From positions 496,001 through 560,000 of the forward strand of contig CABZCN010000001.1 of the NCBI GenBank assembly GCA_902524245.1: a stretch of DNA of 64,000 bases. The letters run 5' to 3'. Under the pieces are notes generated by a model. It made no database searches and was not told where the DNA came from. It worked only from the letters and a program-made list of their open reading frames with translations. Shown here one piece after another: positions 1 to 64,000 of the stretch. The position numbers and the translations under genes are program-made. Each line of letters opens with the position of its first letter. Position 1 is the first letter of the stretch. The DNA comes from an uncultured Alphaproteobacteria bacterium. GTDB lineage: Bacteria > Pseudomonadota > Alphaproteobacteria > HIMB59.

Positions 1-914
1 TCATCGTGAGCCGGGCAACCGAAAATTGCCCCTTCCCCATAATTGTCTAAAACAAAGTTAGCTATGTATACAGGTATTTCCTTATCGAGAATTGGATGTT
101 TACATCTAATATTTAATTTAATTCCAATCTTTTCCTTGTCATCATTGACTTCATCAAATCCCTTTCTAATTTTCTCGATTGATACTTTGTCTAGTATTTC
201 ACTCACAATTTCATGATTAATAGAAACTGCAATAAATGTTGCCCCATAAATGGTGTCTGGTCTGGTTGTGAAAATATTTAGAAACCTATCTTTTTCAGCT
301 ATTTTAAATTTAATTTCAGCTCCTATCGACTTTCCTATCCAATTCTTTTGCATAGTCTTCACTTTTTCAGGCCAGAGTGTCAATTTATCTAAATCATTTA
401 ACAGCTCTTCAGCATAATCAGTTATTTTAAAGAACCATTGAGATAAATTTTTCTTTACGACTGTGGCACCAGTTCTCCAACCTTTGCCATCAATAACTTG
501 TTCATTGGCTAATACTGTTTGATCAACAGGATCCCAGTTTACAATTGCATCTTTTTTATATGCCAAGCCAGCATTAAATAGATCAATGAAAAGTTCTTGT
601 TGATAGCGATAATAATCCTCATTACAAGTAGCTAGTTCTCTATCCCAATCTAAGTCTAAATTCAGTTTAAGAAGTTGATCTTTCATATTTTTGATATTTG
701 ATAATGTCCAATCTTGAGGATGGGTTTTGAATTGAATAGCCGCATTTTCTGCGGGTAGACCAAATGCATCCCATCCCATAGGATGAATTACTTCATCTCC
801 TTTAAGTTTATGATAACGAGCGCAAATATCGCCTATAACATAGTTTCTTACGTGACCCATATGAATGTTTCCAGAAGGGTAAGGAAACATTTCTAAAATA
901 TATTTTTTAGACAA
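1..914 (-). CDS. leuS: Leucyl-tRNA synthetase, 5' part (runs off the left edge)
   Basis: Charges tRNA-Leu with leucine in the cytoplasm. Reading the minus strand from about 914 gives an uninterrupted frame with the class I signature 'FPYPSGNIHMGHVRNY' (HIGH-type motif), then 'HPMGWDAFGLPAENAA' and the start of the editing domain ('TTRPDTIYGAT'). The gene is absent from the ORF track because its 3' end lies outside the window. The frame is closed by a stop at 930-932, and the only usual start upstream of the HIGH motif is TTG at 912-914. It therefore begins only about 9 residues before 'MFPYPSG', shorter than the usual 30-45 residue lead. It sits directly behind the DUF3576 gene, whose stop is 3 nt upstream. 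Product identity is secure; the start is not. Confidence 0.93.
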   Translation of the reverse strand, partial: MSKKYILEMFPYPSGNIHMGHVRNYVIGDICARYHKLKGDEVIHPMGWDAFGLPAENAAIQFKTHPQDWTLSNIKNMKDQLLKLNLDLDWDRELATCNEDYYRYQQELFIDLFNAGLAYKKDAIVNWDPVDQTVLANEQVIDGKGWRTGATVVKKNLSQWFFKITDYAEELLNDLDKLTLWPEKVKTMQKNWIGKSIGAEIKFKIAEKDRFLNIFTTRPDTIYGATFIAVSINHEIVSEILDKVSIEKIRKGFDEVNDDKEKIGIKLNIRCKHPILDKEIPVYIANFVLDNYGEGAIFGCPAHD

Positions 915-916
915 TT

Positions 917-1486
917 TTATTGAGGTGAATTAGATAGTTTGCTTGCTATCTCTAGTATCTTTAAAGTTATTTGTTTTTCTTCCTCTACATATTTTACATC
1001 ATCAGAGACCCAGGTGTTATTATCTTTTTTTTCGCAAAGAAAGTTTGTATTGACACCAGTAGTAATTAAATCTCTGGATAACACCTGTATTTTAATCAAA
1101 CATCTTTGTGAGTTGTTTTTTGAGTTTGTAATCCAATCAGTTTCAATAAATCCACCCATATTGTCAGCAATTTTTAATGGATATGACTTGGTAACCTCTA
1201 ATGAAGCATTCCAAAGAAACGGATTTACAGAGTATTGGTAAACGACATCATTGTTTTTACCTCTAATTAAATCACCAAGGTCTCCCTCTAAACCAAAGAG
1301 GGATTCTCCCCCGGCTCTTTCCTTTGCTTTACATCTCTGGTACTTCATTTTATTACTTTTTAATTTATCTACAGGGTTATCACACTCACCATAAATCTCT
1401 TTTAATCTTTTCTGATTTTTCTCATAGTTTCCTGTACAAGAGTTGATAAAAATAAGCCCTAAAAATAGATAAAAGTATCTAATCAT
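917..1486 (-). CDS. DUF3576 family lipoprotein
   Basis: A 189-residue predicted lipoprotein. It has a hydrophobic N-terminus followed by 'LIFINSC', a plausible lipobox with Cys at about residue 17. The body shows the 'NPFLWNASLEV' and 'GGFIETDWI' stretches I associate with DUF3576, an alphaproteobacterial family of unknown role often encoded just before leuS. Here leuS follows after 2 nt on the same strand, so they probably share a transcript. Envelope location is inferred from the signal sequence. No function is assigned. Confidence 0.8.
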   Translation of the reverse strand: MIRYFYLFLGLIFINSCTGNYEKNQKRLKEIYGECDNPVDKLKSNKMKYQRCKAKERAGGESLFGLEGDLGDLIRGKNNDVVYQYSVNPFLWNASLEVTKSYPLKIADNMGGFIETDWITNSKNNSQRCLIKIQVLSRDLITTGVNTNFLCEKKDNNTWVSDDVKYVEEEKQITLKILEIASKLSNSPQ

Positions 1487-1522
1487 GAAAAATAAATTAG
1501 ATCAATTTTGATAAAAAGAAAC

Positions 1523-1554
1523 AAAAAAAACCAGGGGCAAAAGCACCCCTGGTT
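1523..1554 (-). terminator. Rho-independent terminator after the porin gene
   Basis: A 9-bp perfect stem, AACCAGGGG / CCCCTGGTT, with an 8-nt loop. On the minus strand it is followed at once by a run of eight T (plus-strand A run at 1523-1530). It lies 25 nt beyond the stop of the minus-strand porin gene and separates it from the DUF3576-leuS unit. Confidence 0.9.
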
Positions 1555-1578
1555 GTTTAAAAAGTAATTAGCGTTTGA

Positions 1579-2514
1579 TTAGAAGCTTACGCTTGTTCCA
1601 ACCGCAACAACACTCTCGCTAGTTGAGTTACCTTCAGCAGCAACACCGGCACCAGTTAGGTTTCTGTATTCTGCGAAGATTGATGCTCCACCACCGATTG
1701 ATTGTGAAATTGTGACATCAGTTTTTGAAGATGTGTTGCTGTTAGCATCAAATCCTGAATAACCAACACCCACAGATGCACCACCTAGTGTAGTTGAGTA
1801 TGCAATTGAGTATGCTTCACCTTCTGTAGCTGAAGTATCACCACTTGTAGTTTCGATACCTAAGCTTAATGTTCCGCCACCAGCTGTCATTGTTAAAGCA
1901 CCACCAGCAGAGCTATCTTCTGATCCGTTAGCATCCATTTGAGAAGATGATACAACTAAAGACATGTCGCCAAGAGGTACAGTTAAAGATGCACCTTGAC
2001 CAGTTGTTGTTCCACCGTCAATGTTGTTAGCGTGCGCACCGTCGTATACATATGTTGCAGCAATAGTCATGTCACCAAGTGTTGTTGAACCACTGATACC
2101 TGAACCATCGTCTACAGGAATAGTTACGTCGTTAGTGTGAGTAGGCATATTTACGTCTGCGTGTGTTACTAATTCACCAACAAGACCTGTGCCTGCAGGA
2201 ACTGCTACGTCATCAGCTACTGTAATTGAACCATTTGCAAAACCAAATGTAAGAGCTGTCATACCAGAACCATTACCACCACCACCATTAGAGTCAGGAT
2301 CATTTGTGATCTGACCAGATGTGCTAATTGTTACACCACCGTCAGTAGTTGTTGACATTGAGAATGAGATACCACCACCAATGTGACCTTGTGAGTTACC
2401 ACCTGAGTCAACATACACTGCGTTGGCAGATCCGCTTACGGATATATCTGCATTTGCAGCTGTTGAAAATAAAGCAGCTGATAAAGCAGAAATTGCCATT
2501 AGTATTTTTTTCAT
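1579..2514 (-). CDS. Outer-membrane porin-like beta-barrel protein
   Basis: A 311-residue protein with a clear signal peptide ('MKKILMAISALSAALFSTAANA', cleavage near residue 22). The mature part is rich in Gly, Ser and Thr with alternating polar and hydrophobic residues. It ends in 'VAVGTSVSF', a terminal Phe typical of outer-membrane barrels. It resembles the short general porins of marine alphaproteobacteria and probably forms a diffusion channel. It has its own upstream gap of 130 nt and a strong terminator, as expected for an abundant single-gene transcript. Base composition is visibly richer in GC than its neighbours, consistent with high expression. The exact porin family is not certain. 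Confidence 0.72.
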   Translation of the reverse strand: MKKILMAISALSAALFSTAANADISVSGSANAVYVDSGGNSQGHIGGGISFSMSTTTDGGVTISTSGQITNDPDSNGGGGNGSGMTALTFGFANGSITVADDVAVPAGTGLVGELVTHADVNMPTHTNDVTIPVDDGSGISGSTTLGDMTIAATYVYDGAHANNIDGGTTTGQGASLTVPLGDMSLVVSSSQMDANGSEDSSAGGALTMTAGGGTLSLGIETTSGDTSATEGEAYSIAYSTTLGGASVGVGYSGFDANSNTSSKTDVTISQSIGGGASIFAEYRNLTGAGVAAEGNSTSESVVAVGTSVSF

Positions 2515-2619
2515 AATAAAATTCCTTTCTTATTTATTAGATCTAATACATCGCTAATAATAACGATTTAGAGAAATAATAAACAGATTTCGTTAGTAAT
2601 AGGGTATTTTTGGAGATAA

Positions 2620-2637
2620 TGTTGCATATTTGCAACA
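2620..2637. repeat. Hairpin / inverted repeat upstream of the porin gene
   Basis: A perfect 7-bp inverted repeat TGTTGCA - TATT - TGCAACA. It lies between the 3' end of the TPR-sulfotransferase gene and the porin gene, about 106 nt before the porin start. There is no T tract on either side, so it could be a weak terminator for the upstream gene or a regulatory palindrome for the porin promoter. Confidence 0.4.
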
Positions 2638-2644
2638 CTCAATT

Positions 2645-4273
2645 TTAATCTATATTATAACCAAAAAAATCAGATGATTTAAAAGAAATTCCGTTTTTTT
2701 CCCAGTATTTTCTTTGCATTTTTAGCGCCTCATAAAATTCACTTTTTTTATCTGAAAAGTCGCTTTTTTCAATAGATTTTTTATGAACTGGTGAGCCTAT
2801 TTGACGGATACTGGCTGTTTGAGCAAAAAATCCCCTTCTTTTTTCTTCATCGAATTCTGATTTTATTTCAAGGAATTCATATATTTTTTGCTGATAAAAG
2901 TCTGTTTCGTTAATTAAATCTTCGTATCTAATATCAAGTATGTTTTTTTCTGCTTGAATATTTTTATTCCAGTATAAATTCATTGCTTCAAAGTTTGACA
3001 TGAAAACCCCCAGGTTAAAAAAACTGGCACTATAAGGGATGTTAGTTACGTAGCGTTGTTTATAAAGTGAAATAGCTACATCCCAAGGATTTCTAAAGGT
3101 TCTAATAATTTTTGCTTCAGGGAGAAGTTTTAGTAAGTAACCAATGAATAAAAAATTTTCAGGTAATTTATCAATTATTAAATCATATTTACCTCTCAAG
3201 AAATCTGTTTTTGCTAAATATTGTTCATTAAAATTTTTTACAAATAAATCTGATTTTAAATTCTCTTTATTATTTACAAATTCATCAATTAATTTGAAAG
3301 CACTTAGAAGTTCACCCCCACTTGTTACCTCATCATTTGATGCAATTATAGATTCAATTAAAGTAGTGCCTGATCTTGGTGTTCCTAGTATAAAAATATT
3401 TTTTGATCCAACTTTGTGGTTTGTAGATAAATTGTTTTTCTCATCTTTATAGTGCTCAAAAATTTTACTAATGTTTTTTTGGTAACTAAAAGAATTATAC
3501 CTAAGAGAGTTCATTGTTTCATTATTTCCTAAATGGAAGAACTCCTCTGATTTATTTTTATCTTTCTTTTCATAATATATTGCTAGTGCAAAATAGAGAG
3601 GATGTACAAACCAAAACCTGTCTAACTTATTTTCAAAAACAGTATCATTGTGTTCCAGGTGTTTTAAAGCTTGATCCAATAATTTTTTATCTATCATTGA
3701 CGAATCTATGGTTGCTAATAAATAAAACATATCTGGGTGAAACTGTTGATCTAATAACGATTTTAACATTTCAATATTTTCTTTATCTTTTCCAAGAGCA
3801 ACATTTATTTCAGTTTTAAGTTTTATAGCGTTTGGAAAATGTATGCTGTTTTTCGCATCAGACTTATTAATTTTTTCTAGAGCTATATCAACAAGTTCTA
3901 AAGCTCTATCAAAATCTCTAATTTTTAAATTTACCTCAGCAGGTACGGTGTAACAAAATGGTGAGTCAGGGTCAATTGCCCTAGCTTGCTGGTACATATC
4001 AAGCGATTTTTCGTACTCTTCAAGGGCTTTATAAGAGGCCCCCATATTGATATAATAGTCAAAATCTTTCTCGAGTGGTTTATCTACATAATATTCATTT
4101 AATATTTTTATAGTAGAGTCAAATTGATTTCTTTGGATAAACAAAAATGCAAGAATTTTGATTATTTCCTTATTATTTTTGTTGATTTTATTTAATCTTT
4201 TAGCCTGTTCGTATGCTTTATCGATGTTTCTATTTTTGATAAGATTACGAAGTTCTAAAATTTCTTTTTGCAT
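2645..4273 (-). CDS. TPR-sulfotransferase fusion protein
   Basis: A 542-residue cytoplasmic protein. The N-terminal half (about 1-250) is made of TPR helices, for example 'YYINMGASYKALEEYEKSLDMYQQARAIDP'-type units. The C-terminal half is a sulfotransferase domain. 'ILGTPRSGTTLIESII' (about 295-310) is the 5'-phosphosulfate-binding loop of PAPS-dependent sulfotransferases, and 'IIRTFRNPWDVAISLYKQRY' is the 3'-phosphate-binding segment. It probably moves sulfate from PAPS to a glycan or small-molecule acceptor, with the TPRs as a partner-binding scaffold. The acceptor cannot be told from sequence. It is divergent from the 4292 gene, whose product looks distantly related. Confidence 0.85.
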   Translation of the reverse strand: MQKEILELRNLIKNRNIDKAYEQAKRLNKINKNNKEIIKILAFLFIQRNQFDSTIKILNEYYVDKPLEKDFDYYINMGASYKALEEYEKSLDMYQQARAIDPDSPFCYTVPAEVNLKIRDFDRALELVDIALEKINKSDAKNSIHFPNAIKLKTEINVALGKDKENIEMLKSLLDQQFHPDMFYLLATIDSSMIDKKLLDQALKHLEHNDTVFENKLDRFWFVHPLYFALAIYYEKKDKNKSEEFFHLGNNETMNSLRYNSFSYQKNISKIFEHYKDEKNNLSTNHKVGSKNIFILGTPRSGTTLIESIIASNDEVTSGGELLSAFKLIDEFVNNKENLKSDLFVKNFNEQYLAKTDFLRGKYDLIIDKLPENFLFIGYLLKLLPEAKIIRTFRNPWDVAISLYKQRYVTNIPYSASFFNLGVFMSNFEAMNLYWNKNIQAEKNILDIRYEDLINETDFYQQKIYEFLEIKSEFDEEKRRGFFAQTASIRQIGSPVHKKSIEKSDFSDKKSEFYEALKMQRKYWEKNGISFKSSDFFGYNID

Positions 4274-4291
4274 ATATTTAATATATAGATA

Positions 4292-5242
4292 ATGAATAAA
4301 ATGTCTTTTTTAAATAAATACCAATATCATTATCATAGTAAACACCTTGAAAACTTCATCACTTCAAAAAACTACTCAGAGGTATTTGCTTATTTAGAAA
4401 AAATATCAGATAACAAAAAAGTTTTCCATGATCTCTCTCTAAAATTTGTAAATCAAGCCATTAACCAATCAAGCCAAGACATATCAAAAAATAAGATTGT
4501 TTGGATTAATTCTTTTCTACCCGATGATAATAAATATGTATCTTCTTTTATTGAGAATTACTTATTAAGTTTTAATTCATTAAAACAATCAATAAACTCA
4601 TATCAAAACGAAATAAGTGATATTTTAATCAAACCTGAAAAGATTGATTTCAATACCTTGATTAACCAATCTTATTTTTTTCAATGGATGATTATAAACA
4701 GACAAAAATTATCTTTTAAATTTATCAAAAATAATCTCCCATTTTTTTCAACAGATGATAATTATAATTTTACCAAACCAAGCATTACTCAAGCCTATAT
4801 TTTTATTATCAATCATCCTTATAACATTTACCAATCTCTAAAAACAAAAAATAATGACGATCAGGAAATAGCTAGAAATATTTTTCTTAACTTAGATGGA
4901 AAAAGTTTTGATCAACAAATCAACAATATAAGTTTTAATCTTACAAACAAAGGCTGGCATACCAATACTTTTAGTTGGACAGATGCAAATGTTTTAAATT
5001 CCCTTAAAGGAAAGATTATCTCAAAAAAAGATTTGTATGAAAATACATATGAAGTATTGAGTTCAATAATTCTTCATTTAATCCAATCTGGTGTAGGGAT
5101 AGAATTAAATTATGACTTAATAGATAACTTTGTTAAAAATAATCCAATTAAAATAGAAACCAATTCAAATGAACTCTCTCAGAAGGAGAAAAAATTTCTT
5201 AATAAATACGTTGATGATATAATTGATATGTATGATATTTAG
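4292..5242 (+). CDS. Divergent sulfotransferase-like protein lacking a P-loop
   Basis: A 316-residue soluble protein with no signal peptide. I do not recognise it with confidence. 'FIINHPYNIYQSLK' (about 167-180) resembles the 3'-phosphate-binding helix of sulfotransferases ('NPWDVAISLYK' in its neighbour). The stretch 'GKIISKKDLYENTYEVLSSIILHL' resembles their 'RYEDLI' region. The N-terminal PAPS loop ('PRSGTT') is absent, so it may be a non-catalytic paralogue. It is read divergently from the TPR-sulfotransferase with 18 nt between starts, and 17 nt before yggS on the same strand. Confidence 0.5.
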   Translation: MNKMSFLNKYQYHYHSKHLENFITSKNYSEVFAYLEKISDNKKVFHDLSLKFVNQAINQSSQDISKNKIVWINSFLPDDNKYVSSFIENYLLSFNSLKQSINSYQNEISDILIKPEKIDFNTLINQSYFFQWMIINRQKLSFKFIKNNLPFFSTDDNYNFTKPSITQAYIFIINHPYNIYQSLKTKNNDDQEIARNIFLNLDGKSFDQQINNISFNLTNKGWHTNTFSWTDANVLNSLKGKIISKKDLYENTYEVLSSIILHLIQSGVGIELNYDLIDNFVKNNPIKIETNSNELSQKEKKFLNKYVDDIIDMYDI

Positions 5243-5259
5243 TCTGCAATTTTTTTTTA

Positions 5260-5889
5260 ATGACCATTAATTATGATCAATTAAGTGAGATTAATAAAAC
5301 TCTTGCTAGTTTCCCTAATGCAAAATTGCAGATAGTAACAAAAAATCGCGATTTCAAAATAGTAAAAGAACTGATTGATAAAGGATATCACCTTTTTGGA
5401 GAAAACAAGGTCCAAGAGGCTCAAGATAAATTTAAAAACATTATAGATCCAAATTTAGAATTGCATTTAATTGGACCTCTACAAACAAATAAAGCCAAGG
5501 TGGCTCTCCAGCTTTTTGACTGCATACAAAGTATTGATAGGGCTAAACTTGTTAATGAAATAGCAAAGCATCGAACGAAAATAGCTTTTAAAACAAAAAC
5601 TTTTTTTATTCAAATAAATATTGGAAGAGAAAGTCAAAAATCTGGTGTATTACCAGAGGACCTTGATGATCTTTATAACTTATGTGTTGAAAAAAAGCTT
5701 AAAATTTCAGGATTAATGTGTATTCCTCCTTTAAACAAACCTAGTAAAGAATATTTTCAAGAAATGAAATTTTTAAGGAATAATTTAAATAGCAATCTGA
5801 TATTGAGTATGGGTATGAGTGATGATTATAAAATCTCTTTAGAGTGTGATTCAAATTTGATTAGAATAGGTTCAAGAATATTTAATTGA
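5260..5889 (+). CDS. yggS: YggS/PLPBP-family pyridoxal phosphate-binding protein
   Basis: A 209-residue single-domain protein of the YggS/PROSC family, which binds pyridoxal 5'-phosphate and helps hold vitamin B6 and amino-acid pools in balance. Visible marks are 'LQIVTKNRDF' (position of the PLP lysine, family form VSKxR), 'GENKVQEAQDKF', 'LHLIGPLQTNKAKVALQLFDCIQSID', 'LMCIPP' and the C-terminal 'LSMGMSDDYKISLE...LIRIGSRIFN'. Its length matches the family (about 220). The TGA stop overlaps the TTG start of the LolA-like gene (TTGA), so the two are translationally coupled. Confidence 0.93.
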   Translation: MTINYDQLSEINKTLASFPNAKLQIVTKNRDFKIVKELIDKGYHLFGENKVQEAQDKFKNIIDPNLELHLIGPLQTNKAKVALQLFDCIQSIDRAKLVNEIAKHRTKIAFKTKTFFIQINIGRESQKSGVLPEDLDDLYNLCVEKKLKISGLMCIPPLNKPSKEYFQEMKFLRNNLNSNLILSMGMSDDYKISLECDSNLIRIGSRIFN

Positions 5890-6359
5890 AAAAAATAATT
5901 TTAATAATCTTATTTCCATTAAATTATTTATTTGCTATTGAGACGACATGCAATTTTGAAGAGGTTTATCAAAATGGTGAAATTCAACAAGGTGTTTTTT
6001 TAATAAAAAATCAAATGTTTAGATATCAGTATTATGACCAGGATCTTTTTACAATTATCTCTAAAAAAAATAATTATTATTTAGTAAAAAATAATACGAA
6101 AACAGTACAAAAAATTGATAAAAACACTGATACAATCCAAGCATTGGTAGAAATTATTTCAGATTTTCCTAATTTAAAAGATTCATATAAATATAACAAC
6201 TCAATAATAAAAATTGAACATAGCGCTAATAAATTTATTAAAAGAGTTTCTATTAAATCAGATAAGTTAAATTTAAGTATTAATATTTTAAATTGTAATT
6301 TTGATGAAATTGAAAAAAAATACTTTAAACATTTCGATTTTGAAGAGTATAGGGGTTAA
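5886..6359 (+). CDS. LolA-like outer-membrane lipoprotein carrier
   Basis: A 157-residue protein with a signal peptide ('KKIILIILFPLNYLFA'). It is probably a periplasmic LolA-type chaperone that carries lipoproteins from the inner to the outer membrane. Supporting traits are the short beta-rich body, 'GVFLIKNQMFRYQYYDQDLFTIISKKNNYYLVKNN' in the place where LolA has its 'G.F.i..P..fR..Y' strand, and the position next to ftsK, which is common for lolA. It starts with TTG inside the yggS stop codon. Sequence is divergent and shorter than typical LolA (about 200), so I withhold the symbol. Confidence 0.6.
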   Translation: MKKIILIILFPLNYLFAIETTCNFEEVYQNGEIQQGVFLIKNQMFRYQYYDQDLFTIISKKNNYYLVKNNTKTVQKIDKNTDTIQALVEIISDFPNLKDSYKYNNSIIKIEHSANKFIKRVSIKSDKLNLSINILNCNFDEIEKKYFKHFDFEEYRG

Positions 6360-6362
6360 TCT

Positions 6363-6887
6363 TTGATTAAATTAGTATGTGACAACCCTCTTATTTTAAA
6401 AACTTTTTCAAATCATTTATCACATAAAAATTTTTTGCTTTCATCAAATACTGAGTCGCATCAAGTCGTTATAAAAATATATGAAAAAGAAAGATCTATT
6501 ATTGTAGATATAGATGGAGATAAGATAGAATTATCTTTGCCTACTAATATCAATTCACTAACTTCACACACGCTAAAAAAATTAATTGACTTCAATTTCT
6601 CAATTAATAGTTATAAATATTATCCTTTTCAAAGATTGATTATTAATAAAAATAAAAAATCGTTCCTTAGCGATATACAAAATATAATTATGACAAATCT
6701 CTTAAAATCGAAAGATGGAATTGATAAAGATACATTATATCAATCTATTTGGAAAAAAGATAAATCAATTTATATGAATAAATTAGATACCCATCTCACA
6801 AATTTAAAAAAAAAATTAAAGCAAGAACTAGATATTAAAGTCAACTTTCAATCACAAAAAAAAAACTTACGTCTATTGATTAATTAG
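6363..6887 (+). CDS. Winged-helix DNA-binding protein with a non-receiver N-terminus
   Basis: A 174-residue protein with a TTG start 3 nt after the LolA-like stop. The C-terminal ~80 residues ('GIDKDTLYQSIWKKD...LDTHLTNLKKKLKQEL..VNFQSQKKNLRLLIN') match the layout of OmpR/PhoB-type winged helices: HTH, recognition helix 'LDTHLTNLKKKL' and a final beta hairpin. The N-terminal ~90 residues lack the receiver Asp pocket, so it is not a normal response regulator. Its 3' end overlaps the convergent ftsK gene by 15 nt. Target genes are unknown. Confidence 0.6.
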   Translation: MIKLVCDNPLILKTFSNHLSHKNFLLSSNTESHQVVIKIYEKERSIIVDIDGDKIELSLPTNINSLTSHTLKKLIDFNFSINSYKYYPFQRLIINKNKKSFLSDIQNIIMTNLLKSKDGIDKDTLYQSIWKKDKSIYMNKLDTHLTNLKKKLKQELDIKVNFQSQKKNLRLLIN

Positions 6888-8948
6888 AATATCTCTCTTG
6901 CCTGCATGGTTTGGTGCAGACACTATCCCCCTCTGTTCAAGTGCTTCCATAATTCTTGCTGCTTTATTATATCCAACTTGAAAATTTCTTTGCAAAAAAC
7001 TTGTGGAGGCTTTATTGGTGGACTTTATGAGATCTATTGACTTTGTAATAAGAATTTCATCCTCTTCGCTTAAATTATCAAAATTCTCGTCGTTGTTTTT
7101 TATAATTTCATCTAATTCATCTAAATATTGAACTTTTTGACTTCTCTTGATCTCTTTAATCAACTTATTCACTTCATTATCTGATATAAATGCTGATTGA
7201 TAACGAATAATATTTCCACCATTTTTTGACATCAGCATATCCCCATTTCCTAAAAGTTGTTCTGCACCAATTTCTCCAAGAACTGTCCTACTGTCATATT
7301 TACTTGCAACTTGAAAACTTATTCTAGAGGGAAAGTTAGCTTTTATACTCCCTGTTATGATATCGACGCTTGGACGTTGCGTAGCCATGACTAAGTGTAT
7401 GCCACAAGCCCTTGCCATTTGAGCAAGTCTTTGGACATAATGCTCAACTTCCTTGCCTGCAGTCATCATAAGATCTGCCATTTCGTCAATAAAAACTACT
7501 ATGTATGGGAGCTTTTCTATAGATTTTTCGTTGTACCCTTCAATACTTCTTGTGTTTTCCTCGTTCATTAATGAGTATCTTCTCTCCATTTCTTTACATA
7601 CCCATTTAAGAGCAATAATAGCTTTTTTAGGTTCAGTGACCACAGGTGTTAACAAGTGTGCAATATCATTATAAACACTTAGTTCTAACATCTTAGGGTC
7701 AATAAGAATTAACCTCAGGTCTGTAGGAGAAAATTTATATAGAATACTAGCCAATAACGTATTTATAAAAACAGATTTACCTGAACCCGTAGTGCCTGCC
7801 ACCAACAAATGAGGAGTTTTGCTTAGATCAATTACTTCAATATTTCCAGAAATATCTTTTCCTATACAAATTGGTATCTTAGATGGTGTATTTTTAAAAT
7901 TATCATCACTAAGGAGCTCTTTGATTGTGACGGTTTCACGTTGATCGTTGGGCACCTCGACTCCTAGATATTGGGTTCCAAATATTTGTGCTATTCGAAC
8001 GGCTCCAACTCCCATACTCCTCGAAATATCATCAGCTAAATTTATGATTGTATTTATTTTAATTCCTGCAGCAGGCAAAATTTCAAACAAAGTTATTACA
8101 GGACCAAGTTTTACATTCACAACTTGTATATCAATATTAAAATCTTGAAAAACTTGTTCCAGTAAATCTGAATTAGATTTTATATTCTCTTTGTCCAATT
8201 TTTTTTCTGTTGAGGATTTATTGGATTCTAATATTTCTAGTGAGGGTGAAGAAAAAGTTTTTTCTGTCACCGAATTTACACTTGTCAATTTTTCTTCAAT
8301 ATCTCCAATATCATTAGACAAGGTATCGTTTATATTTTTTATTATTGGATCCTTCTTAATTTTATTACTATCAGAGTCTTTTTTTGTTCTATTTTTAAAT
8401 AATTCATTAATTTGAAATTTTGGTAATCTAAATAAATGAATTATATTTTGTGAAAAAGAATACATAAAAACCCCAAGAATAGATAATGCATAACCAATAT
8501 AATCCACATTATATATAGAATATAAATACACAGAAAATGCCCCCCAAGTGTCAATTGACTCAATAAAAAAGAATTCAACTCCAATTGTTAATAATGTCTG
8601 AGGTATTAAAACTAAGCTTATAAAAAATATTAGTAGTCTTATAAAAATAAATTTAGGTGACTTATTTATTACAACCAATATAGAATTTATTAGGAAAAAT
8701 ATTACGATCATGTACCCCAAAATACCAAATGTATAAAAAACAAAACTTGCAAAGTATGATCCAAAATCACCTAATAAATTTTGAGACGTTTCACTAGTGC
8801 TCGTTAAAAACGAGTTATCATTTATATCGAACGAGATTAAGGCTATAGCAGAGATGACAGAAATTATGAGAAGTAAGAAGGCATAAAGATATTTAAAAGA
8901 TGAATAAATTTTCTCTTTCAAGATTTCAGGAAAATAGATATTCTTCAT
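6873..8948 (-). CDS. ftsK: DNA translocase FtsK/SpoIIIE
   Basis: A 691-residue septal DNA pump that clears chromosome ends during division. The N-terminal ~190 residues hold four membrane segments, then a short Ser/Lys/Asn-rich linker (about 190-265). The motor follows: Walker A 'GTTGSGKSVFINTLL' (about 383-397), Walker B 'PYIVVFIDEMADLMM', and 'MARACGIHLVMATQRPSVDIITG'. The final ~65 residues are the winged-helix gamma domain ('STSFLQRNFQVGYNKAARIMEALEQRGIVS') that reads KOPS-type sites. The linker is much shorter than in enterobacteria, as usual for compact genomes. Confidence 0.97.
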   Translation of the reverse strand: MKNIYFPEILKEKIYSSFKYLYAFLLLIISVISAIALISFDINDNSFLTSTSETSQNLLGDFGSYFASFVFYTFGILGYMIVIFFLINSILVVINKSPKFIFIRLLIFFISLVLIPQTLLTIGVEFFFIESIDTWGAFSVYLYSIYNVDYIGYALSILGVFMYSFSQNIIHLFRLPKFQINELFKNRTKKDSDSNKIKKDPIIKNINDTLSNDIGDIEEKLTSVNSVTEKTFSSPSLEILESNKSSTEKKLDKENIKSNSDLLEQVFQDFNIDIQVVNVKLGPVITLFEILPAAGIKINTIINLADDISRSMGVGAVRIAQIFGTQYLGVEVPNDQRETVTIKELLSDDNFKNTPSKIPICIGKDISGNIEVIDLSKTPHLLVAGTTGSGKSVFINTLLASILYKFSPTDLRLILIDPKMLELSVYNDIAHLLTPVVTEPKKAIIALKWVCKEMERRYSLMNEENTRSIEGYNEKSIEKLPYIVVFIDEMADLMMTAGKEVEHYVQRLAQMARACGIHLVMATQRPSVDIITGSIKANFPSRISFQVASKYDSRTVLGEIGAEQLLGNGDMLMSKNGGNIIRYQSAFISDNEVNKLIKEIKRSQKVQYLDELDEIIKNNDENFDNLSEEDEILITKSIDLIKSTNKASTSFLQRNFQVGYNKAARIMEALEQRGIVSAPNHAGKRDILINQ

Positions 8949-8970
8949 CGTTTTAAATATATGCGTCTAA

Positions 8971-10077
8971 ATGAAAAATAAAATACATAAATACGATTTT
9001 TTAATAGTTGGAGCAGGTCTCATTGGAACATTGACCGCTTTGGCATTACAAAAAAAAAATTTTAAAGTTTTGGTTATCGAAAATAAAAATAAAATACCAA
9101 TAGATAAGCGTACTTTAGCAGTAAATGCTAATTCAAAGGACTTTTTACAACAATTAGGAATTTGGAAAATACTTAAATCTAAACCTCAGCCAATTAATAA
9201 AATTATTATTAAAGACTATATTAATGCTGAGCCGCTTATTTTTACCAATTCGAAAGAAGCAATGGGAAATGTAATTTTTAATTCAGATTTGTTAAAAATA
9301 ACTTTAGCAAAATTGGAGAGTTTAAAGTTATTAAAAAAAAATATTAATTTGAATATAGACCAAATTTTACCTAGTAAGACTATATTAATTGATAAAGAAA
9401 AGTACCAATTTAAAAAAATAATACTAGGTGTTGGAAAAAATATTATTTCAAATCCATTATTCAAAAGGATGACTTTTGATAAAGGTCACTATTCTTATGT
9501 TGGTTTTTTTAAACATAATAAAAATCACAGAAATACTGCTTACGAAATATTTAACCAAGATGGTCCATTAGCTGTTTTGCCTACACCATATATCGATAAT
9601 AAAAAATCTACTTTTATTTTTTCCACTAGAAAAAAATTGTCTTTTTATTATTTACAATCTCTTATTATGAAAAATTTTGCTAATTCGCATGGGCAAATTA
9701 AAATGGATAAATCTATATATAAGTTTCCTATCAGACCTCATCTCCAACGAAATAACAAAAATTTTATTTTTATTGGCGATAGTCTTAAGTCGATACATCC
9801 AGTTGCAGGTCAGGGCTGGAATTTAGGAGTTAAAGATATACAAACTTTATGTAATTTAACTGATCAGTACCCCTTAGATTTTCAGGGTTTCAACTCAATT
9901 TATTATTCAAAGAGAATTGTTGAAAGTACACTATATCTTAGTTTTACATCTATATTGAACTCTCTCTATGAGAATAAAAAAATGATCAATCAAGGCATTA
10001 TTAAATTTGGTTATGAAAGCCTAAGATTATTGAAACCTCTGAGAGAATTATTTATAAAAAATGCTATGGGTAGGTAA
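8971..10077 (+). CDS. UbiH/UbiF-type FAD-dependent ubiquinone hydroxylase
   Basis: A 368-residue flavoprotein monooxygenase, probably one of the ring hydroxylases of ubiquinone synthesis. It shows the N-terminal dinucleotide fold 'FLIVGAGLIGTLTALAL', a 'DKRTLAVNANSKDFLQQLGIW' segment typical of UbiH/COQ6, and the second FAD motif 'FIFIGDSLKSIHPVAGQGWNLGVKDI' (about 265-290). It is divergent from ftsK (22 nt) and convergent with the LON-domain gene (3 nt). Which ring position it hydroxylates cannot be told. Confidence 0.88.
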   Translation: MKNKIHKYDFLIVGAGLIGTLTALALQKKNFKVLVIENKNKIPIDKRTLAVNANSKDFLQQLGIWKILKSKPQPINKIIIKDYINAEPLIFTNSKEAMGNVIFNSDLLKITLAKLESLKLLKKNINLNIDQILPSKTILIDKEKYQFKKIILGVGKNIISNPLFKRMTFDKGHYSYVGFFKHNKNHRNTAYEIFNQDGPLAVLPTPYIDNKKSTFIFSTRKKLSFYYLQSLIMKNFANSHGQIKMDKSIYKFPIRPHLQRNNKNFIFIGDSLKSIHPVAGQGWNLGVKDIQTLCNLTDQYPLDFQGFNSIYYSKRIVESTLYLSFTSILNSLYENKKMINQGIIKFGYESLRLLKPLRELFIKNAMGR

Positions 10078-10080
10078 AAG

Positions 10081-10743
10081 TTAATTAAGTTGATTTGGCT
10101 CTTTGTTGCTTACAACTTGGAATGTATTTAGATCAAGAATAGAGTTAATAGTATTAATTCGTGAGGCAATATTTGGGGACTCAAGGATTGCTTGTTTGTC
10201 AATTTTGTTAAAAGGCGCCAACATTGCTAAGGTTGACAGCAACTGCAAATTAGACGTCTCAGAAAGAACATCTTTATCTATATCTAGTTTTTTCATTTTA
10301 AAAAAATTTGTATATTTTTGAATCAAACTGCTTCTATCAACATTGGGTTCCATACTATCTAGATCCAAGAGGTAATCATTACAGTCAATAGAAGCTTGAT
10401 AATATCCGCCAGGAGTCAGATTTCTTTCTTGAAGAACAAAACGACAAACACCTTCAAGATTTAAAACTAATCTATAATCAGGTGTTTCTATATAGGATGT
10501 AATTTTACCTATGCAGCCCATTTGAAATAACTCATTATTATTATTCTTAGGTTGAATAATTCCAATCATTCTTGTGGTTTTCAAACTATCTAAAGTCATT
10601 TTGATATATCTCTCTTCAAAAATATTTAGAGGTAGCTTCCCAAATGGAAGTAATAAGACATTATCGAGTGGGAACAATGGGATAGATCGTGGTAGTTTTT
10701 TTGAGTCTACCTCAAATAATTTTTTAATAGAGTCTTCCATCAT
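10081..10743 (-). CDS. LON substrate-binding-domain protein
   Basis: A 220-residue protein consisting only of the N-terminal domain of Lon protease ('SIPLFPLDNVLLLPFGKLPLNIFEERY', 'MIGIIQP', 'CIGKITSYIETPDYRLVLNLEGVCRF'), without ATPase or protease parts. In alphaproteobacteria such proteins sit next to a thioredoxin-like gene, as here, where the start overlaps the cnoX stop by 4 nt (ATGA-type coupling). The role is presumed to be in protein quality control, but no biochemical role is certain. Confidence 0.87.
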   Translation of the reverse strand: MMEDSIKKLFEVDSKKLPRSIPLFPLDNVLLLPFGKLPLNIFEERYIKMTLDSLKTTRMIGIIQPKNNNNELFQMGCIGKITSYIETPDYRLVLNLEGVCRFVLQERNLTPGGYYQASIDCNDYLLDLDSMEPNVDRSSLIQKYTNFFKMKKLDIDKDVLSETSNLQLLSTLAMLAPFNKIDKQAILESPNIASRINTINSILDLNTFQVVSNKEPNQLN

Positions 10744-11609
10744 TTAAACATCATACTTGATAATTTCTTTCGAGCCTCAATAACATTTGGATCATTAAAA
10801 CCTAGCACATCAAAAAACTCTAAAAGCTTTTTTTTTGAAGCGCCATCATTCCATTTAGGGTCTTGCTCAAATAAAATTAATAGTTCATTAAATCCATTTT
10901 TTATTTCACTTGAATTTAAATAACTTTGAGCAACTTTAAATCGTAATTCCTTATTTTTTGGACTCAACTTAAGTTCTTCAATTAACTGTTCATGAGATGC
11001 ACCACTTTTTTCATTGTCCATATTATCAATAAGTTTTTTTATTTTTAGTATCTCCTCATTTACCAAAATGTCATCATCAAACGAATTAAACATCTCTTTA
11101 GCGTCCTCAAATCTCTTTAACTGTATTAAACACCTTAAAAAGCCAACAATTATCTTTGGATTAGCAGAGTCTATTCCTATTAGATTTTCATAACTTTTTA
11201 AAGACTCTTCAAATTTATTATCCTTAAATAACTTTTCTGCCTCGTCGATCAAGATCGGTACCTCATTTCCAGGTGTTGCATCAATCATCTTATTTACCAT
11301 TGCCTCAATTTTGCTTTCAGGTTGAGAGCCTTGGAAAGCATCTATCGGTTTGCCATCAACAAATCCATAAACAGTGGGTATTGATTGAATATTTAATTGT
11401 GATGAAATTCCTTGATTTTCATCAACATTGATTTTTGCGAGAATAATTTTACCATTTTTCTTTTTTACAACACTTTCTAAAACTGGTGTAAGTTGTTTAC
11501 ATGGTCCACACCAAGGGGCCCAAAAATCTACAATTACAGGAACGGTTTTAGACTTTTCAACAACCTCCTCTAAAAATTGATCCTGATTTATATCTATTAC
11601 GAAGTTCAT
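10740..11609 (-). CDS. cnoX: Thioredoxin-TPR co-chaperone (CnoX/YbbN family)
   Basis: A 289-residue fusion of a thioredoxin domain (about 1-110; 'FWAPWCGPCKQLTPVL' with an intact CxxC, and the cis-Pro segment 'IQSIPTVYGF') to a TPR-like tail (about 125-289). CnoX/YbbN holds oxidised or unfolded clients and hands them to GroEL. The full CGPC makes it likely to be redox-active, unlike E. coli CnoX, which has lost one cysteine. It is the first gene of a two-gene unit with the LON-domain gene and lies just upstream of the tRNA-Gly that borders the accessory region. Confidence 0.9.
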   Translation of the reverse strand: MNFVIDINQDQFLEEVVEKSKTVPVIVDFWAPWCGPCKQLTPVLESVVKKKNGKIILAKINVDENQGISSQLNIQSIPTVYGFVDGKPIDAFQGSQPESKIEAMVNKMIDATPGNEVPILIDEAEKLFKDNKFEESLKSYENLIGIDSANPKIIVGFLRCLIQLKRFEDAKEMFNSFDDDILVNEEILKIKKLIDNMDNEKSGASHEQLIEELKLSPKNKELRFKVAQSYLNSSEIKNGFNELLILFEQDPKWNDGASKKKLLEFFDVLGFNDPNVIEARKKLSSMMFK

Positions 11610-11676
11610 ACTAATATTTAAATGGTATCATAAGTATAAATTACAACAATTTTCCAATTAATTAATATCTTTTACC

Positions 11677-11705
11677 TTGATAGCTATTTAAAGGAAGTTT
11701 ATAAA
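11677..11705 (+). promoter_or_regulatory. Predicted sigma-70 promoter of tRNA-Gly
   Basis: TTGATA (11677-11682), a 17-bp spacer and TATAAA (11700-11705), placed 17 nt before the tRNA 5' end. Both boxes are one mismatch or less from consensus and the spacing is ideal. Confidence 0.75.
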
Positions 11706-11722
11706 ATAGTCTTTTAAATAAT

Positions 11723-11797
11723 GCGGGCGTAGCTCAGGGGTAGAGCGCAACCTTGCCAAGGTTGAAGTCGAGGGTTCGAATCCCTTCGCCCGCTCCA
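11723..11797 (+). tRNA. tRNA-Gly (anticodon GCC), CCA encoded
   Basis: All four arms fold by eye. The acceptor stem is GCGGGCG/CGCCCGC, the D arm GCTC...GAGC, the anticodon stem CAACC/GGTTG with loop TTGCCAA (anticodon GCC), and the T arm GAGGG-TTCGAAT-CCCTT. The discriminator is T, followed by an encoded CCA at 11795-11797. The 3' half of this gene, from the anticodon loop onward, recurs at 12839 and 14868, so the gene looks like the target of repeated site-specific integration. Confidence 0.97.
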
Positions 11798-11811
11798 ATT
11801 AAGAGTCTATT

Positions 11812-12672
11812 TTAATCAACAAATTTTAAACTAGGATTAACGTTGATGTCCACATCTTCTATAGAATTACCCCTTCTCACCTCATCATAATATACGATTT
11901 GTGTAGGTGTCTCTCCTTTGAAAGATGTGTAATTACTTATGAATGACTGATAAATACCGTGTTTAAAGTAAATTGACTTTGGCTCAAAAAATATTGGTGA
12001 CTCTGGGATTTTAACAATGTTATTCCCATCAACCCAAGCATCTATTCTCTTGTTTTCAAAATCTAAGCACAAAGAAATATCTGTCCATACACCTTTCATG
12101 CTTTCTAATGTTTTTAATTTATAATATTTTGATACATCTTTGACATTATCTCTAGAGCCACTTAGTTTATGCCAATTTAAGTACAAATTTCCTTTTCTAG
12201 CATCAATTTGAATCAACGGCGGGAATGAAGATAAACTATTTGCTTTTCCAGATGGACCGCCCTTTTGGTGTACCTGACCTAATGTAGTGCTAACTTTTTT
12301 AATATCAGTAAAATTATTAGATAATTTTATACTGTAACCATAACATTGTTTTCCAGATATTGGTTGATTTGGCTCTGATGAAAGTTCAATCCTTTGTCTA
12401 TCATTATCGCAGTCACTCCAATTTTCATCACCAAAACAATCACCGTTTCTAAGTTCAAATTTTTGATAATAGTCCCCACTTCGTGATTTTGAATTGTCCT
12501 CTATATAGCTAAAGTTATATTTATTTTGGCCCATATAATTTTTATGAAAAGTAAAACCACTATTTGTTGATTCTATAAACAATTTGCCATTTTGATCCAA
12601 AAGGAAATTATTAGCAAAAGCATAAGTTTTGAATACTAATAAAAAAAATATTATTTTAAATATCTCAACCAT
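11812..12672 (-). CDS. Secreted polysaccharide lyase (Polysacc_lyase, PF14099-like)
   Basis: A 286-residue protein with a signal peptide ('MVEIFKIIFFLLVFKTYAFA'). The core 'FELRNGDCFGDENWSDCDNDRQRIELSSE' and the later 'GVWTDISLCLDF', 'RIDAWVDGNNIVKIP' and 'IVYYDEVRRGNS' follow the jelly-roll layout of the heparin/glucuronan-lyase-like family. It would cut uronic-acid-containing glycan in the periplasm or outside the cell. It lies alone between the intact tRNA-Gly and the first tRNA fragment, so it may be the cargo of one integration unit. The substrate is not predictable. Confidence 0.78.
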   Translation of the reverse strand: MVEIFKIIFFLLVFKTYAFANNFLLDQNGKLFIESTNSGFTFHKNYMGQNKYNFSYIEDNSKSRSGDYYQKFELRNGDCFGDENWSDCDNDRQRIELSSEPNQPISGKQCYGYSIKLSNNFTDIKKVSTTLGQVHQKGGPSGKANSLSSFPPLIQIDARKGNLYLNWHKLSGSRDNVKDVSKYYKLKTLESMKGVWTDISLCLDFENKRIDAWVDGNNIVKIPESPIFFEPKSIYFKHGIYQSFISNYTSFKGETPTQIVYYDEVRRGNSIEDVDINVNPSLKFVD

Positions 12673-12751
12673 TGATAATTTAATTATTCTATTAATTTAT
12701 AGACATCGGAGTAAATTAGTAACATCATTTCACTATAAAAGTATCAGTTTA

Positions 12752-12776
12752 GGTGTTAAACAAGTTGTTCAACACC
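12752..12776. repeat. 25-bp imperfect palindrome
   Basis: GGTGTT-A-AACAA-G-TTGTT-C-AACACC: 11 of 12 pairs match around a single central G. It sits in the 288-nt gap between the lyase gene and the glycosyltransferase, 63 nt before the displaced tRNA-Gly fragment. It could be a regulator or recombinase site left by a mobile element. No T tract, so not a standard terminator. Confidence 0.55.
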
Positions 12777-12838
12777 AACTTTTCTAAAACCTCAATAGAT
12801 TAAATGTTAAAGAAGTAGAAGAAGAAACGACTTTATCA

Positions 12839-12883
12839 TTGCCGAGGTTAAAGTCGAGGGTTCAAATCCCTTCGCCCGCTCCA
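12839..12883 (+). repeat. Displaced tRNA-Gly 3' fragment 1 (putative att scar)
   Basis: 45 nt matching the tRNA-Gly gene from the anticodon loop (TTGCC) to the encoded CCA, with 3 mismatches. The 5' half of the tRNA is absent, so this cannot be a working tRNA. Its 18 nt ending at TTGCC resemble those of fragment 2 (AACnAnTTTnTnATTGCC) more than the real tRNA, as expected if both came from the attachment sites of related elements. Confidence 0.85.
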
Positions 12884-12960
12884 AAATTCAAACGTTTTAA
12901 TTCTCTTGTCGGTTAATGCTGGGATATAATTTTTTACAATAGTGACAGTTAGTATGCTTA

Positions 12961-13698
12961 TTAAATCCTTTTATCTAAAAAATAATTTAAAAGCGCCATT
13001 GTCTGTTCAATATAAATTTTCGATTTTGGACCTTTAAAGTGTAGTAATTGAGATCCACTCCTCATTATTTGTTCGAGTTTTTTTGGTGTTAAAATTTCTT
13101 TGATTTCATATTGATAGATTTTTGGATCTAATACTCCAAATTTTTTTAATTTCTCACGTGTTTCTAAAAATAAAGAATATTGATCCCCGTACCATCTATG
13201 AAATCTTTCTGGAAGTTTTAAACAAATTTCTAATAAATTTTTAAAAAAAAATTGCTGATTTCCTTTTGTTGCAATCGCACAAAATAAAAAAGGCATCACT
13301 TCGTTTGCTGTTTTATTGACAAATTCCTCATAGTGCTCAGGGTAATTATAATTAATTTTAAAATCTTTTAGCCTAGGAGATAAAAAAACATTTATATCTT
13401 CAATATTTGGAAGTGATAATTTATTTATAAAAACACAATCTGCATCACAAAAAAAAGTGTAATCAGTCTCAATTTCATAAAAAGCATACGATTGCAGTCT
13501 TGCAACCATAATCTTACTTGATAAATCAAATCTTTTTACAGAATTAACGCCTATAATTTCTTTAGTTTCGTGATTGGTTAACTGAACTACATTAATACTG
13601 TCACCCATCGTTAATCTTATTGATTGAACCAAAAACTGAGGTATTTCGATCTTGTTACCTATCCAAAAAAAGCAAATTGTTTTATTTATTTTATTCAT
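12961..13698 (-). CDS. GT-A fold glycosyltransferase-like protein
   Basis: A 245-residue soluble protein. 'YTFFCDADCVFINKL' (about 83-97) carries a DxD-type metal/nucleotide-sugar motif. 'FHRWYGDQYSLFLE' and the C-terminal 'LLHFKGPKSKIY' match the acceptor-side Asp and terminal His-Lys-Gly pattern of GT8-like enzymes. It probably adds a sugar to a surface glycan. It is divergent from the FkbM methyltransferase gene with 13 nt between starts, inside the block bounded by the two tRNA fragments. Confidence 0.68.
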   Translation of the reverse strand: MNKINKTICFFWIGNKIEIPQFLVQSIRLTMGDSINVVQLTNHETKEIIGVNSVKRFDLSSKIMVARLQSYAFYEIETDYTFFCDADCVFINKLSLPNIEDINVFLSPRLKDFKINYNYPEHYEEFVNKTANEVMPFLFCAIATKGNQQFFFKNLLEICLKLPERFHRWYGDQYSLFLETREKLKKFGVLDPKIYQYEIKEILTPKKLEQIMRSGSQLLHFKGPKSKIYIEQTMALLNYFLDKRI

Positions 13699-13711
13699 TT
13701 ATTATTTTTAG

Positions 13712-14542
13712 GTGGAGTCTAAAAACCCAATCAAAATTATCAATGAAATAAATAATTTAAAACTTAAAAATAAATATGATCACATTAATGTTATGAAATT
13801 AAGATCATTACCAAGTTTTGACGGTATTGCAGAGTTTAAATTTAAAAGTTTTTCTTTTTATATGCTCAATATTGCAAAAGACGATGGCGTAGTTTTAAAA
13901 TATTTGTGGAGAGATAAGTATGAAAAAACATCTTTAAATTTATGGTATGAGATCACAAGAGGTGAGGGATTTAGCATAGACGTAGGTGCCCACACTGGCA
14001 TTTATTCAATTATTGGTAGCATCAATAAAAAATTACCACACGTGGTTTCCATTGAACCGCATTTTCTTAACTATGCAAGATTATTAGATAACTTAAAAAT
14101 CAATTCTTTGAGTGCGAAACACTGTTTTCTTGCAGCTGCGTCAAGCCAAAATGGAACACTTAAATTTGATGCTTCTATTAACACCTATCACACCTCAGGT
14201 GGAAAAATTTCTGAGAAAGGTTCAACTTCTGTAAACTCAATAATGATAGATAATATTAATTTTTCAAAAAGAGTTGTAGCTATGAAAATTGACACAGAAG
14301 GGCATGAGTACAGTGTCTTATTGGGCGCACAAAAAACAATACAAATATATAAACCCGAAATACTTTTTGAGATCAATAGTGAAAGCTTTAATTCATGCAC
14401 AAATTTATTGAAGAAATATGGTTACAATTTTTATTATATTAATGAAGAAAATGAAAAAATTGTTCCCGTAAATAAATTTGATGAAAGTCTATTAAAAGAT
14501 GAAGGTTCAAATTGTTTAGCATCTTTAAAAAATCGTACATAG
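13712..14542 (+). CDS. FkbM-family SAM-dependent methyltransferase
   Basis: A 276-residue protein. 'GFSIDVGAHTGIYSIIGS' (about 90-107) is the SAM-binding motif I. 'VVSIEPHFLNYARLLDNLKIN' and 'VVAMKIDTEGHEYSVLLGA' complete the FkbM signature. These enzymes O-methylate sugars or polyketides; here a surface-glycan sugar is likely. The start is GTG at 13712, with the next in-frame ATG about 30 residues later. The 3' flank is a 374-nt gene-poor stretch with decayed sequence and tRNA fragment 2. Confidence 0.88.
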   Translation: MESKNPIKIINEINNLKLKNKYDHINVMKLRSLPSFDGIAEFKFKSFSFYMLNIAKDDGVVLKYLWRDKYEKTSLNLWYEITRGEGFSIDVGAHTGIYSIIGSINKKLPHVVSIEPHFLNYARLLDNLKINSLSAKHCFLAAASSQNGTLKFDASINTYHTSGGKISEKGSTSVNSIMIDNINFSKRVVAMKIDTEGHEYSVLLGAQKTIQIYKPEILFEINSESFNSCTNLLKKYGYNFYYINEENEKIVPVNKFDESLLKDEGSNCLASLKNRT

Positions 14543-14601
14543 TACATCTATAATAGTTTTAATTAGTTTTCTTTTAATTAATTTTACTTATTCTTTAAAA
14601 A

Positions 14602-14700
14602 CTAATTAGGCGATTCCTTCATTTTTTGTAACTTTTTTTCCAATTTACAGTATATCTTGCTCCAACCGTATAAAGATAAGTTTACATGCCATTCTGATAA
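14602..14700 (-). pseudogene. Possible C-terminal remnant of an unknown gene
   Basis: On the minus strand a 32-codon frame ending in TAG at 14602 reads 'LSEWHVNLSLYGWSKIYCKL'... then a Lys-rich tail. It has no start and is cut by a stop upstream. It looks like a protein C-terminus but is too short to place, and chance is possible. Confidence 0.25.
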
Positions 14701-14867
14701 TCACCATATAGGAATTACCCTTCCCCCAACTCAAACAAGGGATTAATAAAAATAAAATTTTCATACAAATTTTTTTTACTATGTTTGCGATAGATGTTTA
14801 ATACAAAAAAATTAAAAACTATAATAAAATAAACGTGAAAAGCGGAGTAGAGATAACTATTTTGTTA

Positions 14868-14893
14868 TTGCCAAGGTTGAAGTCGAGGGTTCG
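14868..14893 (+). repeat. Displaced tRNA-Gly 3' fragment 2 (putative att scar)
   Basis: A 26-nt perfect match to the tRNA-Gly gene (TTGCCAAGGTTGAAGTCGAGGGTTCG), continuing as a degenerate copy to about 14912 (about 11 of 19 further bases match). The stop of the next minus-strand gene lies only 23 nt beyond the perfect part. Confidence 0.8.
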
Positions 14894-14916
14894 TATCGCC
14901 TCAACTGCTAGAGTCG

Positions 14917-16368
14917 CTAAAGTAAGTAATTTAATTCACCTTGAAGTCTCAAGATTACATCTTCCCAATTATTTCTTTTTTTTTGTCTTATTATAATCAT
15001 ATTTTTATACCATTGTGGTGTATTAAAATCCTCGCTTGACCAACGCCAATCAGCTGCTTTTGAAAGTAAGAGATATGTTTTCTTGTTCATTGAGCCGGCA
15101 AGATGAATTAACGACGTATCAATAGATACTACGAGGTCCATATTTTGCACTATGGCGCTAGTATCCTCAAAGTCATTCCATTGTGAATTGTCACCTAAAT
15201 AGACTATATCATTTGTCTTTTTCAATATTTTTTTATCATCTTCGTATATGTCTTTTTGAATAATAAATAATCTAAAATATTTTGTTAATGGCAAAAAATG
15301 CTTCAGGTCAATCTTTCTTCTATTTTCATTAATTTGATTAACATTTCCTGAAATTGCAATTCCTATATTTTTTTTATCTTTTGATAGAGATAAAATATTT
15401 CTCCACAAACTAACCTTTTCATTATCACTTTTAAAATATTGGTTGAGTGATTGAATATCGTTTGCTTTAATATCAAATAGATACGGTAAAGACATTACAG
15501 GGCATTGAAAATCAAAATTATTTTTAGATGCATCCCCAGTAATTTCACAATTAAATTGCCTTTTTAAAAAAGCTATTAAAGGTTTTTGTACCTCAAACGT
15601 TACCTGAGCACCTGATTTAATCAATAAATTAACATACCTCGAAAATTGAATTGTGTCCCCTAATCCTTGTTCGTACCACACAAGAATATTTTTACCTGTT
15701 ACTGAATTTATAGAATCGAGACTTGCTATATTTTGATATCTTTTTTTTGTGGAATTTCTTGTAAGCCATCTATATTCGTAATTTTTAAGCCCATCTTTAT
15801 AGTTTTGCATTGATAGCTGACATAATGATAATGCGTGTATTGAGTCATATTCTTTTGGATCTATAGAAATTGCTTTATTTAGAAATAATATTGCCTCCTC
15901 ATAATTACCTTCAACTTCATTAATTGAACCTAAATTATAGAAAACTACTGATCTATTATTATTTATTTTTAGAGATTCCTTAAAATAATATATTGCTTTT
16001 TTGTAATCACCTAATTTTCTATAGGTTACACCAATGTTGACAAGACCATCATAGTTTTTTGGATTAATTAGGAGTGACCTCTCGAAAAAATCTAAGGCTG
16101 CAGAAAATTTTTTTAAACTATAATTTATAATCCCCATATAAATTAATCCTAGTTCACTGTTTTTATTTAAATTAAAAAGTCTCTCTGAAAATTTAAGGGC
16201 GTCTTTGAATTTTTTTTGTTCAATTAAAACTGGTATCAGATAAGTATATATATTTAAATTAGCTGGGTAGCGTCTTACGAGACCTAAAAAGATGTCTTCA
16301 GCATTTAAATAATCTTTATTTTTTAGACAATTTATTCCCTTTTTTATTTGCTCTAAAACTTCAGTCAT
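14917..16368 (-). CDS. TPR protein with GT9-like glycosyltransferase domain
   Basis: A 483-residue protein. Residues about 1-200 form TPR repeats ('AALDFFERSLLINPKNYDGLVNIGVTYRKLGDYKKAIYYFKESLKIN' type; several units). Residues about 225-483 resemble a heptosyltransferase-like GT-B domain: 'NILVWYEQGLGDTIQFSRYVNLL' (acceptor-side Gly loop), 'NIGIAISGN', 'DLVVSIDTSLIHLAGSMNKKTYLLL' (nucleotide-sugar site). Such fusions are common in marine bacterial glycan clusters. The substrate is unknown. It shares architecture with the 18266 gene, so the two are probably paralogues. Confidence 0.82.
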   Translation of the reverse strand: MTEVLEQIKKGINCLKNKDYLNAEDIFLGLVRRYPANLNIYTYLIPVLIEQKKFKDALKFSERLFNLNKNSELGLIYMGIINYSLKKFSAALDFFERSLLINPKNYDGLVNIGVTYRKLGDYKKAIYYFKESLKINNNRSVVFYNLGSINEVEGNYEEAILFLNKAISIDPKEYDSIHALSLCQLSMQNYKDGLKNYEYRWLTRNSTKKRYQNIASLDSINSVTGKNILVWYEQGLGDTIQFSRYVNLLIKSGAQVTFEVQKPLIAFLKRQFNCEITGDASKNNFDFQCPVMSLPYLFDIKANDIQSLNQYFKSDNEKVSLWRNILSLSKDKKNIGIAISGNVNQINENRRKIDLKHFLPLTKYFRLFIIQKDIYEDDKKILKKTNDIVYLGDNSQWNDFEDTSAIVQNMDLVVSIDTSLIHLAGSMNKKTYLLLSKAADWRWSSEDFNTPQWYKNMIIIRQKKRNNWEDVILRLQGELNYLL

Positions 16369-16585
16369 ATATTTTTAAAATCTTGACAAAATTAATTATA
16401 TTAATCAACTTTAACTTTTACAGGATATATAAGCTATAAAACTTAATTTGTTTTAAAATATTATTTTTCGTTATATTAATTTTAGCAACGAATTTTCTAA
16501 TTAAATAAATATGACGTTTGAGATTTAAAATCAATTCTTGTAATATCAATTTGAATTATAAGCATCTTATACAACAAATTAGAAT

Positions 16586-17386
16586 ATGTTAGTTGACCTT
16601 GAAAAAAAGAAATTACAGTTTTCTTCAGAGTCTAGTATAAATAAAGCCATAGTGATATGCTCACATGAGAGAAGTGGCACTCACTTTTTAATGAATTCAA
16701 TTGCTTATAACTCGAATTATTCAGTTGAACCATTTATTAATTTTGATTACCTACCATTAGGAGATATAGTAAATTTTCACAAACCAGATAATGTTCATAA
16801 TTTTATTGAAAAGATATCATATGTTGAAAAAGATAATATTAAATATGGTTTATCAAGTCTGATAAAATCCCATCATCCAGCATACATATTCAAAAATTGT
16901 TTTAATAGTGATGATATTATTTTTTTCTACATTCATAGGAATCCTATCGACACATTATTATCTTATTGGAATTTTATAAATCATTGGGATTGGCATGAAG
17001 GGCCTAAAGAAAAAAATCCTATAAACTTTGTTAAATCCATTCCGGAGGGACAAATGCAAAGGTACCAAAAAAAATCATATGATAGTATTTTTGTTAGATG
17101 GGCTAATCATGTAAGTGAGTGGGTCGAAATATCAAAGAAGTATAAAAACATATACCTAGTGAAATATCACGATCTTGATAATGATTTTGATAGAACAATG
17201 AATGATATACTTAACTTCGTAGGCTTAAGTTGTGAAAAAATAATAAGACCTCAAAAAAAGAACTATGTCTTGACAAATAAAATAAATATTCACGACAATG
17301 AATTAAAGAAATTTAAACACTTTATTAATTCAAGCTTGTCAGAATTTCCAATTTTAAGAGAATTTTATGAAAAAAAAAATTTCTGA
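16586..17386 (+). CDS. Sulfotransferase domain protein
   Basis: A 266-residue PAPS-dependent sulfotransferase. 'AIVICSHERSGTHFLMNSIA' (about 22-41) is the phosphosulfate-binding loop, and 'FFYIHRNPIDTLLSYWNFINHW' (about 113-134) carries the 3'-phosphate-binding Arg and Ser. 'IYLVKYHDL' matches the 'RYEDL' segment. It probably sulfates a surface glycan made by the surrounding transferases. Directly after its TGA, in the same frame, lies a methyltransferase-like C-terminal remnant, so its 3' side marks a recombination or decay point. Confidence 0.88.
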   Translation: MLVDLEKKKLQFSSESSINKAIVICSHERSGTHFLMNSIAYNSNYSVEPFINFDYLPLGDIVNFHKPDNVHNFIEKISYVEKDNIKYGLSSLIKSHHPAYIFKNCFNSDDIIFFYIHRNPIDTLLSYWNFINHWDWHEGPKEKNPINFVKSIPEGQMQRYQKKSYDSIFVRWANHVSEWVEISKKYKNIYLVKYHDLDNDFDRTMNDILNFVGLSCEKIIRPQKKNYVLTNKINIHDNELKKFKHFINSSLSEFPILREFYEKKNF

Positions 17387-17548
17387 GAATTATTTATTAT
17401 AACAAAAAAGACTTTAAGCGACGGAAGGAATGCTCATATTATTCAACAACTGTCTAGGTGGTGGCTGTTAAAACTTTGTAAATTTTTTAATGTTGAGTTT
17501 TTAAAAAATACCAAAAGTGGATTTATTGTTTTGTGTAAAGCTATATAA
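17387..17548 (+). pseudogene. Remnant C-terminus of a SAM-methyltransferase-like protein
   Basis: Directly in frame after the sulfotransferase TGA are 53 codons that read as protein: 'TKKTLSDGRNAHIIQQLSRW', then 'WLLKLCKFFNVEFLKN', ending 'GFIVLCKAI' and TAA. The pattern, a final beta-strand pair closing on 'SGFIVLCK', is that of the end of a class I methyltransferase. There is no start codon or SAM motif. It is either a decayed gene or the tail of a once-fused domain. Confidence 0.5.
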
Positions 17549-17550
17549 AA

Positions 17551-18237
17551 TTAGATCTTAGTATTCATCATTTCTTGTAATTTATTTTTCCAAATTTCAT
17601 GGTAGTCACAAAAACGGTATTCAGGGAACCATGGTCCACCCTCAGTATAATGAATTGCTTTGGGTGCCCCATCAGTTGGTTCTTTATACCAACCTACCAA
17701 CCAGTTCCACTCATGGCTAATTTCACCTATTTCATCATCTTCTAGCCAGCTAAAACGATGAAGGAATTTTCCAGTTATTTTTGGATCGTTCACTAATTCT
17801 GATGTAATTTTCTTGTTTGAAGGATGATTACAATTCCACAATACAAGAGAACTCCAATTTTTTCTCGGGTAAATGGATTGAATTCTCCCATCCATTTTCG
17901 TATCTCCTTTTGGTGTATAATCGTGTTTCACACACATAACTGCATATTTATCATTTACTTGAGAAAATAACTCTTCGACTGAATTCAAAAACAATATATC
18001 ACAATCACAAAATAATGCCCAACCAGTATAATCATTTAGCACAGGCACTAAAAATCTAGAAAAAGTAAATTCTGTTGAGCCGAGTTTATCTTCATCCCTT
18101 TTATAAAGTCCTTTTGACTTCAATTCATTTAGTTTTAACGGAAAAATTTTTGCCAACTTTGACTTCGATTTAATACTATAGCTACACACTTGATACGCTA
18201 AGTCTTCTCTGCTGTCGTATCCAATAAAAATATTCAC
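17551..18237 (-). CDS. GT8-like glycosyltransferase
   Basis: A 228-residue protein beginning 'MNIFIGYDSREDLAYQVCSYSI'. 'GWALFCDCDILFLNSVEELF' carries the DxD metal/nucleotide-sugar motif in its CDCD form (about 93-96). 'SSLVLWNCNHP' and 'AIHYTEGGPWF' match the downstream glycosyltransferase 8-like motifs, the last giving the metal-binding His. It probably adds a hexose in surface-glycan assembly. It lies 28 nt downstream of the TPR/GT9-like gene on the same strand, so it is likely co-transcribed with it. Confidence 0.8.
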   Translation of the reverse strand: MNIFIGYDSREDLAYQVCSYSIKSKSKLAKIFPLKLNELKSKGLYKRDEDKLGSTEFTFSRFLVPVLNDYTGWALFCDCDILFLNSVEELFSQVNDKYAVMCVKHDYTPKGDTKMDGRIQSIYPRKNWSSLVLWNCNHPSNKKITSELVNDPKITGKFLHRFSWLEDDEIGEISHEWNWLVGWYKEPTDGAPKAIHYTEGGPWFPEYRFCDYHEIWKNKLQEMMNTKI

Positions 18238-18265
18238 TATTAAAACCTATTGTAGTTGTTTACAT

Positions 18266-19930
18266 TTACAAGAAGTTTTCTAGCTCTTTATTTAAATTAG
18301 ATATACAACTACTCCAATCATTGTCATTTTCCATCCTGACGGGTTTAATTGAGGGATACCAAATTATATTATTATCTGTATTTAATCCCCAATACCATAA
18401 TTTTCCATCATTAAATGGTAAAAGTAAAAAAGTCTTTACACCCAACTTTCCAGCTATATGGGCGTTTGAATTACTAACTGTTATGACAAAGTCGCAACTT
18501 TTTACTAATCCGGCAGTACCATCAATATCATTATAACAATCAACTTTATGATCCAAGAAAATAGATTTACCAATCCTTTTTTCTAATATATTAATTTCTT
18601 CTTTTTCATCAGAGTATTGAAGATTTATAAACTCTATATCATTTAAAAGAAAAAGATTACTTAACTGTTCCAACTCTATTGATTTCTTTTTACCAAAAAT
18701 TTTATTTGTGCTTTTCCACGATATTCCACACCTTAACTTTTTATTTTTCTTTGGGACTATATTATTATCAAAAGAATAAAAGATTTCTTTTCTAAGACTA
18801 TTGTAATTTATAAGATTTTGAAAAAACTGACCTAATGAACCCATTGGTAAGTGGTAATCATAACTGTCATAATTCTCTAAAGATCGATAGTCGATTATTT
18901 CAATATATTTATAAATTTTTTTGAAAAATGGAATAAGTTTTTTATTAACAGCAATAGTAATTTTTTCAAACTGATCTTGTATCACTTCGATGAATTGTGA
19001 ATAAAGTATTTGTTCTCCAATTCCTTGCTCTCCATAAATTAGAATATTTTTTTTTGGTTGGTTTTTGTCCCAAACTGGTTTGAGAAAAGAATTACGAATT
19101 TTTTTTAATAATACAAAACTTTGTAGATTGTATCTTGACTCATGATATTTCCACCCTTTATCAAAATCTTTCATAAATAAATAACATAAAGATAAGTGAT
19201 AAAGGGCATCTGCGTTTTTTGGTTCTTTTTCTAAAATATTTTGATTAACTTCTATTGCACTCTTATAATCACCCTTAGATTTTAAAATATTTCCTATAAT
19301 TAAATTGGATTTAACATAAGTTTGATCATTTTGTTCATTTGCTTCAATTATTTGATTAATTATTTTGAAGGCTTCATCATAATTACCACAATCATTTTCT
19401 ATGTTTGCTAGAGATAATTTTGCGTCAATAAAATTTTTATTTAAAAAAATTGATTTCTCAAATGACTTCTTGGCCTCTTCAAATTGTCCATTATCTCTAA
19501 AAACTTTACCTAAAATATAATATGATAAAGTATTTTCTTTAATCGATAGAGCTTTATTAAGATTTACAATAGATTTTTGATAATCTCTTACAAGTCTATA
19601 ACATACACCTACTTGATGGTAAGGTTCATGTCTATTATGGTTTAATCTTGTACAGTTTTCGTAATATTCTATAGCCTTCTCAAAATTTAATAAACCAAGG
19701 TAACAATTAGCTAAATTAAAATTTGTATCATAGTCACTTTTGTTACTATCAAGATAAATGCCAAAAAATTTAATTGCTTCCCCAAATTTCTTTTCATTCG
19801 CAAAGATCAATCCGTAATAAAAATTGTATTTTAAATTTTTTTTTTCGGTTTTTAGTAAATTAAAAATTAAACTTTTTGCTTCATGAAATTTATTTTCTTT
19901 TAGAAGATTTACAATTTTTTCTTCACTCAT
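18266..19930 (-). CDS. TPR protein with GT9-like glycosyltransferase domain
   Basis: A 554-residue protein with about eight TPR-like units (residues about 1-270). A GT-B-like domain follows: 'NILIYGEQGIGEQILYSQFIEVI', 'RCGISWKSTN', and 'CDFVITVSNSNAHIAGKLGVKTFLLLPF'. It shares this architecture with the 14917 gene. It precedes the GT8-like gene and probably works in the same glycan pathway. The donor sugar and acceptor are unknown. Confidence 0.82.
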   Translation of the reverse strand: MSEEKIVNLLKENKFHEAKSLIFNLLKTEKKNLKYNFYYGLIFANEKKFGEAIKFFGIYLDSNKSDYDTNFNLANCYLGLLNFEKAIEYYENCTRLNHNRHEPYHQVGVCYRLVRDYQKSIVNLNKALSIKENTLSYYILGKVFRDNGQFEEAKKSFEKSIFLNKNFIDAKLSLANIENDCGNYDEAFKIINQIIEANEQNDQTYVKSNLIIGNILKSKGDYKSAIEVNQNILEKEPKNADALYHLSLCYLFMKDFDKGWKYHESRYNLQSFVLLKKIRNSFLKPVWDKNQPKKNILIYGEQGIGEQILYSQFIEVIQDQFEKITIAVNKKLIPFFKKIYKYIEIIDYRSLENYDSYDYHLPMGSLGQFFQNLINYNSLRKEIFYSFDNNIVPKKNKKLRCGISWKSTNKIFGKKKSIELEQLSNLFLLNDIEFINLQYSDEKEEINILEKRIGKSIFLDHKVDCYNDIDGTAGLVKSCDFVITVSNSNAHIAGKLGVKTFLLLPFNDGKLWYWGLNTDNNIIWYPSIKPVRMENDNDWSSCISNLNKELENFL

Positions 19931-20016
19931 ATTATTAACGATTTAATTTAAAAATATATTTATTTTCCATCAGAATTGTAAATCAAACTTATTTTTTTTA
20001 TATAATCCAAAAAGTG

Positions 20017-20631
20017 TCATTTAATTAAATCAATTAATAAAATTATCGATATTGTTATAAAAATATATCCAATTATCTTTTGGATATGCTGAGATTTGTT
20101 TTTTATAAATTCTAGAATTGTACCTGTTGTTACTAAATTAACCAAGAATACGTACCATAGTGCATCAACTATACTAGCAATTAATACTAACGAAATATTT
20201 AAATAAAGCTCATTATCTGTAGACATAAATTGAGAATAAATAGCAACAAACCAAATTAGAATCTTTGGATTTAGTAAAGAAATGCTTAATCCTTCTAAAA
20301 ATGACTGCCCACTATCTATTAATTTTTCTTTTTTAAATTCTATTTTTTTTATTGTAATTATTGAATTAATTCCAAGGTAAAACAAAAAAACTATAGATAC
20401 AATTTTTATAACATTAAAAAGCATAATGTTAGTTTCAATTATTAAACCGATACCTAACACAGCAAATAATGCATAGATGCCTATTCCAAATCCATGCCCT
20501 AACGCCGTCAAAATTCCATTAAATTTATTTTTAAATATTGCGTTGTTTATAACAACTACCATACTAGGACCAGGAGACATAGCTCCTAGCAAGCATATAA
20601 ATGCAATTTGTAAAAATAAGAATATTGACAT
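20017..20631 (-). CDS. LysE/RhtB-family exporter
   Basis: A 204-residue membrane protein with about six hydrophobic segments. It has the family's N-terminal hallmark 'LLGAMSPGPSMVVVINNAIF' (about 15-34) and 'GLSISLLNPKILIWFVAIYSQF' in the middle. LysE/RhtB proteins export amino acids; the substrate here cannot be told. It is the last gene of the long minus-strand string from tsaD, 6 nt after the HAD gene. Confidence 0.9.
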   Translation of the reverse strand: MSIFLFLQIAFICLLGAMSPGPSMVVVINNAIFKNKFNGILTALGHGFGIGIYALFAVLGIGLIIETNIMLFNVIKIVSIVFLFYLGINSIITIKKIEFKKEKLIDSGQSFLEGLSISLLNPKILIWFVAIYSQFMSTDNELYLNISLVLIASIVDALWYVFLVNLVTTGTILEFIKNKSQHIQKIIGYIFITISIILLIDLIK

Positions 20632-20637
20632 GAATAT

Positions 20638-21198
20638 TTAATTTGAAAAATCTTCTTTTATTTCGTGCTTATCTAATTTTGTAGAATTTATGGTTTTCCT
20701 TAAACTGCTAGAAATGTTCGTATATATGATTTTTTTTGTATAATTCCATATAGGTAAATCCTGTTTACTATTACCTAAATAATCAAATTCTAAAATTTTT
20801 AGTTCATCTTTAATAAATTTAACTTTGTTCATCCCAATCATGTTAAAATTGTTCTTTGTACCAAAAGACTCAAAAAAAATTTTTAAATGTTTATGAATTT
20901 GATTGACTAATAATTGATGACTTCCAGAAATGAGATATACAACTCTATGATGATTTTTAACCGTTTTTATGTAACTAATGCTTGCTTTGTTAAATTTTAA
21001 TTTTTCAATCGGAACTATGTAGTCTTTTGAAACCTTTTCTTTTAGGTACGCTTTACCTCTAAATAAGAAAATAATTAAGTAAGAAAAAAGTTTAAGAGGT
21101 CTTTCTTTTAGACATTCAAAAAAAGCTAAGTTAGTTAAATCTTCTTTTATTAAAGTTCCATCTAAATCAACAAATAATATTCTGTTATCATTCATCAT
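20638..21198 (-). CDS. HAD-superfamily phosphatase-like protein
   Basis: A 186-residue soluble protein. 'ILFVDLDGTLIKEDL' (about 7-21) is HAD motif I with both Asp residues. 'VVYLISGSHQLLVNQI' gives motif II (Ser), and 'FDYLGNSKQDLPIW' resembles motif IV. The layout resembles the phosphatase half of HAD-UbiA prenyltransferase fusions, but no UbiA domain follows. The start overlaps the upstream 102-residue gene by 11 nt. Its substrate is unknown. Confidence 0.75.
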   Translation of the reverse strand: MMNDNRILFVDLDGTLIKEDLTNLAFFECLKERPLKLFSYLIIFLFRGKAYLKEKVSKDYIVPIEKLKFNKASISYIKTVKNHHRVVYLISGSHQLLVNQIHKHLKIFFESFGTKNNFNMIGMNKVKFIKDELKILEFDYLGNSKQDLPIWNYTKKIIYTNISSSLRKTINSTKLDKHEIKEDFSN

Positions 21199-21496
21199 CT
21201 CTAAAAAAAGATACTTTAATTGTAATTATATTTTTTGATACATTTTCTTTTATAGAACCTATGCAATCAGCTTTAATCTTGATTGCTTTTTGAAATATCT
21301 CTTCATATATAAGGGCTTTTTGATTAAGTATCTCTTTTTCTTTAAATTTTTTTCTACCCCTTTTTTCTTCAGGATAAATTTCAAAAAAAGACTTTAAGAT
21401 ATCAATATCAAATTTTCTAATAAAACTAATATTTTGGTACCTTTTCATAGGTAAATATTTCTTTTTAGGCGGCTTATTTTTAAATATATCAATCAA
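21188..21496 (-). CDS. Small Lys-rich hypothetical protein
   Basis: 102 residues, very basic at the N-terminus ('FKNKPPKKKYLPMKRYQ'), with a central 'EEKRGRKKFKEKEILNQKALIYEEIFQKAIKI' helix and a final beta-like stretch. I do not recognise a family. It overlaps purH upstream by 4 nt and the HAD gene downstream by 11 nt. That argues for a real, translationally coupled gene within the operon. The charge suggests nucleic-acid or ribosome contact, but that is a guess. Confidence 0.6.
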   Translation of the reverse strand: MIDIFKNKPPKKKYLPMKRYQNISFIRKFDIDILKSFFEIYPEEKRGRKKFKEKEILNQKALIYEEIFQKAIKIKADCIGSIKENVSKNIITIKVSFFRDDE

Positions 21497-22956
21497 TGCT
21501 TAAAATGCCGGTCACTCAATTTATAAAAATTTAATTTTAATTTTTTTACTGATTTTTTAATTTGTGAGTCATTTTTTGAACCCATTGGTGAATATATTTC
21601 AATTTTAATTTTTTGTTTTTTTATAAATATCAATGAATCTGTGAATGGAAAAAATGCATCTGAAAATAAATAACCTCTTTTTAGTTTCTTGAAATTATGT
21701 TTCGATTTGAATTTATATAAACAATTTTGAAGAGCATCAATTCTTGATGTCTGCCCACCAGATTGTGAAATCAGACTATCCTCATCAAACAATGCTATTG
21801 CATTTGATTTTATATTTTTAAGAATATTTACAAAAAAATTTATTTTCTCTTTATTGAGTTTATTAATTCCATTGATTGTTTCTATTGATGAATTCTTTAT
21901 ATTAACATCTTGAATTAACGTCCCTCCAAAAAATGTTCTCTTTTCTAACTTTTGATTAAGTTTTTTAATTTTTATAATTCTTAAATTACCTTTTGTTTTG
22001 AGAATTTTTAATGCTTCTCTTTCGTAACTAGGAGCCGCAATTACCTCATAAAAACCTTTCACTAAAAGTTTTGCAGTTTTATTATCAATTTTTTTATTAA
22101 ATGCAACTATACCACCAAAAGCACTTATCTTGTCTCCAGCAAGTGCTTTGTTGTAACAATTTGTCTGTATTTTTCCAATTGATGCACCACATGGGGTATT
22201 GTGTTTAATAATGCTGCAAATATGATTTTTGGTTTTTATCCCAAACGATATTTTAATGGCGGCATCTAAGTCCAATAGATTATTGTAACTAAGTTTCTTA
22301 TTTCCGCTTAGTTGGGTAAAACTATTATCATTTATTTTTGCAACTGCTTTTTGTTGCGGGTTCTCACCATATCTTAATTCATATTCTCTTGAAGTATTCC
22401 CATCGAACCAATTGAAAATCGCTTTGTCATAGCTAGCGATATTTAAAATTGCTTTCTTCGCAAATAACTTTCTTTGAGTTCCTTTGATTGGAAATTGTTT
22501 GATAAAGGTTTTGTAATCTCTTGGATCAGTTATTGTCAAAACTTTTTCAAAGTTTTTTACCCCTGCTCTTATTAAACTATGTCCACCAATATCTATCATT
22601 TCTATGATTTTTGACTTATCTTTAGTGCTATTAACAGTCTTCTCAAATGGATACAGATTAACAAGAAGTAGATCAAAACTAACTATTCCATCACCTTTCA
22701 TCTCTTTAAGGTGACTCCTTTTATTAGTGGCTAATAGCCCACCAAATATTTTAGGATGAAGTGTTTTCACTCTGCCATCTAAAATTTCCTTTTGTTTTGT
22801 GTATTTTGAAATTTCAATAAATGGTATTTTTATTTCTCTTAGGTATTTAGATGTGCCACCTGTTGAGTAAATTGTATATTTTTTTTTAATAAGAAAATCT
22901 GCGATTAAATCTAAATTCGTTTTATCAAAAACTGATATAAGCGCATTCTTTCCCAT
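21493..22956 (-). CDS. purH: Bifunctional AICAR transformylase/IMP cyclohydrolase
   Basis: A 487-residue enzyme for the last two steps of IMP synthesis. The N-terminal cyclohydrolase shows 'ALISVFDKTNL', 'YSTGGTSKYL', 'LDGRVKTLHPKIFGGLL' and 'MIDIGGHSLIRAGVKN'. The transformylase shows 'LRYGENPQQ', the catalytic 'IIKHNTPCGASIG', 'SAFGGIVAFN', 'GYLFSDAFFPFTDSL' and the terminal 'DRHFKH'. It is about 30-40 residues shorter than most PurH, and the usual 'QPGGSxRD' segment reads 'YSPMGSKND'. It overlaps rpe by one nucleotide. Confidence 0.96.
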   Translation of the reverse strand: MGKNALISVFDKTNLDLIADFLIKKKYTIYSTGGTSKYLREIKIPFIEISKYTKQKEILDGRVKTLHPKIFGGLLATNKRSHLKEMKGDGIVSFDLLLVNLYPFEKTVNSTKDKSKIIEMIDIGGHSLIRAGVKNFEKVLTITDPRDYKTFIKQFPIKGTQRKLFAKKAILNIASYDKAIFNWFDGNTSREYELRYGENPQQKAVAKINDNSFTQLSGNKKLSYNNLLDLDAAIKISFGIKTKNHICSIIKHNTPCGASIGKIQTNCYNKALAGDKISAFGGIVAFNKKIDNKTAKLLVKGFYEVIAAPSYEREALKILKTKGNLRIIKIKKLNQKLEKRTFFGGTLIQDVNIKNSSIETINGINKLNKEKINFFVNILKNIKSNAIALFDEDSLISQSGGQTSRIDALQNCLYKFKSKHNFKKLKRGYLFSDAFFPFTDSLIFIKKQKIKIEIYSPMGSKNDSQIKKSVKKLKLNFYKLSDRHFKH

Positions 22957-23612
22957 TAATTAAAATTTTCTAACATTTTATTTGTTGAAGATATTAAATC
23001 ACCCTGATTAAACAAAAACGATCCTGCTACTAAAATATCTGCTCCAGCTTCGATACATATCTTCCCAGTTTCAAAATTAATTCCACCGTCAATTTCAACC
23101 TCAACATTCATATTATTTTGTTTAATTTGATTAGAAATATTTTTAATCTTATCAACTTGATTGTTCATAAATTTTTGTCCACTAAATCCAGGTTCGACTG
23201 TCATTATTGTAACTTGATCTATTAAATCCAAGTATGGTAAAATTTCTGACCAATTTGTTCTTGGTTTAATCGCTAGTCCACATTTGATACCCTTGTTTTT
23301 AATCTTTGATATAATTTTTTTAATATCTTCATCAATTTCATAATGAAAAGTAATTATATCAGAGCCTGCCTTTATATATTCATCTAAGAACTTATCGACT
23401 CTATTAATCATTAAATGTACATCAAAAATTTTTTTTGAGAACTTCCTTACATCTGAGATAAATTTAGCGCCAAAAGTTAAATTAGGAACAAAGTCTCCGT
23501 CCATCACATCAAAATGAATATATTCAGCTTTAGACTTATCAAGGTCCACAATTATTTTTTCAATATTAGAAAATGAACCACCTAAAATCGATGGGGATAT
23601 TTTTACTTTCAT
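22956..23612 (-). CDS. rpe: Ribulose-phosphate 3-epimerase
   Basis: A 218-residue TIM-barrel enzyme that interconverts ribulose 5-phosphate and xylulose 5-phosphate. Visible marks are 'ISPSILGGSFSNIE', 'IHFDVMDGDFVPNLTFG' (metal His and Asp), 'FDVHLMINRVDKFL', 'TVEPGFSGQKFM' and 'EVEIDGGINFETGKICIEAGADILVAGSFLF'. All metal and phosphate-binding segments are present. It shares single-base overlaps with purH downstream and rsmB upstream. Confidence 0.97.
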   Translation of the reverse strand: MKVKISPSILGGSFSNIEKIIVDLDKSKAEYIHFDVMDGDFVPNLTFGAKFISDVRKFSKKIFDVHLMINRVDKFLDEYIKAGSDIITFHYEIDEDIKKIISKIKNKGIKCGLAIKPRTNWSEILPYLDLIDQVTIMTVEPGFSGQKFMNNQVDKIKNISNQIKQNNMNVEVEIDGGINFETGKICIEAGADILVAGSFLFNQGDLISSTNKMLENFN

Positions 23613-24667
23613 TATATTTTCTCTAAAACTGACACAAAAAAAATATCAGATCCTCCTATATTTTTAAAGGTAAGAGGATTTATAAAATACCCATTTTGTC
23701 TTTTTATCATCTTATTTGATACTACATCGTGTATTTTAACATTTTGATGTTTTTGGATTATTTTATCAATGACATCGATTGTCTCAAAAGGATGAAAAGA
23801 ACAAACAATATATACTAAAAAACCACCTAAATTAAGAATCTCTAATGATTTTTCTAACATCTTGAATTGTATTTTTTGATGTTTTTTGATCAGTGATTGA
23901 TCAATTTTTATTGTCACATCTGGATTTCTTCTAAAAGTTCCCAACGCACTACAGGGTGCATCTAATAAAATTGAATTATATTTGTCAGTAAATTTTTCAT
24001 CTAGAAAATCAACTTTGTGAATATCTAGCTTTAAATTTAATCGAATGAGGTTTTCTTTGAACTTATTTATTTGGTTTTGTGATTTGTCTATTGACAATAC
24101 ATTAAATCCTAATGAATTTAATAATATACTTTTCCCTCCAGGCGCAGCACATATATCAATTAAGTTTTTATCCTTAAAAAAAATATGTGTCGCCTTTATT
24201 GCTTCAAAATTACCAATATCTTGAACAATACATCCCTTTAAAATTTTTTTATCTAACATAAATACTCTCTTGCAGTAAACCGCGCTATTCTTATCTGTCA
24301 AACTTATTTGATAATTTTTAGGTTTCTTAAATATTGCACTATAAATATAATCTCTTATTGATTTACTTGAAAATATTTTATCAATTACAGTTTTAAATTC
24401 TGGATAAATATATTTTTCATATTTAATATCATTTATATTTTTTAAAATATTTCTTAAAACAGCATTAACCAACTTTTCTTTTTTATATTCTTTACTAACT
24501 TCTACTGCATCATTAACTATGGCGTAATTAGGCTTATTTGAGAAACTTATTAGAGTAAGACTAATTTTTAAAATATTTTTTATGTTATTTGGTGTTCGAT
24601 CATTTATATATTTTTCGAGTATACGATTATGATTCTCAAAGTTTCTATAATATTCTTGGATGATCAA
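23612..24667 (-). CDS. rsmB: 16S rRNA (cytosine-967-C5)-methyltransferase
   Basis: A 351-residue RsmB/Sun-type enzyme. There is a partial NusB-like RNA-binding domain at the N-terminus ('YAIVNDAVEVSKEYKKEKLVNAVLRNIL'). The SAM domain follows: 'NLIDICAAPGGKSILL', 'VLSIDKSQNQINKFKENL', 'SILLDAPCSALGTFRRNPDV' (catalytic Cys in APCS) and 'LVYIVCSFHPFE' (second Cys). The tracked TTG start makes the NusB domain too short. In-frame sequence upstream to about 24790 also reads like NusB domain but contains no ATG, GTG or TTG. The true start is unresolved. Confidence 0.92.
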   Translation of the reverse strand: MIIQEYYRNFENHNRILEKYINDRTPNNIKNILKISLTLISFSNKPNYAIVNDAVEVSKEYKKEKLVNAVLRNILKNINDIKYEKYIYPEFKTVIDKIFSSKSIRDYIYSAIFKKPKNYQISLTDKNSAVYCKRVFMLDKKILKGCIVQDIGNFEAIKATHIFFKDKNLIDICAAPGGKSILLNSLGFNVLSIDKSQNQINKFKENLIRLNLKLDIHKVDFLDEKFTDKYNSILLDAPCSALGTFRRNPDVTIKIDQSLIKKHQKIQFKMLEKSLEILNLGGFLVYIVCSFHPFETIDVIDKIIQKHQNVKIHDVVSNKMIKRQNGYFINPLTFKNIGGSDIFFVSVLEKI

Positions 24668-24776
24668 AAATAAAAAATTTCTTTTTATGGATGGAAATGT
24701 ATTTACAACATGGTCAATACTATTTCCCTGTTCAATTCTTTTGATTGAATTGAATACGTTTTTAGTGTCCGATGAG

Positions 24777-26702
24777 CTAGATATTTTTAGACCCGTCTAT
24801 TAAAGATTTCACAACACTTGGATCCGCTAATGTTGATGTGTCACCTAATTGGTCTTCTTCTTTAGATGCTATCTTTCGTAAAATTCTTCTCATTATTTTA
24901 CCAGATCTTGTCTTTGGAAGACCTGGAGAAAACTGTAATTTATCTGGTGTAGCTATAGGCCCAATTTTCTTTCTTATCCATAATATAAGATCTTCCTTTA
25001 AATCTTCATTCACATTAACACCGGTGTTTGTTGTTACATAAGCGTAAATGCCTTGGCCTTTTATATCATGAGGGTAGCCCACTACCGCCGCTTCGGAAAC
25101 TAATTCATGTTCAACAAATGCACTTTCAATCTCTGCAGTTCCCAGCAAATGTCCAGACACATTGATACAATCATCTACTCTTCCAGTTATCCAATAAAAG
25201 CCATCTTTATCTCTTCGACATCCATCTCCTGTAAAATACTTCCCTTTGAATTGACTGAAATAAGTATCAATAAAACGCTGGTGATCGCCATAAACTGTTC
25301 TCATCTGACCCGGCCAACTATCTAAAATGCATAGCTTACCTTCACATTCACCCTCTAAAATATTTCCATTATCATCAACTATTGCGGCTTCAATTCCAAA
25401 ATATGGTTGAGTCGCACTTCCTGGCTTAAGTTTAGAAACACCAGGAATTGGTGAAATTAAATGCCCCCCGGTTTCCGTTTGCCACCAAGTATCAATAACT
25501 GGACATTTGTCCTTACCAACTATCGATGAATACCAATTCCATGCCTCAGGGTTTATTGGTTCACCAACTGTTCCTAAAATCCTCAAAGAACTTAAATCAC
25601 ACTTTTCTATATACGAATTTCCCTCTTTCATTAAAGATCTCAATACAGTTGGTGCTGTGTAAAAAATATTGACTTTGTACTTGTCACAAACTTCCCAAAA
25701 ACGAGAGAAATCAGGATAATTAGGCACTCCTTCAAATAATAATGTTTTGCCTCCGTTAGCTAAAGGCCCATAGACTGAATAAGAGTGTCCTGTGATCCAA
25801 CCTGCGTCTGCTGTACACCAGTAGATATCCCCTGGATGATAATCAAAAGAATACTTATGCGTAAATGATGCATAAACCAAATACCCCCCTGAAGTATGAA
25901 GAACTCCTTTTGGCTTACCAGTAGAACCAGATGTATATAAAATGAAAAGAGGATCTTCTGCATTCATTGATACGCATTCACATTGATCATCAACTTCTTT
26001 AACTAACTCATCATAATAAAAATTATTATCTTTATGTAATTTGTCTTGAGTATTTGTATATCGAATAACAAGAGTTTTTATAGAGCCATCACAATTCTCT
26101 AAAGCTGCGTTAATATATTTTTTAAGTGGAATTATTTTTCCACCTCGAACACCTTCATCAGCAGTAATTACAAATTGAGATTTGCAATCTTTAATTCGTC
26201 CTGCAATTGACTCGGGGGCGAAGCCTCCAAATATTACTGAATGTATTGCACCTATTCTTGCACAAGCTAACATAGCAAATGCAACTTCAGGAATCATAGT
26301 TAAATAAATTGTTACAACATCACCTTTTTGCACGCCAAGTTTTTTTAAAACATTTGCAAATTTGCTTACTTCTGATTTCAGTTCTCTATAAGTGTATGTT
26401 CTATTTTTACTAGTATCATCTCCTTCCCAAATAACTGCAATTTCATTTGGTTGTGTTTCCGCATGTCTATCAACACAGTTATAACAAACGTTTAATTCAC
26501 CATCCTCAAACCATTTTATAGATATGTTACCGTCGTAGTTGGTGTTTTTAACTTTAGTGAAATCTTTAGACCAAGTTAATTGAGATTTTGCCACTTTGGA
26601 CCAGAATTGCTCTTTATTACTAAAAGACTCTGCATACATCTCTTCATATTTTTCTTTTGATAACAGTGGATTAGATAATTTAAATTCTCTCATTTTCTTC
26701 AC
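24777..26702 (-). CDS. acs: Acetyl-CoA synthetase
   Basis: A 641-residue AMP-forming ligase that makes acetyl-CoA from acetate, ATP and CoA. It has the P-loop-like '[24 protein letters not shown]' (about 260-283), '[12 protein letters not shown]' (about 405-416), '[23 protein letters not shown]' and the C-terminal '[16 protein letters not shown]' with the lysine that is acetylated in other Acs proteins. Length is normal. The start overlaps the EVE gene by 23 nt, and a second ATG (26693) is possible. Confidence 0.97.
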
Positions 26703-27108
26703 TCATCTTAATTAATTTCTTCCATTGCTTCAATGTTACAGGCATCACACTTAATCTCGCTTGTTTTACAAGCGGAAAATCTTTGAAAAATGGGTCTGCT
26801 TTTATTTCTGATAAGTAAACTTCATTTAGATCTTTTACATAGGTTACGTCAACCATTCCAAATATTCCTTTTTTATCTGTGTGATCTGGATAATATTCCT
26901 TAGTAACTCTCACTATTCCCTTAATGGCTTTTTCTGTTACTGAGTGATAAAACAGACACTCATCTCCTTTTCTCATCTTTTTCATATTATTTGCTGCCTG
27001 GTAATTTCTCACACCGTCCCAATGTTCAGTTTTTTTCTTTTTTTGTTGATCCCATGACCAAGAACTAGGCTCTGATTTAAGAAGCCAATAATTTTTAGAA
27101 GTGTTCAT
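26680..27108 (-). CDS. EVE-domain protein
   Basis: A 142-residue single-domain protein ('[16 protein letters not shown]', '[28 protein letters not shown]', '[15 protein letters not shown]'). EVE domains are PUA-like folds that bind modified nucleotides. In alphaproteobacteria the gene often sits near tsaD, as here. It overlaps tsaD by 14 nt upstream and acs by 23 nt downstream. Confidence 0.92.
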
Positions 27109-28111
27109 GAATTAATATATTAGGTGATGGTCTTGTATTGTAATTATTAAGCTTGATTTTTCTAGTCTTCATATATTCGATAGCGTTCCAACCAATCATT
27201 GCAGCGTTGTCGGTACATAAAGATAAAGGTACCTGATGATAATTAAGTTTCTTTGTTGAAATAAGTTTTTGAAGCTCGGTATTTAAATATTTATTTGCTG
27301 CTACTCCACCACAAATAGAAAAATCATTAATTTTAATATTTTCTTTTTGTAAGAGTTTAATACTATTTAATATTTTAATTTCTAACACTTTAGATACAGT
27401 ATGTTGAAATGAAGCTGAAAAGTCTCTCAGAAATGATTTTGTTTTTTTATTATTTTTGATGGTATTTAGCGCTGCTGTCTTTAAACCTGAAAAAGAAAAA
27501 TCACAATTATTTTTTTTTGTTAAAGGCATTGGGAGTTTAAACTTCTCAACATTGCCACCTAATGCTAAGTGTTCTATTTCTGGTCCTCCAGGGTACCCCA
27601 ACCCTAAACCTCTAGCCACTTTATCAAAACACTCACCTGCTGAGTCATCAATTGTTGATCCAAGAGTGATAAAACTTTTTGAATTTTTAACCAATACTAA
27701 TGCAGTATTTCCTCCAGAAACGAGTAGACATAAATATGGAAACTTAATTTCAGATACAAGTCGAGGCGATAATAAATGTGCTTGTAAATGATTAATGGGA
27801 ACAAGTTTGACGTTTTTAGATATTGACAAACCTTTTGCAAAAGATGATCCCACAATTAATCCACCAATAAGCCCAGGTCCAAATGTTGCAGCAACTGCTG
27901 AAATTTTGGAAAAATTAATTTTTTTAATTGATTTACCTAATATATCTAGAATTTCTAAATGCTGTCGTGCTGCCATTTCGGGTATGACCCCCCCAAGATC
28001 TTTATGAAATTTCCTATGGTTAATTGTTTCATGAAACTCAACAGTTTTATCATCATTTACAATTGCTATAGATGTATCATCACAAGAACTTTCTATTGCT
28101 AAAACTTTCAT
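27095..28111 (-). CDS. tsaD: tRNA N6-adenosine threonylcarbamoyltransferase
   Basis: A 338-residue ASKHA-fold enzyme that places the threonylcarbamoyl group on A37 of ANN-decoding tRNAs. It shows 'VLAIESSCDDTSIAIV', the metal site 'INHLQAHLLSPRL', 'YLCLLVSGGNTALVLV', 'GSTIDDSAGECFDKVARGLGLGYPGGPEIE' and 'SICGGVAANKYL'. It heads the long minus-strand string that ends with LysE and is divergent from the Mic60-like gene (29 nt). Confidence 0.97.
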   Translation of the reverse strand: MKVLAIESSCDDTSIAIVNDDKTVEFHETINHRKFHKDLGGVIPEMAARQHLEILDILGKSIKKINFSKISAVAATFGPGLIGGLIVGSSFAKGLSISKNVKLVPINHLQAHLLSPRLVSEIKFPYLCLLVSGGNTALVLVKNSKSFITLGSTIDDSAGECFDKVARGLGLGYPGGPEIEHLALGGNVEKFKLPMPLTKKNNCDFSFSGLKTAALNTIKNNKKTKSFLRDFSASFQHTVSKVLEIKILNSIKLLQKENIKINDFSICGGVAANKYLNTELQKLISTKKLNYHQVPLSLCTDNAAMIGWNAIEYMKTRKIKLNNYNTRPSPNILIHEHF

Positions 28112-28140
28112 TATTATAAAAAAATATAGATTCTTATTGA

Positions 28141-28932
28141 ATGTCTGAAAATCAAAAAAATGAAAGTAAAAAAAGTTTTCTACAACGAAATCTTTTCCTA
28201 ATAGTAATATTTTTGATCGTTATAACTGTTGCAGGGGTCTACTTGTATCGAAATAACCTTTTAATATTTGATGAGACTCAAATCAGTAAATTAAATCAAG
28301 GAACTCAATCACCAAATATTCAAAAAGAAATAACACCTATTAATGATCTAAATAACAAAGAGCTGGAAGATAAAGTAGATCGTCTTGAGTCTCTCATACT
28401 AGAGTTAGCAAAAAATGTTCAAGAAATACCCCAAACTACTGTTGTTGAGCCAGAGCAACAACAAATTACATTATCCAATGATGAGGCATATGAATTAATT
28501 TTGTCTATAAATCAGATTATAATTAATATTGATCAACAACAAATTCGAAATAAAAATATTCAAAAACTTCAAAATCAATATTTATTTTTTAATGAAGAAA
28601 AACTTAAAGAATTACTCACTATTCCAGACTATACATATTCAGTTCAGCAATTACAGATTAATGAAAATACATATGTACAAAATGAGTTTATGAAACGAAA
28701 TAATTTTCAATGGCTTAAAAGAATTATTGAAAATATATTTGAAATTCAGATAACAAAAAATTCATTAGAACCCTTACCATCGTTTATTAATGCAATGCAT
28801 AATCGACAATATACAAAGGCGATAATTGAATACGAGAAATTAAATGCTAATCAAAAAATATTTTTTAAATCTTCTTATGAGCTAGCTCAAATCTATAACG
28901 ATAACCAAATTTTTTTAGAGAACATGATTTAA
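28141..28932 (+). CDS. Mic60/mitofilin-like inner-membrane protein (COG4223-like)
   Basis: A 263-residue protein with one N-terminal membrane segment (about 18-36, 'LFLIVIFLIVITVAGVYLY'). A short coiled stretch follows (about 72-95, 'NKELEDKVDRLESLILELAKNVQ'). The helical C-terminus ('WLKRIIENIFEIQITKN...LPSFINAMHNRQYTKAIIEYEKL') matches the mitofilin end. Position beside a HemY-like gene, overlapping it by one base, is the classic alphaproteobacterial context. Bacterial Mic60 bends membranes and contacts the outer membrane. This copy is short. Confidence 0.62.
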   Translation: MSENQKNESKKSFLQRNLFLIVIFLIVITVAGVYLYRNNLLIFDETQISKLNQGTQSPNIQKEITPINDLNNKELEDKVDRLESLILELAKNVQEIPQTTVVEPEQQQITLSNDEAYELILSINQIIINIDQQQIRNKNIQKLQNQYLFFNEEKLKELLTIPDYTYSVQQLQINENTYVQNEFMKRNNFQWLKRIIENIFEIQITKNSLEPLPSFINAMHNRQYTKAIIEYEKLNANQKIFFKSSYELAQIYNDNQIFLENMI

Positions 28933-29363
28933 TGATAAGACTTCTAATAATTTTAATAATTTTTATAAGTGGTTACGGTTTTCTTTTTTATCTGTTTAAC
29001 AATGCTGGCAATCTTTCACTCGTTTTAGGCATTTGGCAACTGAGCATTCCCATTGTCCAATTACTTTTTGTCTTAATAACATTTATTATTCTTGTAATTT
29101 TGTTTTCTTATGCATTTACAAAGCTTTTTATTTATCCACGAGCTGCATATATGCGCTACAAATCCTCAAATGAGCAAAAAGGTCTTGAACATTTAAGAGA
29201 GACATTAGTTGCAATAACGGAGGGCAATACAGACAAAGCTACACAAAGTCAGAAAAAATTTAAAAAATATTTAGGTAAAGATCCTTTAAACAAAATATTA
29301 CAAACGCAAATTAAAAAAACAAAGGATCTAAAAATAGTTAATGTTGAAAAAGGCTCGGATTAA
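28932..29363 (+). CDS. Truncated HemY-like membrane protein
   Basis: 143 residues with two membrane segments (about 2-20 and 40-65), then a short soluble tail ('YPRAAYMRYKSSNEQKGLEHLRETLVAITEGNTDKATQ'). This matches the N-terminal HemY domain that precedes TPRs in full-length HemY (about 400-500 residues). The TPR part is missing. The stop overlaps the convergent EamA gene by 4 nt, so the short form is not an edge artefact. HemY's own role is not settled. Confidence 0.6.
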   Translation: MIRLLIILIIFISGYGFLFYLFNNAGNLSLVLGIWQLSIPIVQLLFVLITFIILVILFSYAFTKLFIYPRAAYMRYKSSNEQKGLEHLRETLVAITEGNTDKATQSQKKFKKYLGKDPLNKILQTQIKKTKDLKIVNVEKGSD

Positions 29364-30244
29364 TTTAAAAAAATTACTCCTGCTCCAAAACAAGTAAGAG
29401 TAGCGCCTATCACTGCTAGATGCCCTGCATAATTTTTAGTAACAATCCACAATATCGGTATTATCATAATTGGCATTGTGCTTGATAAAGTTGAAATAAT
29501 TCCAGGATCTCCATTTTTAAGAGCAATTATTAACATAGTCATTCCAACGCCCATTCCCATAAAGCCAAGAAAAATACTATAAAATGTTTTTTTAACGTCT
29601 TTCATCCTTTCTAAAAGATTATTATTTTTCAGAAATCCTAAGCTAAAAAACATCAATATCGCTGCAATTAAAACTCTCACATAAGACACAATGATAGGGT
29701 CTGTTACCTCAAGCGCAGGTTTCATAAGAATGATTCCAATAGCCTGACACAGTGCTAGACCAACACCTGCAATCAGTCCAATATATTTGTTGCCTTGAAT
29801 GTTTTCTAAGTCATCATCAGCAATTGTTCGATTAAATTGTATTGCAACTATAATTCCAAAAAAAATTAAAATGCATCCGAAGAGCTCGATCATAGAGGGA
29901 AGTGTTTGTAAAAATATTTCAGCTAAAATGATAGTAAAGGGTATTTGCAAAGAAAATAATAAAGCTTGCCTTCTTGGCCCAAGTCTTTTGAGGCAAACAA
30001 ATAAAAAAGTATCTCCTATTATAATGCCAATTACAGAAGATAAAAATATTGCTATAAATACTGATTTATTAAAATAAATTGGATCCCAATTAATTACAAT
30101 GTAGGGTAAAAAAAGTACTATTATTCCTAATAGCCTTAAAAGATTATAATTATAACTTCCAAAATATCTGACAATTCTAGTAGCAGATAAAGCAACCATT
30201 GACCACGTAGCCGCAGCACCAATTGCTAAGATATATCCAATCAC
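29360..30244 (-). CDS. EamA-family (DMT) transporter
   Basis: A 294-residue inner-membrane protein with about ten hydrophobic helices arranged as two EamA repeats (about 1-135 and 150-294). Motif-like stretches are 'AIGAAATWSMVALSATRI' and the second-repeat 'AGVGLALCQAIGIILMKPAL'. Families of this type export metabolites or take up small solutes. The substrate cannot be read from the sequence. Confidence 0.85.
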   Translation of the reverse strand: MIGYILAIGAAATWSMVALSATRIVRYFGSYNYNLLRLLGIIVLFLPYIVINWDPIYFNKSVFIAIFLSSVIGIIIGDTFLFVCLKRLGPRRQALLFSLQIPFTIILAEIFLQTLPSMIELFGCILIFFGIIVAIQFNRTIADDDLENIQGNKYIGLIAGVGLALCQAIGIILMKPALEVTDPIIVSYVRVLIAAILMFFSLGFLKNNNLLERMKDVKKTFYSIFLGFMGMGVGMTMLIIALKNGDPGIISTLSSTMPIMIIPILWIVTKNYAGHLAVIGATLTCFGAGVIFLN

Positions 30245-30290
30245 GCGAGGATCTTAATGACAAATTAAAAAAATGATATGTTAAATTAGT

Positions 30291-30317
30291 AAAAAAAAAG
30301 GGGCCAATAATGACCCC
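30291..30317 (-). terminator. Rho-independent terminator after the BI-1 gene
   Basis: A GGGG-x-CA / TG-x-CCCC stem (7 bp, one mismatch) with an ATAA loop. On the minus strand it is followed by nine T (plus-strand A run 30291-30299). It lies 24 nt beyond the stop of the minus-strand BI-1 gene. Confidence 0.75.
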
Positions 30318-30340
30318 TCATAATTAAATTTGAAATTTAT

Positions 30341-31048
30341 TTATCTTCTTTGACCAAATAACTGCATCAACATTATGAATAGGTTTATAAAGTCTAAGTA
30401 TAATGTTAGTGCACCCATGATTGCAGCTTTTCCTGCAAATGCAGTTCCAGCAACTTGATAATAAGTTGATTTAATTCTTTGAGTATCGTAAGCAGTTAAA
30501 CCCACAAACACTAAAACACCCACACAAGAAATTACAAACTGCATCGCTGAACTTTGTAAAAAAATATTTACAATACTAGCAATAATAATTCCAATGAGCC
30601 CCATTATAAGAAATGAACCAAACTTGGTTAAATCTCTTTTAGTTGCATATCCATAGATGCTCATTGCAGCAAATGTACAGCTTGTGATTAAAAATACTCT
30701 AACAATGCTGACACCAGTGAAAACTATGAATATATAAGACAATGAAATTCCCATCACAGCAGCGAAGGCCCAAAATGTCATTTGAGCTGCAGAGGTAGAC
30801 ATTTTTTGTAATCTTGCACCTAAAAAGAAAATAAATCCAAGTGGAGCGAGCATTACAACCCATTGAAGTGCTGTGCCATAAATAGCCCCCATTAAAGTAG
30901 GAGACTGAGAAAATCCCCATGCCACTAAACCACTTATCGCTAAACCAGAGGTCATGTAATTATAGACTTTCATCATATAATCTCTTAAGCCCTGATCTAT
31001 AGCTGTAGATTGTGACTGCGAATATGTATTTTGTTTTAATTCGACCAT
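30341..31048 (-). CDS. Bax inhibitor-1/YccA-family membrane protein
   Basis: A 235-residue protein with a soluble ~25-residue N-terminus and seven hydrophobic segments. The family's 'VFVGLTAYDTQRIKSTYY' near residue 180 and 'GALTLYLDFINLFIMLMQLFGQRR' at the C-terminus are clear. The YccA/YbhL group is linked to membrane quality control, calcium leak or FtsH regulation in other bacteria. It has its own terminator and an AAGGAG ribosome-binding site (31054-31059, minus strand). Confidence 0.93.
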   Translation of the reverse strand: MVELKQNTYSQSQSTAIDQGLRDYMMKVYNYMTSGLAISGLVAWGFSQSPTLMGAIYGTALQWVVMLAPLGFIFFLGARLQKMSTSAAQMTFWAFAAVMGISLSYIFIVFTGVSIVRVFLITSCTFAAMSIYGYATKRDLTKFGSFLIMGLIGIIIASIVNIFLQSSAMQFVISCVGVLVFVGLTAYDTQRIKSTYYQVAGTAFAGKAAIMGALTLYLDFINLFIMLMQLFGQRR

Positions 31049-31119
31049 TATTTCTCCTTAATTATTTTTAATATGGCTATTATCTTGATATTTTTCAAGT
31101 AAAACCGTATGAATCTTTT

Positions 31120-32157
31120 ATGAAATTCAAACCCTTAGGAAATACTGACCTTCAAGTTAGCCTTATTTGCCTTGGTACAATGACCTGGGGAGAGCAAAAT
31201 ACAGAAAATGAGGCTTTTGAGCAAATGGATTATTCTATGGAAAAAGGGGTCAATTTCTTTGATACCGCGGAATATTATTCAGTTAAAGGAAAAGAAAAAA
31301 CATATGGTGCTACTGAAAAAATAATTGGTAATTGGTTTAAACAGAAAAAAAACAGAGAGAAAGTAATATTAGCATCAAAAGTCGCAGGCCCTGATGTAAG
31401 ATGGATTAGAGGAGGTGGCCTACAATTTAATGAGAAACATTTCACCGAAGCATTAGAGGGAAGCCTGCAAAGATTACAAACAGATTATATTGATCTTTAT
31501 CAACTACATTGGCCAGAGAGAAAAACAAATTTTTTTGGAAGGTTGGGATATAAAAATTACAAAGAGGAAAAAGATTGGACACCCTTCGAAGAAATTTTAG
31601 AAACAGCAAAAAAATTTATCGATCAAGGTAAGATTAGATATCTAGGCTTATCTAATGAAACCCCCTATGGCTTATCCAATTACATCAACTTGTCTAAATA
31701 TAAAAACCTACCAAGAGTTATGTCTGTCCAAAATCCATATAGTTTATTAAACAGAACTTATGAGGTTGGTATGTCTGAAATATCCATTAGAGATCAGGTA
31801 GGTTTGTTAGCTTACTCTCCTTTAGCTTGCGGGGTGTTAACTGGAAAATATAGAAATTCAAAAAAACCTGACGGTGCACGCTTAACAATTTGGGACGATT
31901 GGACTAGGTACACTAATGAGAGATCAATTGTTGCTACAGAGCAATATTGTAAAATTGCAGAGGATAACGGGCTTACTCCAACTGAACTATCACTTGCATT
32001 TGTTAACCAACAAGATTTTGTCACAAGTAATATTATTGGCGCAACAAAAATGGATCAGTTAAAAGAAAATATAAATTCAGTAGATATACAACTATCAAAA
32101 GAAATTATTGATGAAATTAATGATGTACATGAAAACAATCCATCACCTGCACCTTAA
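31120..32157 (+). CDS. Aldo/keto reductase (Tas-like)
   Basis: A 345-residue NADP(H)-dependent TIM-barrel reductase. It has 'LICLGTMTWGEQNTENEAFEQMDYSMEKGVNFFDTAEYY' with the catalytic Asp and Tyr, 'VILASKVAG' (Lys), 'YIDLYQLHWPER' (His) and 'IRYLGLSNETPYGLSNY'. The Tas-like marks are 'QNPYSLLNRTYEVGMSEIS' and 'AYSPLACGVLTGKY'. It is followed after 3 nt by phhB on the same strand. The natural substrate is unknown. Confidence 0.92.
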   Translation: MKFKPLGNTDLQVSLICLGTMTWGEQNTENEAFEQMDYSMEKGVNFFDTAEYYSVKGKEKTYGATEKIIGNWFKQKKNREKVILASKVAGPDVRWIRGGGLQFNEKHFTEALEGSLQRLQTDYIDLYQLHWPERKTNFFGRLGYKNYKEEKDWTPFEEILETAKKFIDQGKIRYLGLSNETPYGLSNYINLSKYKNLPRVMSVQNPYSLLNRTYEVGMSEISIRDQVGLLAYSPLACGVLTGKYRNSKKPDGARLTIWDDWTRYTNERSIVATEQYCKIAEDNGLTPTELSLAFVNQQDFVTSNIIGATKMDQLKENINSVDIQLSKEIIDEINDVHENNPSPAP

Positions 32158-32160
32158 GCT

Positions 32161-32403
32161 ATGACTGATTGGCCAAAAGACAATAAGGGTAGATTGACAA
32201 AAACTTTTGAATTCAAAAACTACAGAAAAAGCTTTGCCTTTACTAGCCAAGTGGCGATGTTATCCGAGAAAAAAAATCATCATCCTCAAATTATTTTAGA
32301 TTACGGAACTGTTACAATTTTCCTTATTTCCCACGATGTTCAAAAAGTTACCCAAAGAGACCTAGATTTAGCAGAGCAAATCGATAAACTTTATCAAGAA
32401 TGA
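32161..32403 (+). CDS. phhB: 4a-hydroxytetrahydrobiopterin dehydratase
   Basis: An 80-residue pterin-4a-carbinolamine dehydratase with the family core 'KSFAFTSQVAMLSEKKNHHPQIILDYGTVTIFLISHD', including the HH(P) pair that binds the pterin. It lacks the usual ~15-residue N-terminal lead, so it is a minimal form. No phenylalanine hydroxylase gene is seen in the window; the role may be in molybdopterin or pterin recycling instead. It overlaps the DUF3429 gene by 4 nt. Confidence 0.92.
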   Translation: MTDWPKDNKGRLTKTFEFKNYRKSFAFTSQVAMLSEKKNHHPQIILDYGTVTIFLISHDVQKVTQRDLDLAEQIDKLYQE

Positions 32404-32798
32404 TTTACCTTATAGGTATTCCTGGTTTAATTCCTTTTTATCTTTGTTTTTACAACATCGATTTAATATTTCTTGATTTTGATAAAGACATGTTCGTTTA
32501 TTACTCTGCAGTCATAATGTCATTTTTGGGTGCAGTGTATTGGGGTGTTTATCTTCAATCAAAAAATAATATTGCAATTTTGTTTAGTGTTTGCCCAGCT
32601 GTTTATGCATTTTTGGTTTTAGCATTTGACTTAAAATTTGGTGAAACTATAGGGCTTTTTATAGCAGGTTATTTTATTGTTTTATGCTTTGATTTCTTTT
32701 TTTATTTCAAAGAAAAAATAATTAAAACTGATTACTTTATTTTGAGGTTAATACTAACAGCAGGTATTGCTCCAGCACATATTCTATATATTTTATAA
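32400..32798 (+). CDS. DUF3429 membrane protein
   Basis: 132 residues with about four to five hydrophobic segments ('LIGIPGLIPFYLCFY', 'MSFLGAVYWGVYL', 'VCPAVYAFLVLAF', 'LRLILTAGIAPAHILYIL'). These match the short alphaproteobacterial DUF3429 family. Function is unknown. It is translationally coupled to phhB (ATGA overlap) and convergent with the ChrR-like gene. Confidence 0.78.
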   Translation: MIYLIGIPGLIPFYLCFYNIDLIFLDFDKDMFVYYSAVIMSFLGAVYWGVYLQSKNNIAILFSVCPAVYAFLVLAFDLKFGETIGLFIAGYFIVLCFDFFFYFKEKIIKTDYFILRLILTAGIAPAHILYIL

Positions 32799-32804
32799 TT
32801 AAAA

Positions 32805-33419
32805 TTAGTTAGCGATTAAATTTAATAGTTTACCAAATTTACCGGAGAATTTAATTTTACCGTGAGTATAAGCTAGTCCAATACAACCAGTTTTTGCATC
32901 ACCAACAGGTGTATGATTATGATCATCACTTCTTACTTGAACAGATCCTTGTTTATAATCGCCATACTCATCACTATAAGAACCGTGTAAAACTAAAAAA
33001 CTCTCATTGCCTTCATGTGTGTGCTGAGGAATTTTTGCACCAGGCATTACGTGGATAAGTTCTAGTTTTTCATTGTTGTCCTTGGGGAGTATAGAAGCAA
33101 CTTTAACATCCTTAAAAGATTTCCACTTAATATTTTTATTTTTTAAGTGGGATCTTAAAGTAATTGGTAATTGACTTAACAAAGGATCATGCTCCTCATC
33201 AATTTGAGGTGATGAAGTTTCATTTTTTGTTTGATCTAAAACTTTATCCCATAATTCATTAGAGAGGGGCAAGGTATCAGACTTATCTAAAAAATAACCA
33301 CCCACCTCATTCATCGCAGAGTTTAGAGATTTGTTCTCAGGATCAACTTCGGCCAAGCACTGCTGGAAAATAAGACTTGCAGGTGAATTTACGGGTGTAC
33401 TAAGAATTTCGAATGTCAT
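32805..33419 (-). CDS. ChrR-like cupin anti-sigma factor lacking N-terminal zinc ligands
   Basis: A 204-residue protein, partner of the ECF sigma gene 2 nt upstream on the same strand. The C-terminal cupin (about 95-204) keeps its metal-site pattern 'PQHTHEGNESFLVLHG' (HxH...E) and 'DDHNHTPVGD'. The N-terminal helical part ('LIFQQCLAEVDPENKSLNSAMNEVGGYFLD') aligns with the ChrR sigma-binding domain, but the usual HxxxCxxC zinc ligands are not there. Known ChrR releases its sigma factor on singlet oxygen. Whether this one does so without that zinc site is open. Confidence 0.75.
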   Translation of the reverse strand: MTFEILSTPVNSPASLIFQQCLAEVDPENKSLNSAMNEVGGYFLDKSDTLPLSNELWDKVLDQTKNETSSPQIDEEHDPLLSQLPITLRSHLKNKNIKWKSFKDVKVASILPKDNNEKLELIHVMPGAKIPQHTHEGNESFLVLHGSYSDEYGDYKQGSVQVRSDDHNHTPVGDAKTGCIGLAYTHGKIKFSGKFGKLLNLIAN

Positions 33420-33421
33420 TT

Positions 33422-34021
33422 TTAATTAACCATACTTCCGCCGTCATTATTTAGATTAACCATACTGCCGTCTTGTTCCAATTTGCCGCGGATCTTCTCT
33501 AATGCTAGTCGAATTCTTGACTTTACAGTGCCTAATGGGATTTTGGTGATCTCAGCGATTTCACCATGAGATTTCTCCTCGAAGAAATTCATTTTTAGCA
33601 GATCTAGTTGATCTTTTGGTAGATCATCTAAATATTGTGCCACCATTTCAAACTTTTGATCATGTTCTATATTCTCATCCGCTTTAGACTCAACGGGAGG
33701 CAAAATGGCAGTCTCAATATCCTCCAAGACCGCTTTTCTGGTTTTTCTTAAAATATCAATTTTCTTGTTCCGAGCGATAGTATAAATCCATGTGCTTGGT
33801 GAAGCTACAGACGGGTCATAATAATCAGCTTTAGTCCAGATAATCGTCATGGTTTCTTGGATGATTTCTTCTGCGACTGCATCATCTGCACCTGACTTCA
33901 TTAAAAAAGACTTTAGCCTTGGACCAAAATAATCAAAAATTTTTTTAAAACTCCCAATATCCTGCCTTTCAGCAATATTCTTAAGGGCCTCCACAAAGGG
34001 ATTTTTAACTTTTACCATCAA
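33422..34021 (-). CDS. ECF sigma factor (RpoE/ECF11-like)
   Basis: A 199-residue sigma-70-family protein. Region 2 runs 'IFDYFGPRLKSFLMKSGADDAVAEEIIQETMTIIWTKADYYDP...STWIYTIARNKKIDILRK'. Region 4 is 'LPKDQLDLLKMNFFEEKSHGEIAEITKIPLGTVKSRIRLALEKIRGKL'. With a ChrR-like cupin gene directly downstream, it probably drives a photo-oxidative or general oxidative stress response. The C-terminus ends in a small tandem duplication ('DGSMVN'/'GGSMVN'). It is divergent from the IalB-like gene (76 nt). Confidence 0.93.
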   Translation of the reverse strand: MMVKVKNPFVEALKNIAERQDIGSFKKIFDYFGPRLKSFLMKSGADDAVAEEIIQETMTIIWTKADYYDPSVASPSTWIYTIARNKKIDILRKTRKAVLEDIETAILPPVESKADENIEHDQKFEMVAQYLDDLPKDQLDLLKMNFFEEKSHGEIAEITKIPLGTVKSRIRLALEKIRGKLEQDGSMVNLNNDGGSMVN

Positions 34022-34097
34022 TCTCTCCGCCTATATCTTTCCATTTATTATTTTAAAAATCAATCTTAATTGGTATATTCTCTGACATTAAATCACC

Positions 34098-34574
34098 ATG
34101 TTTAAAAAAAAATTATTATACTTAAGTTTATGCTTATCTCTTTTTGTAAGCAATTTGTTTGCTACCCACTCCATCGACTTTGAGCATGGCAAGTGGTCTT
34201 TTAAAAAAATAAACAACAAAACATGTTCAATTTTCCAAGTACCTACATCAGAAAAAGGTGACTACACAAATAGAGGTTCAGTAATTTTTTATGTGTTTAA
34301 AGAAGGCGCAGCTGAATACGTAAGAATAGATGCTGGTTATCCTTATGACTCACAAAAATATGTTAAAGTAACTATTGACTCAAAAAATTATCAATTTTTC
34401 GGAGAAGATGACTCAGCATGGTCAATGGCAGATGATACTGTCATCATTGATGCTTTAAAAGCTGGCAAAAAAATGACAGTTATTGGATATTCTAAAAGAG
34501 GCACAGAGACATCAGATACATACACGTTAATAGGTTTTACTAACGCGTATAATTCTCTTCAACAAGACTGCTAA
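34098..34574 (+). CDS. IalB-like secreted protein
   Basis: 158 residues with a signal peptide ('[17 protein letters not shown]'). The body '[31 protein letters not shown]', '[20 protein letters not shown]' and '[40 protein letters not shown]' matches the invasion-associated locus B (IalB) fold, common in free-living alphaproteobacteria where no invasion is involved. It is a periplasmic protein of unknown role. It is followed by argG after 5 nt. Confidence 0.75.
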
Positions 34575-34579
34575 AAAAA

Positions 34580-35773
34580 ATGAAAAATAAAATTGTTTTA
34601 GCCTACTCAGGCGGCTTGGATACAAGTGTCATATTAAAGTGGTTGCAAACTGAATATAATGCAGATGTAATCGCCTACGCAGCAGATCTTGGCCAAGGAG
34701 CAGAATTAACTGAAGCAAAAACCAAAGCAAAAAAACTTGGTGCAAAGAAAATATACATTGAAAATTTAAAAGAGGAATTTGTTCGCGATTATGTTTTTCC
34801 AATGTTTCGTTGTAATACGATATATGAGGGCGAATATCTTTTAGGGACATCAATTGCTCGACCATTAATAGCAAAAAGACAAATTGAAATTGCAAAAAAG
34901 GAAAAAGCTAATGCTGTCTCCCATGGAGCAACAGGTAAAGGAAATGACCAAGTGCGTTTTGAATTTTCTTACTATGCTCTAGAACCCAAAATAAAAGTCA
35001 TTGCACCTTGGAGAGAGTGGGATTTGTCATCAAGAACTAAATTGTTGGAATTTGCTGCTAAAAACAAAATCCCAATCATGAAACATAATAAAAAAGAGGC
35101 CCCTTATAGTGTCGATGCAAATGTTCTTCATCGATCAGCAGAAGGAAAAATCTTGGAAGACCCCTGGAAAAGACCGCCTGAAAACGTTTTTGGAATTTCT
35201 AAAAGCCCACAGTCAGCACCAAACAAAGAGACAGTAATAACTATTCAGTTTAAAAATGGAGATCCCATTGCTATTAACGGCAAAAAACTCTCACCATTTA
35301 ATCTACTAGAAAAGCTAAATAATCTTGGAGCAGCAAACGGAATTGGAAGAGTGGATATTGTAGAAAATAGATACGTAGGCATTAAATCACGTGGTGTCTA
35401 TGAAACACCTGGTGGTACAATTCTTCTCAAAGCCCATCGTGCAATGGAAAGCATTACTCTGGATAGAGAGGAAGTTTTTACAAAAGACGAACTCATGCCT
35501 AAATATGCAAGGTTAATTTACAATGGTTATTGGTTTGCACCAGAAAGAGTAATGATGCAAAAAGCAATCGACGCCACTCAGAAAAGAGTAAACGGTGAGG
35601 TAAAATTAGTTCTTTATAAAGGTAATGTGACTGTTATCGGAAGAAAATCTCCTAATAGTCTATACGATGAAAATCTAGCAACCTTTGAGTCCTCAAATTA
35701 TGATCAAAGAGATGCAGAGGGTTTTATAAAACTTAACGCGTTAAGACTCAAAAAGAATAAAATTAAATTTTAA
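34580..35773 (+). CDS. argG: Argininosuccinate synthase
   Basis: A 397-residue enzyme that joins citrulline and aspartate with ATP. '[18 protein letters not shown]' (about 5-22) is the PP-loop. '[23 protein letters not shown]', '[22 protein letters not shown]', '[21 protein letters not shown]' and '[22 protein letters not shown]' complete the family signature. Length is standard. It is convergent with the TolC-like gene (14 nt). Confidence 0.98.
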
Positions 35774-35787
35774 ATTATAATAATGAG

Positions 35788-38226
35788 TTAACCTCTGGTT
35801 AAGAAGTAATCAGAAATTCCAAGATCCATTAAGTCGGCAATTACATTGATGATTTGATCTTTATGTTCAGGGCCTACCAAAATTCTATACATCACAGGAT
35901 CAGAAACTAACGTTGGTCTTACTTCAACTCGAGTCCCCAATTTTTTAGAAATATCTGCGGCAACTATTTCAGATACATTCTCTTTTTTAAATGCACCAAC
36001 TTGGATAAACGCAGATTGATTTGGATCATAAGAAGTCATCGACTCAATTTGGCCAGTCAGGCTATCCGTCAGGGCTGAAATAACAACCTTTTGATTTGGT
36101 TTAGGTTTTGATTTTACTTTGAAACTGGAGTCAAAGATAACATCAATGGCCTCTTCAAGATTTTGACTTTCTTTGAAATTAAGAGCGGCGATGAGTGAGT
36201 CTAACAGTTCTTCATTTACTACTTCCTCTCTATTGATTATTTCTTCTAATTTTTCTTCCAATGCTTGATTTAAAGCATTCAACTGATCTTCATTAACAGT
36301 TTCTGTTTCTATGATTTTTTCTTCAGGTATTGATTTTTGATTTTGATCATTAACATCCCAGTTTAATGTGAATGTATCTGAAATATTTGTTATATCGTTA
36401 CTGGCTTCAATAGTCAGATCTAGTGAACCAGCGCTTACAGGTGGGTTACCCACAAAAGTATATTGCGATGGTAAGAAAATAAGCCATGATGGTAAGATAT
36501 CACCATTTGCCATTTTCACACTGTATCTGGTTTTTCCGCTACCTTCTAAGTAAAAAGACTTTTCATCAAATTTAAATATGAAATCAACAAAATTATAATT
36601 AGATAAATTAATATTATCCTCTGCAATCTTTGCTGTTTGAACAAGGACTGGGTTTTGATCGTTTAAAGGTATAGCTACAAAAGAATTATATTTTTTGGTC
36701 CATTGGTTTAAGTTGTCTCTCAGAGCAATCGCTAAGTCCGCATCACTAATTTCTGATAAATTATTAGGTGTAAAATTCATACCCACTGATGAATATAATG
36801 TACCCAGACTGTATTGCATTTCAGCATACGCAATATCATTTCTTAGACGAGATACTAGTAAACTTGCTTCTTCTCTGATCAATTCTAACTCACCAAATCG
36901 AGATATCTTTTGTGCGTTGGATATCAAGTCATTAATTCTTTGAGCCACATTTAAATAGTGCTTTGCGTTACTGTATTCTCTTAAAGTTTGTGCGTAGTTA
37001 ATATTGGCAATATGCACTTGAGATAAAACAGTCATTGAGACTGCTAGTCGCTGTTCTTCTATGAGTTTTTCATTAATCTTATTTATGTCATTTATGTTAC
37101 CAGCTTGGAAAATATTCAATAAATTCGCTCCAAATACAGCACCGTATTCTACATTGTCCTTATTAAGTAAATATTTATTAGAGTCATAAGTCCAAGTAGC
37201 ATTAAATTTTAAAGAAGGGAAAAGAGATAGCATTGATGCTCGTGCCTCTTGAGCAGTAACTTTCTCTTGGTATCTTACTTCGAGTAACTCTGGTCTTGAA
37301 AACAAAGCTGCTTCTTCTTGTTCTTCTAAAGTCATGTTGAGCTCTGTTAACGGTTGGTCAGTTTTAACTAAAACATACTCTTGATTTGGCAACAAGCCGA
37401 GTAATTTAGATAGCTGTGCTCGTGAGTCCATTAAGGCTCGACGCTGTGTATTTAAAATTTGTAAAACATCTAAGAGTTCTTTTTGATAAAGTAATGCATC
37501 CATTGGAGAACTGATTAGAAGCTCTTCGATGTACTCATAATCATCTAATGCCGTATTGACTCGATCCATTAAAGGATTGATTTCACTCAACAACTCATCT
37601 GCTGAAAGTGTTTTCCAATACGCATAAATAACTTCTTTAGTTAAATTGTGGATAGCTTTTCGCTCGAGCTCTTTTGAGATTAAATATTTATCTGCTTGTT
37701 GACCTGCTCTAACATAAGACAAACCAAAATCTAAAGCATTCCAAGTAAAACCTATATCGTAATTATTGGAAGGTGTTTGCTGTGATAATGAATACGTCGG
37801 GTTATCTGCTATTTGTGCTGCAGACTTATTCTCCTCAATCTCAGTTTCCATATTAACACTTGTAGAAGCGGGGTGGTTTTCTAAAACTTTATAACCTGCG
37901 TTGACTGATAATTTTGGTAGCATATCGAACTTCACCACATCCATTTGACCCTGACTTAAAGCAGAGTCCATTAAGTTTAATCTTAGATCGCGATTATTTT
38001 TAATGGCAATTGCAATTGCTTGATATAGGTCAATTTCAAGAGGCGCTGCTTTCGAAGTTTCTTTTAAATATTCATAGTCCTCTTGAGAGGATAATTGGAC
38101 TTGCTCTTTAATTAGCGGTTCTGGCGTTTGACTGCACGCCCCCACTAACAAGAAAAGAGACATTAATAATATAATAGCTTTAAATAACTTCATTATTTTC
38201 CCGCAAAAAGCATGATAAAATCTCAT
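35788..38226 (-). CDS. TolC-like outer-membrane lipoprotein with cadherin-like and SPOR domains
   Basis: An 812-residue protein. A second ATG (38193) gives a clean lipoprotein signal ('KLFKAIILLMSLFLLVGAC') and may be the true start. Residues about 60-500 form a TolC-type efflux domain ('IDLYQAIAIAIKNNRDLR', 'PKLSVNAGYKVL', 'FPSLKFNATWTYDSN', 'ALFSRPELLEVRYQEKVTAQEARAS'). A dystroglycan/cadherin-like domain follows ('GDILPSWLIFLPSQYTFVGNPP'), then an acidic coiled stretch and a C-terminal SPOR domain ('SAFIQVGAFKKENVSEIVAADI...YRILVGPE'). It is probably the outer-membrane exit duct for the giant protein encoded divergently. SPOR would tie it to peptidoglycan. Its predicted promoter contains the shared operator. 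Confidence 0.88.
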   Translation of the reverse strand: MRFYHAFCGKIMKLFKAIILLMSLFLLVGACSQTPEPLIKEQVQLSSQEDYEYLKETSKAAPLEIDLYQAIAIAIKNNRDLRLNLMDSALSQGQMDVVKFDMLPKLSVNAGYKVLENHPASTSVNMETEIEENKSAAQIADNPTYSLSQQTPSNNYDIGFTWNALDFGLSYVRAGQQADKYLISKELERKAIHNLTKEVIYAYWKTLSADELLSEINPLMDRVNTALDDYEYIEELLISSPMDALLYQKELLDVLQILNTQRRALMDSRAQLSKLLGLLPNQEYVLVKTDQPLTELNMTLEEQEEAALFSRPELLEVRYQEKVTAQEARASMLSLFPSLKFNATWTYDSNKYLLNKDNVEYGAVFGANLLNIFQAGNINDINKINEKLIEEQRLAVSMTVLSQVHIANINYAQTLREYSNAKHYLNVAQRINDLISNAQKISRFGELELIREEASLLVSRLRNDIAYAEMQYSLGTLYSSVGMNFTPNNLSEISDADLAIALRDNLNQWTKKYNSFVAIPLNDQNPVLVQTAKIAEDNINLSNYNFVDFIFKFDEKSFYLEGSGKTRYSVKMANGDILPSWLIFLPSQYTFVGNPPVSAGSLDLTIEASNDITNISDTFTLNWDVNDQNQKSIPEEKIIETETVNEDQLNALNQALEEKLEEIINREEVVNEELLDSLIAALNFKESQNLEEAIDVIFDSSFKVKSKPKPNQKVVISALTDSLTGQIESMTSYDPNQSAFIQVGAFKKENVSEIVAADISKKLGTRVEVRPTLVSDPVMYRILVGPEHKDQIINVIADLMDLGISDYFLTRG

Positions 38227-38243
38227 AATTTAAGCTTTCAGAC

Positions 38244-38273
38244 AATATAAAAATGACCCAAATTGGGTAACAA
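38244..38273 (-). promoter_or_regulatory. Predicted promoter of the TolC-like gene with operator in the spacer
   Basis: On the minus strand: TTGTTA (38273-38268), an 18-bp spacer, then TATATT (38249-38244). The ORF start at 38226 lies about 11 nt beyond the expected transcription start. The palindrome ACCCAAATTGGGT (38256-38268) fills most of the spacer, a position that suits a repressor. Confidence 0.65.
38256..38271. promoter_or_regulatory. Palindromic operator, copy 1 (ACCCAAATTGGGTAAC)
   Basis: The core ACCCAA-A-TTGGGT is a perfect 6+1+6 palindrome. The 16-nt string matches copy 2 at 58743-58758 at 14 positions, and both differences are A/T swaps. It lies in the 111-nt divergent region between the TolC-like gene and the giant surface-protein gene. 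I saw no third copy in the non-coding parts of the window. Confidence 0.7.
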
Positions 38274-38337
38274 ATTATAAAATAACCCTGATTTTATTGT
38301 ATTATCCACTAGCTAAATAAGATGAGGAAAACGGGTT

Positions 38338-41300
38338 TTGGGCAAAGATAATAAAAATTATCCACAGCTACACATTCAGTTGTTGGAGCCAAGAATTATG
38401 TTCGATGGTGCTGCGGTTTATACTGCAAGCGAAGCCTTGGACATGCTTGGTGATCAACAATCACTGCAAGTTGATGAAAAAAATCTTTCCTCAGATTTAA
38501 ATCCCATCATTGAAAATTCAAAATCTAGAAAAGAAATTGTTTTTATTGATAGTGGTGTAGACAACTATCAAACTATCGTTGATGCAATTGACTCTTCTAA
38601 ATCTATTTATCTCATCGACTCTAACGAGAATGGATTTGATAAAATGCAAAACGTTCTACAAGGACAGAGTGATGTTGATGCGGTACATATAATAGGACAC
38701 GCGAGTGCAGGACAAGTAGTCTTAGGTAATTCTATTTTAAATGCTGACACAATTAATTCTTTTAGTAACACCCTGCAGTCCATTGGAAATTCTTTAACAC
38801 CAGACGGTGATCTTTTATTTTATGGTTGTAACTTAGCGCAAGGGGAACAAGGAAAATTACTCATTCAACAAATTGGAAATATCACACAAGCTGATATCGC
38901 AGCATCAGATGATGTGACTGGTAAAGATGGAGACTGGTTACTGGAAGTTGAAAAAGGAATTATTGAAGCTAAGAGTTTAGAAGTTAATCATTACGACTCC
39001 AATCTTGTAAGTCTAGCTGGAGTCTCATCAAGTAGTGGTTTTGTTGTTGAGTCGGGGACTGATTTGAGAGCAGGTCAAAATGCTGCGAACACAGCTTCTA
39101 ACGCAAGTGATCACACAGATGGATACAAACCCTATGTTGTTGCACTAGAGAGAGAGAATTTAACGACTGGTTCTTTTGACTTTTATAAACAAAGCATTAC
39201 TGGCACGGGGTTTGACGAGAGCAACAGTGGTGTAGATAATAATAATAGCCCAGACATTACCTCCAACACAACGACAGTCACTGCCTCAACATCCAACCCT
39301 TTAAACGTCTACTATATTATGGCCACTGAAAGCACAGGAAGATCAACCGTGAGATCAATCACGTTTGACGGCGAAATTGTTGGTGTTTGGTTCAATATGG
39401 AGAATATTATTGAATATTCATCGGTGGATAAAGACGGCGCCACATACCACACTATTAATCAACACGGAAATGGTAATAAAAATGCTTTTAGTACGGAAGG
39501 TCTTAAAACAAATTGGGGGACCAACATAACAATAACCTCAAAACCTGTCGTAAGTGGACAATCATACAAAAGTGACTGGTTCGGTGTGGATACAGACTCC
39601 AATACTTTGTATGTAGGATTTAATAATAACGCCAAACACGGTGACATCATCAGAGTGTTTGCTAAATCAGGTAACAATGCACCGGTAGCTGTTGATGACA
39701 CAGATAGTGTTAATGAAGATGCAACGGTAACTAAAACATCTTCTCAAAATGACGCCCTTAATGATGATAGCGATGCTGATGGAGATACAATCACTGTCAC
39801 TCAAATTAAACCAAGTGGAGGATCTAACTCTGCTGTTTCGTCAGGGAGCTCCTATAATAGTAGTGGTACTACAGTAACTGGCACGTACGGCCAATTAACC
39901 ATCGGCGCAGATGGTTCTTATACCTATATTGCAAACCAAGCTGCAGCAGATGCTTTGGATGAGGGCACGGGAGGTAATGCAAGTGATACTGTAACTGACG
40001 TCTTTGTCTATACAATTTCCGATGGCAATGGTGGAACAGATACTGCAAATATCACAATTACTATTACAGGCGTTAACGATACTCCAACAGCTGTGAATGA
40101 CTTTGGTGCGGTGACTGAGGACTTGACCATTACCATAACTAATGATGAGAGTGGAAATCTCTCCGGCTCTTATGATACTCACGATGAGCACTCAGGTGAC
40201 ATTTTATCAAATGATACTGACCCCGATGCCTCACCTACTCACACCGTTACAGCCGTTCGAATTGGCTCCGTTGCAGGATCGGGAACAGCAGGAACAGTTG
40301 GATCTGCATTAACAGGCACTTATGGTCAGCTGACTTTAAATGCTAATGGTTCATATTCTTACACTGCAAATCAAGATGCAGCAGATGCATTGGATGTAGG
40401 TGATACTGTCTCTGATTATTTTAATTACACGATGGACGATGAGCATGATGATACTAGCACTGCTGTTATAAGAATTTACATATTAGGTGCCAACGACACT
40501 CCTGTTGCTAGAGACGATCAAGGTTTAATTTCGGAGGGTAGCACTTTAACTGTTTCAAATGGCGACAATGCTAATGAAAGTGGAGGCACTTATGATTCTA
40601 CAGGTGAGCATACAGGTGATGTGATAGATACCAGCCTTGCAGGATCTCAAGATACCGATGCAGATGCGAGTGCTAGCTTAGTCGTCTCAGCAATTCGAAC
40701 AGGACGAGAAAGCGCTGCGGCTGCTACGTTTGTTGATAGCAAAAGCGTGCAATCTGGAATAACAGGAGGTATAGCCTTTAACACTGATGGCACCAAAATG
40801 TTTGTGGCGAATGTCGCTAACGATGATGTCGATGAATATACACTTTCAACCGGCTTTGATGTTTCAACAGCATCTTATGACAGTAATTTTAGTGTCGCCT
40901 CTCAAGATGGAGGCCCCAACGGAATAGCTTTTAATACCGACGGTACAAAAATGTTCATTGCTGGAAAACAAACTGATAGTATTTATGAATATACTTTATC
41001 AACGGGCTTTGATGTTTCAACAGCATCTTATGACAGTAGTTTTAGTATCGCCTCTCAAGAAGGCTCAGTAACAGATTTAGCATTTAACACAGACGGAACT
41101 AAAATGTTTATTGTGGGAACAGATGACGATACCGTTGACGAATACAATCTTTCTACTGGTTTTGATGTCTCAACTGCATCTTATGTAGATGGTTTCAGTG
41201 TTCAATCCCAAGAAACTGTTCCTACTGGTTTAGAATTTAGCGCTGATGGAAAAAGAATGTTTATCACAGGTAACAATGGAGATGACGTTACTGAATATAA

Positions 41301-44300
41301 ATTAACCACAGCCTTCGATGTCTCCACAGCATCACATGTCGGGCAATTCGATGTTAGCTCTCAAGAAACACAGGCTTCCTCTATAGCCTTTAATGCTGAG
41401 GGTACTAAAATGTTTGTTCTTGGGTTCAACGGTGAAGACGTTAATGAATATAATTTAACCTCAGCGTTTCGCGTCGCAAATGATACGGGGAGTGTAGGTT
41501 CTGCATTAATTGGTGCTTATGGTACTTTAACTATGAGCTCTGATGGATCTTACACTTATGCAGCCAACAGTAGCATTGAAGGGCTTGACTCAGGTGAGTC
41601 AGTTTATGATTACTTTACCTATACAGTTGATGACCAATTAAATGATAATTCAACGGATACCGCAGAATTAAAAATAACTGTGCTTGGTGCTGCAAATACT
41701 AAGCCAGTTGCTCGTGATGATGTGGGTGTTATTTTAGAAAACGGTACTCTTACAGTAAATGATGGTGATAATGCAAATGAGACAAGTGACTCTGGTACCA
41801 CCTACAACGCAACCGGAGAGCACTCTGGTGATGTAATCAATACTAGTTCCACCACTCACTACGATACAGACGCAGATGGAGACACACTAATTGTTACAGA
41901 GGTAAGAACTGGAAACACTGAAGACGCAGGAACAGCAGGCACAATTGGATCTGCGTTAACAGGAACTTATGGTCAACTTACTCTCAATGCAAATGGTTCA
42001 TATACTTATGTTGCTAATCAAACAGCAGCAGATGAACTTGATGATGGTGATATTGTTTACGATTATTTTAATTACACTGTCGATGACCAAACGGGTGCAA
42101 CCAATGATGAAGACCATGGTTTAATCACTATTACAGTGATTGGTATCAATGATGCCCCTACTGCTCAAGATGATGAGGGTGTGATTGCGGAGGGCAGTAC
42201 TTTAACAGTTGCTAACAGTGCAAATGCAAATGTGTCAGGTTCCTATGATGCTACGGGAGAACACTCCGGTGATGTCATTGATACAAGTTCTAGTTCACAC
42301 ACAGACTCCGATGCGGACGCCTCTGCTTCTTTAAGCATAACACATATTAAGTTAAGTGGTGGTTCCAACTCTACAGTTGCGTCTAGTAGTTCTTATAATA
42401 GTAACGGAACACAGATTGTAGGAACCTACGGAACACTGACTATTGGTGCGGACGGCTCTTATACTTATGCAGCTACTACTGCCGCCGCCGATGCTCTTGA
42501 TACTGGTGAGGAAGGCACTGATACTTTTGTTTATACCCTTTCTGATGGCACTGACATCGCAACAGCTAATTTAACCATTAAAGTTCTTGGAGACAATGAT
42601 GCACCAGTTGCAAGAGATGATTCAGGAACAATTGTTGAAGACGGCACTCTTACAGTCAGTGATGGTGCCGGCAATAGTACTATAGCTGGGGCCTCTTATG
42701 TTGATAGTATCAACCTTTACATCTTAAGCGGTTATTCAGGAGGATACCCACAAGACATAAAATTTAACAACGATGGTACAAAAATGTTTGTTGTTGGAGA
42801 TAGTACCGATGACATTCGAGAATACCATCTCACTACAGGCTTCGATATTTCAACCGCTTCCTATGATAGTTTATTTAGTGTTGCTTCCCAAGATACCAAC
42901 CCAAGAGGCTTAGCATTTAACAACGATGGAACAAAAATGTTTGTAGCAGGGTGGTCGAATCAAAGAGTTTTTGAATACCATCTCACTACAGGCTTCGATA
43001 TTTCTACTGCATCCTACGATAGTAATTTAAGTATTTCTTCCAATGCAGGTGGTTCAAATGGTTTAGCATTCAATTCAGATGGTACAAAAATGTTTGTTAA
43101 TGCTGCAAATTCTTCTGATGAAGTTGTTGAATACACACTATCGACCGGCTTTGATGTTTCCACCGCCTCCTATGATAGTAGCTTTGTAACCCAGTCCCAA
43201 GATACTTCACCTCAAGGCCTAGCATTTAGCAACGACGGAAAAAAAATGTTTGTTGCCGGCGATACGGGAGATGATATTAACGAATATACGCTCTCTACGG
43301 GCTTTGATGTTTCCACTGCTTCTTTTGTGGGTAGTTTTGATGTGAGTTCTCAAGGTACTACGCCTACAGGCATTACCTTTAATAATGATGGAACAAAAAT
43401 GTTTATTACGGACCGGTCAGGAAGTCTTGGCACACACAGTGTGGATGAATACACACTTACTACTCCTTTTAGCTTAGTTGATGTTAGTGGTGAACACACA
43501 GGTGATGTTATTGACTCAAGTAACACCTCTACTCGCGATACTGATGTTGACATCGAAACGTTAACAGTAACTGCTGTTCGTCTCGGCTCTTCTGAAGGAT
43601 CAGGTACAGCTGGCACTGTAGGATCAGCTCTGACAGGAACTTATGGTCAATTAACACTAAACTCGAATGGTTCTTATACTTATGTTGCTAATCAAACTGC
43701 TGCAGACAATTTAGATGCAGGCGACGTTGCAACAGACACTTTTAATTACACAGTGAGCGATGGCACCGCTACAGATACAGCGGTGATCACTATAACTGTG
43801 ATTGGTATCAATGATGCCCCTTCTGCTCAAAATGATGTGGGTGTGATCGTGGAAGATGGCACTTTAACTGTTACCAATGGTTCTAACGCAACTTTAACTG
43901 GAGACTCTTATGATGCTACGGGAGAAAATTCTGGTGATTTAATTGATACTAGCTCATCAAGCCATACTGACTCAGACCTTGATACTTCTGCATCTTTATC
44001 AATAACTCAAATTAAAAAAGATGGTGGATCTAATTCTGCCGTAGCAGTGGGAAGTTCTTATAATAGCAGTGGTACACAGGTCACCGGAACATATGGAACA
44101 CTTACTATCGGTGCTGACGGATCATACACCTATGCTGCAACTGCCGATGCGGCTGACCCATTAGATGTAGGAGAAAGTGATACTGATGTTTTTGTTTATA
44201 CCCTTTCTGATGGTACTGCCACAACAACCGCAACACTAACTATTACCATTTTGGGTGCTAATGATGCTCCAGTTGCAAGAGACGATACTGGCACAATTAA

Positions 44301-47300
44301 TGAGGGCGATACACTTACAGTTAGTAATGATGATAATCCAAGCATTGTTGCTGGAGCGTCTTTTGTTGACAGTTTTGATAGCTCCTCTCAAGAAGGTACG
44401 CCAACAGGATTAGCGTTTAATAACGATGGAACAAAAATGTTTGTCGTCGGATTTAGTTCTGATTCAGTAAATGAATACACACTCTCTACAGCCTTTGATG
44501 TTTCGACTTCCTCTTTTGTTGATGCCTTTACTACCTCATCCCAAGATGGTAGAGCTACTGGAATTGCATTTAACAATGATGGAACAAAAATGTTTCTCAC
44601 TGGTTTTGATGGCGATGACGTCAATGAATACACCCTTTCCACAGGTTTTGATGTTTCAACTGCAAGTTTTGTAGATAGTTTTAGCGTTAGTTCCCAAGAA
44701 GATAGCCCATCAGATTTAGCATTTAATAGTGACGGCACTAAAATGTTTGTCGTTGGAGTAACCGGTGATGATATTAACGAATATACCCTCTCCACTGGCT
44801 TTGATGTATCTACAGCGTCTTATGATAGTAATTTCAGTGTTGCCTCACAAGACACTGAACCTACTGGTTTAACGTTTAGCACCGATGGAAAGAAAATGTT
44901 TGTTATTGGAAATTCTGGCAATGACGTCAATGAATATACGCTCTCCACTGGCTTTGATGTGTCAACCGCAAGCTTCGTAGATGCTTTTGATGTTTCAGGT
45001 CAAGAGGGTAATCCAAGAGCAATAGCCTTCAACAACGATGGTACAAAAATGTTTATTCTTGGCAATGGAGGAAATGATGTAAACGAGTACACACTTACTT
45101 CTCCATTTAGCTTAGTAAATATTTCAGGTGAACATTCAGGTGATGTGATTGACACAAATAGCACAACCAACTATGACACTGACGTTGATGTAGAGACTTT
45201 AACAGTAACAGCTGTGAGAAAAGGATCTTCTGAGGGGGCTGGAGATGCTGGCACCGTCGGTTCTGCTCTCACAGGAACTTATGGTCAATTAACACTAAAC
45301 TCGAATGGTTCTTATACTTATGTTGCAAATCAAGCAGCAGCAGAAGCACTAGATGCAGGCGACGTTGCAACAGACTCTTTTAATTACACAGTGAGCGATG
45401 GCACCGATACAGATACAGCGGTGATTACTATAACTGTGATTGGTGTCAATGATGCCCCTACTGCTCAAGATGATGTTGGTGTCATAAACGAGGATGCTGA
45501 ATTTTCTGTTCTCGACGGTGCTAATAAAAACGAAACAGGGGGATCTTTTAATGCATCGGGTGAACATTCAGGTGATGTAATCAATACTACCAGCGCTAGT
45601 CATGTTGATAGTGATGCTGACGCTTCTGCTTCTTTGACAATTACATCCATTAAAAAAACTGGAGGATCAGAGTCCGCAGTAGCGATTGGTAGTTCATATA
45701 ATAGTAATGGTACTCAAGTTACAGGAACCTACGGTACTCTTACAATTGGAGCTAATGGTTCATATAATTACAGCGCTAATCTAGACGCAGCTGATGGTAT
45801 TGCAGATGGTGAAAGTGTAACTGATGTTTTTGTGTATACTTTAAGTGACGGAACAGCGACAACAACTGCTAACATTACTATCACAATTTTAGGTGCCAAC
45901 GATAACCCAACAGCACAAAATGACGAAGGTGTTATTAACGAGGGCTCAACTTTAACTGTAGAAAATAGTGATAATGCTAATGTTTCTGGCTCTTATGATG
46001 CTTCAGGAGAACATTCAGGTGATGTAATAAATACAACATCTAGTTCCCATAAGGATAGCGATCCTGATACATCAAACACCTTATCAATTACCCATATAAA
46101 ATTAAGTGGAGGTTCCAACTCTACAGTTGCCTCCGGCAGTTCTTATAATAGTAGCGGAACAGCAGTTACAGGCACATACGGTACTTTGACAATTGGTGCA
46201 GATGGTTCATACAAATATGTAGCAAATTCAAACATCTCTGGGTTAGGAGATGGACAATCAGTGACAGATACTTTTGTTTATACTATCAAGGATAACGCAA
46301 ATGCCACAACTACAGCAAATATTGTAATAAAAGTTTTAGGACTAGACACTGAGGGCTCTGGAAATAACAACCCTGTCGCAACCAACAATACCAATTCAGT
46401 AGATGAAGACGCAACTATATCAGTTACAGATGGTTCGACTGGAGTAACAGGAGATGTATTAACTAATGACACTGATGCTGATGGGGACACTCTTACTGTA
46501 TCTGCAATTCAAAACTCTTCAGGTACATCAGGTACATTAGGCTCTGGTTTAACAGGCACGTACGGTACACTTACAATAAATGCTGATGGTTCTTATTCAT
46601 ATGTTGCTGATCAAAGTGCAGCAGATGATCTGGATTCCGGAGATCAAGTGACAGATGTTTTTACTTATACCGTATCAGATGGAAATGGTGGACAAGATAC
46701 TGCGACAATCACAATTACAATAACAGGTGTCAATGATGCCCCAGTCGCTGTAGATGATACTGATGCTGTTCTCGAGGACGCTACAATAACTAAGACAGGA
46801 GCACAGGATGATGTTCTGAACGATGACTCTGATGCAGATGATAGCGCGAGTCTCTCTGTATTTGATATATCTCATTCAAATGGTAACACGGGCTCTGTTT
46901 CCTCAGGCTCAACATACAACAGTAGTAGCACGCAAATTGTCGGCACATATGGTACGTTAAATATTGGTGCAGATGGTTCGTATACTTATACAGCCGATCA
47001 ATCTGCAGCTGATGATTTAGACGCAGGAGATGTAGTAACAGATGTCTTCACTTACACTTTGACTGATGGAACAACAAGTGACAATCAAACTGCAACATTA
47101 ACTATTACTGTAACAGGTATAAATGATACACCTGTGGCTCAGGACGATGTCGGTGTAATCGCAGAAGATAGTACTTTAACAGTCACAAATGGTGCTAATG
47201 CTAACGTTTCTGGCTCTTATGATGCAACAGGAGAACATTCTGGTGATGTCATTGACACTAGTTCCAGCTCTCATGAAGACAGCGACGCAGATGACTCAGC

Positions 47301-50300
47301 AACTTTATCAGTTAGTCAAATTAGAAAAGACGGAGGCTCTGACTCATCAGTTTCCTCAGGTAGCTCTTATGACAGCAGTGGAACTTCTGTCACCGGTACT
47401 TATGGAACATTAACAATTGGTGCAGACGGTTCTTATACATATGTTGCTGATCAAGCTGCAGCTGATGCCTTAGATTTAAATGATAGTGTTGATGATGTTT
47501 TTACTTATACACTTACGGATGGAACAACTTCCACTACTGCCAATATCACTATTACGGTTAAAGGCATTAACGATGATCCTGTGGCAGTTAATGATACTGA
47601 TAGTGTTAGCGAAGGGGGGACAGTTACAAAGACAGGTTCTCAGGACGATGTTCTAAGTGATGATACTGATGCAGATGAAGATGCTACTTTAACAGTTACT
47701 GCAATTCAACCAAGTGGGGGTTCTTCTTCAAATGTTTCCTCTGGAAGTACATATCAAAGCAGCGGTACTTCAGTAACAGGAACTTACGGTACTCTTACGA
47801 TTGGTGCAGATGGATCTTATACATACACAGCAGATCAATCTGCTGCTGATGCTCTTGACGACACAGAGACAGCAACAGATACATTTACTTATACAGTCAC
47901 CGATGAAAATGGTGCTACGGCAACTGCTACTATAACAATTACAGTAAACGGCTCTAATGATGCGCCTGTCGCAAGAAACGATACGGGCACTGTTGAAGAA
48001 GACGCCACTTTGACAGTTAGTGATGGAGATAATGCTAATGCTGTAAGTGCAGCCACATACGTTGATGCATTTGACATCAGCTCTCAAGAATTTAACCCTC
48101 AAGGATTTACATTTAGCAATGATGGAACAAAAATGTTTCTTACTGGTAATAATGGTGATGATGTTAACGAGTACACCCTAACGACAGGATTTGATGTCTC
48201 CACCGCCTCATTCGTTGACAGTTTTGACATCAGCTCTCAAGAATTGGGTCCTCGTGATCTTGCTTTTAGTGCTGATGGAACCAAAATGTTTGTTGTGGGG
48301 GTAATAGGCGATGATGTAAATGAATATACATTATCAACAGCTTTTGACGTATCCACCTCCTCTTTTGTTGACAGTTTTGACATTAGCTCACAAGAGAACT
48401 CACCAACAGGCTTAGCGTTCAATAATGATGGAACTAAAATGTTTATTGCCGGTAATGGAGGAGACGATATTAATGAATACACTCTTACAACTGGGTTTGA
48501 TGTATCAACAGCCTCCTTTGTAGATAGTTTTGATGTGTCTTCTCAAGACACTGCCCCTAACGGACTAACATTTAATAGCGATGGAACAAAAATGTATGTT
48601 GTTGGAAATCAAGGAAATGACATTAACGAGTATGATCTGACATTAGGATTTGATGTTTCCACTGCTTCTTTTGTTGGGGCTTTAGATGTGAGCTCACAAG
48701 ATAGTGCCCCGAAGGCTATAAGCTTTAGCCATGATGGTACTAAATTATTTGTTTTAGGGACGACAAACAAATCAGTATTTGAGTACACATTAACAACACC
48801 TTTTAGTTTAATTAATGTTGACGCCGAGCATTCAGGTGATGTCATTGATACAAGCAATACAAGTTCTTATGACACTGACGTTGATGTAGAGACTTTAACA
48901 GTAACAGCTGTGAGAACAGGAAGTTCTGAGGGATCGGGTACTGCTGGCACTGTGGGCTCTGCTCTAACTGGGACGTACGGTCAGCTAACACTGAACGCTA
49001 ATGGTTCTTACACTTATGTTGCAAATCAATCTGCTGCAGATGACCTAGATGCAGGCGACATCGTTTATGATTACTTTAACTATACAGTTAGTGATGGTGA
49101 TGCAACAGACATAGCGGTTATTACGATTACAGTGGTTGGCGTGAATGATACTCCAGTCGCTGTAGACGACACAGATAGTGTTAACGAAGATGCAACTGTT
49201 ACGAAAACAGGTTCACAAGATGACGCTCTTTACGATGACACCGACGCGGATGACTCAGACTCTTTGACAGTCACAGCAATCGCACCTAGTAGTGGATCTA
49301 CATCCACAGTCTCTGAGGGCAGCACTTATGCAAGTGGAGGCACAACAGTAACAGGAACTTACGGTACTTTGACTATCGGTGCTGATGGTTCTTATACATA
49401 CACTGCTGATCAATCTGCAGCCGATGACTTAGACTTAAATGATACAGCAACAGATGTTTTCACTTACACAGTTTCTGATGGTGCAAATACCACTACCGCA
49501 ACTATTACGATTACAGTTACGGGTATTAATGATGACCCAGTTGCTCAAAACGATGTGGGTGTGATTTTAGAGGATAGCACTTTAACTGTCGCAAATAGCG
49601 CAAATGCTAATGTTTCAGGCTCTTATGACGCTACAGGAGAACACTCAGGTGATGTAATCGATACTAGCTCAAGCTCTCACACAGATAGCGATCCTGATGA
49701 CTCTGCTACTTTAACCGTTACTCAAATTAAAAAAGATGGGGGGTCTAACTCTGCAGTCTCCTCTGGCAGCTCTTATGATAGTAGTGGAACTTCTGTTACG
49801 GGCACTTATGGTACACTAACAATCGGTGCAGATGGCTCTTACTCCTATGCAGCCGATCAATCTGCAGCTGATGATTTGGATAAAGATGATCAAGTCACTG
49901 ATGTTTTCACTTACACTCTTTCAGATGGTACAGAGACCACGACAGCAAATATTACAATTACCGTAATTGGTATTAATGATACTCCAACTGCAGTAAATGA
50001 CACTGACAGTGTGACTGAAGATGAAAGAGTCACTAAGACGGCAGTTCAAGATGATGTGTTAAAGGATGACTCTGATGTAGATGACTCTGCAATTTTAACT
50101 GTCTCCAATATTTCTCATACTAATGGCAATAGCGGAACGGTTTCCTCTTCAACAACTCATCTCACGGGTACAACTATTGTAGGTACTTACGGTACTCTTA
50201 CTATTGGATCCAACGGTTCTTATACTTATATAGCTGACCAAGATGCAGCTGATAGTATTGCGAGTGGTTCTAGTGAAACTGATGTATTCACATACACAGT

Positions 50301-51885
50301 GACTGATGAAAACGGCGCTACAGCGACAGCTACACTAACAATCACAGTTAACGGATCAGATAACGAGGTTGTTGGTGTGAATGATACAGGCGCAGTTGAT
50401 GCAGGAAGCACTCTTTCTGTGACCCCTGATAGTGCGGGTTTGCTCTCAAATGACACGGATAACGGTGTAGCCGCTCTTAGTGTTGGCGAGGCATCTGTAA
50501 CGGAGATACGAACAGGAAGAGAAAACAGAAGTGGTACCAGTGGCACTGTTGGATCAACTCTGACTGGTACATATGGTACTTTAACTCTAAATTCAGACGG
50601 TACTTATACATATGTTGCAAATACTGATGCTGCCAAAGCAATAGCACCAGCTGACACAAAAATAGACTATTTTACATACACTATTAGTGATGGAACAAGT
50701 ACCGATACAGCTCAACTTGCAATTACTGTGACTGGTATCAATGAAGCACCTACTTCCACAGCGCCTCCAACAATTCGTGCTGTTGAGAACCAGCCAATAA
50801 AGTTTCAGACAAAAATCTTTTTTGATGACCCAGACCCAAAGAACAATACTTATGGACAGCTTACATACTCTGTTTCTGGCTTGCCATCTGGTCTGACAAT
50901 AAACGACAACGGAAGAATTAATGGAAAATTGAAAGAGGGAACTTACACATTTACAGTTACAGCGACTGATGGTGGTAATCTTTCAACCTCGCAAACATTT
51001 ACTATTGTTGTAGGAAAACCTCCACTTAAGGGTGAGCCACCACCACCACCCGTCGTTCTTAATAAGAAAACTATTGAAACTGCAATTGCTAATAAAATAG
51101 TTACTTTTGAAACACCGAAGACAGACAATAGAGTTAATGATTTGGAAGTTAGAAGCTCTCTCGCATCTATAGTGAAGGAGTACACATTTAATGGTGGAAT
51201 GAAAGTGATTGATGTTGCAGTTGAGGATCTGAATATCGATCAAAGTGGTAGACCAGGAGTCAATGAAAATACAATTTTAGGTTTTGCTATTGGAGACGAT
51301 TATAGATTAAACGTAAAACAATACACAGGCACATTAGAAGATGGTTCTGAACTACCCAACTGGATACGTGTTGATCCTGCAACAGGTCAGACAATTGTTC
51401 AGTTTCCTGAGAGCGTATATTCAGTTGATGTAAAAGTTATTGCAATTGACACTGATAATACAACTAGAGAAATTAACGTTACCCTTGATAAAAACTCTGT
51501 TAGCCGAGACACTGCATTAAAAAGAGACTTAGAGCCTTTTATTGATCGAAGCGCCGCTTTAAAAACAGAAGTTACAGTAGATGAGAAAGGCCAAATAATA
51601 TTGGAGTCAAATGATGGATCTAGAGATGACGTACTTAATCCAAATGACTCAAGCAATGATGATAATCAAATAGGAGACCCAAATAATCAATCCAACCTAG
51701 AAAATGCTCCTGTTATACCTGAAATTATTGAGGAAACGCCTGCTCAAGACAATCTAGCTTTAGATAACCAAAACCCTGAACTAGAGGAAAAAGTTGTAAA
51801 GTTTGCTTCTCTTCAAGATCAAATCGATTTAGAATTTGATGAACATGAAAATTATGGTGATAAAATCCTTAAAGTATCTGGTTAA
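38338..51885 (+). CDS. Giant LEPR/DUF4347/VCBS-repeat surface protein with propeller-like inserts
   Basis: A 4515-residue protein and the largest gene in the window. It starts with TTG behind a GAGGA box. No Sec signal is seen. Instead 'LLEPRIMFDGAA' (about 15-26) is the N-terminal tag of large exported adhesin-like proteins. DUF4347 follows (about 66-215; 'HIIGHASAG', 'LLFYGCNLA'). After a linker come 19 VCBS/cadherin-like repeats by my count (about 445-4135), each with the 'GTYGTLTIGADGSYTY' strand pair. Four contain a five-unit propeller-like insert. An Ig/cadherin-like domain, a 'PPPPP' hinge, a last 'LPNWIRVDPATGQ' domain and an acidic tail end the protein. I see no RTX nonapeptides. It is probably a surface adhesin or filament exported by the neighbouring HlyD/M50/TolC genes. 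Composition is richer in GC than its surroundings. Confidence 0.9.
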   Translation: MGKDNKNYPQLHIQLLEPRIMFDGAAVYTASEALDMLGDQQSLQVDEKNLSSDLNPIIENSKSRKEIVFIDSGVDNYQTIVDAIDSSKSIYLIDSNENGFDKMQNVLQGQSDVDAVHIIGHASAGQVVLGNSILNADTINSFSNTLQSIGNSLTPDGDLLFYGCNLAQGEQGKLLIQQIGNITQADIAASDDVTGKDGDWLLEVEKGIIEAKSLEVNHYDSNLVSLAGVSSSSGFVVESGTDLRAGQNAANTASNASDHTDGYKPYVVALERENLTTGSFDFYKQSITGTGFDESNSGVDNNNSPDITSNTTTVTASTSNPLNVYYIMATESTGRSTVRSITFDGEIVGVWFNMENIIEYSSVDKDGATYHTINQHGNGNKNAFSTEGLKTNWGTNITITSKPVVSGQSYKSDWFGVDTDSNTLYVGFNNNAKHGDIIRVFAKSGNNAPVAVDDTDSVNEDATVTKTSSQNDALNDDSDADGDTITVTQIKPSGGSNSAVSSGSSYNSSGTTVTGTYGQLTIGADGSYTYIANQAAADALDEGTGGNASDTVTDVFVYTISDGNGGTDTANITITITGVNDTPTAVNDFGAVTEDLTITITNDESGNLSGSYDTHDEHSGDILSNDTDPDASPTHTVTAVRIGSVAGSGTAGTVGSALTGTYGQLTLNANGSYSYTANQDAADALDVGDTVSDYFNYTMDDEHDDTSTAVIRIYILGANDTPVARDDQGLISEGSTLTVSNGDNANESGGTYDSTGEHTGDVIDTSLAGSQDTDADASASLVVSAIRTGRESAAAATFVDSKSVQSGITGGIAFNTDGTKMFVANVANDDVDEYTLSTGFDVSTASYDSNFSVASQDGGPNGIAFNTDGTKMFIAGKQTDSIYEYTLSTGFDVSTASYDSSFSIASQEGSVTDLAFNTDGTKMFIVGTDDDTVDEYNLSTGFDVSTASYVDGFSVQSQETVPTGLEFSADGKRMFITGNNGDDVTEYKLTTAFDVSTASHVGQFDVSSQETQASSIAFNAEGTKMFVLGFNGEDVNEYNLTSAFRVANDTGSVGSALIGAYGTLTMSSDGSYTYAANSSIEGLDSGESVYDYFTYTVDDQLNDNSTDTAELKITVLGAANTKPVARDDVGVILENGTLTVNDGDNANETSDSGTTYNATGEHSGDVINTSSTTHYDTDADGDTLIVTEVRTGNTEDAGTAGTIGSALTGTYGQLTLNANGSYTYVANQTAADELDDGDIVYDYFNYTVDDQTGATNDEDHGLITITVIGINDAPTAQDDEGVIAEGSTLTVANSANANVSGSYDATGEHSGDVIDTSSSSHTDSDADASASLSITHIKLSGGSNSTVASSSSYNSNGTQIVGTYGTLTIGADGSYTYAATTAAADALDTGEEGTDTFVYTLSDGTDIATANLTIKVLGDNDAPVARDDSGTIVEDGTLTVSDGAGNSTIAGASYVDSINLYILSGYSGGYPQDIKFNNDGTKMFVVGDSTDDIREYHLTTGFDISTASYDSLFSVASQDTNPRGLAFNNDGTKMFVAGWSNQRVFEYHLTTGFDISTASYDSNLSISSNAGGSNGLAFNSDGTKMFVNAANSSDEVVEYTLSTGFDVSTASYDSSFVTQSQDTSPQGLAFSNDGKKMFVAGDTGDDINEYTLSTGFDVSTASFVGSFDVSSQGTTPTGITFNNDGTKMFITDRSGSLGTHSVDEYTLTTPFSLVDVSGEHTGDVIDSSNTSTRDTDVDIETLTVTAVRLGSSEGSGTAGTVGSALTGTYGQLTLNSNGSYTYVANQTAADNLDAGDVATDTFNYTVSDGTATDTAVITITVIGINDAPSAQNDVGVIVEDGTLTVTNGSNATLTGDSYDATGENSGDLIDTSSSSHTDSDLDTSASLSITQIKKDGGSNSAVAVGSSYNSSGTQVTGTYGTLTIGADGSYTYAATADAADPLDVGESDTDVFVYTLSDGTATTTATLTITILGANDAPVARDDTGTINEGDTLTVSNDDNPSIVAGASFVDSFDSSSQEGTPTGLAFNNDGTKMFVVGFSSDSVNEYTLSTAFDVSTSSFVDAFTTSSQDGRATGIAFNNDGTKMFLTGFDGDDVNEYTLSTGFDVSTASFVDSFSVSSQEDSPSDLAFNSDGTKMFVVGVTGDDINEYTLSTGFDVSTASYDSNFSVASQDTEPTGLTFSTDGKKMFVIGNSGNDVNEYTLSTGFDVSTASFVDAFDVSGQEGNPRAIAFNNDGTKMFILGNGGNDVNEYTLTSPFSLVNISGEHSGDVIDTNSTTNYDTDVDVETLTVTAVRKGSSEGAGDAGTVGSALTGTYGQLTLNSNGSYTYVANQAAAEALDAGDVATDSFNYTVSDGTDTDTAVITITVIGVNDAPTAQDDVGVINEDAEFSVLDGANKNETGGSFNASGEHSGDVINTTSASHVDSDADASASLTITSIKKTGGSESAVAIGSSYNSNGTQVTGTYGTLTIGANGSYNYSANLDAADGIADGESVTDVFVYTLSDGTATTTANITITILGANDNPTAQNDEGVINEGSTLTVENSDNANVSGSYDASGEHSGDVINTTSSSHKDSDPDTSNTLSITHIKLSGGSNSTVASGSSYNSSGTAVTGTYGTLTIGADGSYKYVANSNISGLGDGQSVTDTFVYTIKDNANATTTANIVIKVLGLDTEGSGNNNPVATNNTNSVDEDATISVTDGSTGVTGDVLTNDTDADGDTLTVSAIQNSSGTSGTLGSGLTGTYGTLTINADGSYSYVADQSAADDLDSGDQVTDVFTYTVSDGNGGQDTATITITITGVNDAPVAVDDTDAVLEDATITKTGAQDDVLNDDSDADDSASLSVFDISHSNGNTGSVSSGSTYNSSSTQIVGTYGTLNIGADGSYTYTADQSAADDLDAGDVVTDVFTYTLTDGTTSDNQTATLTITVTGINDTPVAQDDVGVIAEDSTLTVTNGANANVSGSYDATGEHSGDVIDTSSSSHEDSDADDSATLSVSQIRKDGGSDSSVSSGSSYDSSGTSVTGTYGTLTIGADGSYTYVADQAAADALDLNDSVDDVFTYTLTDGTTSTTANITITVKGINDDPVAVNDTDSVSEGGTVTKTGSQDDVLSDDTDADEDATLTVTAIQPSGGSSSNVSSGSTYQSSGTSVTGTYGTLTIGADGSYTYTADQSAADALDDTETATDTFTYTVTDENGATATATITITVNGSNDAPVARNDTGTVEEDATLTVSDGDNANAVSAATYVDAFDISSQEFNPQGFTFSNDGTKMFLTGNNGDDVNEYTLTTGFDVSTASFVDSFDISSQELGPRDLAFSADGTKMFVVGVIGDDVNEYTLSTAFDVSTSSFVDSFDISSQENSPTGLAFNNDGTKMFIAGNGGDDINEYTLTTGFDVSTASFVDSFDVSSQDTAPNGLTFNSDGTKMYVVGNQGNDINEYDLTLGFDVSTASFVGALDVSSQDSAPKAISFSHDGTKLFVLGTTNKSVFEYTLTTPFSLINVDAEHSGDVIDTSNTSSYDTDVDVETLTVTAVRTGSSEGSGTAGTVGSALTGTYGQLTLNANGSYTYVANQSAADDLDAGDIVYDYFNYTVSDGDATDIAVITITVVGVNDTPVAVDDTDSVNEDATVTKTGSQDDALYDDTDADDSDSLTVTAIAPSSGSTSTVSEGSTYASGGTTVTGTYGTLTIGADGSYTYTADQSAADDLDLNDTATDVFTYTVSDGANTTTATITITVTGINDDPVAQNDVGVILEDSTLTVANSANANVSGSYDATGEHSGDVIDTSSSSHTDSDPDDSATLTVTQIKKDGGSNSAVSSGSSYDSSGTSVTGTYGTLTIGADGSYSYAADQSAADDLDKDDQVTDVFTYTLSDGTETTTANITITVIGINDTPTAVNDTDSVTEDERVTKTAVQDDVLKDDSDVDDSAILTVSNISHTNGNSGTVSSSTTHLTGTTIVGTYGTLTIGSNGSYTYIADQDAADSIASGSSETDVFTYTVTDENGATATATLTITVNGSDNEVVGVNDTGAVDAGSTLSVTPDSAGLLSNDTDNGVAALSVGEASVTEIRTGRENRSGTSGTVGSTLTGTYGTLTLNSDGTYTYVANTDAAKAIAPADTKIDYFTYTISDGTSTDTAQLAITVTGINEAPTSTAPPTIRAVENQPIKFQTKIFFDDPDPKNNTYGQLTYSVSGLPSGLTINDNGRINGKLKEGTYTFTVTATDGGNLSTSQTFTIVVGKPPLKGEPPPPPVVLNKKTIETAIANKIVTFETPKTDNRVNDLEVRSSLASIVKEYTFNGGMKVIDVAVEDLNIDQSGRPGVNENTILGFAIGDDYRLNVKQYTGTLEDGSELPNWIRVDPATGQTIVQFPESVYSVDVKVIAIDTDNTTREINVTLDKNSVSRDTALKRDLEPFIDRSAALKTEVTVDEKGQIILESNDGSRDDVLNPNDSSNDDNQIGDPNNQSNLENAPVIPEIIEETPAQDNLALDNQNPELEEKVVKFASLQDQIDLEFDEHENYGDKILKVSG
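40725..41480 (+). repeat. Propeller-like insert 1 (5 units)
   Basis: Five ~43-residue units of the form 'GIAFNTDGTKMFVxGxxxDxVxEYTLSTGFDVSTASYDSNFxVxSQ'. It sits after 'VVSAIRTGRES' and before 'TGSVGSALIGAYGTL', i.e. later in its VCBS repeat than inserts 2-4. Each unit looks like a four-stranded blade, so five would suit a five-bladed propeller. Confidence 0.7.
42690..43480 (+). repeat. Propeller-like insert 2 (5 units)
   Basis: Five units with 'FNNDGTKMFVVG' and 'EYHLTTGFDISTASYDS' variants. It is placed between 'TLTVSDGAGN' and 'VSGEHTGDVIDSSN' of its VCBS repeat. One unit has a 4-residue longer loop ('SGSLGTHSVDEYTL'). Confidence 0.7.
44356..45120 (+). repeat. Propeller-like insert 3 (5 units)
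   Basis: Five units ('FNNDGTKMFVVGFSSDSVNEYTLSTAFDVSTSSFVDAF' type) at the same point of the VCBS repeat as insert 2, between 'TLTVSNDDN' and 'ISGEHSGDVIDTN'. Confidence 0.7.
48052..48825 (+). repeat. Propeller-like insert 4 (5 units)
   Basis: Five units ('FSNDGTKMFLTGNNGDDVNEYTLTTGFDVSTASFVDSFDISSQE' type) between 'TLTVSDGDNAN' and 'VDAEHSGDVIDTSN', the same point as inserts 2 and 3. Units 1-3 are very alike, which suggests recent duplication. Confidence 0.7.
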
Positions 51886-52582
51886 GACTGCTGTCTTAAT
51901 TGTTTTGATGCTCTCCTATGCTAACGCTGAGGTAAGAGAGTCAAGAGCATTAGTCGTAGCCTCGCAAGAAGCTATTCTTTCTAGTGAACTTGCTGCTCGA
52001 ATAGAAAACATTGCTGTAAAAGAAATGCAAAGATTTAAAAAAGGGGATTTATTAATTCAGTTTGATTGTAGTTTATATGAAGCTCAAAAGGATGTAGTTA
52101 GCGCGAATGCTAATAGTGCTTTAATAAAACTTAAAAGTGATGAACAAATGTTACAAATGAGATCAATCGGTAAATATGAATTAGAATTATCTATATCAGA
52201 ATATGAAAAAGCAAAATCAGAACTACGCATTGCTGAATTAAATGTTGAGAGGTGTCAGATTAAAGCACCTTTTGATGGAGCGGTGGAAGAAGTTGTGGTT
52301 AACACATTTGAAACAATTCAGCCTCAAGTAGAATTAATGAAAATCATCCAAACAGAAGTTTTAGAATTAGAAATGGTAGTTTCAAGCGAATGGATTTCTT
52401 GGTTAAAAATAGGACATCCCATAAAAGTTTATATTGATGAAATTCAAAAAGAATTTAATGCCACCATTAGTGGTATCGGTGCAAACGTAGATGCAGTTAG
52501 TCAAACTATACAACTCAAAGGCACCATCACTGACACCAGCCCTGCCCTTCTTCCAGGAATGAGTGGTCGCGTTGTATTTTGA
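51836..52582 (+). CDS. Small periplasmic HlyD/RND-type adaptor
   Basis: A 248-residue membrane-fusion protein. The tracked start (TTG) overlaps the end of the giant gene by 50 nt; ATG codons at 51845 or 51854 also fit. There is a signal peptide ('LVKTAVLIVLMLSYANA'). The two half-lipoyl segments ('LSSELAARIENIAVKEMQRFKKGDLLIQFD' and 'CQIKAPFDGAVEEVVVNTFETIQP') bracket a short coiled-coil hairpin (about 75-125). A beta-barrel and the C-terminal 'LLPGMSGRVVF' follow. It is probably the periplasmic link between the inner-membrane parts and the TolC-like duct. Its stop overlaps the next TTG start (TTGA). Confidence 0.85.
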   Translation: MMNMKIMVIKSLKYLVKTAVLIVLMLSYANAEVRESRALVVASQEAILSSELAARIENIAVKEMQRFKKGDLLIQFDCSLYEAQKDVVSANANSALIKLKSDEQMLQMRSIGKYELELSISEYEKAKSELRIAELNVERCQIKAPFDGAVEEVVVNTFETIQPQVELMKIIQTEVLELEMVVSSEWISWLKIGHPIKVYIDEIQKEFNATISGIGANVDAVSQTIQLKGTITDTSPALLPGMSGRVVF

Positions 52583-53913
52583 GTGAAGACCAATTAAATC
52601 GATTATCCAGAATTTTTTCTTTTGAGAAAAAGTTACGCGATGCTCAATCTTTTGTTGAAATAAGGTACACAGTCACCAATGAACTTAGAAGTATTGCCCC
52701 ATTTATGTATGCTTTTTTTGGGTCTTGGACAAAACCAAATAGCTTTAAAATTGAGGCAATTTCTGATGTTGCGGTAGTTGAACAAACATCTGCAACTACC
52801 ACACTCGCTCAAAAAATCATTCGACAAAAATTACAAGAGGGTTCTCCAGAGACCCATCCCTTTTCTTTAAGTAAAGAAGCTTTAGTTCCTGCTAAAGGGG
52901 AAAGCCCTCTACCTGATCAATTTTTATGGGCCCCATGCTTTTCAACACAAAAAGGACCACAGGCTGTTTTATTATTAGTAAGAGACGAAAGCTGGACGGA
53001 ACAAGAAATCGAATATATCCGACATTTAAGTAATTCCGTTGGACATGCAATGGGATCACTCAAAGAGAATAACTTTTTTGAAAGTGCCGCTAAATTAATT
53101 CGCAAAACATGGTTTCAATTTTTAGTTATTGCCGGAATAGTTGCAAGTATGTTTTATCCTGTGTCTATGTCAACAATTGGACAGGCTGAAATAGCTCCTA
53201 AAGAACCAAATATTATTAATGCACCAATAGATGGAGTTATTAAAGAGGTATATGTTGAAAATAATGATGAAGTGAATTTAGAAACTCCACTATTGGATTT
53301 TGAAAAAACTCAACTACAAAACGACTATGATCTAGCCTTTCAAGAATTACAGGTAATCGAAACTGAGTTACTTCAAGCCAGACAATCTTCGTTCCAAAGC
53401 AAAGAGGATAAGGCTTTAGTCAGTCAGCTCGAAAGCAAAATAAAACTAGCACAAGAAACCCTCAATTATCAAAAAATACTATTAGACAGGTCAACTATTT
53501 ACTCTCCTGCTGAGGGCGTTGCTGTTTTACAAGATAAATCGTTGCTCATAGGCAAGCCCTACAATATTGGTGAAAACATTATGGTTGTTGCTAATCCCTC
53601 ATTAGTGGAAGTTAATATTTTCATGCCAGTAAAAGACTCCATTACAATTAAAAAAAATGCCAATATAAATGTTTTTTTGGACTCTGATCCTATGAATGTT
53701 ATCAAGGCCAAAGTCACAAAATTTTCATATGAGCCAGAAATTGTAACTCAAAACCTTCTTGCTTACCGGGTTACCGCGGAGTTAATTGATAATGATGTTC
53801 CTCCTAGAATAGGGCTTAGAGGCACTGCAAAGATATTTGGTGAGGAAGTAAAATTATTTTTCTTCTTATTTCGAAAGCCTATTATTTTTCTCAGACAGAC
53901 ACTTGGCTTATAA
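52579..53913 (+). CDS. GAF-HlyD fusion membrane adaptor
   Basis: A 444-residue protein. The N-terminal cytoplasmic part (about 15-165) resembles a GAF-like sensory domain ('FVEIRYTVTNELRSI', 'PCFSTQKGPQAVLLLVRDESWTEQEIEYIRHLSNSVGHAM'). One membrane segment follows (about 178-195). The rest is HlyD-like: 'NIINAPIDGVIKEVYVENNDEVNLETPLLDFEKTQL', a coiled-coil hairpin, then 'DRSTIYSPAEGVAVLQDKSLLIGKPYNIGENIMVVA'. The arrangement would let a cytoplasmic ligand or the cargo influence the periplasmic adaptor. It starts with TTG in the previous stop and is followed at once by the M50 gene (TAA-ATG). Confidence 0.82.
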   Translation: MSEDQLNRLSRIFSFEKKLRDAQSFVEIRYTVTNELRSIAPFMYAFFGSWTKPNSFKIEAISDVAVVEQTSATTTLAQKIIRQKLQEGSPETHPFSLSKEALVPAKGESPLPDQFLWAPCFSTQKGPQAVLLLVRDESWTEQEIEYIRHLSNSVGHAMGSLKENNFFESAAKLIRKTWFQFLVIAGIVASMFYPVSMSTIGQAEIAPKEPNIINAPIDGVIKEVYVENNDEVNLETPLLDFEKTQLQNDYDLAFQELQVIETELLQARQSSFQSKEDKALVSQLESKIKLAQETLNYQKILLDRSTIYSPAEGVAVLQDKSLLIGKPYNIGENIMVVANPSLVEVNIFMPVKDSITIKKNANINVFLDSDPMNVIKAKVTKFSYEPEIVTQNLLAYRVTAELIDNDVPPRIGLRGTAKIFGEEVKLFFFLFRKPIIFLRQTLGL

Positions 53914-56016
53914 ATGATTACGCCTTCAATACGTCAAAATTTACAACTTCTTCAAGGAACACCTATGGAAGATGGGTCACCATCGTGGTTACTCTACGAT
54001 AACTTAAGAAATAAATATTTTACATTAGGTGTAAATGCCTTTCGTATGCTCAAACATTGGATTGCAGGTGTGGATACCAAGCAATTTATTGAACAAGCAC
54101 AACAAAAAGGTTTGGATATAGAAGAGGATCAGCTAAATGACTTTATCAATTTTCTAAAAACTAATAGTTTGATTTCTCATAACAGTTCAGAAGATGTACA
54201 GATTTTATTGCATCAACACAACGCACAAAAAAAACATTGGTTTATGAATTTAATACATAATTATTTGTTCTTTAAAATTCCCTTAATTAAACCTGACCCT
54301 TTTTTAGATAAAACATTACACATTGCAAAATTTTTTGGCCAAAGATTTTTAAGACTATTGATCTACATTATAGGTGTTACGGGCATTTATTTTGTCATCC
54401 AGCAATGGGATGAGTTTTTAACAACATTTTTATATTTTTTTAATTGGAATGGTTTGTTGTTTTATGCTTTTGCTTTGGTTGGTGTGAAAGCAATTCATGA
54501 ATTAGGACATGCGTACACTGCAAAAAATTTTGGCTGTAATGTCAATTCCATGGGAATTGCTTTTCTTGTCTTTTTTCCTTTTTTGTATACCGATAACACC
54601 AATGCGTGGAGGTTAAGAGATCACAAAAAAAGACTCTCTATAAACTTCGCAGGCATTTCCACAGAGCTACATCTTGCTTTATTGGCTACCTTTATATGGG
54701 GTATTACAGACCAAGGAATGTTGAAAAGTATAGCATTTTTTGTTGCGACAACTGGTTGGATCTCCTCCTTGCTTATCAATATAAGCCCTTTTATGCGATT
54801 TGATGGATACTATGTATTTGCAGATTATTTAAAAGTTGAAAACTTACAACCTCGAGCCTTTGCACTGGCAAAATGGAAACTTCGTCAATGGATCTTTGGG
54901 TTCAAACACAAACCCCCTGAGCAAATCAACAATCAAAAACAAAACTTAATCATTGTCTATGCTTGGGCCACGTGGATATACCGTTTCTTTTTATTTTTAG
55001 GGATAGCCTTATTAGTTTATTACTTTGCATTTAAACTTTTAGGCATCTTCCTATTTGTAGTAGAGATTGTGTGGTTTATTTTACTGCCTATTTTTAGAGA
55101 AATGCGTGAATGGTGGAGATTACGTTCTAATATTTATCTCTCCTTACAATTCGTAAGGTCGATTCTTGTGCTAGGCACTTTGGCATTTATTATATTTTAT
55201 CCTTGGAAATCTTCTCAAAAAACTCCTGCAATATATCAATCTGAAAAATTTATAGAAATCTTTCCACCAATTAATTCACAAGTTAAAGATATCTATATAA
55301 TAGAAAAACAAATCGTTAAGGAAGATCAAAAATTAATTAATTTAGACTCACCTGCTTTAAACTCTGAAATAAAAATAGCTGTTGCGGAACTAGAATTGAT
55401 AGAAATAAAAATAAATAATGCTTTAGATACAGAGACCAATAGGTCTGATTTACTACTTTTAAAAAGTGAAAGAAATAAATTTGAAACTCAAATAAATAAT
55501 CTAAATAAAATCAAATCTTCTCTGGAAATCCTGGCCCCTTTCGATGGCGAAGTAACTAATTTAGGTAATTTAAAAGAACAGCAATGGCTAAATGAAGATA
55601 CGGCTATACTTAAACTAGTAAATAAAAATAATTATCAAGTAATTGCCTTTGTATCTGAAAAAAATATTTCTTCTTTAGATACCAACAAAGAAATTTGGTT
55701 CACTCCTTCTTCTACATCACAAGACAGTATCGCTGCCTATATTAATTCAATAAGCAAATCACCGATTAATAATTTTGATATGTACCCTATGGTTACCTCA
55801 ATATTTGATGGTCCGATTGCTGCTAGTGAAAATCCTTCAGGGGGTATTCGATCTGAACAAGCATATTATAAAGTCACACTAGACTTAGAGGATAGTACCT
55901 CAGCCATGGACAATAAAATGCTTGGTTATGTAAACATGGGAATTGAGTCAAGAAGCTACTTCAAACGCTTTATTGACTTTTCATCAGCCACTTTGATCAG
56001 AGAGCTAAATTTCTAA
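53914..56016 (+). CDS. PqqD-like / M50 metalloprotease-like / HlyD fusion
   Basis: A 700-residue multi-domain membrane protein. Residues about 15-95 look like a PqqD-type winged helix ('SPSWLLYDNLRNKYFTLGVNAFRMLKHW'). Residues about 145-420 are a multi-pass M50/site-2-protease-like core with the zinc motif HELGH at 195-199 and a distal 'FMRFDGYYVFADYL' (Asp297) that suits the third ligand. A further membrane segment leads to a HlyD-like periplasmic tail ('IFPPINSQVKDIYIIEKQIVKEDQKLI', coiled coil, 'LEILAPFDGEVTNLG'). The active-site residues look intact. I infer it is the inner-membrane heart of the export system, able to recognise, cut or pass the giant protein. Confidence 0.85.
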   Translation: MITPSIRQNLQLLQGTPMEDGSPSWLLYDNLRNKYFTLGVNAFRMLKHWIAGVDTKQFIEQAQQKGLDIEEDQLNDFINFLKTNSLISHNSSEDVQILLHQHNAQKKHWFMNLIHNYLFFKIPLIKPDPFLDKTLHIAKFFGQRFLRLLIYIIGVTGIYFVIQQWDEFLTTFLYFFNWNGLLFYAFALVGVKAIHELGHAYTAKNFGCNVNSMGIAFLVFFPFLYTDNTNAWRLRDHKKRLSINFAGISTELHLALLATFIWGITDQGMLKSIAFFVATTGWISSLLINISPFMRFDGYYVFADYLKVENLQPRAFALAKWKLRQWIFGFKHKPPEQINNQKQNLIIVYAWATWIYRFFLFLGIALLVYYFAFKLLGIFLFVVEIVWFILLPIFREMREWWRLRSNIYLSLQFVRSILVLGTLAFIIFYPWKSSQKTPAIYQSEKFIEIFPPINSQVKDIYIIEKQIVKEDQKLINLDSPALNSEIKIAVAELELIEIKINNALDTETNRSDLLLLKSERNKFETQINNLNKIKSSLEILAPFDGEVTNLGNLKEQQWLNEDTAILKLVNKNNYQVIAFVSEKNISSLDTNKEIWFTPSSTSQDSIAAYINSISKSPINNFDMYPMVTSIFDGPIAASENPSGGIRSEQAYYKVTLDLEDSTSAMDNKMLGYVNMGIESRSYFKRFIDFSSATLIRELNF

Positions 56017-56076
56017 ATTAGTGGCTCATTTTGGGCCATAAATTACAAAAAAGCATTTAAAATCAGTGTATTATTA

Positions 56077-57003
56077 GTGCTTATGATTATTTTGCAACAG
56101 TCGATGAAAGATCAGTTTCAAAAGGAAACTGGAAAAAAAATAAGCTCCCCGAGTTCATTTTTCAAATCTAAATGGCTAGAAGAACAAGATCAAAAGAAAA
56201 CCTTTGATCACCTAAATAGCGCAGAGCTTAGTGACGTAATTAAAGAAAGACTATTTTTTAAAAGCTCTAAAGCTACTGATTATGATCGTTTCTTAGAAAT
56301 GCTTGATATTAAGAGATCAAGCGACTTCAAAATCTTTGCTAAGCTTACAGCAATTATCAAGCCATATCAGAAATTAGAATTTCAAAAAATCTCCCAAGAG
56401 TTAGAGGCATTAGATTGTTTGTACTCAATTCAAAATAAAAAAGTTATGAATCATCAAATGGTCAAATCACTTACTCAAAGTTTAAAACAGATAGAAAAAC
56501 ATTGTCAGAAAATCAAAAAAGAGATCAGCCAATCTTTAAAAAAGAGTCGATTAAAACATGGAATGAGTCCTAGTGAAATTATTTTAAAAGATGCAAGTGG
56601 TGCTGATATATCCTCCACAAGTATATTTGATGAATTTTCAATAATAGCAAAGGAATGCCAATATCTTTCTGAAGCAAATAGTTCATTTGAAAATACAGAG
56701 CCTTCTTTATTTCCAAGTTTAGAAATACAGGAAATACCTTTAGATTATTATATAGTTACACTAAAAAACTTATTTCAATGTATAGATTTGGGTCAATTTA
56801 AAATTCAGGATCAACAATCTGAGTTAAAAACTTTTTGTTGGGAAGGTATATTACAAACCCCTTCAATATGTTATACGCCTTATTCATCTTTTTTAAAGGC
56901 TTACAAAAGATGTAACGAAAAGAAAAATACTTTCTTTAGTTTGTCACAAGCAATCTCAAAAAATGACTTCTACGAAATAAGAGATAAGATTTTAAATTTC
57001 TAA
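56077..57003 (+). CDS. Hypothetical protein at the end of the export operon
   Basis: 308 residues with a GTG start, 60 nt after the M50 fusion gene and on the same strand. I do not recognise it. It has no membrane segment beyond a weakly hydrophobic first few residues. It is rich in Lys, Ser and Gln, with helical stretches ('QMVKSLTQSLKQIEKHCQKIKKEISQSLKKSRLKHG') and several cysteines. Its position suggests a cytoplasmic accessory, such as a chaperone for the giant cargo. The 3' end overlaps the convergent MFS gene by 4 nt. Confidence 0.65.
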   Translation: MLMIILQQSMKDQFQKETGKKISSPSSFFKSKWLEEQDQKKTFDHLNSAELSDVIKERLFFKSSKATDYDRFLEMLDIKRSSDFKIFAKLTAIIKPYQKLEFQKISQELEALDCLYSIQNKKVMNHQMVKSLTQSLKQIEKHCQKIKKEISQSLKKSRLKHGMSPSEIILKDASGADISSTSIFDEFSIIAKECQYLSEANSSFENTEPSLFPSLEIQEIPLDYYIVTLKNLFQCIDLGQFKIQDQQSELKTFCWEGILQTPSICYTPYSSFLKAYKRCNEKKNTFFSLSQAISKNDFYEIRDKILNF

Positions 57004-58220
57004 TTATCCTGGTAGCTAACCTTTAACATAAGTAACATACCCGATAGAAGTAGCACTATTGAAAATCCAAAGCCGATACGTTGAGAGAATAAAAAAGTAA
57101 TCGCTGCAGCACAAAGGGGTCCTAAAAAAGCTGTTGCCTTTCCTGAAAAAGTAAACATACCAAATCCTAATCCCTGCATTTCATCAGGTATGAGTTTTGC
57201 CATGACAACTCTACTAGAACTTTGTAGAGGTCCTGAAAAAAAGGTACCTAATACTGCAAGAATAATAAACACAGTCGGATTAGTGTTTACTGACATGGAG
57301 ATGATAATAGCGGAGAGCAATGCAAGAGAAGTTATAATAACTTTCTTATCGTTTTTGAAAAATATTCCAAAGAGGTAGCACCCAATTGCTCCACTAATAT
57401 TACACAATATTGCTACTATTATGATTTTGCTGATTGATATCCCCATTACAGAAGTTCCAAAAATTCCAATTGTTGTCGTCACAATGATTAAACCATCCAT
57501 GTAAAGCATTCTTGCGATCAAATACCTACCAGTATTTGTAAGACCATTATTCCATATCAAATCTTTGATTGTGTGAGTTGTTTTATTTGGAATAATGTGT
57601 GCCTTTTGATTGAACTTAGTAAAAAACATTAAAGGAATACAAAATACTAAAAACCATAAAGATAGTATTAAATGCGAGAAGCGAATTGGGGTCTGGTTAT
57701 CCTTATTCAATCCTAGGATATTTTCTTCGGGAAGTATAAACAGGTAGAGAATTATTATTAGGACAAGCACCCCCCCTATGTATCCTGTTCCAAAACCAAC
57801 TCCAGAGCTAAAAGTCAAATCTTTTGAATAACAACTTTTTAAAGTTGCATTGTACAAACTATTCGATGCTTCATAGCTGATACTTCCTAAAAATAATAAA
57901 AAAAGACAAAATAGAACATAATTTGAGTCTGGTAGCACAAACCAAAACGCAGCGATAGATAAAATACAAATAATTGAAAAAAATCTTAAATAAATTACAC
58001 GCCCATTATTAGTTGCATCAGATAATTTACCGATAAAGGGCATCATCAATGCAATTAGAATTCCCGACATACCAATAATTAATTGCCATAATGCAGCTCC
58101 TGTTTGTTGATTATCAATGACGTGATTAACAAAATAACTAGAAGTTAAAGTTGTAATTATAATCATGGGAAATACTGAATTCCCAAAATCGTAAAAAGAA
58201 AATGTTAATAGCTTTTTCAT
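57000..58220 (-). CDS. MFS transporter (UMF1/Atg22-like)
   Basis: A 406-residue inner-membrane protein with about twelve hydrophobic segments. 'FSFYDFGNSVFPMIIITTLTSSYF' at the N-terminus and 'GPLQSSSRVVMAKLIPDEMQGLGFGMFTFSGKATAFLGPL' near the C-terminus match the UMF1/Atg22-like branch of the MFS. 'MPFIGKLSDATNNGRVIYLRFF' is the MFS loop 2-3 signature. It overlaps the upstream regulator gene by 4 nt, so the two form one transcript. The substrate is unknown. Confidence 0.85.
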   Translation of the reverse strand: MKKLLTFSFYDFGNSVFPMIIITTLTSSYFVNHVIDNQQTGAALWQLIIGMSGILIALMMPFIGKLSDATNNGRVIYLRFFSIICILSIAAFWFVLPDSNYVLFCLFLLFLGSISYEASNSLYNATLKSCYSKDLTFSSGVGFGTGYIGGVLVLIIILYLFILPEENILGLNKDNQTPIRFSHLILSLWFLVFCIPLMFFTKFNQKAHIIPNKTTHTIKDLIWNNGLTNTGRYLIARMLYMDGLIIVTTTIGIFGTSVMGISISKIIIVAILCNISGAIGCYLFGIFFKNDKKVIITSLALLSAIIISMSVNTNPTVFIILAVLGTFFSGPLQSSSRVVMAKLIPDEMQGLGFGMFTFSGKATAFLGPLCAAAITFLFSQRIGFGFSIVLLLSGMLLMLKVSYQDN

Positions 58221-58720
58221 TTTAATTTTTTAATTTCATTTAATCCTGATACTTCTTCAACGAATTTTACTTGATTTAGATTTGAAACTAGTCGTGCAAG
58301 TTCTTTAGAAGTAACCTCTCCAAACCTACCCATTATTTTTGTATAATTTTCTCCCAATATAATCCCTTTACTCTCATCTTTTGCTAATAATTGATAGTCG
58401 ATTAATTTTTGAACACGTCTACGAATACTCTCTTTAGGTTGAGATAGGATATTTGCAATACTTAATATTGATAGTTTTGATCCTTTGAAATATTTTTTAA
58501 TTTCATCAGATGACATTTCAATTAACTCATCAAGTGATTTGGTGTCCGAGGTATTAATCTTATACAGCCAATGAGCAGCTACAGTATTAAGGGCCATTAA
58601 TTCGTCAATATTTATTCCTATATCACTTATTCTTTTGTAGTAGCTTGTAACGTGCATAAGCCATGCATAAGCCGCTTTGCTGTAATTTGATTTTTGATCA
58701 GAATCTTTTTTAGTGTTCAT
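58217..58720 (-). CDS. Winged-helix transcriptional regulator
   Basis: About 167 residues from the ATG at 58718-58720. The tracked TTG at 58735 lies inside the predicted -10 box, so I prefer the ATG. 'SKLSILSIANILSQPKESIRRRVQKLIDYQLLAKDESKGIIL' (about 90-131) is a helix-turn-helix with wing, in the style of MarR/ArsR or GntR regulators. The N-terminal helices probably dimerise or bind a ligand. Its own promoter holds operator copy 2, and the same site lies in the TolC-like promoter 20 kb away. I infer self-control plus control of the export locus, probably as a repressor. The expected transcript leader is only about 5 nt. Confidence 0.75.
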   Translation of the reverse strand: MNTKKDSDQKSNYSKAAYAWLMHVTSYYKRISDIGINIDELMALNTVAAHWLYKINTSDTKSLDELIEMSSDEIKKYFKGSKLSILSIANILSQPKESIRRRVQKLIDYQLLAKDESKGIILGENYTKIMGRFGEVTSKELARLVSNLNQVKFVEEVSGLNEIKKLK

Positions 58721-58731
58721 CTCGAATTTAT

Positions 58732-58761
58732 ACAATATTTAAACCCAAAATGGGTTACCAA
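58732..58761 (-). promoter_or_regulatory. Predicted promoter of the regulator gene with operator in the spacer
   Basis: On the minus strand: TTGGTA (58761-58756), an 18-bp spacer, then TATTGT (58737-58732). The palindrome ACCCAAAATGGGT (58743-58755) occupies the spacer, the same arrangement and spacer length as the TolC-like promoter. Confidence 0.62.
58743..58758. promoter_or_regulatory. Palindromic operator, copy 2 (ACCCAAAATGGGTTAC)
   Basis: AACCCA-AAA-TGGGTT is a perfect 6+3+6 palindrome (58742-58756). It matches copy 1 at 14 of 16 positions. It lies between the regulator gene (minus) and the 114-residue ABM-like gene (plus), so it could act on both. Confidence 0.7.
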
Positions 58762-58819
58762 AAAATAAAAATTTTTAGAATTATCTATTTTTTGTTGAAA
58801 ATATTAATAAAATTGGAAT

Positions 58820-59164
58820 ATGCCAAAATTTATAAGTGTTGTTAAGTTTGTAGTCAAAGAGGGAGAGGTTGAAAATTTTACAGCTTCGATGAAAAAGTTT
58901 GTTAACCCAGATGGTGTGATCTTTAGAAAAGTCATCAAAACAGGAGACCGTTCCTATTGCAGTGTGGTGGAGTGGATTGACGAGGATAGTTTAGCGAAAG
59001 CTCGTCAGCAGATGATCGCATACTTGGATACAGTGAGAGATTTACTTGAAGAGATTACCCCTGAGTTAGGTGTCACTGATCCCGCATCTGGTCCAGTAAT
59101 AATAGATGAGCAAGGACTCGTTACAAGTCCTGGTGGAACTATTTCAGGAAAAATTAAAACTTAA
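58820..59164 (+). CDS. Small ABM-like (dimeric alpha/beta barrel) protein
   Basis: 114 residues. The first ~80 residues ('KFISVVKFVVKEGEVENFTASMKKFVNPDGVIFRKVIKTGDRSYCSVVEWIDEDSLAKARQQMIAYLDTVRDLLEEI') have the ferredoxin-like layout of antibiotic-biosynthesis-monooxygenase-type proteins. A Gly-rich tail follows. No catalytic residue can be named. It is read divergently from the regulator gene, with the operator in between. Confidence 0.6.
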   Translation: MPKFISVVKFVVKEGEVENFTASMKKFVNPDGVIFRKVIKTGDRSYCSVVEWIDEDSLAKARQQMIAYLDTVRDLLEEITPELGVTDPASGPVIIDEQGLVTSPGGTISGKIKT

Positions 59165-59181
59165 TTAACTTTTACTTTTTT

Positions 59182-60090
59182 TTAAATTGATCTTGGGTCA
59201 TCAAGGCCAGCATGACGATATGCTGATGTTACGGTATTTCTTAGCAGACATGCTATAGTCATTGGCCCAACCCCTCCTGGTACAGGAGTGATTTTAGAGG
59301 CTTTCTCTGATGCACTATCAAAATCAACATCACCAACTATTTTACTTCCTTCACTTCCATCTTCTTTTGTAATAGATATTCGATTGATACCAACATCAAT
59401 TACAACAGCACCGTCTTTTAACCATTTTGAATCAATCATCTCAGCTCTTCCAATGGCTGCAACAATAATATCTGCTTGTGAACAAACTTTTTCAATTTCT
59501 TTAGTTTTGGAATGCACTACTGTAACGGTACATGACTCTTCGATTAAAAGTTGTGACATAGGTTTACCTACTATATTTGACCTACCAATTACAACAGCAA
59601 TTTTACCTTTTAAATCCTCTACATGATCCTTCAAAAGTAATAGAGAGCCTAAAGGCGTGCATGGAATAAAAGCTTTTTTCAACATATCGCCCCCAATGGA
59701 AAGCCTTCCTGCATTTATAGCATGAAAACCATCAACATCTTTTTCTACAACAATTGCATCTATCACTTTTCTCTCATCAATTTGCTTAGGTAAAGGTAAT
59801 TGCACTAAAATACCATGAACCGAGCTATCATTGTTGAGCTCATCAATTAATTTTAATAATGTTTCTTGATCTGTGCTTGCTTCTAATTTGAAATCTTTAG
59901 TTTTAATATTACATTCTGCAGCCATTTTTGTCTTTTGACCTACATAAACCTTACTAGCTGGATTTTCACCTACTAGTACCACTGCTAAACAGGGATCTAC
60001 TTGTTTTTGAGAGATTAATTTGTCTGAGTCCTCTTTTACCTCGGCTCTGATTTTTGCTGCAAAAGCTTTTCCATCAATTATATCTGCCAT
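59182..60090 (-). CDS. folD: Methylene-THF dehydrogenase/methenyl-THF cyclohydrolase
   Basis: About 302 residues from ATG 60088-60090, which has a clear AAGGAG box about 9 nt upstream. The ORF track's longer start (60132) has none and would overlap yggT. This bifunctional one-carbon enzyme shows 'CLAVVLVGENPASKVYVGQKTKMA' (catalytic Tyr and Lys), 'GILVQLPLPKQIDERKVIDAI', 'PCTPLGSLLLL', 'AVVIGRSNIVGKPMSQLL' and 'GVGPMTIACLLRNT'. It follows yggT on the same strand. Confidence 0.97.
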   Translation of the reverse strand: MADIIDGKAFAAKIRAEVKEDSDKLISQKQVDPCLAVVLVGENPASKVYVGQKTKMAAECNIKTKDFKLEASTDQETLLKLIDELNNDSSVHGILVQLPLPKQIDERKVIDAIVVEKDVDGFHAINAGRLSIGGDMLKKAFIPCTPLGSLLLLKDHVEDLKGKIAVVIGRSNIVGKPMSQLLIEESCTVTVVHSKTKEIEKVCSQADIIVAAIGRAEMIDSKWLKDGAVVIDVGINRISITKEDGSEGSKIVGDVDFDSASEKASKITPVPGGVGPMTIACLLRNTVTSAYRHAGLDDPRSI

Positions 60091-60109
60091 TTTTTTATTC
60101 TCCTTATCA

Positions 60110-60394
60110 TTATCCTCTTGGCCAATACTCAATCAGTAAATCTTTAAACAAGTATATTATTAGTATTAAAAGTACTGGTGAAATATCTAAGCCGCCTAAG
60201 TTTGGTAAATATCTTCTTATATAATTTAAGGGAGGGTCAGTTAGTTTTCTCAAACTTTCAAAAACTCGCCACAAAAAAATATTTTGACTATTTAATATGT
60301 TAAAGTGAAATAACCAAGACACGATTACATAAAAAAACACAATAAGTGTGTAAAAGTCTAATAGTCTTACCAAGAACAGTAGTAATGAATTCAC
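60110..60394 (-). CDS. yggT: YggT-family membrane protein
   Basis: 94 residues with two membrane segments ('LLDFYTLIVFFYVIVSWLF' and 'ISPVLLILIIYLFKDLLIEYW'). Between them is the family core 'LWRVFESLRKLTDPPLNYIRRYLPNLGGLDISPV'. YggT proteins are linked to cell-envelope or osmotic functions and in some bacteria to division. It is upstream of folD. Confidence 0.9.
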   Translation of the reverse strand: MNSLLLFLVRLLDFYTLIVFFYVIVSWLFHFNILNSQNIFLWRVFESLRKLTDPPLNYIRRYLPNLGGLDISPVLLILIIYLFKDLLIEYWPRG

Positions 60395-60416
60395 TGTGAT
60401 AAATTATAAAAAATTA

Positions 60417-61181
60417 TTATTCGCGTCTATTAAATAAGAAATTCCTACAACGCTCTGACTGGGGATTTGTGAAAACTGTGTCAGGATGTCCTTCTTCTTC
60501 CACAAGACCATCATGGAGAAAAATAACTTTATTTGAAACTTTTCTAGCAAACGCCATTTCATGAGTTACAACTAACATTGTTTTTCCCTGTTCAGCTAAA
60601 TTACGAATAACAGATAAGACTTCGTCTACTAATTCTGGATCAAGCGATGATGTCGGCTCATCAAATAATAATATTTCTGGAGAAATGGCAAGTGCTCTTG
60701 CTATTGCTGCTCTTTGTTGTTGACCTCCTGATAAATGAGAGGGGTATTCGTTTGCCTTGTTCTCGATTCCTACTTTTTTCAAAAGTATCATTGCTTGTTC
60801 TTGAGCAACTTCTTTATCTATTCCTAAAACATTCACAGGAGCTTCTGTTATGTTATCTAAGATATTCATGTGTGACCATAGATTGAAACTTTGAAAAACC
60901 ATACCCAATTTTTTTCTAATTAAAGTAATTTTTGATTGTAAATTTTTACTAGGTTTTTTTAAATTTTCATCACTACAGTTGATAATTTCACCACAAACAT
61001 TTACAGTTCCACTATCAGGTGTTTCAAGAAAATTTACACAGCGAAGCATAGTACTTTTTCCTGAACCAGAACTTCCAATAATACTTACAACATCTCCTTT
61101 ATTGGCAATAAGATTAATGCCTTTTAAAACTTTATTATCACCAAATTTTTTCTCTAACTGATTTAGCTCAAGTATTTTCAT
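60417..61181 (-). CDS. Polar amino-acid ABC transporter ATP-binding protein
   Basis: A 254-residue ATPase of the HisP/GlnQ type. Walker A is 'IIGSSGSGKSTMLRCVNFLE', the signature 'HLSGGQQQRAAIARAL', Walker B 'ILLFDEPTSSLDPELV', and the switch His is in 'MLVVTHEMAFARKV'. It has no membrane domain, and no permease gene lies next to it. The solute-binding protein at 62337 may be its partner, but the two are separated by bactofilin genes on the other strand. Confidence 0.95.
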   Translation of the reverse strand: MKILELNQLEKKFGDNKVLKGINLIANKGDVVSIIGSSGSGKSTMLRCVNFLETPDSGTVNVCGEIINCSDENLKKPSKNLQSKITLIRKKLGMVFQSFNLWSHMNILDNITEAPVNVLGIDKEVAQEQAMILLKKVGIENKANEYPSHLSGGQQQRAAIARALAISPEILLFDEPTSSLDPELVDEVLSVIRNLAEQGKTMLVVTHEMAFARKVSNKVIFLHDGLVEEEGHPDTVFTNPQSERCRNFLFNRRE

Positions 61182-61370
61182 AATTTAGTAATATTTCATT
61201 TTTTTGATTTCAAAGATATTGCTAAAAAAGATTAGATTTAAAAGTTAATTTATTAATTTATATCAAATTTATAAAAATCAGATTTATTGATTCTAAAAAC
61301 CTAATCAATTCAATGTTTTTACAAAATAATTTAGATTTTATGAATATTTAGATTGTGTTAGGATGGCTCA

Positions 61371-61844
61371 ATGGATGATAATAATACTGAGATGGATGAA
61401 AATAATTCTGAGTTAGCTAGTGATGAAATTCAATCTACTCCAATAGATAATGATGCCAAAGCTGTTAACATAGGTTCAGGTGTTAGAGTTGATGGACGAA
61501 TAGAGGGAGCAGAAACATCAGATATTTCTGGCACTCTTACTGGAACTCTTAAATCTTCAAATATTAACATTAATAGTAAAGGTGCTTTTAATGGAGACAT
61601 GTCAGGTCAAGAGATAACCATTTCTGGGAGTGTAGATGGTGAGATAAATTCAGAGGATTATTTGATCGTTAACAACTCTGCAAATATCAAAGGAGCAATT
61701 GAATATAATTCATTACAAGTAAATTATGGTGCAAAAATTCAAGGTACTTTAAGACATAGGGGAAGTGTCCAATCTTATTCACCAGTTTCTACTGATGAAG
61801 TTAAAGAAGATGAAATTAAAGAAAACCATGAGGATGATCAATAA
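61371..61844 (+). CDS. Bactofilin
   Basis: 157 residues. The central ~100 residues ('VNIGSGVRVDGRIEGAETSDISGTLTGTLKSSNININSKGAFNGDMSGQEITISGSVDGEINSEDYLIVNNSANIKGAIEYNSLQVNYGAKIQGTLRH' in short repeats) form the beta-helix core. Charged, flexible tails flank it. Bactofilins polymerise without nucleotide and help shape the envelope. No M23 peptidase gene is next to it. TAATG overlap with the second bactofilin shows coupling. Confidence 0.92.
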   Translation: MDDNNTEMDENNSELASDEIQSTPIDNDAKAVNIGSGVRVDGRIEGAETSDISGTLTGTLKSSNININSKGAFNGDMSGQEITISGSVDGEINSEDYLIVNNSANIKGAIEYNSLQVNYGAKIQGTLRHRGSVQSYSPVSTDEVKEDEIKENHEDDQ

Positions 61845-62224
61845 TGGCATTATTTGGATCTAGTGAAAAAAAACCTGAAGTAAAAACTGAATTTATGTTT
61901 GATACTGAGAGCACTATCAATCAGTCAACTTTAGCAAAAGATATAAAAATAAATGGCTCTCTCGAGTCCACAGACTATCTAGATTTCTCTGGGCATTTAA
62001 CAGGTACTTTAAAGTCATCAACCATTAATTTAAAACCAGGTTCTTATGTTAAGGGAACTATTACTGCTGATACTATTACAGTTGAGGGTGAAGTTGACGG
62101 AGACATTCAAGCTAAAGATATCTATATTAAGTCAACAGCAAAAATTAAGGGAAATATTCGCTATCAAAATATTGATATTCAAAACGGTAGTATAATCAAC
62201 GCAGATTTGTTCTACTCATCATAA
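61844..62224 (+). CDS. Bactofilin (second, tandem copy)
   Basis: 126 residues, paralogous to the previous gene: 'STLAKDIKINGSLESTDYLDFSGHLTGTLKSSTINLKPGSYVKGTITADTITVEGEVDGDIQAKDIYIKSTAKIKGNIRY'. Its tails are shorter, and the N-terminal ~28 residues ('FGSSEKKPEVKTEFMFD') differ and may set localisation. The ATG shares bases with the stop of the first copy. Confidence 0.92.
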   Translation: MALFGSSEKKPEVKTEFMFDTESTINQSTLAKDIKINGSLESTDYLDFSGHLTGTLKSSTINLKPGSYVKGTITADTITVEGEVDGDIQAKDIYIKSTAKIKGNIRYQNIDIQNGSIINADLFYSS

Positions 62225-62336
62225 TTAATCAAATATTCTAAGCATTTTTATAAAAAGTTTATCTATTTAGTCTATTTTAGTTTATATTTTATTAAGTATT
62301 TATTCGAAGAAATAGAGGAAGAACAAGGAGAAAATT

Positions 62337-63059
62337 ATGAAAAAAATAATACTATCAGCATTTGCTGCGCTCTTTTTAGTTGGTTCTGCTTTTGCTGAAA
62401 CAGTAAGAATGGGCACAGAAGGTGCTTATCCTCCATATAATTTTATTAACGATAATGGCGAAGTTGATGGTTTCGAAAAAGATGTTGGAGACATGCTTTG
62501 TATTCGTGCAAATCTAGATTGCGTTTGGGTTATAAATGAGTGGGACTCTATCATTCCTAATTTAGTGTCTGGTAACTACGATACGATTATTGCTGGTATG
62601 TCAATAACCGCAGAGCGTGATGAGGTGATTGACTTTACACAAGATTATTTTCCACCATCTCCATCAGTATACATGGGAATGAGCGGCGCAGACATTGATG
62701 TAGATAGTGCTGTTATTGCTGCACAAACTGCAACTATTCAGGCAGGATATGTTGCTGAAAGTGGAGCAACTTTAGTTGAATTTGCAACAGCAGAAGAAAC
62801 TATATCTGCAGTGCAAAACGGTGAAGCTGATGCTGTCTTGGCAGATGGTGATTACCTTGCATCTATTATTGCAGAATCAAACGGTGAATTTGCAAATATA
62901 GGAGAAGTATCTATCGGCGGAGGTGTTGGAATGGGTATCCGTGAATCTGATACAGAGTTAAAAGCCAAAATGAATGCAGCTATTAGCTCCATGAAAGATG
63001 ACGGATCACTAAATGCACTTATTAAAAAGTGGTTTGGTTTTGAAGCCGCAACTTTTTAA
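62337..63059 (+). CDS. Amino-acid ABC transporter substrate-binding protein
   Basis: 240 residues, with a signal peptide ('KKIILSAFAALFLVGSAFA') and a type II periplasmic-binding fold: 'VRMGTEGAYPPYNFINDNGEVDGFEKDVGDML', 'WDSIIPNLVSGNYDTIIAGMSITAERDEVIDFTQDY' (ligand Arg and Asp) and 'GVGMGIRESDTELKAKMNAAISSM'. It probably binds polar or basic amino acids. The ribosome-binding site AAGGAG (about 62327-62332) is strong, and a strong terminator follows, as for an abundant protein. No permease gene adjoins it. Confidence 0.94.
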   Translation: MKKIILSAFAALFLVGSAFAETVRMGTEGAYPPYNFINDNGEVDGFEKDVGDMLCIRANLDCVWVINEWDSIIPNLVSGNYDTIIAGMSITAERDEVIDFTQDYFPPSPSVYMGMSGADIDVDSAVIAAQTATIQAGYVAESGATLVEFATAEETISAVQNGEADAVLADGDYLASIIAESNGEFANIGEVSIGGGVGMGIRESDTELKAKMNAAISSMKDDGSLNALIKKWFGFEAATF

Positions 63060-63084
63060 AATTATTTAATTTAAATTACATAAC

Positions 63085-63114
63085 AAGAGGACGGAGTAGC
63101 CGTCCTCTTTTTTT
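63085..63114 (+). terminator. Rho-independent terminator after the substrate-binding protein
   Basis: A 10-bp perfect stem AAGAGGACGG / CCGTCCTCTT with an AGTAG loop and a T run directly after. It is the clearest terminator in the window and lies 26 nt after the stop codon. Confidence 0.95.
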
Positions 63115-63168
63115 CATAATAATATTTAATCAAGAAACATTGAAACATAATATAAAATCTGTCTTACA

Positions 63169-64000
63169 ATGATTATAGTTGGGGCAGGAATTGTAGGTGC
63201 ATCCTTTGCCTACCATGCTTACAAAAATGGTGTAGATAAGATAACTGTCCTATCATCACATTTACCTGGTGATAAAAACCAAGCCACATCAAACACTTGG
63301 GGTTGGGTAAATGGTTATGCCAGTAATGATAAAAGCTATGCGAATTTTCGTTTGGCTAATATGAATTACTGGCCAACATTAATAAATTATATTTCAAACT
63401 TAAATTATACATCAAAAGGAGCATTTATTTGGGATCAAGAAGAGAAAGAGCTTCAAAAAACTATAAAACAGCATCAAAGTTGGGGACAGTCTGTAAAAAT
63501 ATCAACTAAATCTGAACTAAAAAAATATTTACCTAATTTAAATAACATTCCAACTGTGGCCGGCTTTGGTGTTGATGACTTGGCCATTGATGGTGTTAGA
63601 GCAACTAAAGAACTTTTTAAAGCTAGTGGATCGAAAATATTAAAAACTTACGTAGATGAGATAATATGTGATAGCAACAATGTTATTGGTGTCAAAACTG
63701 ATGATGAAATTATTAATGATAATGAGGTAATTTTAACTGCTGGACTTGGTGCTCCAAAATTATTATCAACAATTAATATTCCTTTTGAAATGCATTCAAG
63801 TTTAGGTTTATTAGTTTATACAAAACCATTGCCCCAATTATTAAAATACCCAATCACAGGTTTTGATTTCCATGTAAGACAGGATGACAAAGGAAGACTA
63901 GTAATAGGTGGAAAATTTGACGATGACTCAAGCCAAGAGGAAAACATTAAGGGCACAGCAAAAAAACTTATCCAAGACATGGCAACTAGGCTCAACTATA
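63169..64000 (+). CDS. FAD-dependent oxidoreductase (DAO family), 5' part
   Basis: An open frame from ATG 63169 to the right edge, not in the ORF track because it is cut. It begins with the FAD-binding 'MIIVGAGIVGASFAYHAYKNG', then 'NTWGWVNGYASNDKSYANFRLANMNYWPTL', 'GAFIWDQEE', and 'NEVILTAGLGAPKLLSTINIPF'. This is the pattern of D-amino-acid-oxidase/glycine-oxidase-like enzymes. At least 277 residues lie inside the window. The substrate is unknown. Confidence 0.88.
   Translation, partial: MIIVGAGIVGASFAYHAYKNGVDKITVLSSHLPGDKNQATSNTWGWVNGYASNDKSYANFRLANMNYWPTLINYISNLNYTSKGAFIWDQEEKELQKTIKQHQSWGQSVKISTKSELKKYLPNLNNIPTVAGFGVDDLAIDGVRATKELFKASGSKILKTYVDEIICDSNNVIGVKTDDEIINDNEVILTAGLGAPKLLSTINIPFEMHSSLGLLVYTKPLPQLLKYPITGFDFHVRQDDKGRLVIGGKFDDDSSQEENIKGTAKKLIQDMATRLNY

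Follow-up and report, generated by a model that had tools for sequence, protein, structure and literature searches.

A probable additive island of small tRNA-targeted units at tRNA-Gly(GCC) in a streamlined marine alphaproteobacterium

Additive flexible genomic islands are known from Ca. Actinomarinales (PMC7771536), from fGI-2 of the Methylophilaceae (PMC10872708) and from Alteromonas (PMC4119200). Their units range from 330 bp upward and one of the islands holds glycan genes. Cis-mobilizable elements (CIMEs) are decayed conjugative or mobilizable elements that are moved in cis with a neighbour (PMC5704250), and tycheposons are described as 4-200 kb long and carrying a recombinase (PMC10872708). 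Here, we compare with these systems a tRNA-Gly locus in a window (the whole stretch of DNA analysed) of 64,000 nt from contig CABZCN010000001.1 (GCA_902524245.1) of an uncultured member of the Alphaproteobacteria, HIMB59, a streamlined marine bacterium.

ARAGORN calls one tRNA in the window, Gly(GCC), which is followed by two partial copies of itself.

11723-11797, + strand: intact tRNA-Gly(GCC), the attB/attL target (ARAGORN)
12839-12883, + strand: tRNA 3' fragment 1, displaced att site, tRNA positions 31-75 at 42/45 (93%)
14868-14909, + strand: tRNA 3' fragment 2, most decayed att site, tRNA positions 31-72, of which only the first 26 bases match exactly

The earlier note had described both as 3'-half fragments of tRNA-Gly (42/45 and 26/26 bases), in agreement with these matches. 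In fragment 2, the stretch 14868-14897 is 97% identical to tRNA positions 31-60, with a weak extension to 14909. An ungapped scan scored fragments 1 and 2 at 38.4 and 28.8 (best score in four shuffled windows, 15.8) and found no third tRNA fragment in the 64-kb window. We infer a crossover in the anticodon loop TTGCCAA (tRNA positions 31-37), between the inverted stem CAACC/GGTTG; q31 is also the fragment start in six further genomes of the genus. Across relatives, the fragments are 3' parts with few recurring starts, mostly q23-27, q31 and q42-54, they are mostly more decayed further from the tRNA, and a direct repeat of the tRNA end is present at the ends of inserted cassettes. The segments bounded by the fragments, and the rest of the island, comprise the following features.

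11798-12838, no strand: unit 1, lyase cassette, 1041 bp (same borders in G007)
11812-12672, - strand: polysaccharide lyase, cargo of unit 1 (PF14099)
12694-12838, no strand: family A right-end module, found in whole or part in G007, G021, G004, G018, G010 and G066, mostly with different cargo
12752-12776, no strand: inverted pair of putative arm-type sites, GGTGTTAAAC-aagtt-GTTCAACACC (sequence pattern)
12884-14867, no strand: unit 2, 1984 bp, apparently older and decayed, right end degenerate
12961-13698, - strand: putative glycosyltransferase, 245 aa, conserved C-D-A-D motif, no Pfam match
13712-14542, + strand: FkbM-family methyltransferase (PF05050)
14910-20016, no strand: remaining variable island, no recognisable att sites (gene scan and fragment scan)
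14917-16368: TPR protein
16586-17386: sulfotransferase
17551-18237: GT8-like protein
18266-19930: TPR protein
20017-20631, - strand: conserved LysE-type transporter, where the island ends on the right; immediately follows the tRNA in G026, G028 and G033

The gene content given in the earlier note (a lyase, then a glycosyltransferase and FkbM) is matched by PF14099, the C-D-A-D protein and PF05050; its end of the region at 14912 has to be moved, since the island runs on to about 20000, up to the conserved LysE gene. Its observation that the sequence left of the fragments is common to both and absent at the real tRNA also stands. The 145-bp stretch to the left of fragment 1 (12694-12838) is found, whole or in part, at 83-92% identity in relatives; the corresponding flank of fragment 2 has diverged from it (74% identity with G004/G018 over 104 bp).

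Unit 1 is also the second unit of G007, with exact borders and 92.8% identity over 1027 bp, against 75.1% in the flank and 71.3% in core genes. The lyase tree is at odds with the host core genes, and each set of data rejects the grouping favoured by the other: p-AU is 3e-6 for the lyase grouping on core data and 0.013 for the core clade on lyase data. By these comparisons, the lyase unit is one of the units that have been exchanged horizontally. A left-end arm pair matching 12752-12776 is present in G004, G010 and G066 and missing from the window, where only the right arms of unit 1 are still recognisable. Left arm sites of the lyase unit are absent in the genomes checked, a point against our best explanation, and unit 1 may be a decayed member that has no left arm sites. 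For unit 2, there is no sign of recent transfer (73.5% identity versus 71.3% in core genes). Its left end (12884-12950) resembles that of the integrase-bearing G035/G060 elements, and one autonomous, integrase-bearing family of the same genus has its left-end class; with its degenerate ends, it too is presumably a decayed member. The C-D-A-D motif of its 245-aa protein is consistent with GT-A glycosyltransferases.

In the genus, the tRNA-Gly locus lies at the same position between conserved flanks, and its content ranges from empty to several kb. The filled site of G004 and the empty site of G036 are 91.2% identical upstream over 993 bp and 90.3% downstream over 1000 bp from the att border, and relative to G036 the G004 insert consists of 4.4 kb plus a 45-bp tRNA copy; G018 and G005 agree downstream at 97.2% over 1000 bp, from base 1. 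The filled/empty comparison proposed earlier as a check thus gives borders that are exact at the tRNA 3' end. Order-wide, 68 units of 0.5-13.7 kb, most of them below 4 kb, lie between successive att copies at the same tRNA. Their order is permuted between genomes with exact borders: a cassette with an 86-aa ORF (~528 bp) and a sulfotransferase cassette (~1.25 kb) occur in both orders (G045/L090 versus G049/L118). Most unit pairs compared are 92-99% identical, with host flanks at 77-94%, or 71-94% for flanks and core genes taken together. The genes carried by the window's units act on glycans, by modifying or cutting them; elsewhere the cargo includes restriction systems, transporters, sulfotransferases and unknown small proteins.

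That no integrase is visible, as the earlier note had it, holds for the window, whose two units contain no tyrosine recombinase, but not for the relatives. There, 7 of the 68 units (in G035, G060, G059, G046, G037, G041 and L153) carry a tyrosine integrase beside the att site, just where the note had suggested searching, next to other tRNA-Gly fragments. In three aligned integrases, the R-H-R-H-Y residues are invariant (R194, H267, R270, H293 and Y302 in G035 numbering). Integrase remnants persist in G055, L106, L107, G054 and others, six units having a remnant only, and most of the 68 units have no integrase and have kept their att sites. The window's own genome yielded no tRNA-Gly integrase; it has just two PF00589 proteins, probably XerC/XerD, whose sizes are found across the genus. 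None of the 52 genomes of the genus examined yielded an integrase-bearing element with family A arms, nor did a search for the arm-pair pattern across 162 genomes of the order. Serine recombinases were rejected as drivers: 60 genomes gave no PF00239 match, while of 14 reference genomes the control search was positive in 10. Phages were likewise discarded as the source of the att site. A single viral contig (L035) contains the tRNA 3' half, and it has 62% GC and is apparently unrelated; the match to a phage record, from an Agrobacterium phage, covers only ~50 bp resembling a tRNA; and the family A attP core had no match in viral contigs.

Many units carry short paired repeats at their ends. In a set of 42 non-redundant units, 18 left ends and 24 right ends contain 7-mer direct repeats at a spacing of exactly 11 bp, against 0.28 in shuffled left ends and none in mid-unit stretches. 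Of 19 units, 16 have their left motif again at the right end (1.1 expected). There are several distinct arm families at the one tRNA. In family A, that of the window, the spacing is 12 bp, versus 11 bp elsewhere. Family D arms are common to integrase-less units (G011, G042, G048u2, L106u2) and integrase-bearing ones (G035, G060, G059, G046, G037).

Putative family D arms: TTGTGACA, in integrase-less family D units including G042 and L106u2

The paired repeats are putative integrase arm-type sites, of the sort that in lambda-type elements lie on both sides of the core site. The family A arms loosely resemble dif and could conceivably be Xer half-sites.

Serial tRNA-targeted site-specific integration is strongly supported by these sequence comparisons, and the repeated integration by a tyrosine recombinase proposed in the earlier note fits the exact borders, the permuted units and the integrases beside att sites in relatives. 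Our main reading, with a probability of roughly 0.8, is an additive island at the anticodon loop of tRNA-Gly(GCC), in which most units would be mobilised in trans and the window's two have decayed. An incoming circular unit would bring its own copy of the tRNA 3' half, and recombination would restore an intact tRNA at the left border and displace the former 3' half rightward, beyond the insert. Each unit would thus end in a fragment, and the newest would usually lie nearest the tRNA. Comparison between genomes shows exact-border insertion, unit exchange, permuted order and integrase genes in some units; the integrase-less units, often with putative arms, would be moved in trans by the tyrosine integrases of other elements. 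Because an integrase is absent and paired repeats stand at both ends, many small units look like integrase-less cassettes of this type. Whether, beyond this, the locus is a tRNA-anchored integron-like system, its units of one to a few genes being moved in trans by several tyrosine integrases with a common tRNA target and carrying a complete attP (the tRNA 3' half together with paired putative arms on either side), is in our view an even bet.

The fragments are direct repeats of the tRNA, as they would be had its region undergone simple tandem or partial duplication with unrelated genes in between. But only 3' parts with few recurring start points occur, and the left flanks are common to units with differing cargo and unlike the tRNA's own upstream region; with exact filled/empty borders and common end modules, simple tandem duplication is refuted, and we give this origin almost no credence. 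It is unlikely, too, that the window's units are mere ruins of integrase-bearing islands and that small integrase-less units were never mobile as such. Truncated integrase pieces in several units and the missing or degenerate left arms of the window speak for such ruins, yet genomes that differ by 6-29% in flanks or core share integrase-less units of 0.5-4.4 kb at 92-99% identity and with identical borders, and these units also occur in differing orders. They thus seem to have been mobile while encoding no integrase themselves. The earlier description of the segments as cargo-only or decayed suits the window's two units, which look decayed; order-wide, integrase-less units seem mostly not to be just ruins, and many keep putative arms at both ends.

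Old integrations may also have founded units that now move mainly by RecA-type homologous recombination rather than by integrases in trans. The tRNA repeats, identical over 45-51 bases, and the end modules (~100-190 bp at 83-99%) offer homology for this, recombination between the 45-51-bp repeats could also shuffle units, and only 7 of the 68 units encode an integrase. Homology-driven exchange does not, however, account for exact 11-bp-spaced pairs at both ends and none mid-unit, and the transfer of units without chromosomal flanks and the several arm families at one tRNA also count against it; we consider it rather improbable.

Mobile elements are thought to be scarce in streamlined marine bacteria, which nevertheless exchange genes for surface glycans and for defence. 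The locus suggests an explicit mechanism, in which tiny units with tRNA att sites and putative arms travel without their own recombinase. Through the arm signature, 11-bp-spaced pairs repeated at either end, such units can be recognised elsewhere and each family matched to its integrase, and a tRNA-linked hypervariable region becomes a testable recombination system. If the integron-like reading is true, streamlined ocean bacteria would have an exchangeable array of glycan, defence and transport genes.

In kind, the locus appears to belong with what is already known as additive tRNA islands, cis-mobilizable elements and tycheposons. With integrons and CALINs it shares arrays of small, reshuffled cassettes and an integrase possibly encoded elsewhere (PMC11389934), but here the site is a tRNA 3' half, apparently instead of attC, arm-type repeats stand at both ends, and the newest unit lies beside the tRNA. 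With tycheposons, which carry a tyrosine recombinase, the units have in common that they are cargo elements linked to a tRNA in planktonic bacteria (PMC10872708); unlike them, the window's units measure 1.0 and 2.0 kb, and most units are 0.5-2 kb long and have no recombinase. As in CIMEs, integration genes are lost, att sites are kept, and units are stacked by tandem accretion at one site (PMC5704250), whereas here units often hold just one or a few genes, and many are solitary, with putative arms on either side; no relaxase, secretion or conjugation genes were found among the unit proteins scanned, from a subset of units. The additive islands are alike in that successive cassettes target a tRNA and direct repeats of the tRNA end flag recent insertions; cassette-end arm sites, end-sharing integrase partners and several specificities per tRNA do not feature in the accessible text of their published descriptions. 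Units with a single gene, arms and no integrase, several specificities sharing one tRNA, do not appear in the one paper located on islands of this group, and they are a notable variant of this known kind.

The window (C1:496001-560000 of a 1.37-Mb genome) contains a single detected tRNA gene, the 3' half of which recurs twice behind it:

11723-11797: intact tRNA-Gly(GCC), the only tRNA gene found in the window
12839-12883: tRNA-Gly 3' fragment 1, from the anticodon loop on, 42/45 identical
14868-14897, with a weak extension to 14909: tRNA-Gly 3' fragment 2, from the anticodon loop on, 29/30 identical

In an ungapped scan of the whole window the fragments scored 38.4 and 28.8 against a best of 15.8 in shuffled windows (n = 4 shuffles), confirming an earlier note that had described such 3'-half fragments, and no further tRNA-Gly fragment rose above noise. 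Such copies stand behind tRNA-Gly in many genomes of both families of the order, the relatives compared (handles G and L) being largely genomes of single cells from uncultured marine Alphaproteobacteria. Fragments start mostly at tRNA positions 23-27 (second family), 31 (the window's genus), or 42-54 (T-loop side), and this spread of starts suggests that crossover takes place at more than one point. Where several fragments are present, those farther from the tRNA are mostly equally or more decayed (exceptions L077 and L081), an order obeyed in the window, where fragment 1 covers 45 positions at 93% and fragment 2 covers 30 at 97%. Among arrays whose att sites are near-perfect, the longest in the material compared is that of L081 (AG-359-G09), where four tandem units at 1127-5384 are each closed by a tRNA-Gly 3' copy. 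The whole tRNA-Gly gene is duplicated by the elements G035:C1:14114-20277, G060:C4:122189-129532, and G011:C1:188462-194393.

Within the genus, the locus has mostly conserved neighbours, with LON-substrate-domain and thioredoxin-TPR proteins upstream and LysE, HAD, AICARFT, and others downstream. From tRNA-Gly to LysE there is almost nothing in G026, G028, and G033 and many kilobases in other members; in the window the variable stretch runs from 11798 to about 20000. Filled and empty pairs, the comparison of borders that the earlier note had proposed, break exactly at att. Between G004 and G036 identity is 91.2% upstream and 90.3% downstream, counted from the att border, with an insert of 4.4 kb plus a tRNA copy of 45 bp in G004. 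Beyond two units, G018 and G005 are 97.2% identical downstream, beginning at base 1. The downstream sequences of G007 and G024 are alignable from base 1 past the tRNA end. The window's lyase unit is the second unit of G007, where a 979-bp single-gene FkbM unit precedes it.

This lyase unit is 92.8% identical between the window and G007, compared with 75.1% for the upstream flank and 71.3% for core genes. Core genes reject the lyase-tree grouping G000+G007+G024 (p-AU 3e-6); conversely, the core clade G007+G006+G011 is rejected by the lyase data (p-AU 0.013). Identity is 92-99% in most of the unit pairs compared, against 77-94% in their flanks; the sulfotransferase pair L118/G049 is the opposite case (76% against 86%). 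For the window's unit 2 there is no identity excess (73.5%, core 71.3%), and this unit is therefore probably old. Cassettes are also permuted. A second-family cassette of about 528 bp (506-549 bp) with one 86-aa gene occurs in at least 10 sequences in first, second, or third position (L067:3066-3359; L068:15001-15294; L073:16289-16549; units in L081, L090, L106, L118, L120, L123, and L149); a sulfotransferase cassette of ~1.25 kb precedes it in G049 and L118 and lies behind it in G045 and L090. The 86-aa protein, which has no Pfam match, is the sole gene of this commonest second-family cassette, and these are the smallest units in the comparison. In L077 (5728-7311) the 86-aa gene shares a 1.5-kb unit with a sulfotransferase, and no att site separates the two; the unit is apparently two cassettes fused through att-site loss.

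The ends of the units bear paired direct repeats, whose distance from the tRNA hardly varies within a repeat family:

Family A: GGTGTTAAAC, 12-bp spacing
Family D: TTGTGACA
Family T: CAATATAGTT
Family C: GTAGCC
Family G: GGGACA

Further motifs are present. Among 42 non-redundant units, a 7-mer recurs at exactly 11 bp in 18 left and 24 right ends, compared with an average of 0.28 in shuffled left ends and 0 in mid-unit stretches, and the left-end motif is present again in the right end of 16/19 units (1.1 expected). Arm-type sites of lambda-type integrases are repeats about one helical turn apart, and the unit-end repeats look like such sites. A tyrosine recombinase at other tRNA-Gly(GCC) fragments, which the earlier note had suggested searching for, adjoins the att site in seven units of relatives, at the right end in G035, G060, G059, G046, and G037 and at the left end in G041 and L153; catalytic residues are intact in all three integrases aligned. 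Six further units hold only remnants, mostly N-terminal, and three integrase queries detected none in all remaining units. The matches listed beside att sites in a PF00589 search of 60 relatives were only units already named, and serine resolvases were absent from the relatives' genomes searched. Truncated integrase N-termini (about 25-100 codons) adjoin the att site in L106, L107, G055, G054, and L092, as if the left arm region within the integrase gene were retained. In family D the same arms occur on integrase-bearing and integrase-less units, the clearest case for integrase-less units moving in trans, as we infer from sequence. An integrase of family A was not found, and the left arm pair of this family has exact matches only within the window's genus.

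Both units of the window are best read as decayed members of this system, in line with the decayed elements envisaged in the earlier note. Unit 1 has a family A module at its right end (12694-12838, with an inverted pair of putative arm sites at 12752-12776) and no left arms, the lyase stop codon lying 15 bp from the tRNA. The lyase directly follows the tRNA or a fragment in other lyase-bearing relatives too, so the route by which the lyase unit moved is only partly explained. The left end of unit 2 is like that of the integrase-bearing G035 and G060 elements, except that it has only one, degenerate repeat; the right end of unit 2 is decayed.

The window's cargo is the lyase, a putative glycosyltransferase, and an FkbM gene. 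In relatives the cargo includes sulfotransferases, genes for sugar transport, an MFS transporter, and restriction systems, namely a BcnI/MvaI-type restriction-modification pair and restriction proteins of McrB-like and type III kind; small unknown proteins are numerous. The 4.4-kb first unit of L057 and L058, a BcnI/MvaI-type restriction-modification cassette with family A ends, is 99% identical between both. Some larger members have a satellite-like look, since primosomal, HNH-endonuclease-like, and replication-initiation-like genes occur in the G035 and G011 elements; the G011 element, with a replication-initiation-like gene, is kin to that of G035/G060 and has lost its integrase.

Decayed att-bounded elements piled up by accretion are known as CIMEs (PMC5704250). 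The accounts of additive flexible genomic islands in Actinomarinales (PMC7771536), Methylophilaceae (PMC10872708), and Alteromonas (PMC4119200) describe tRNA-end repeats, which the tRNA-Gly locus shares, and the portion seen of the HIMB59 island paper (PMC10734472) does not describe this locus. The present comparison adds an arm-site signature for integrase-less units of a single gene, putative arms common to units with and without an integrase, the use of one tRNA by several specificities, and cassette permutation at tRNA-Gly, a pattern in which the integrase-less units would have moved in trans.
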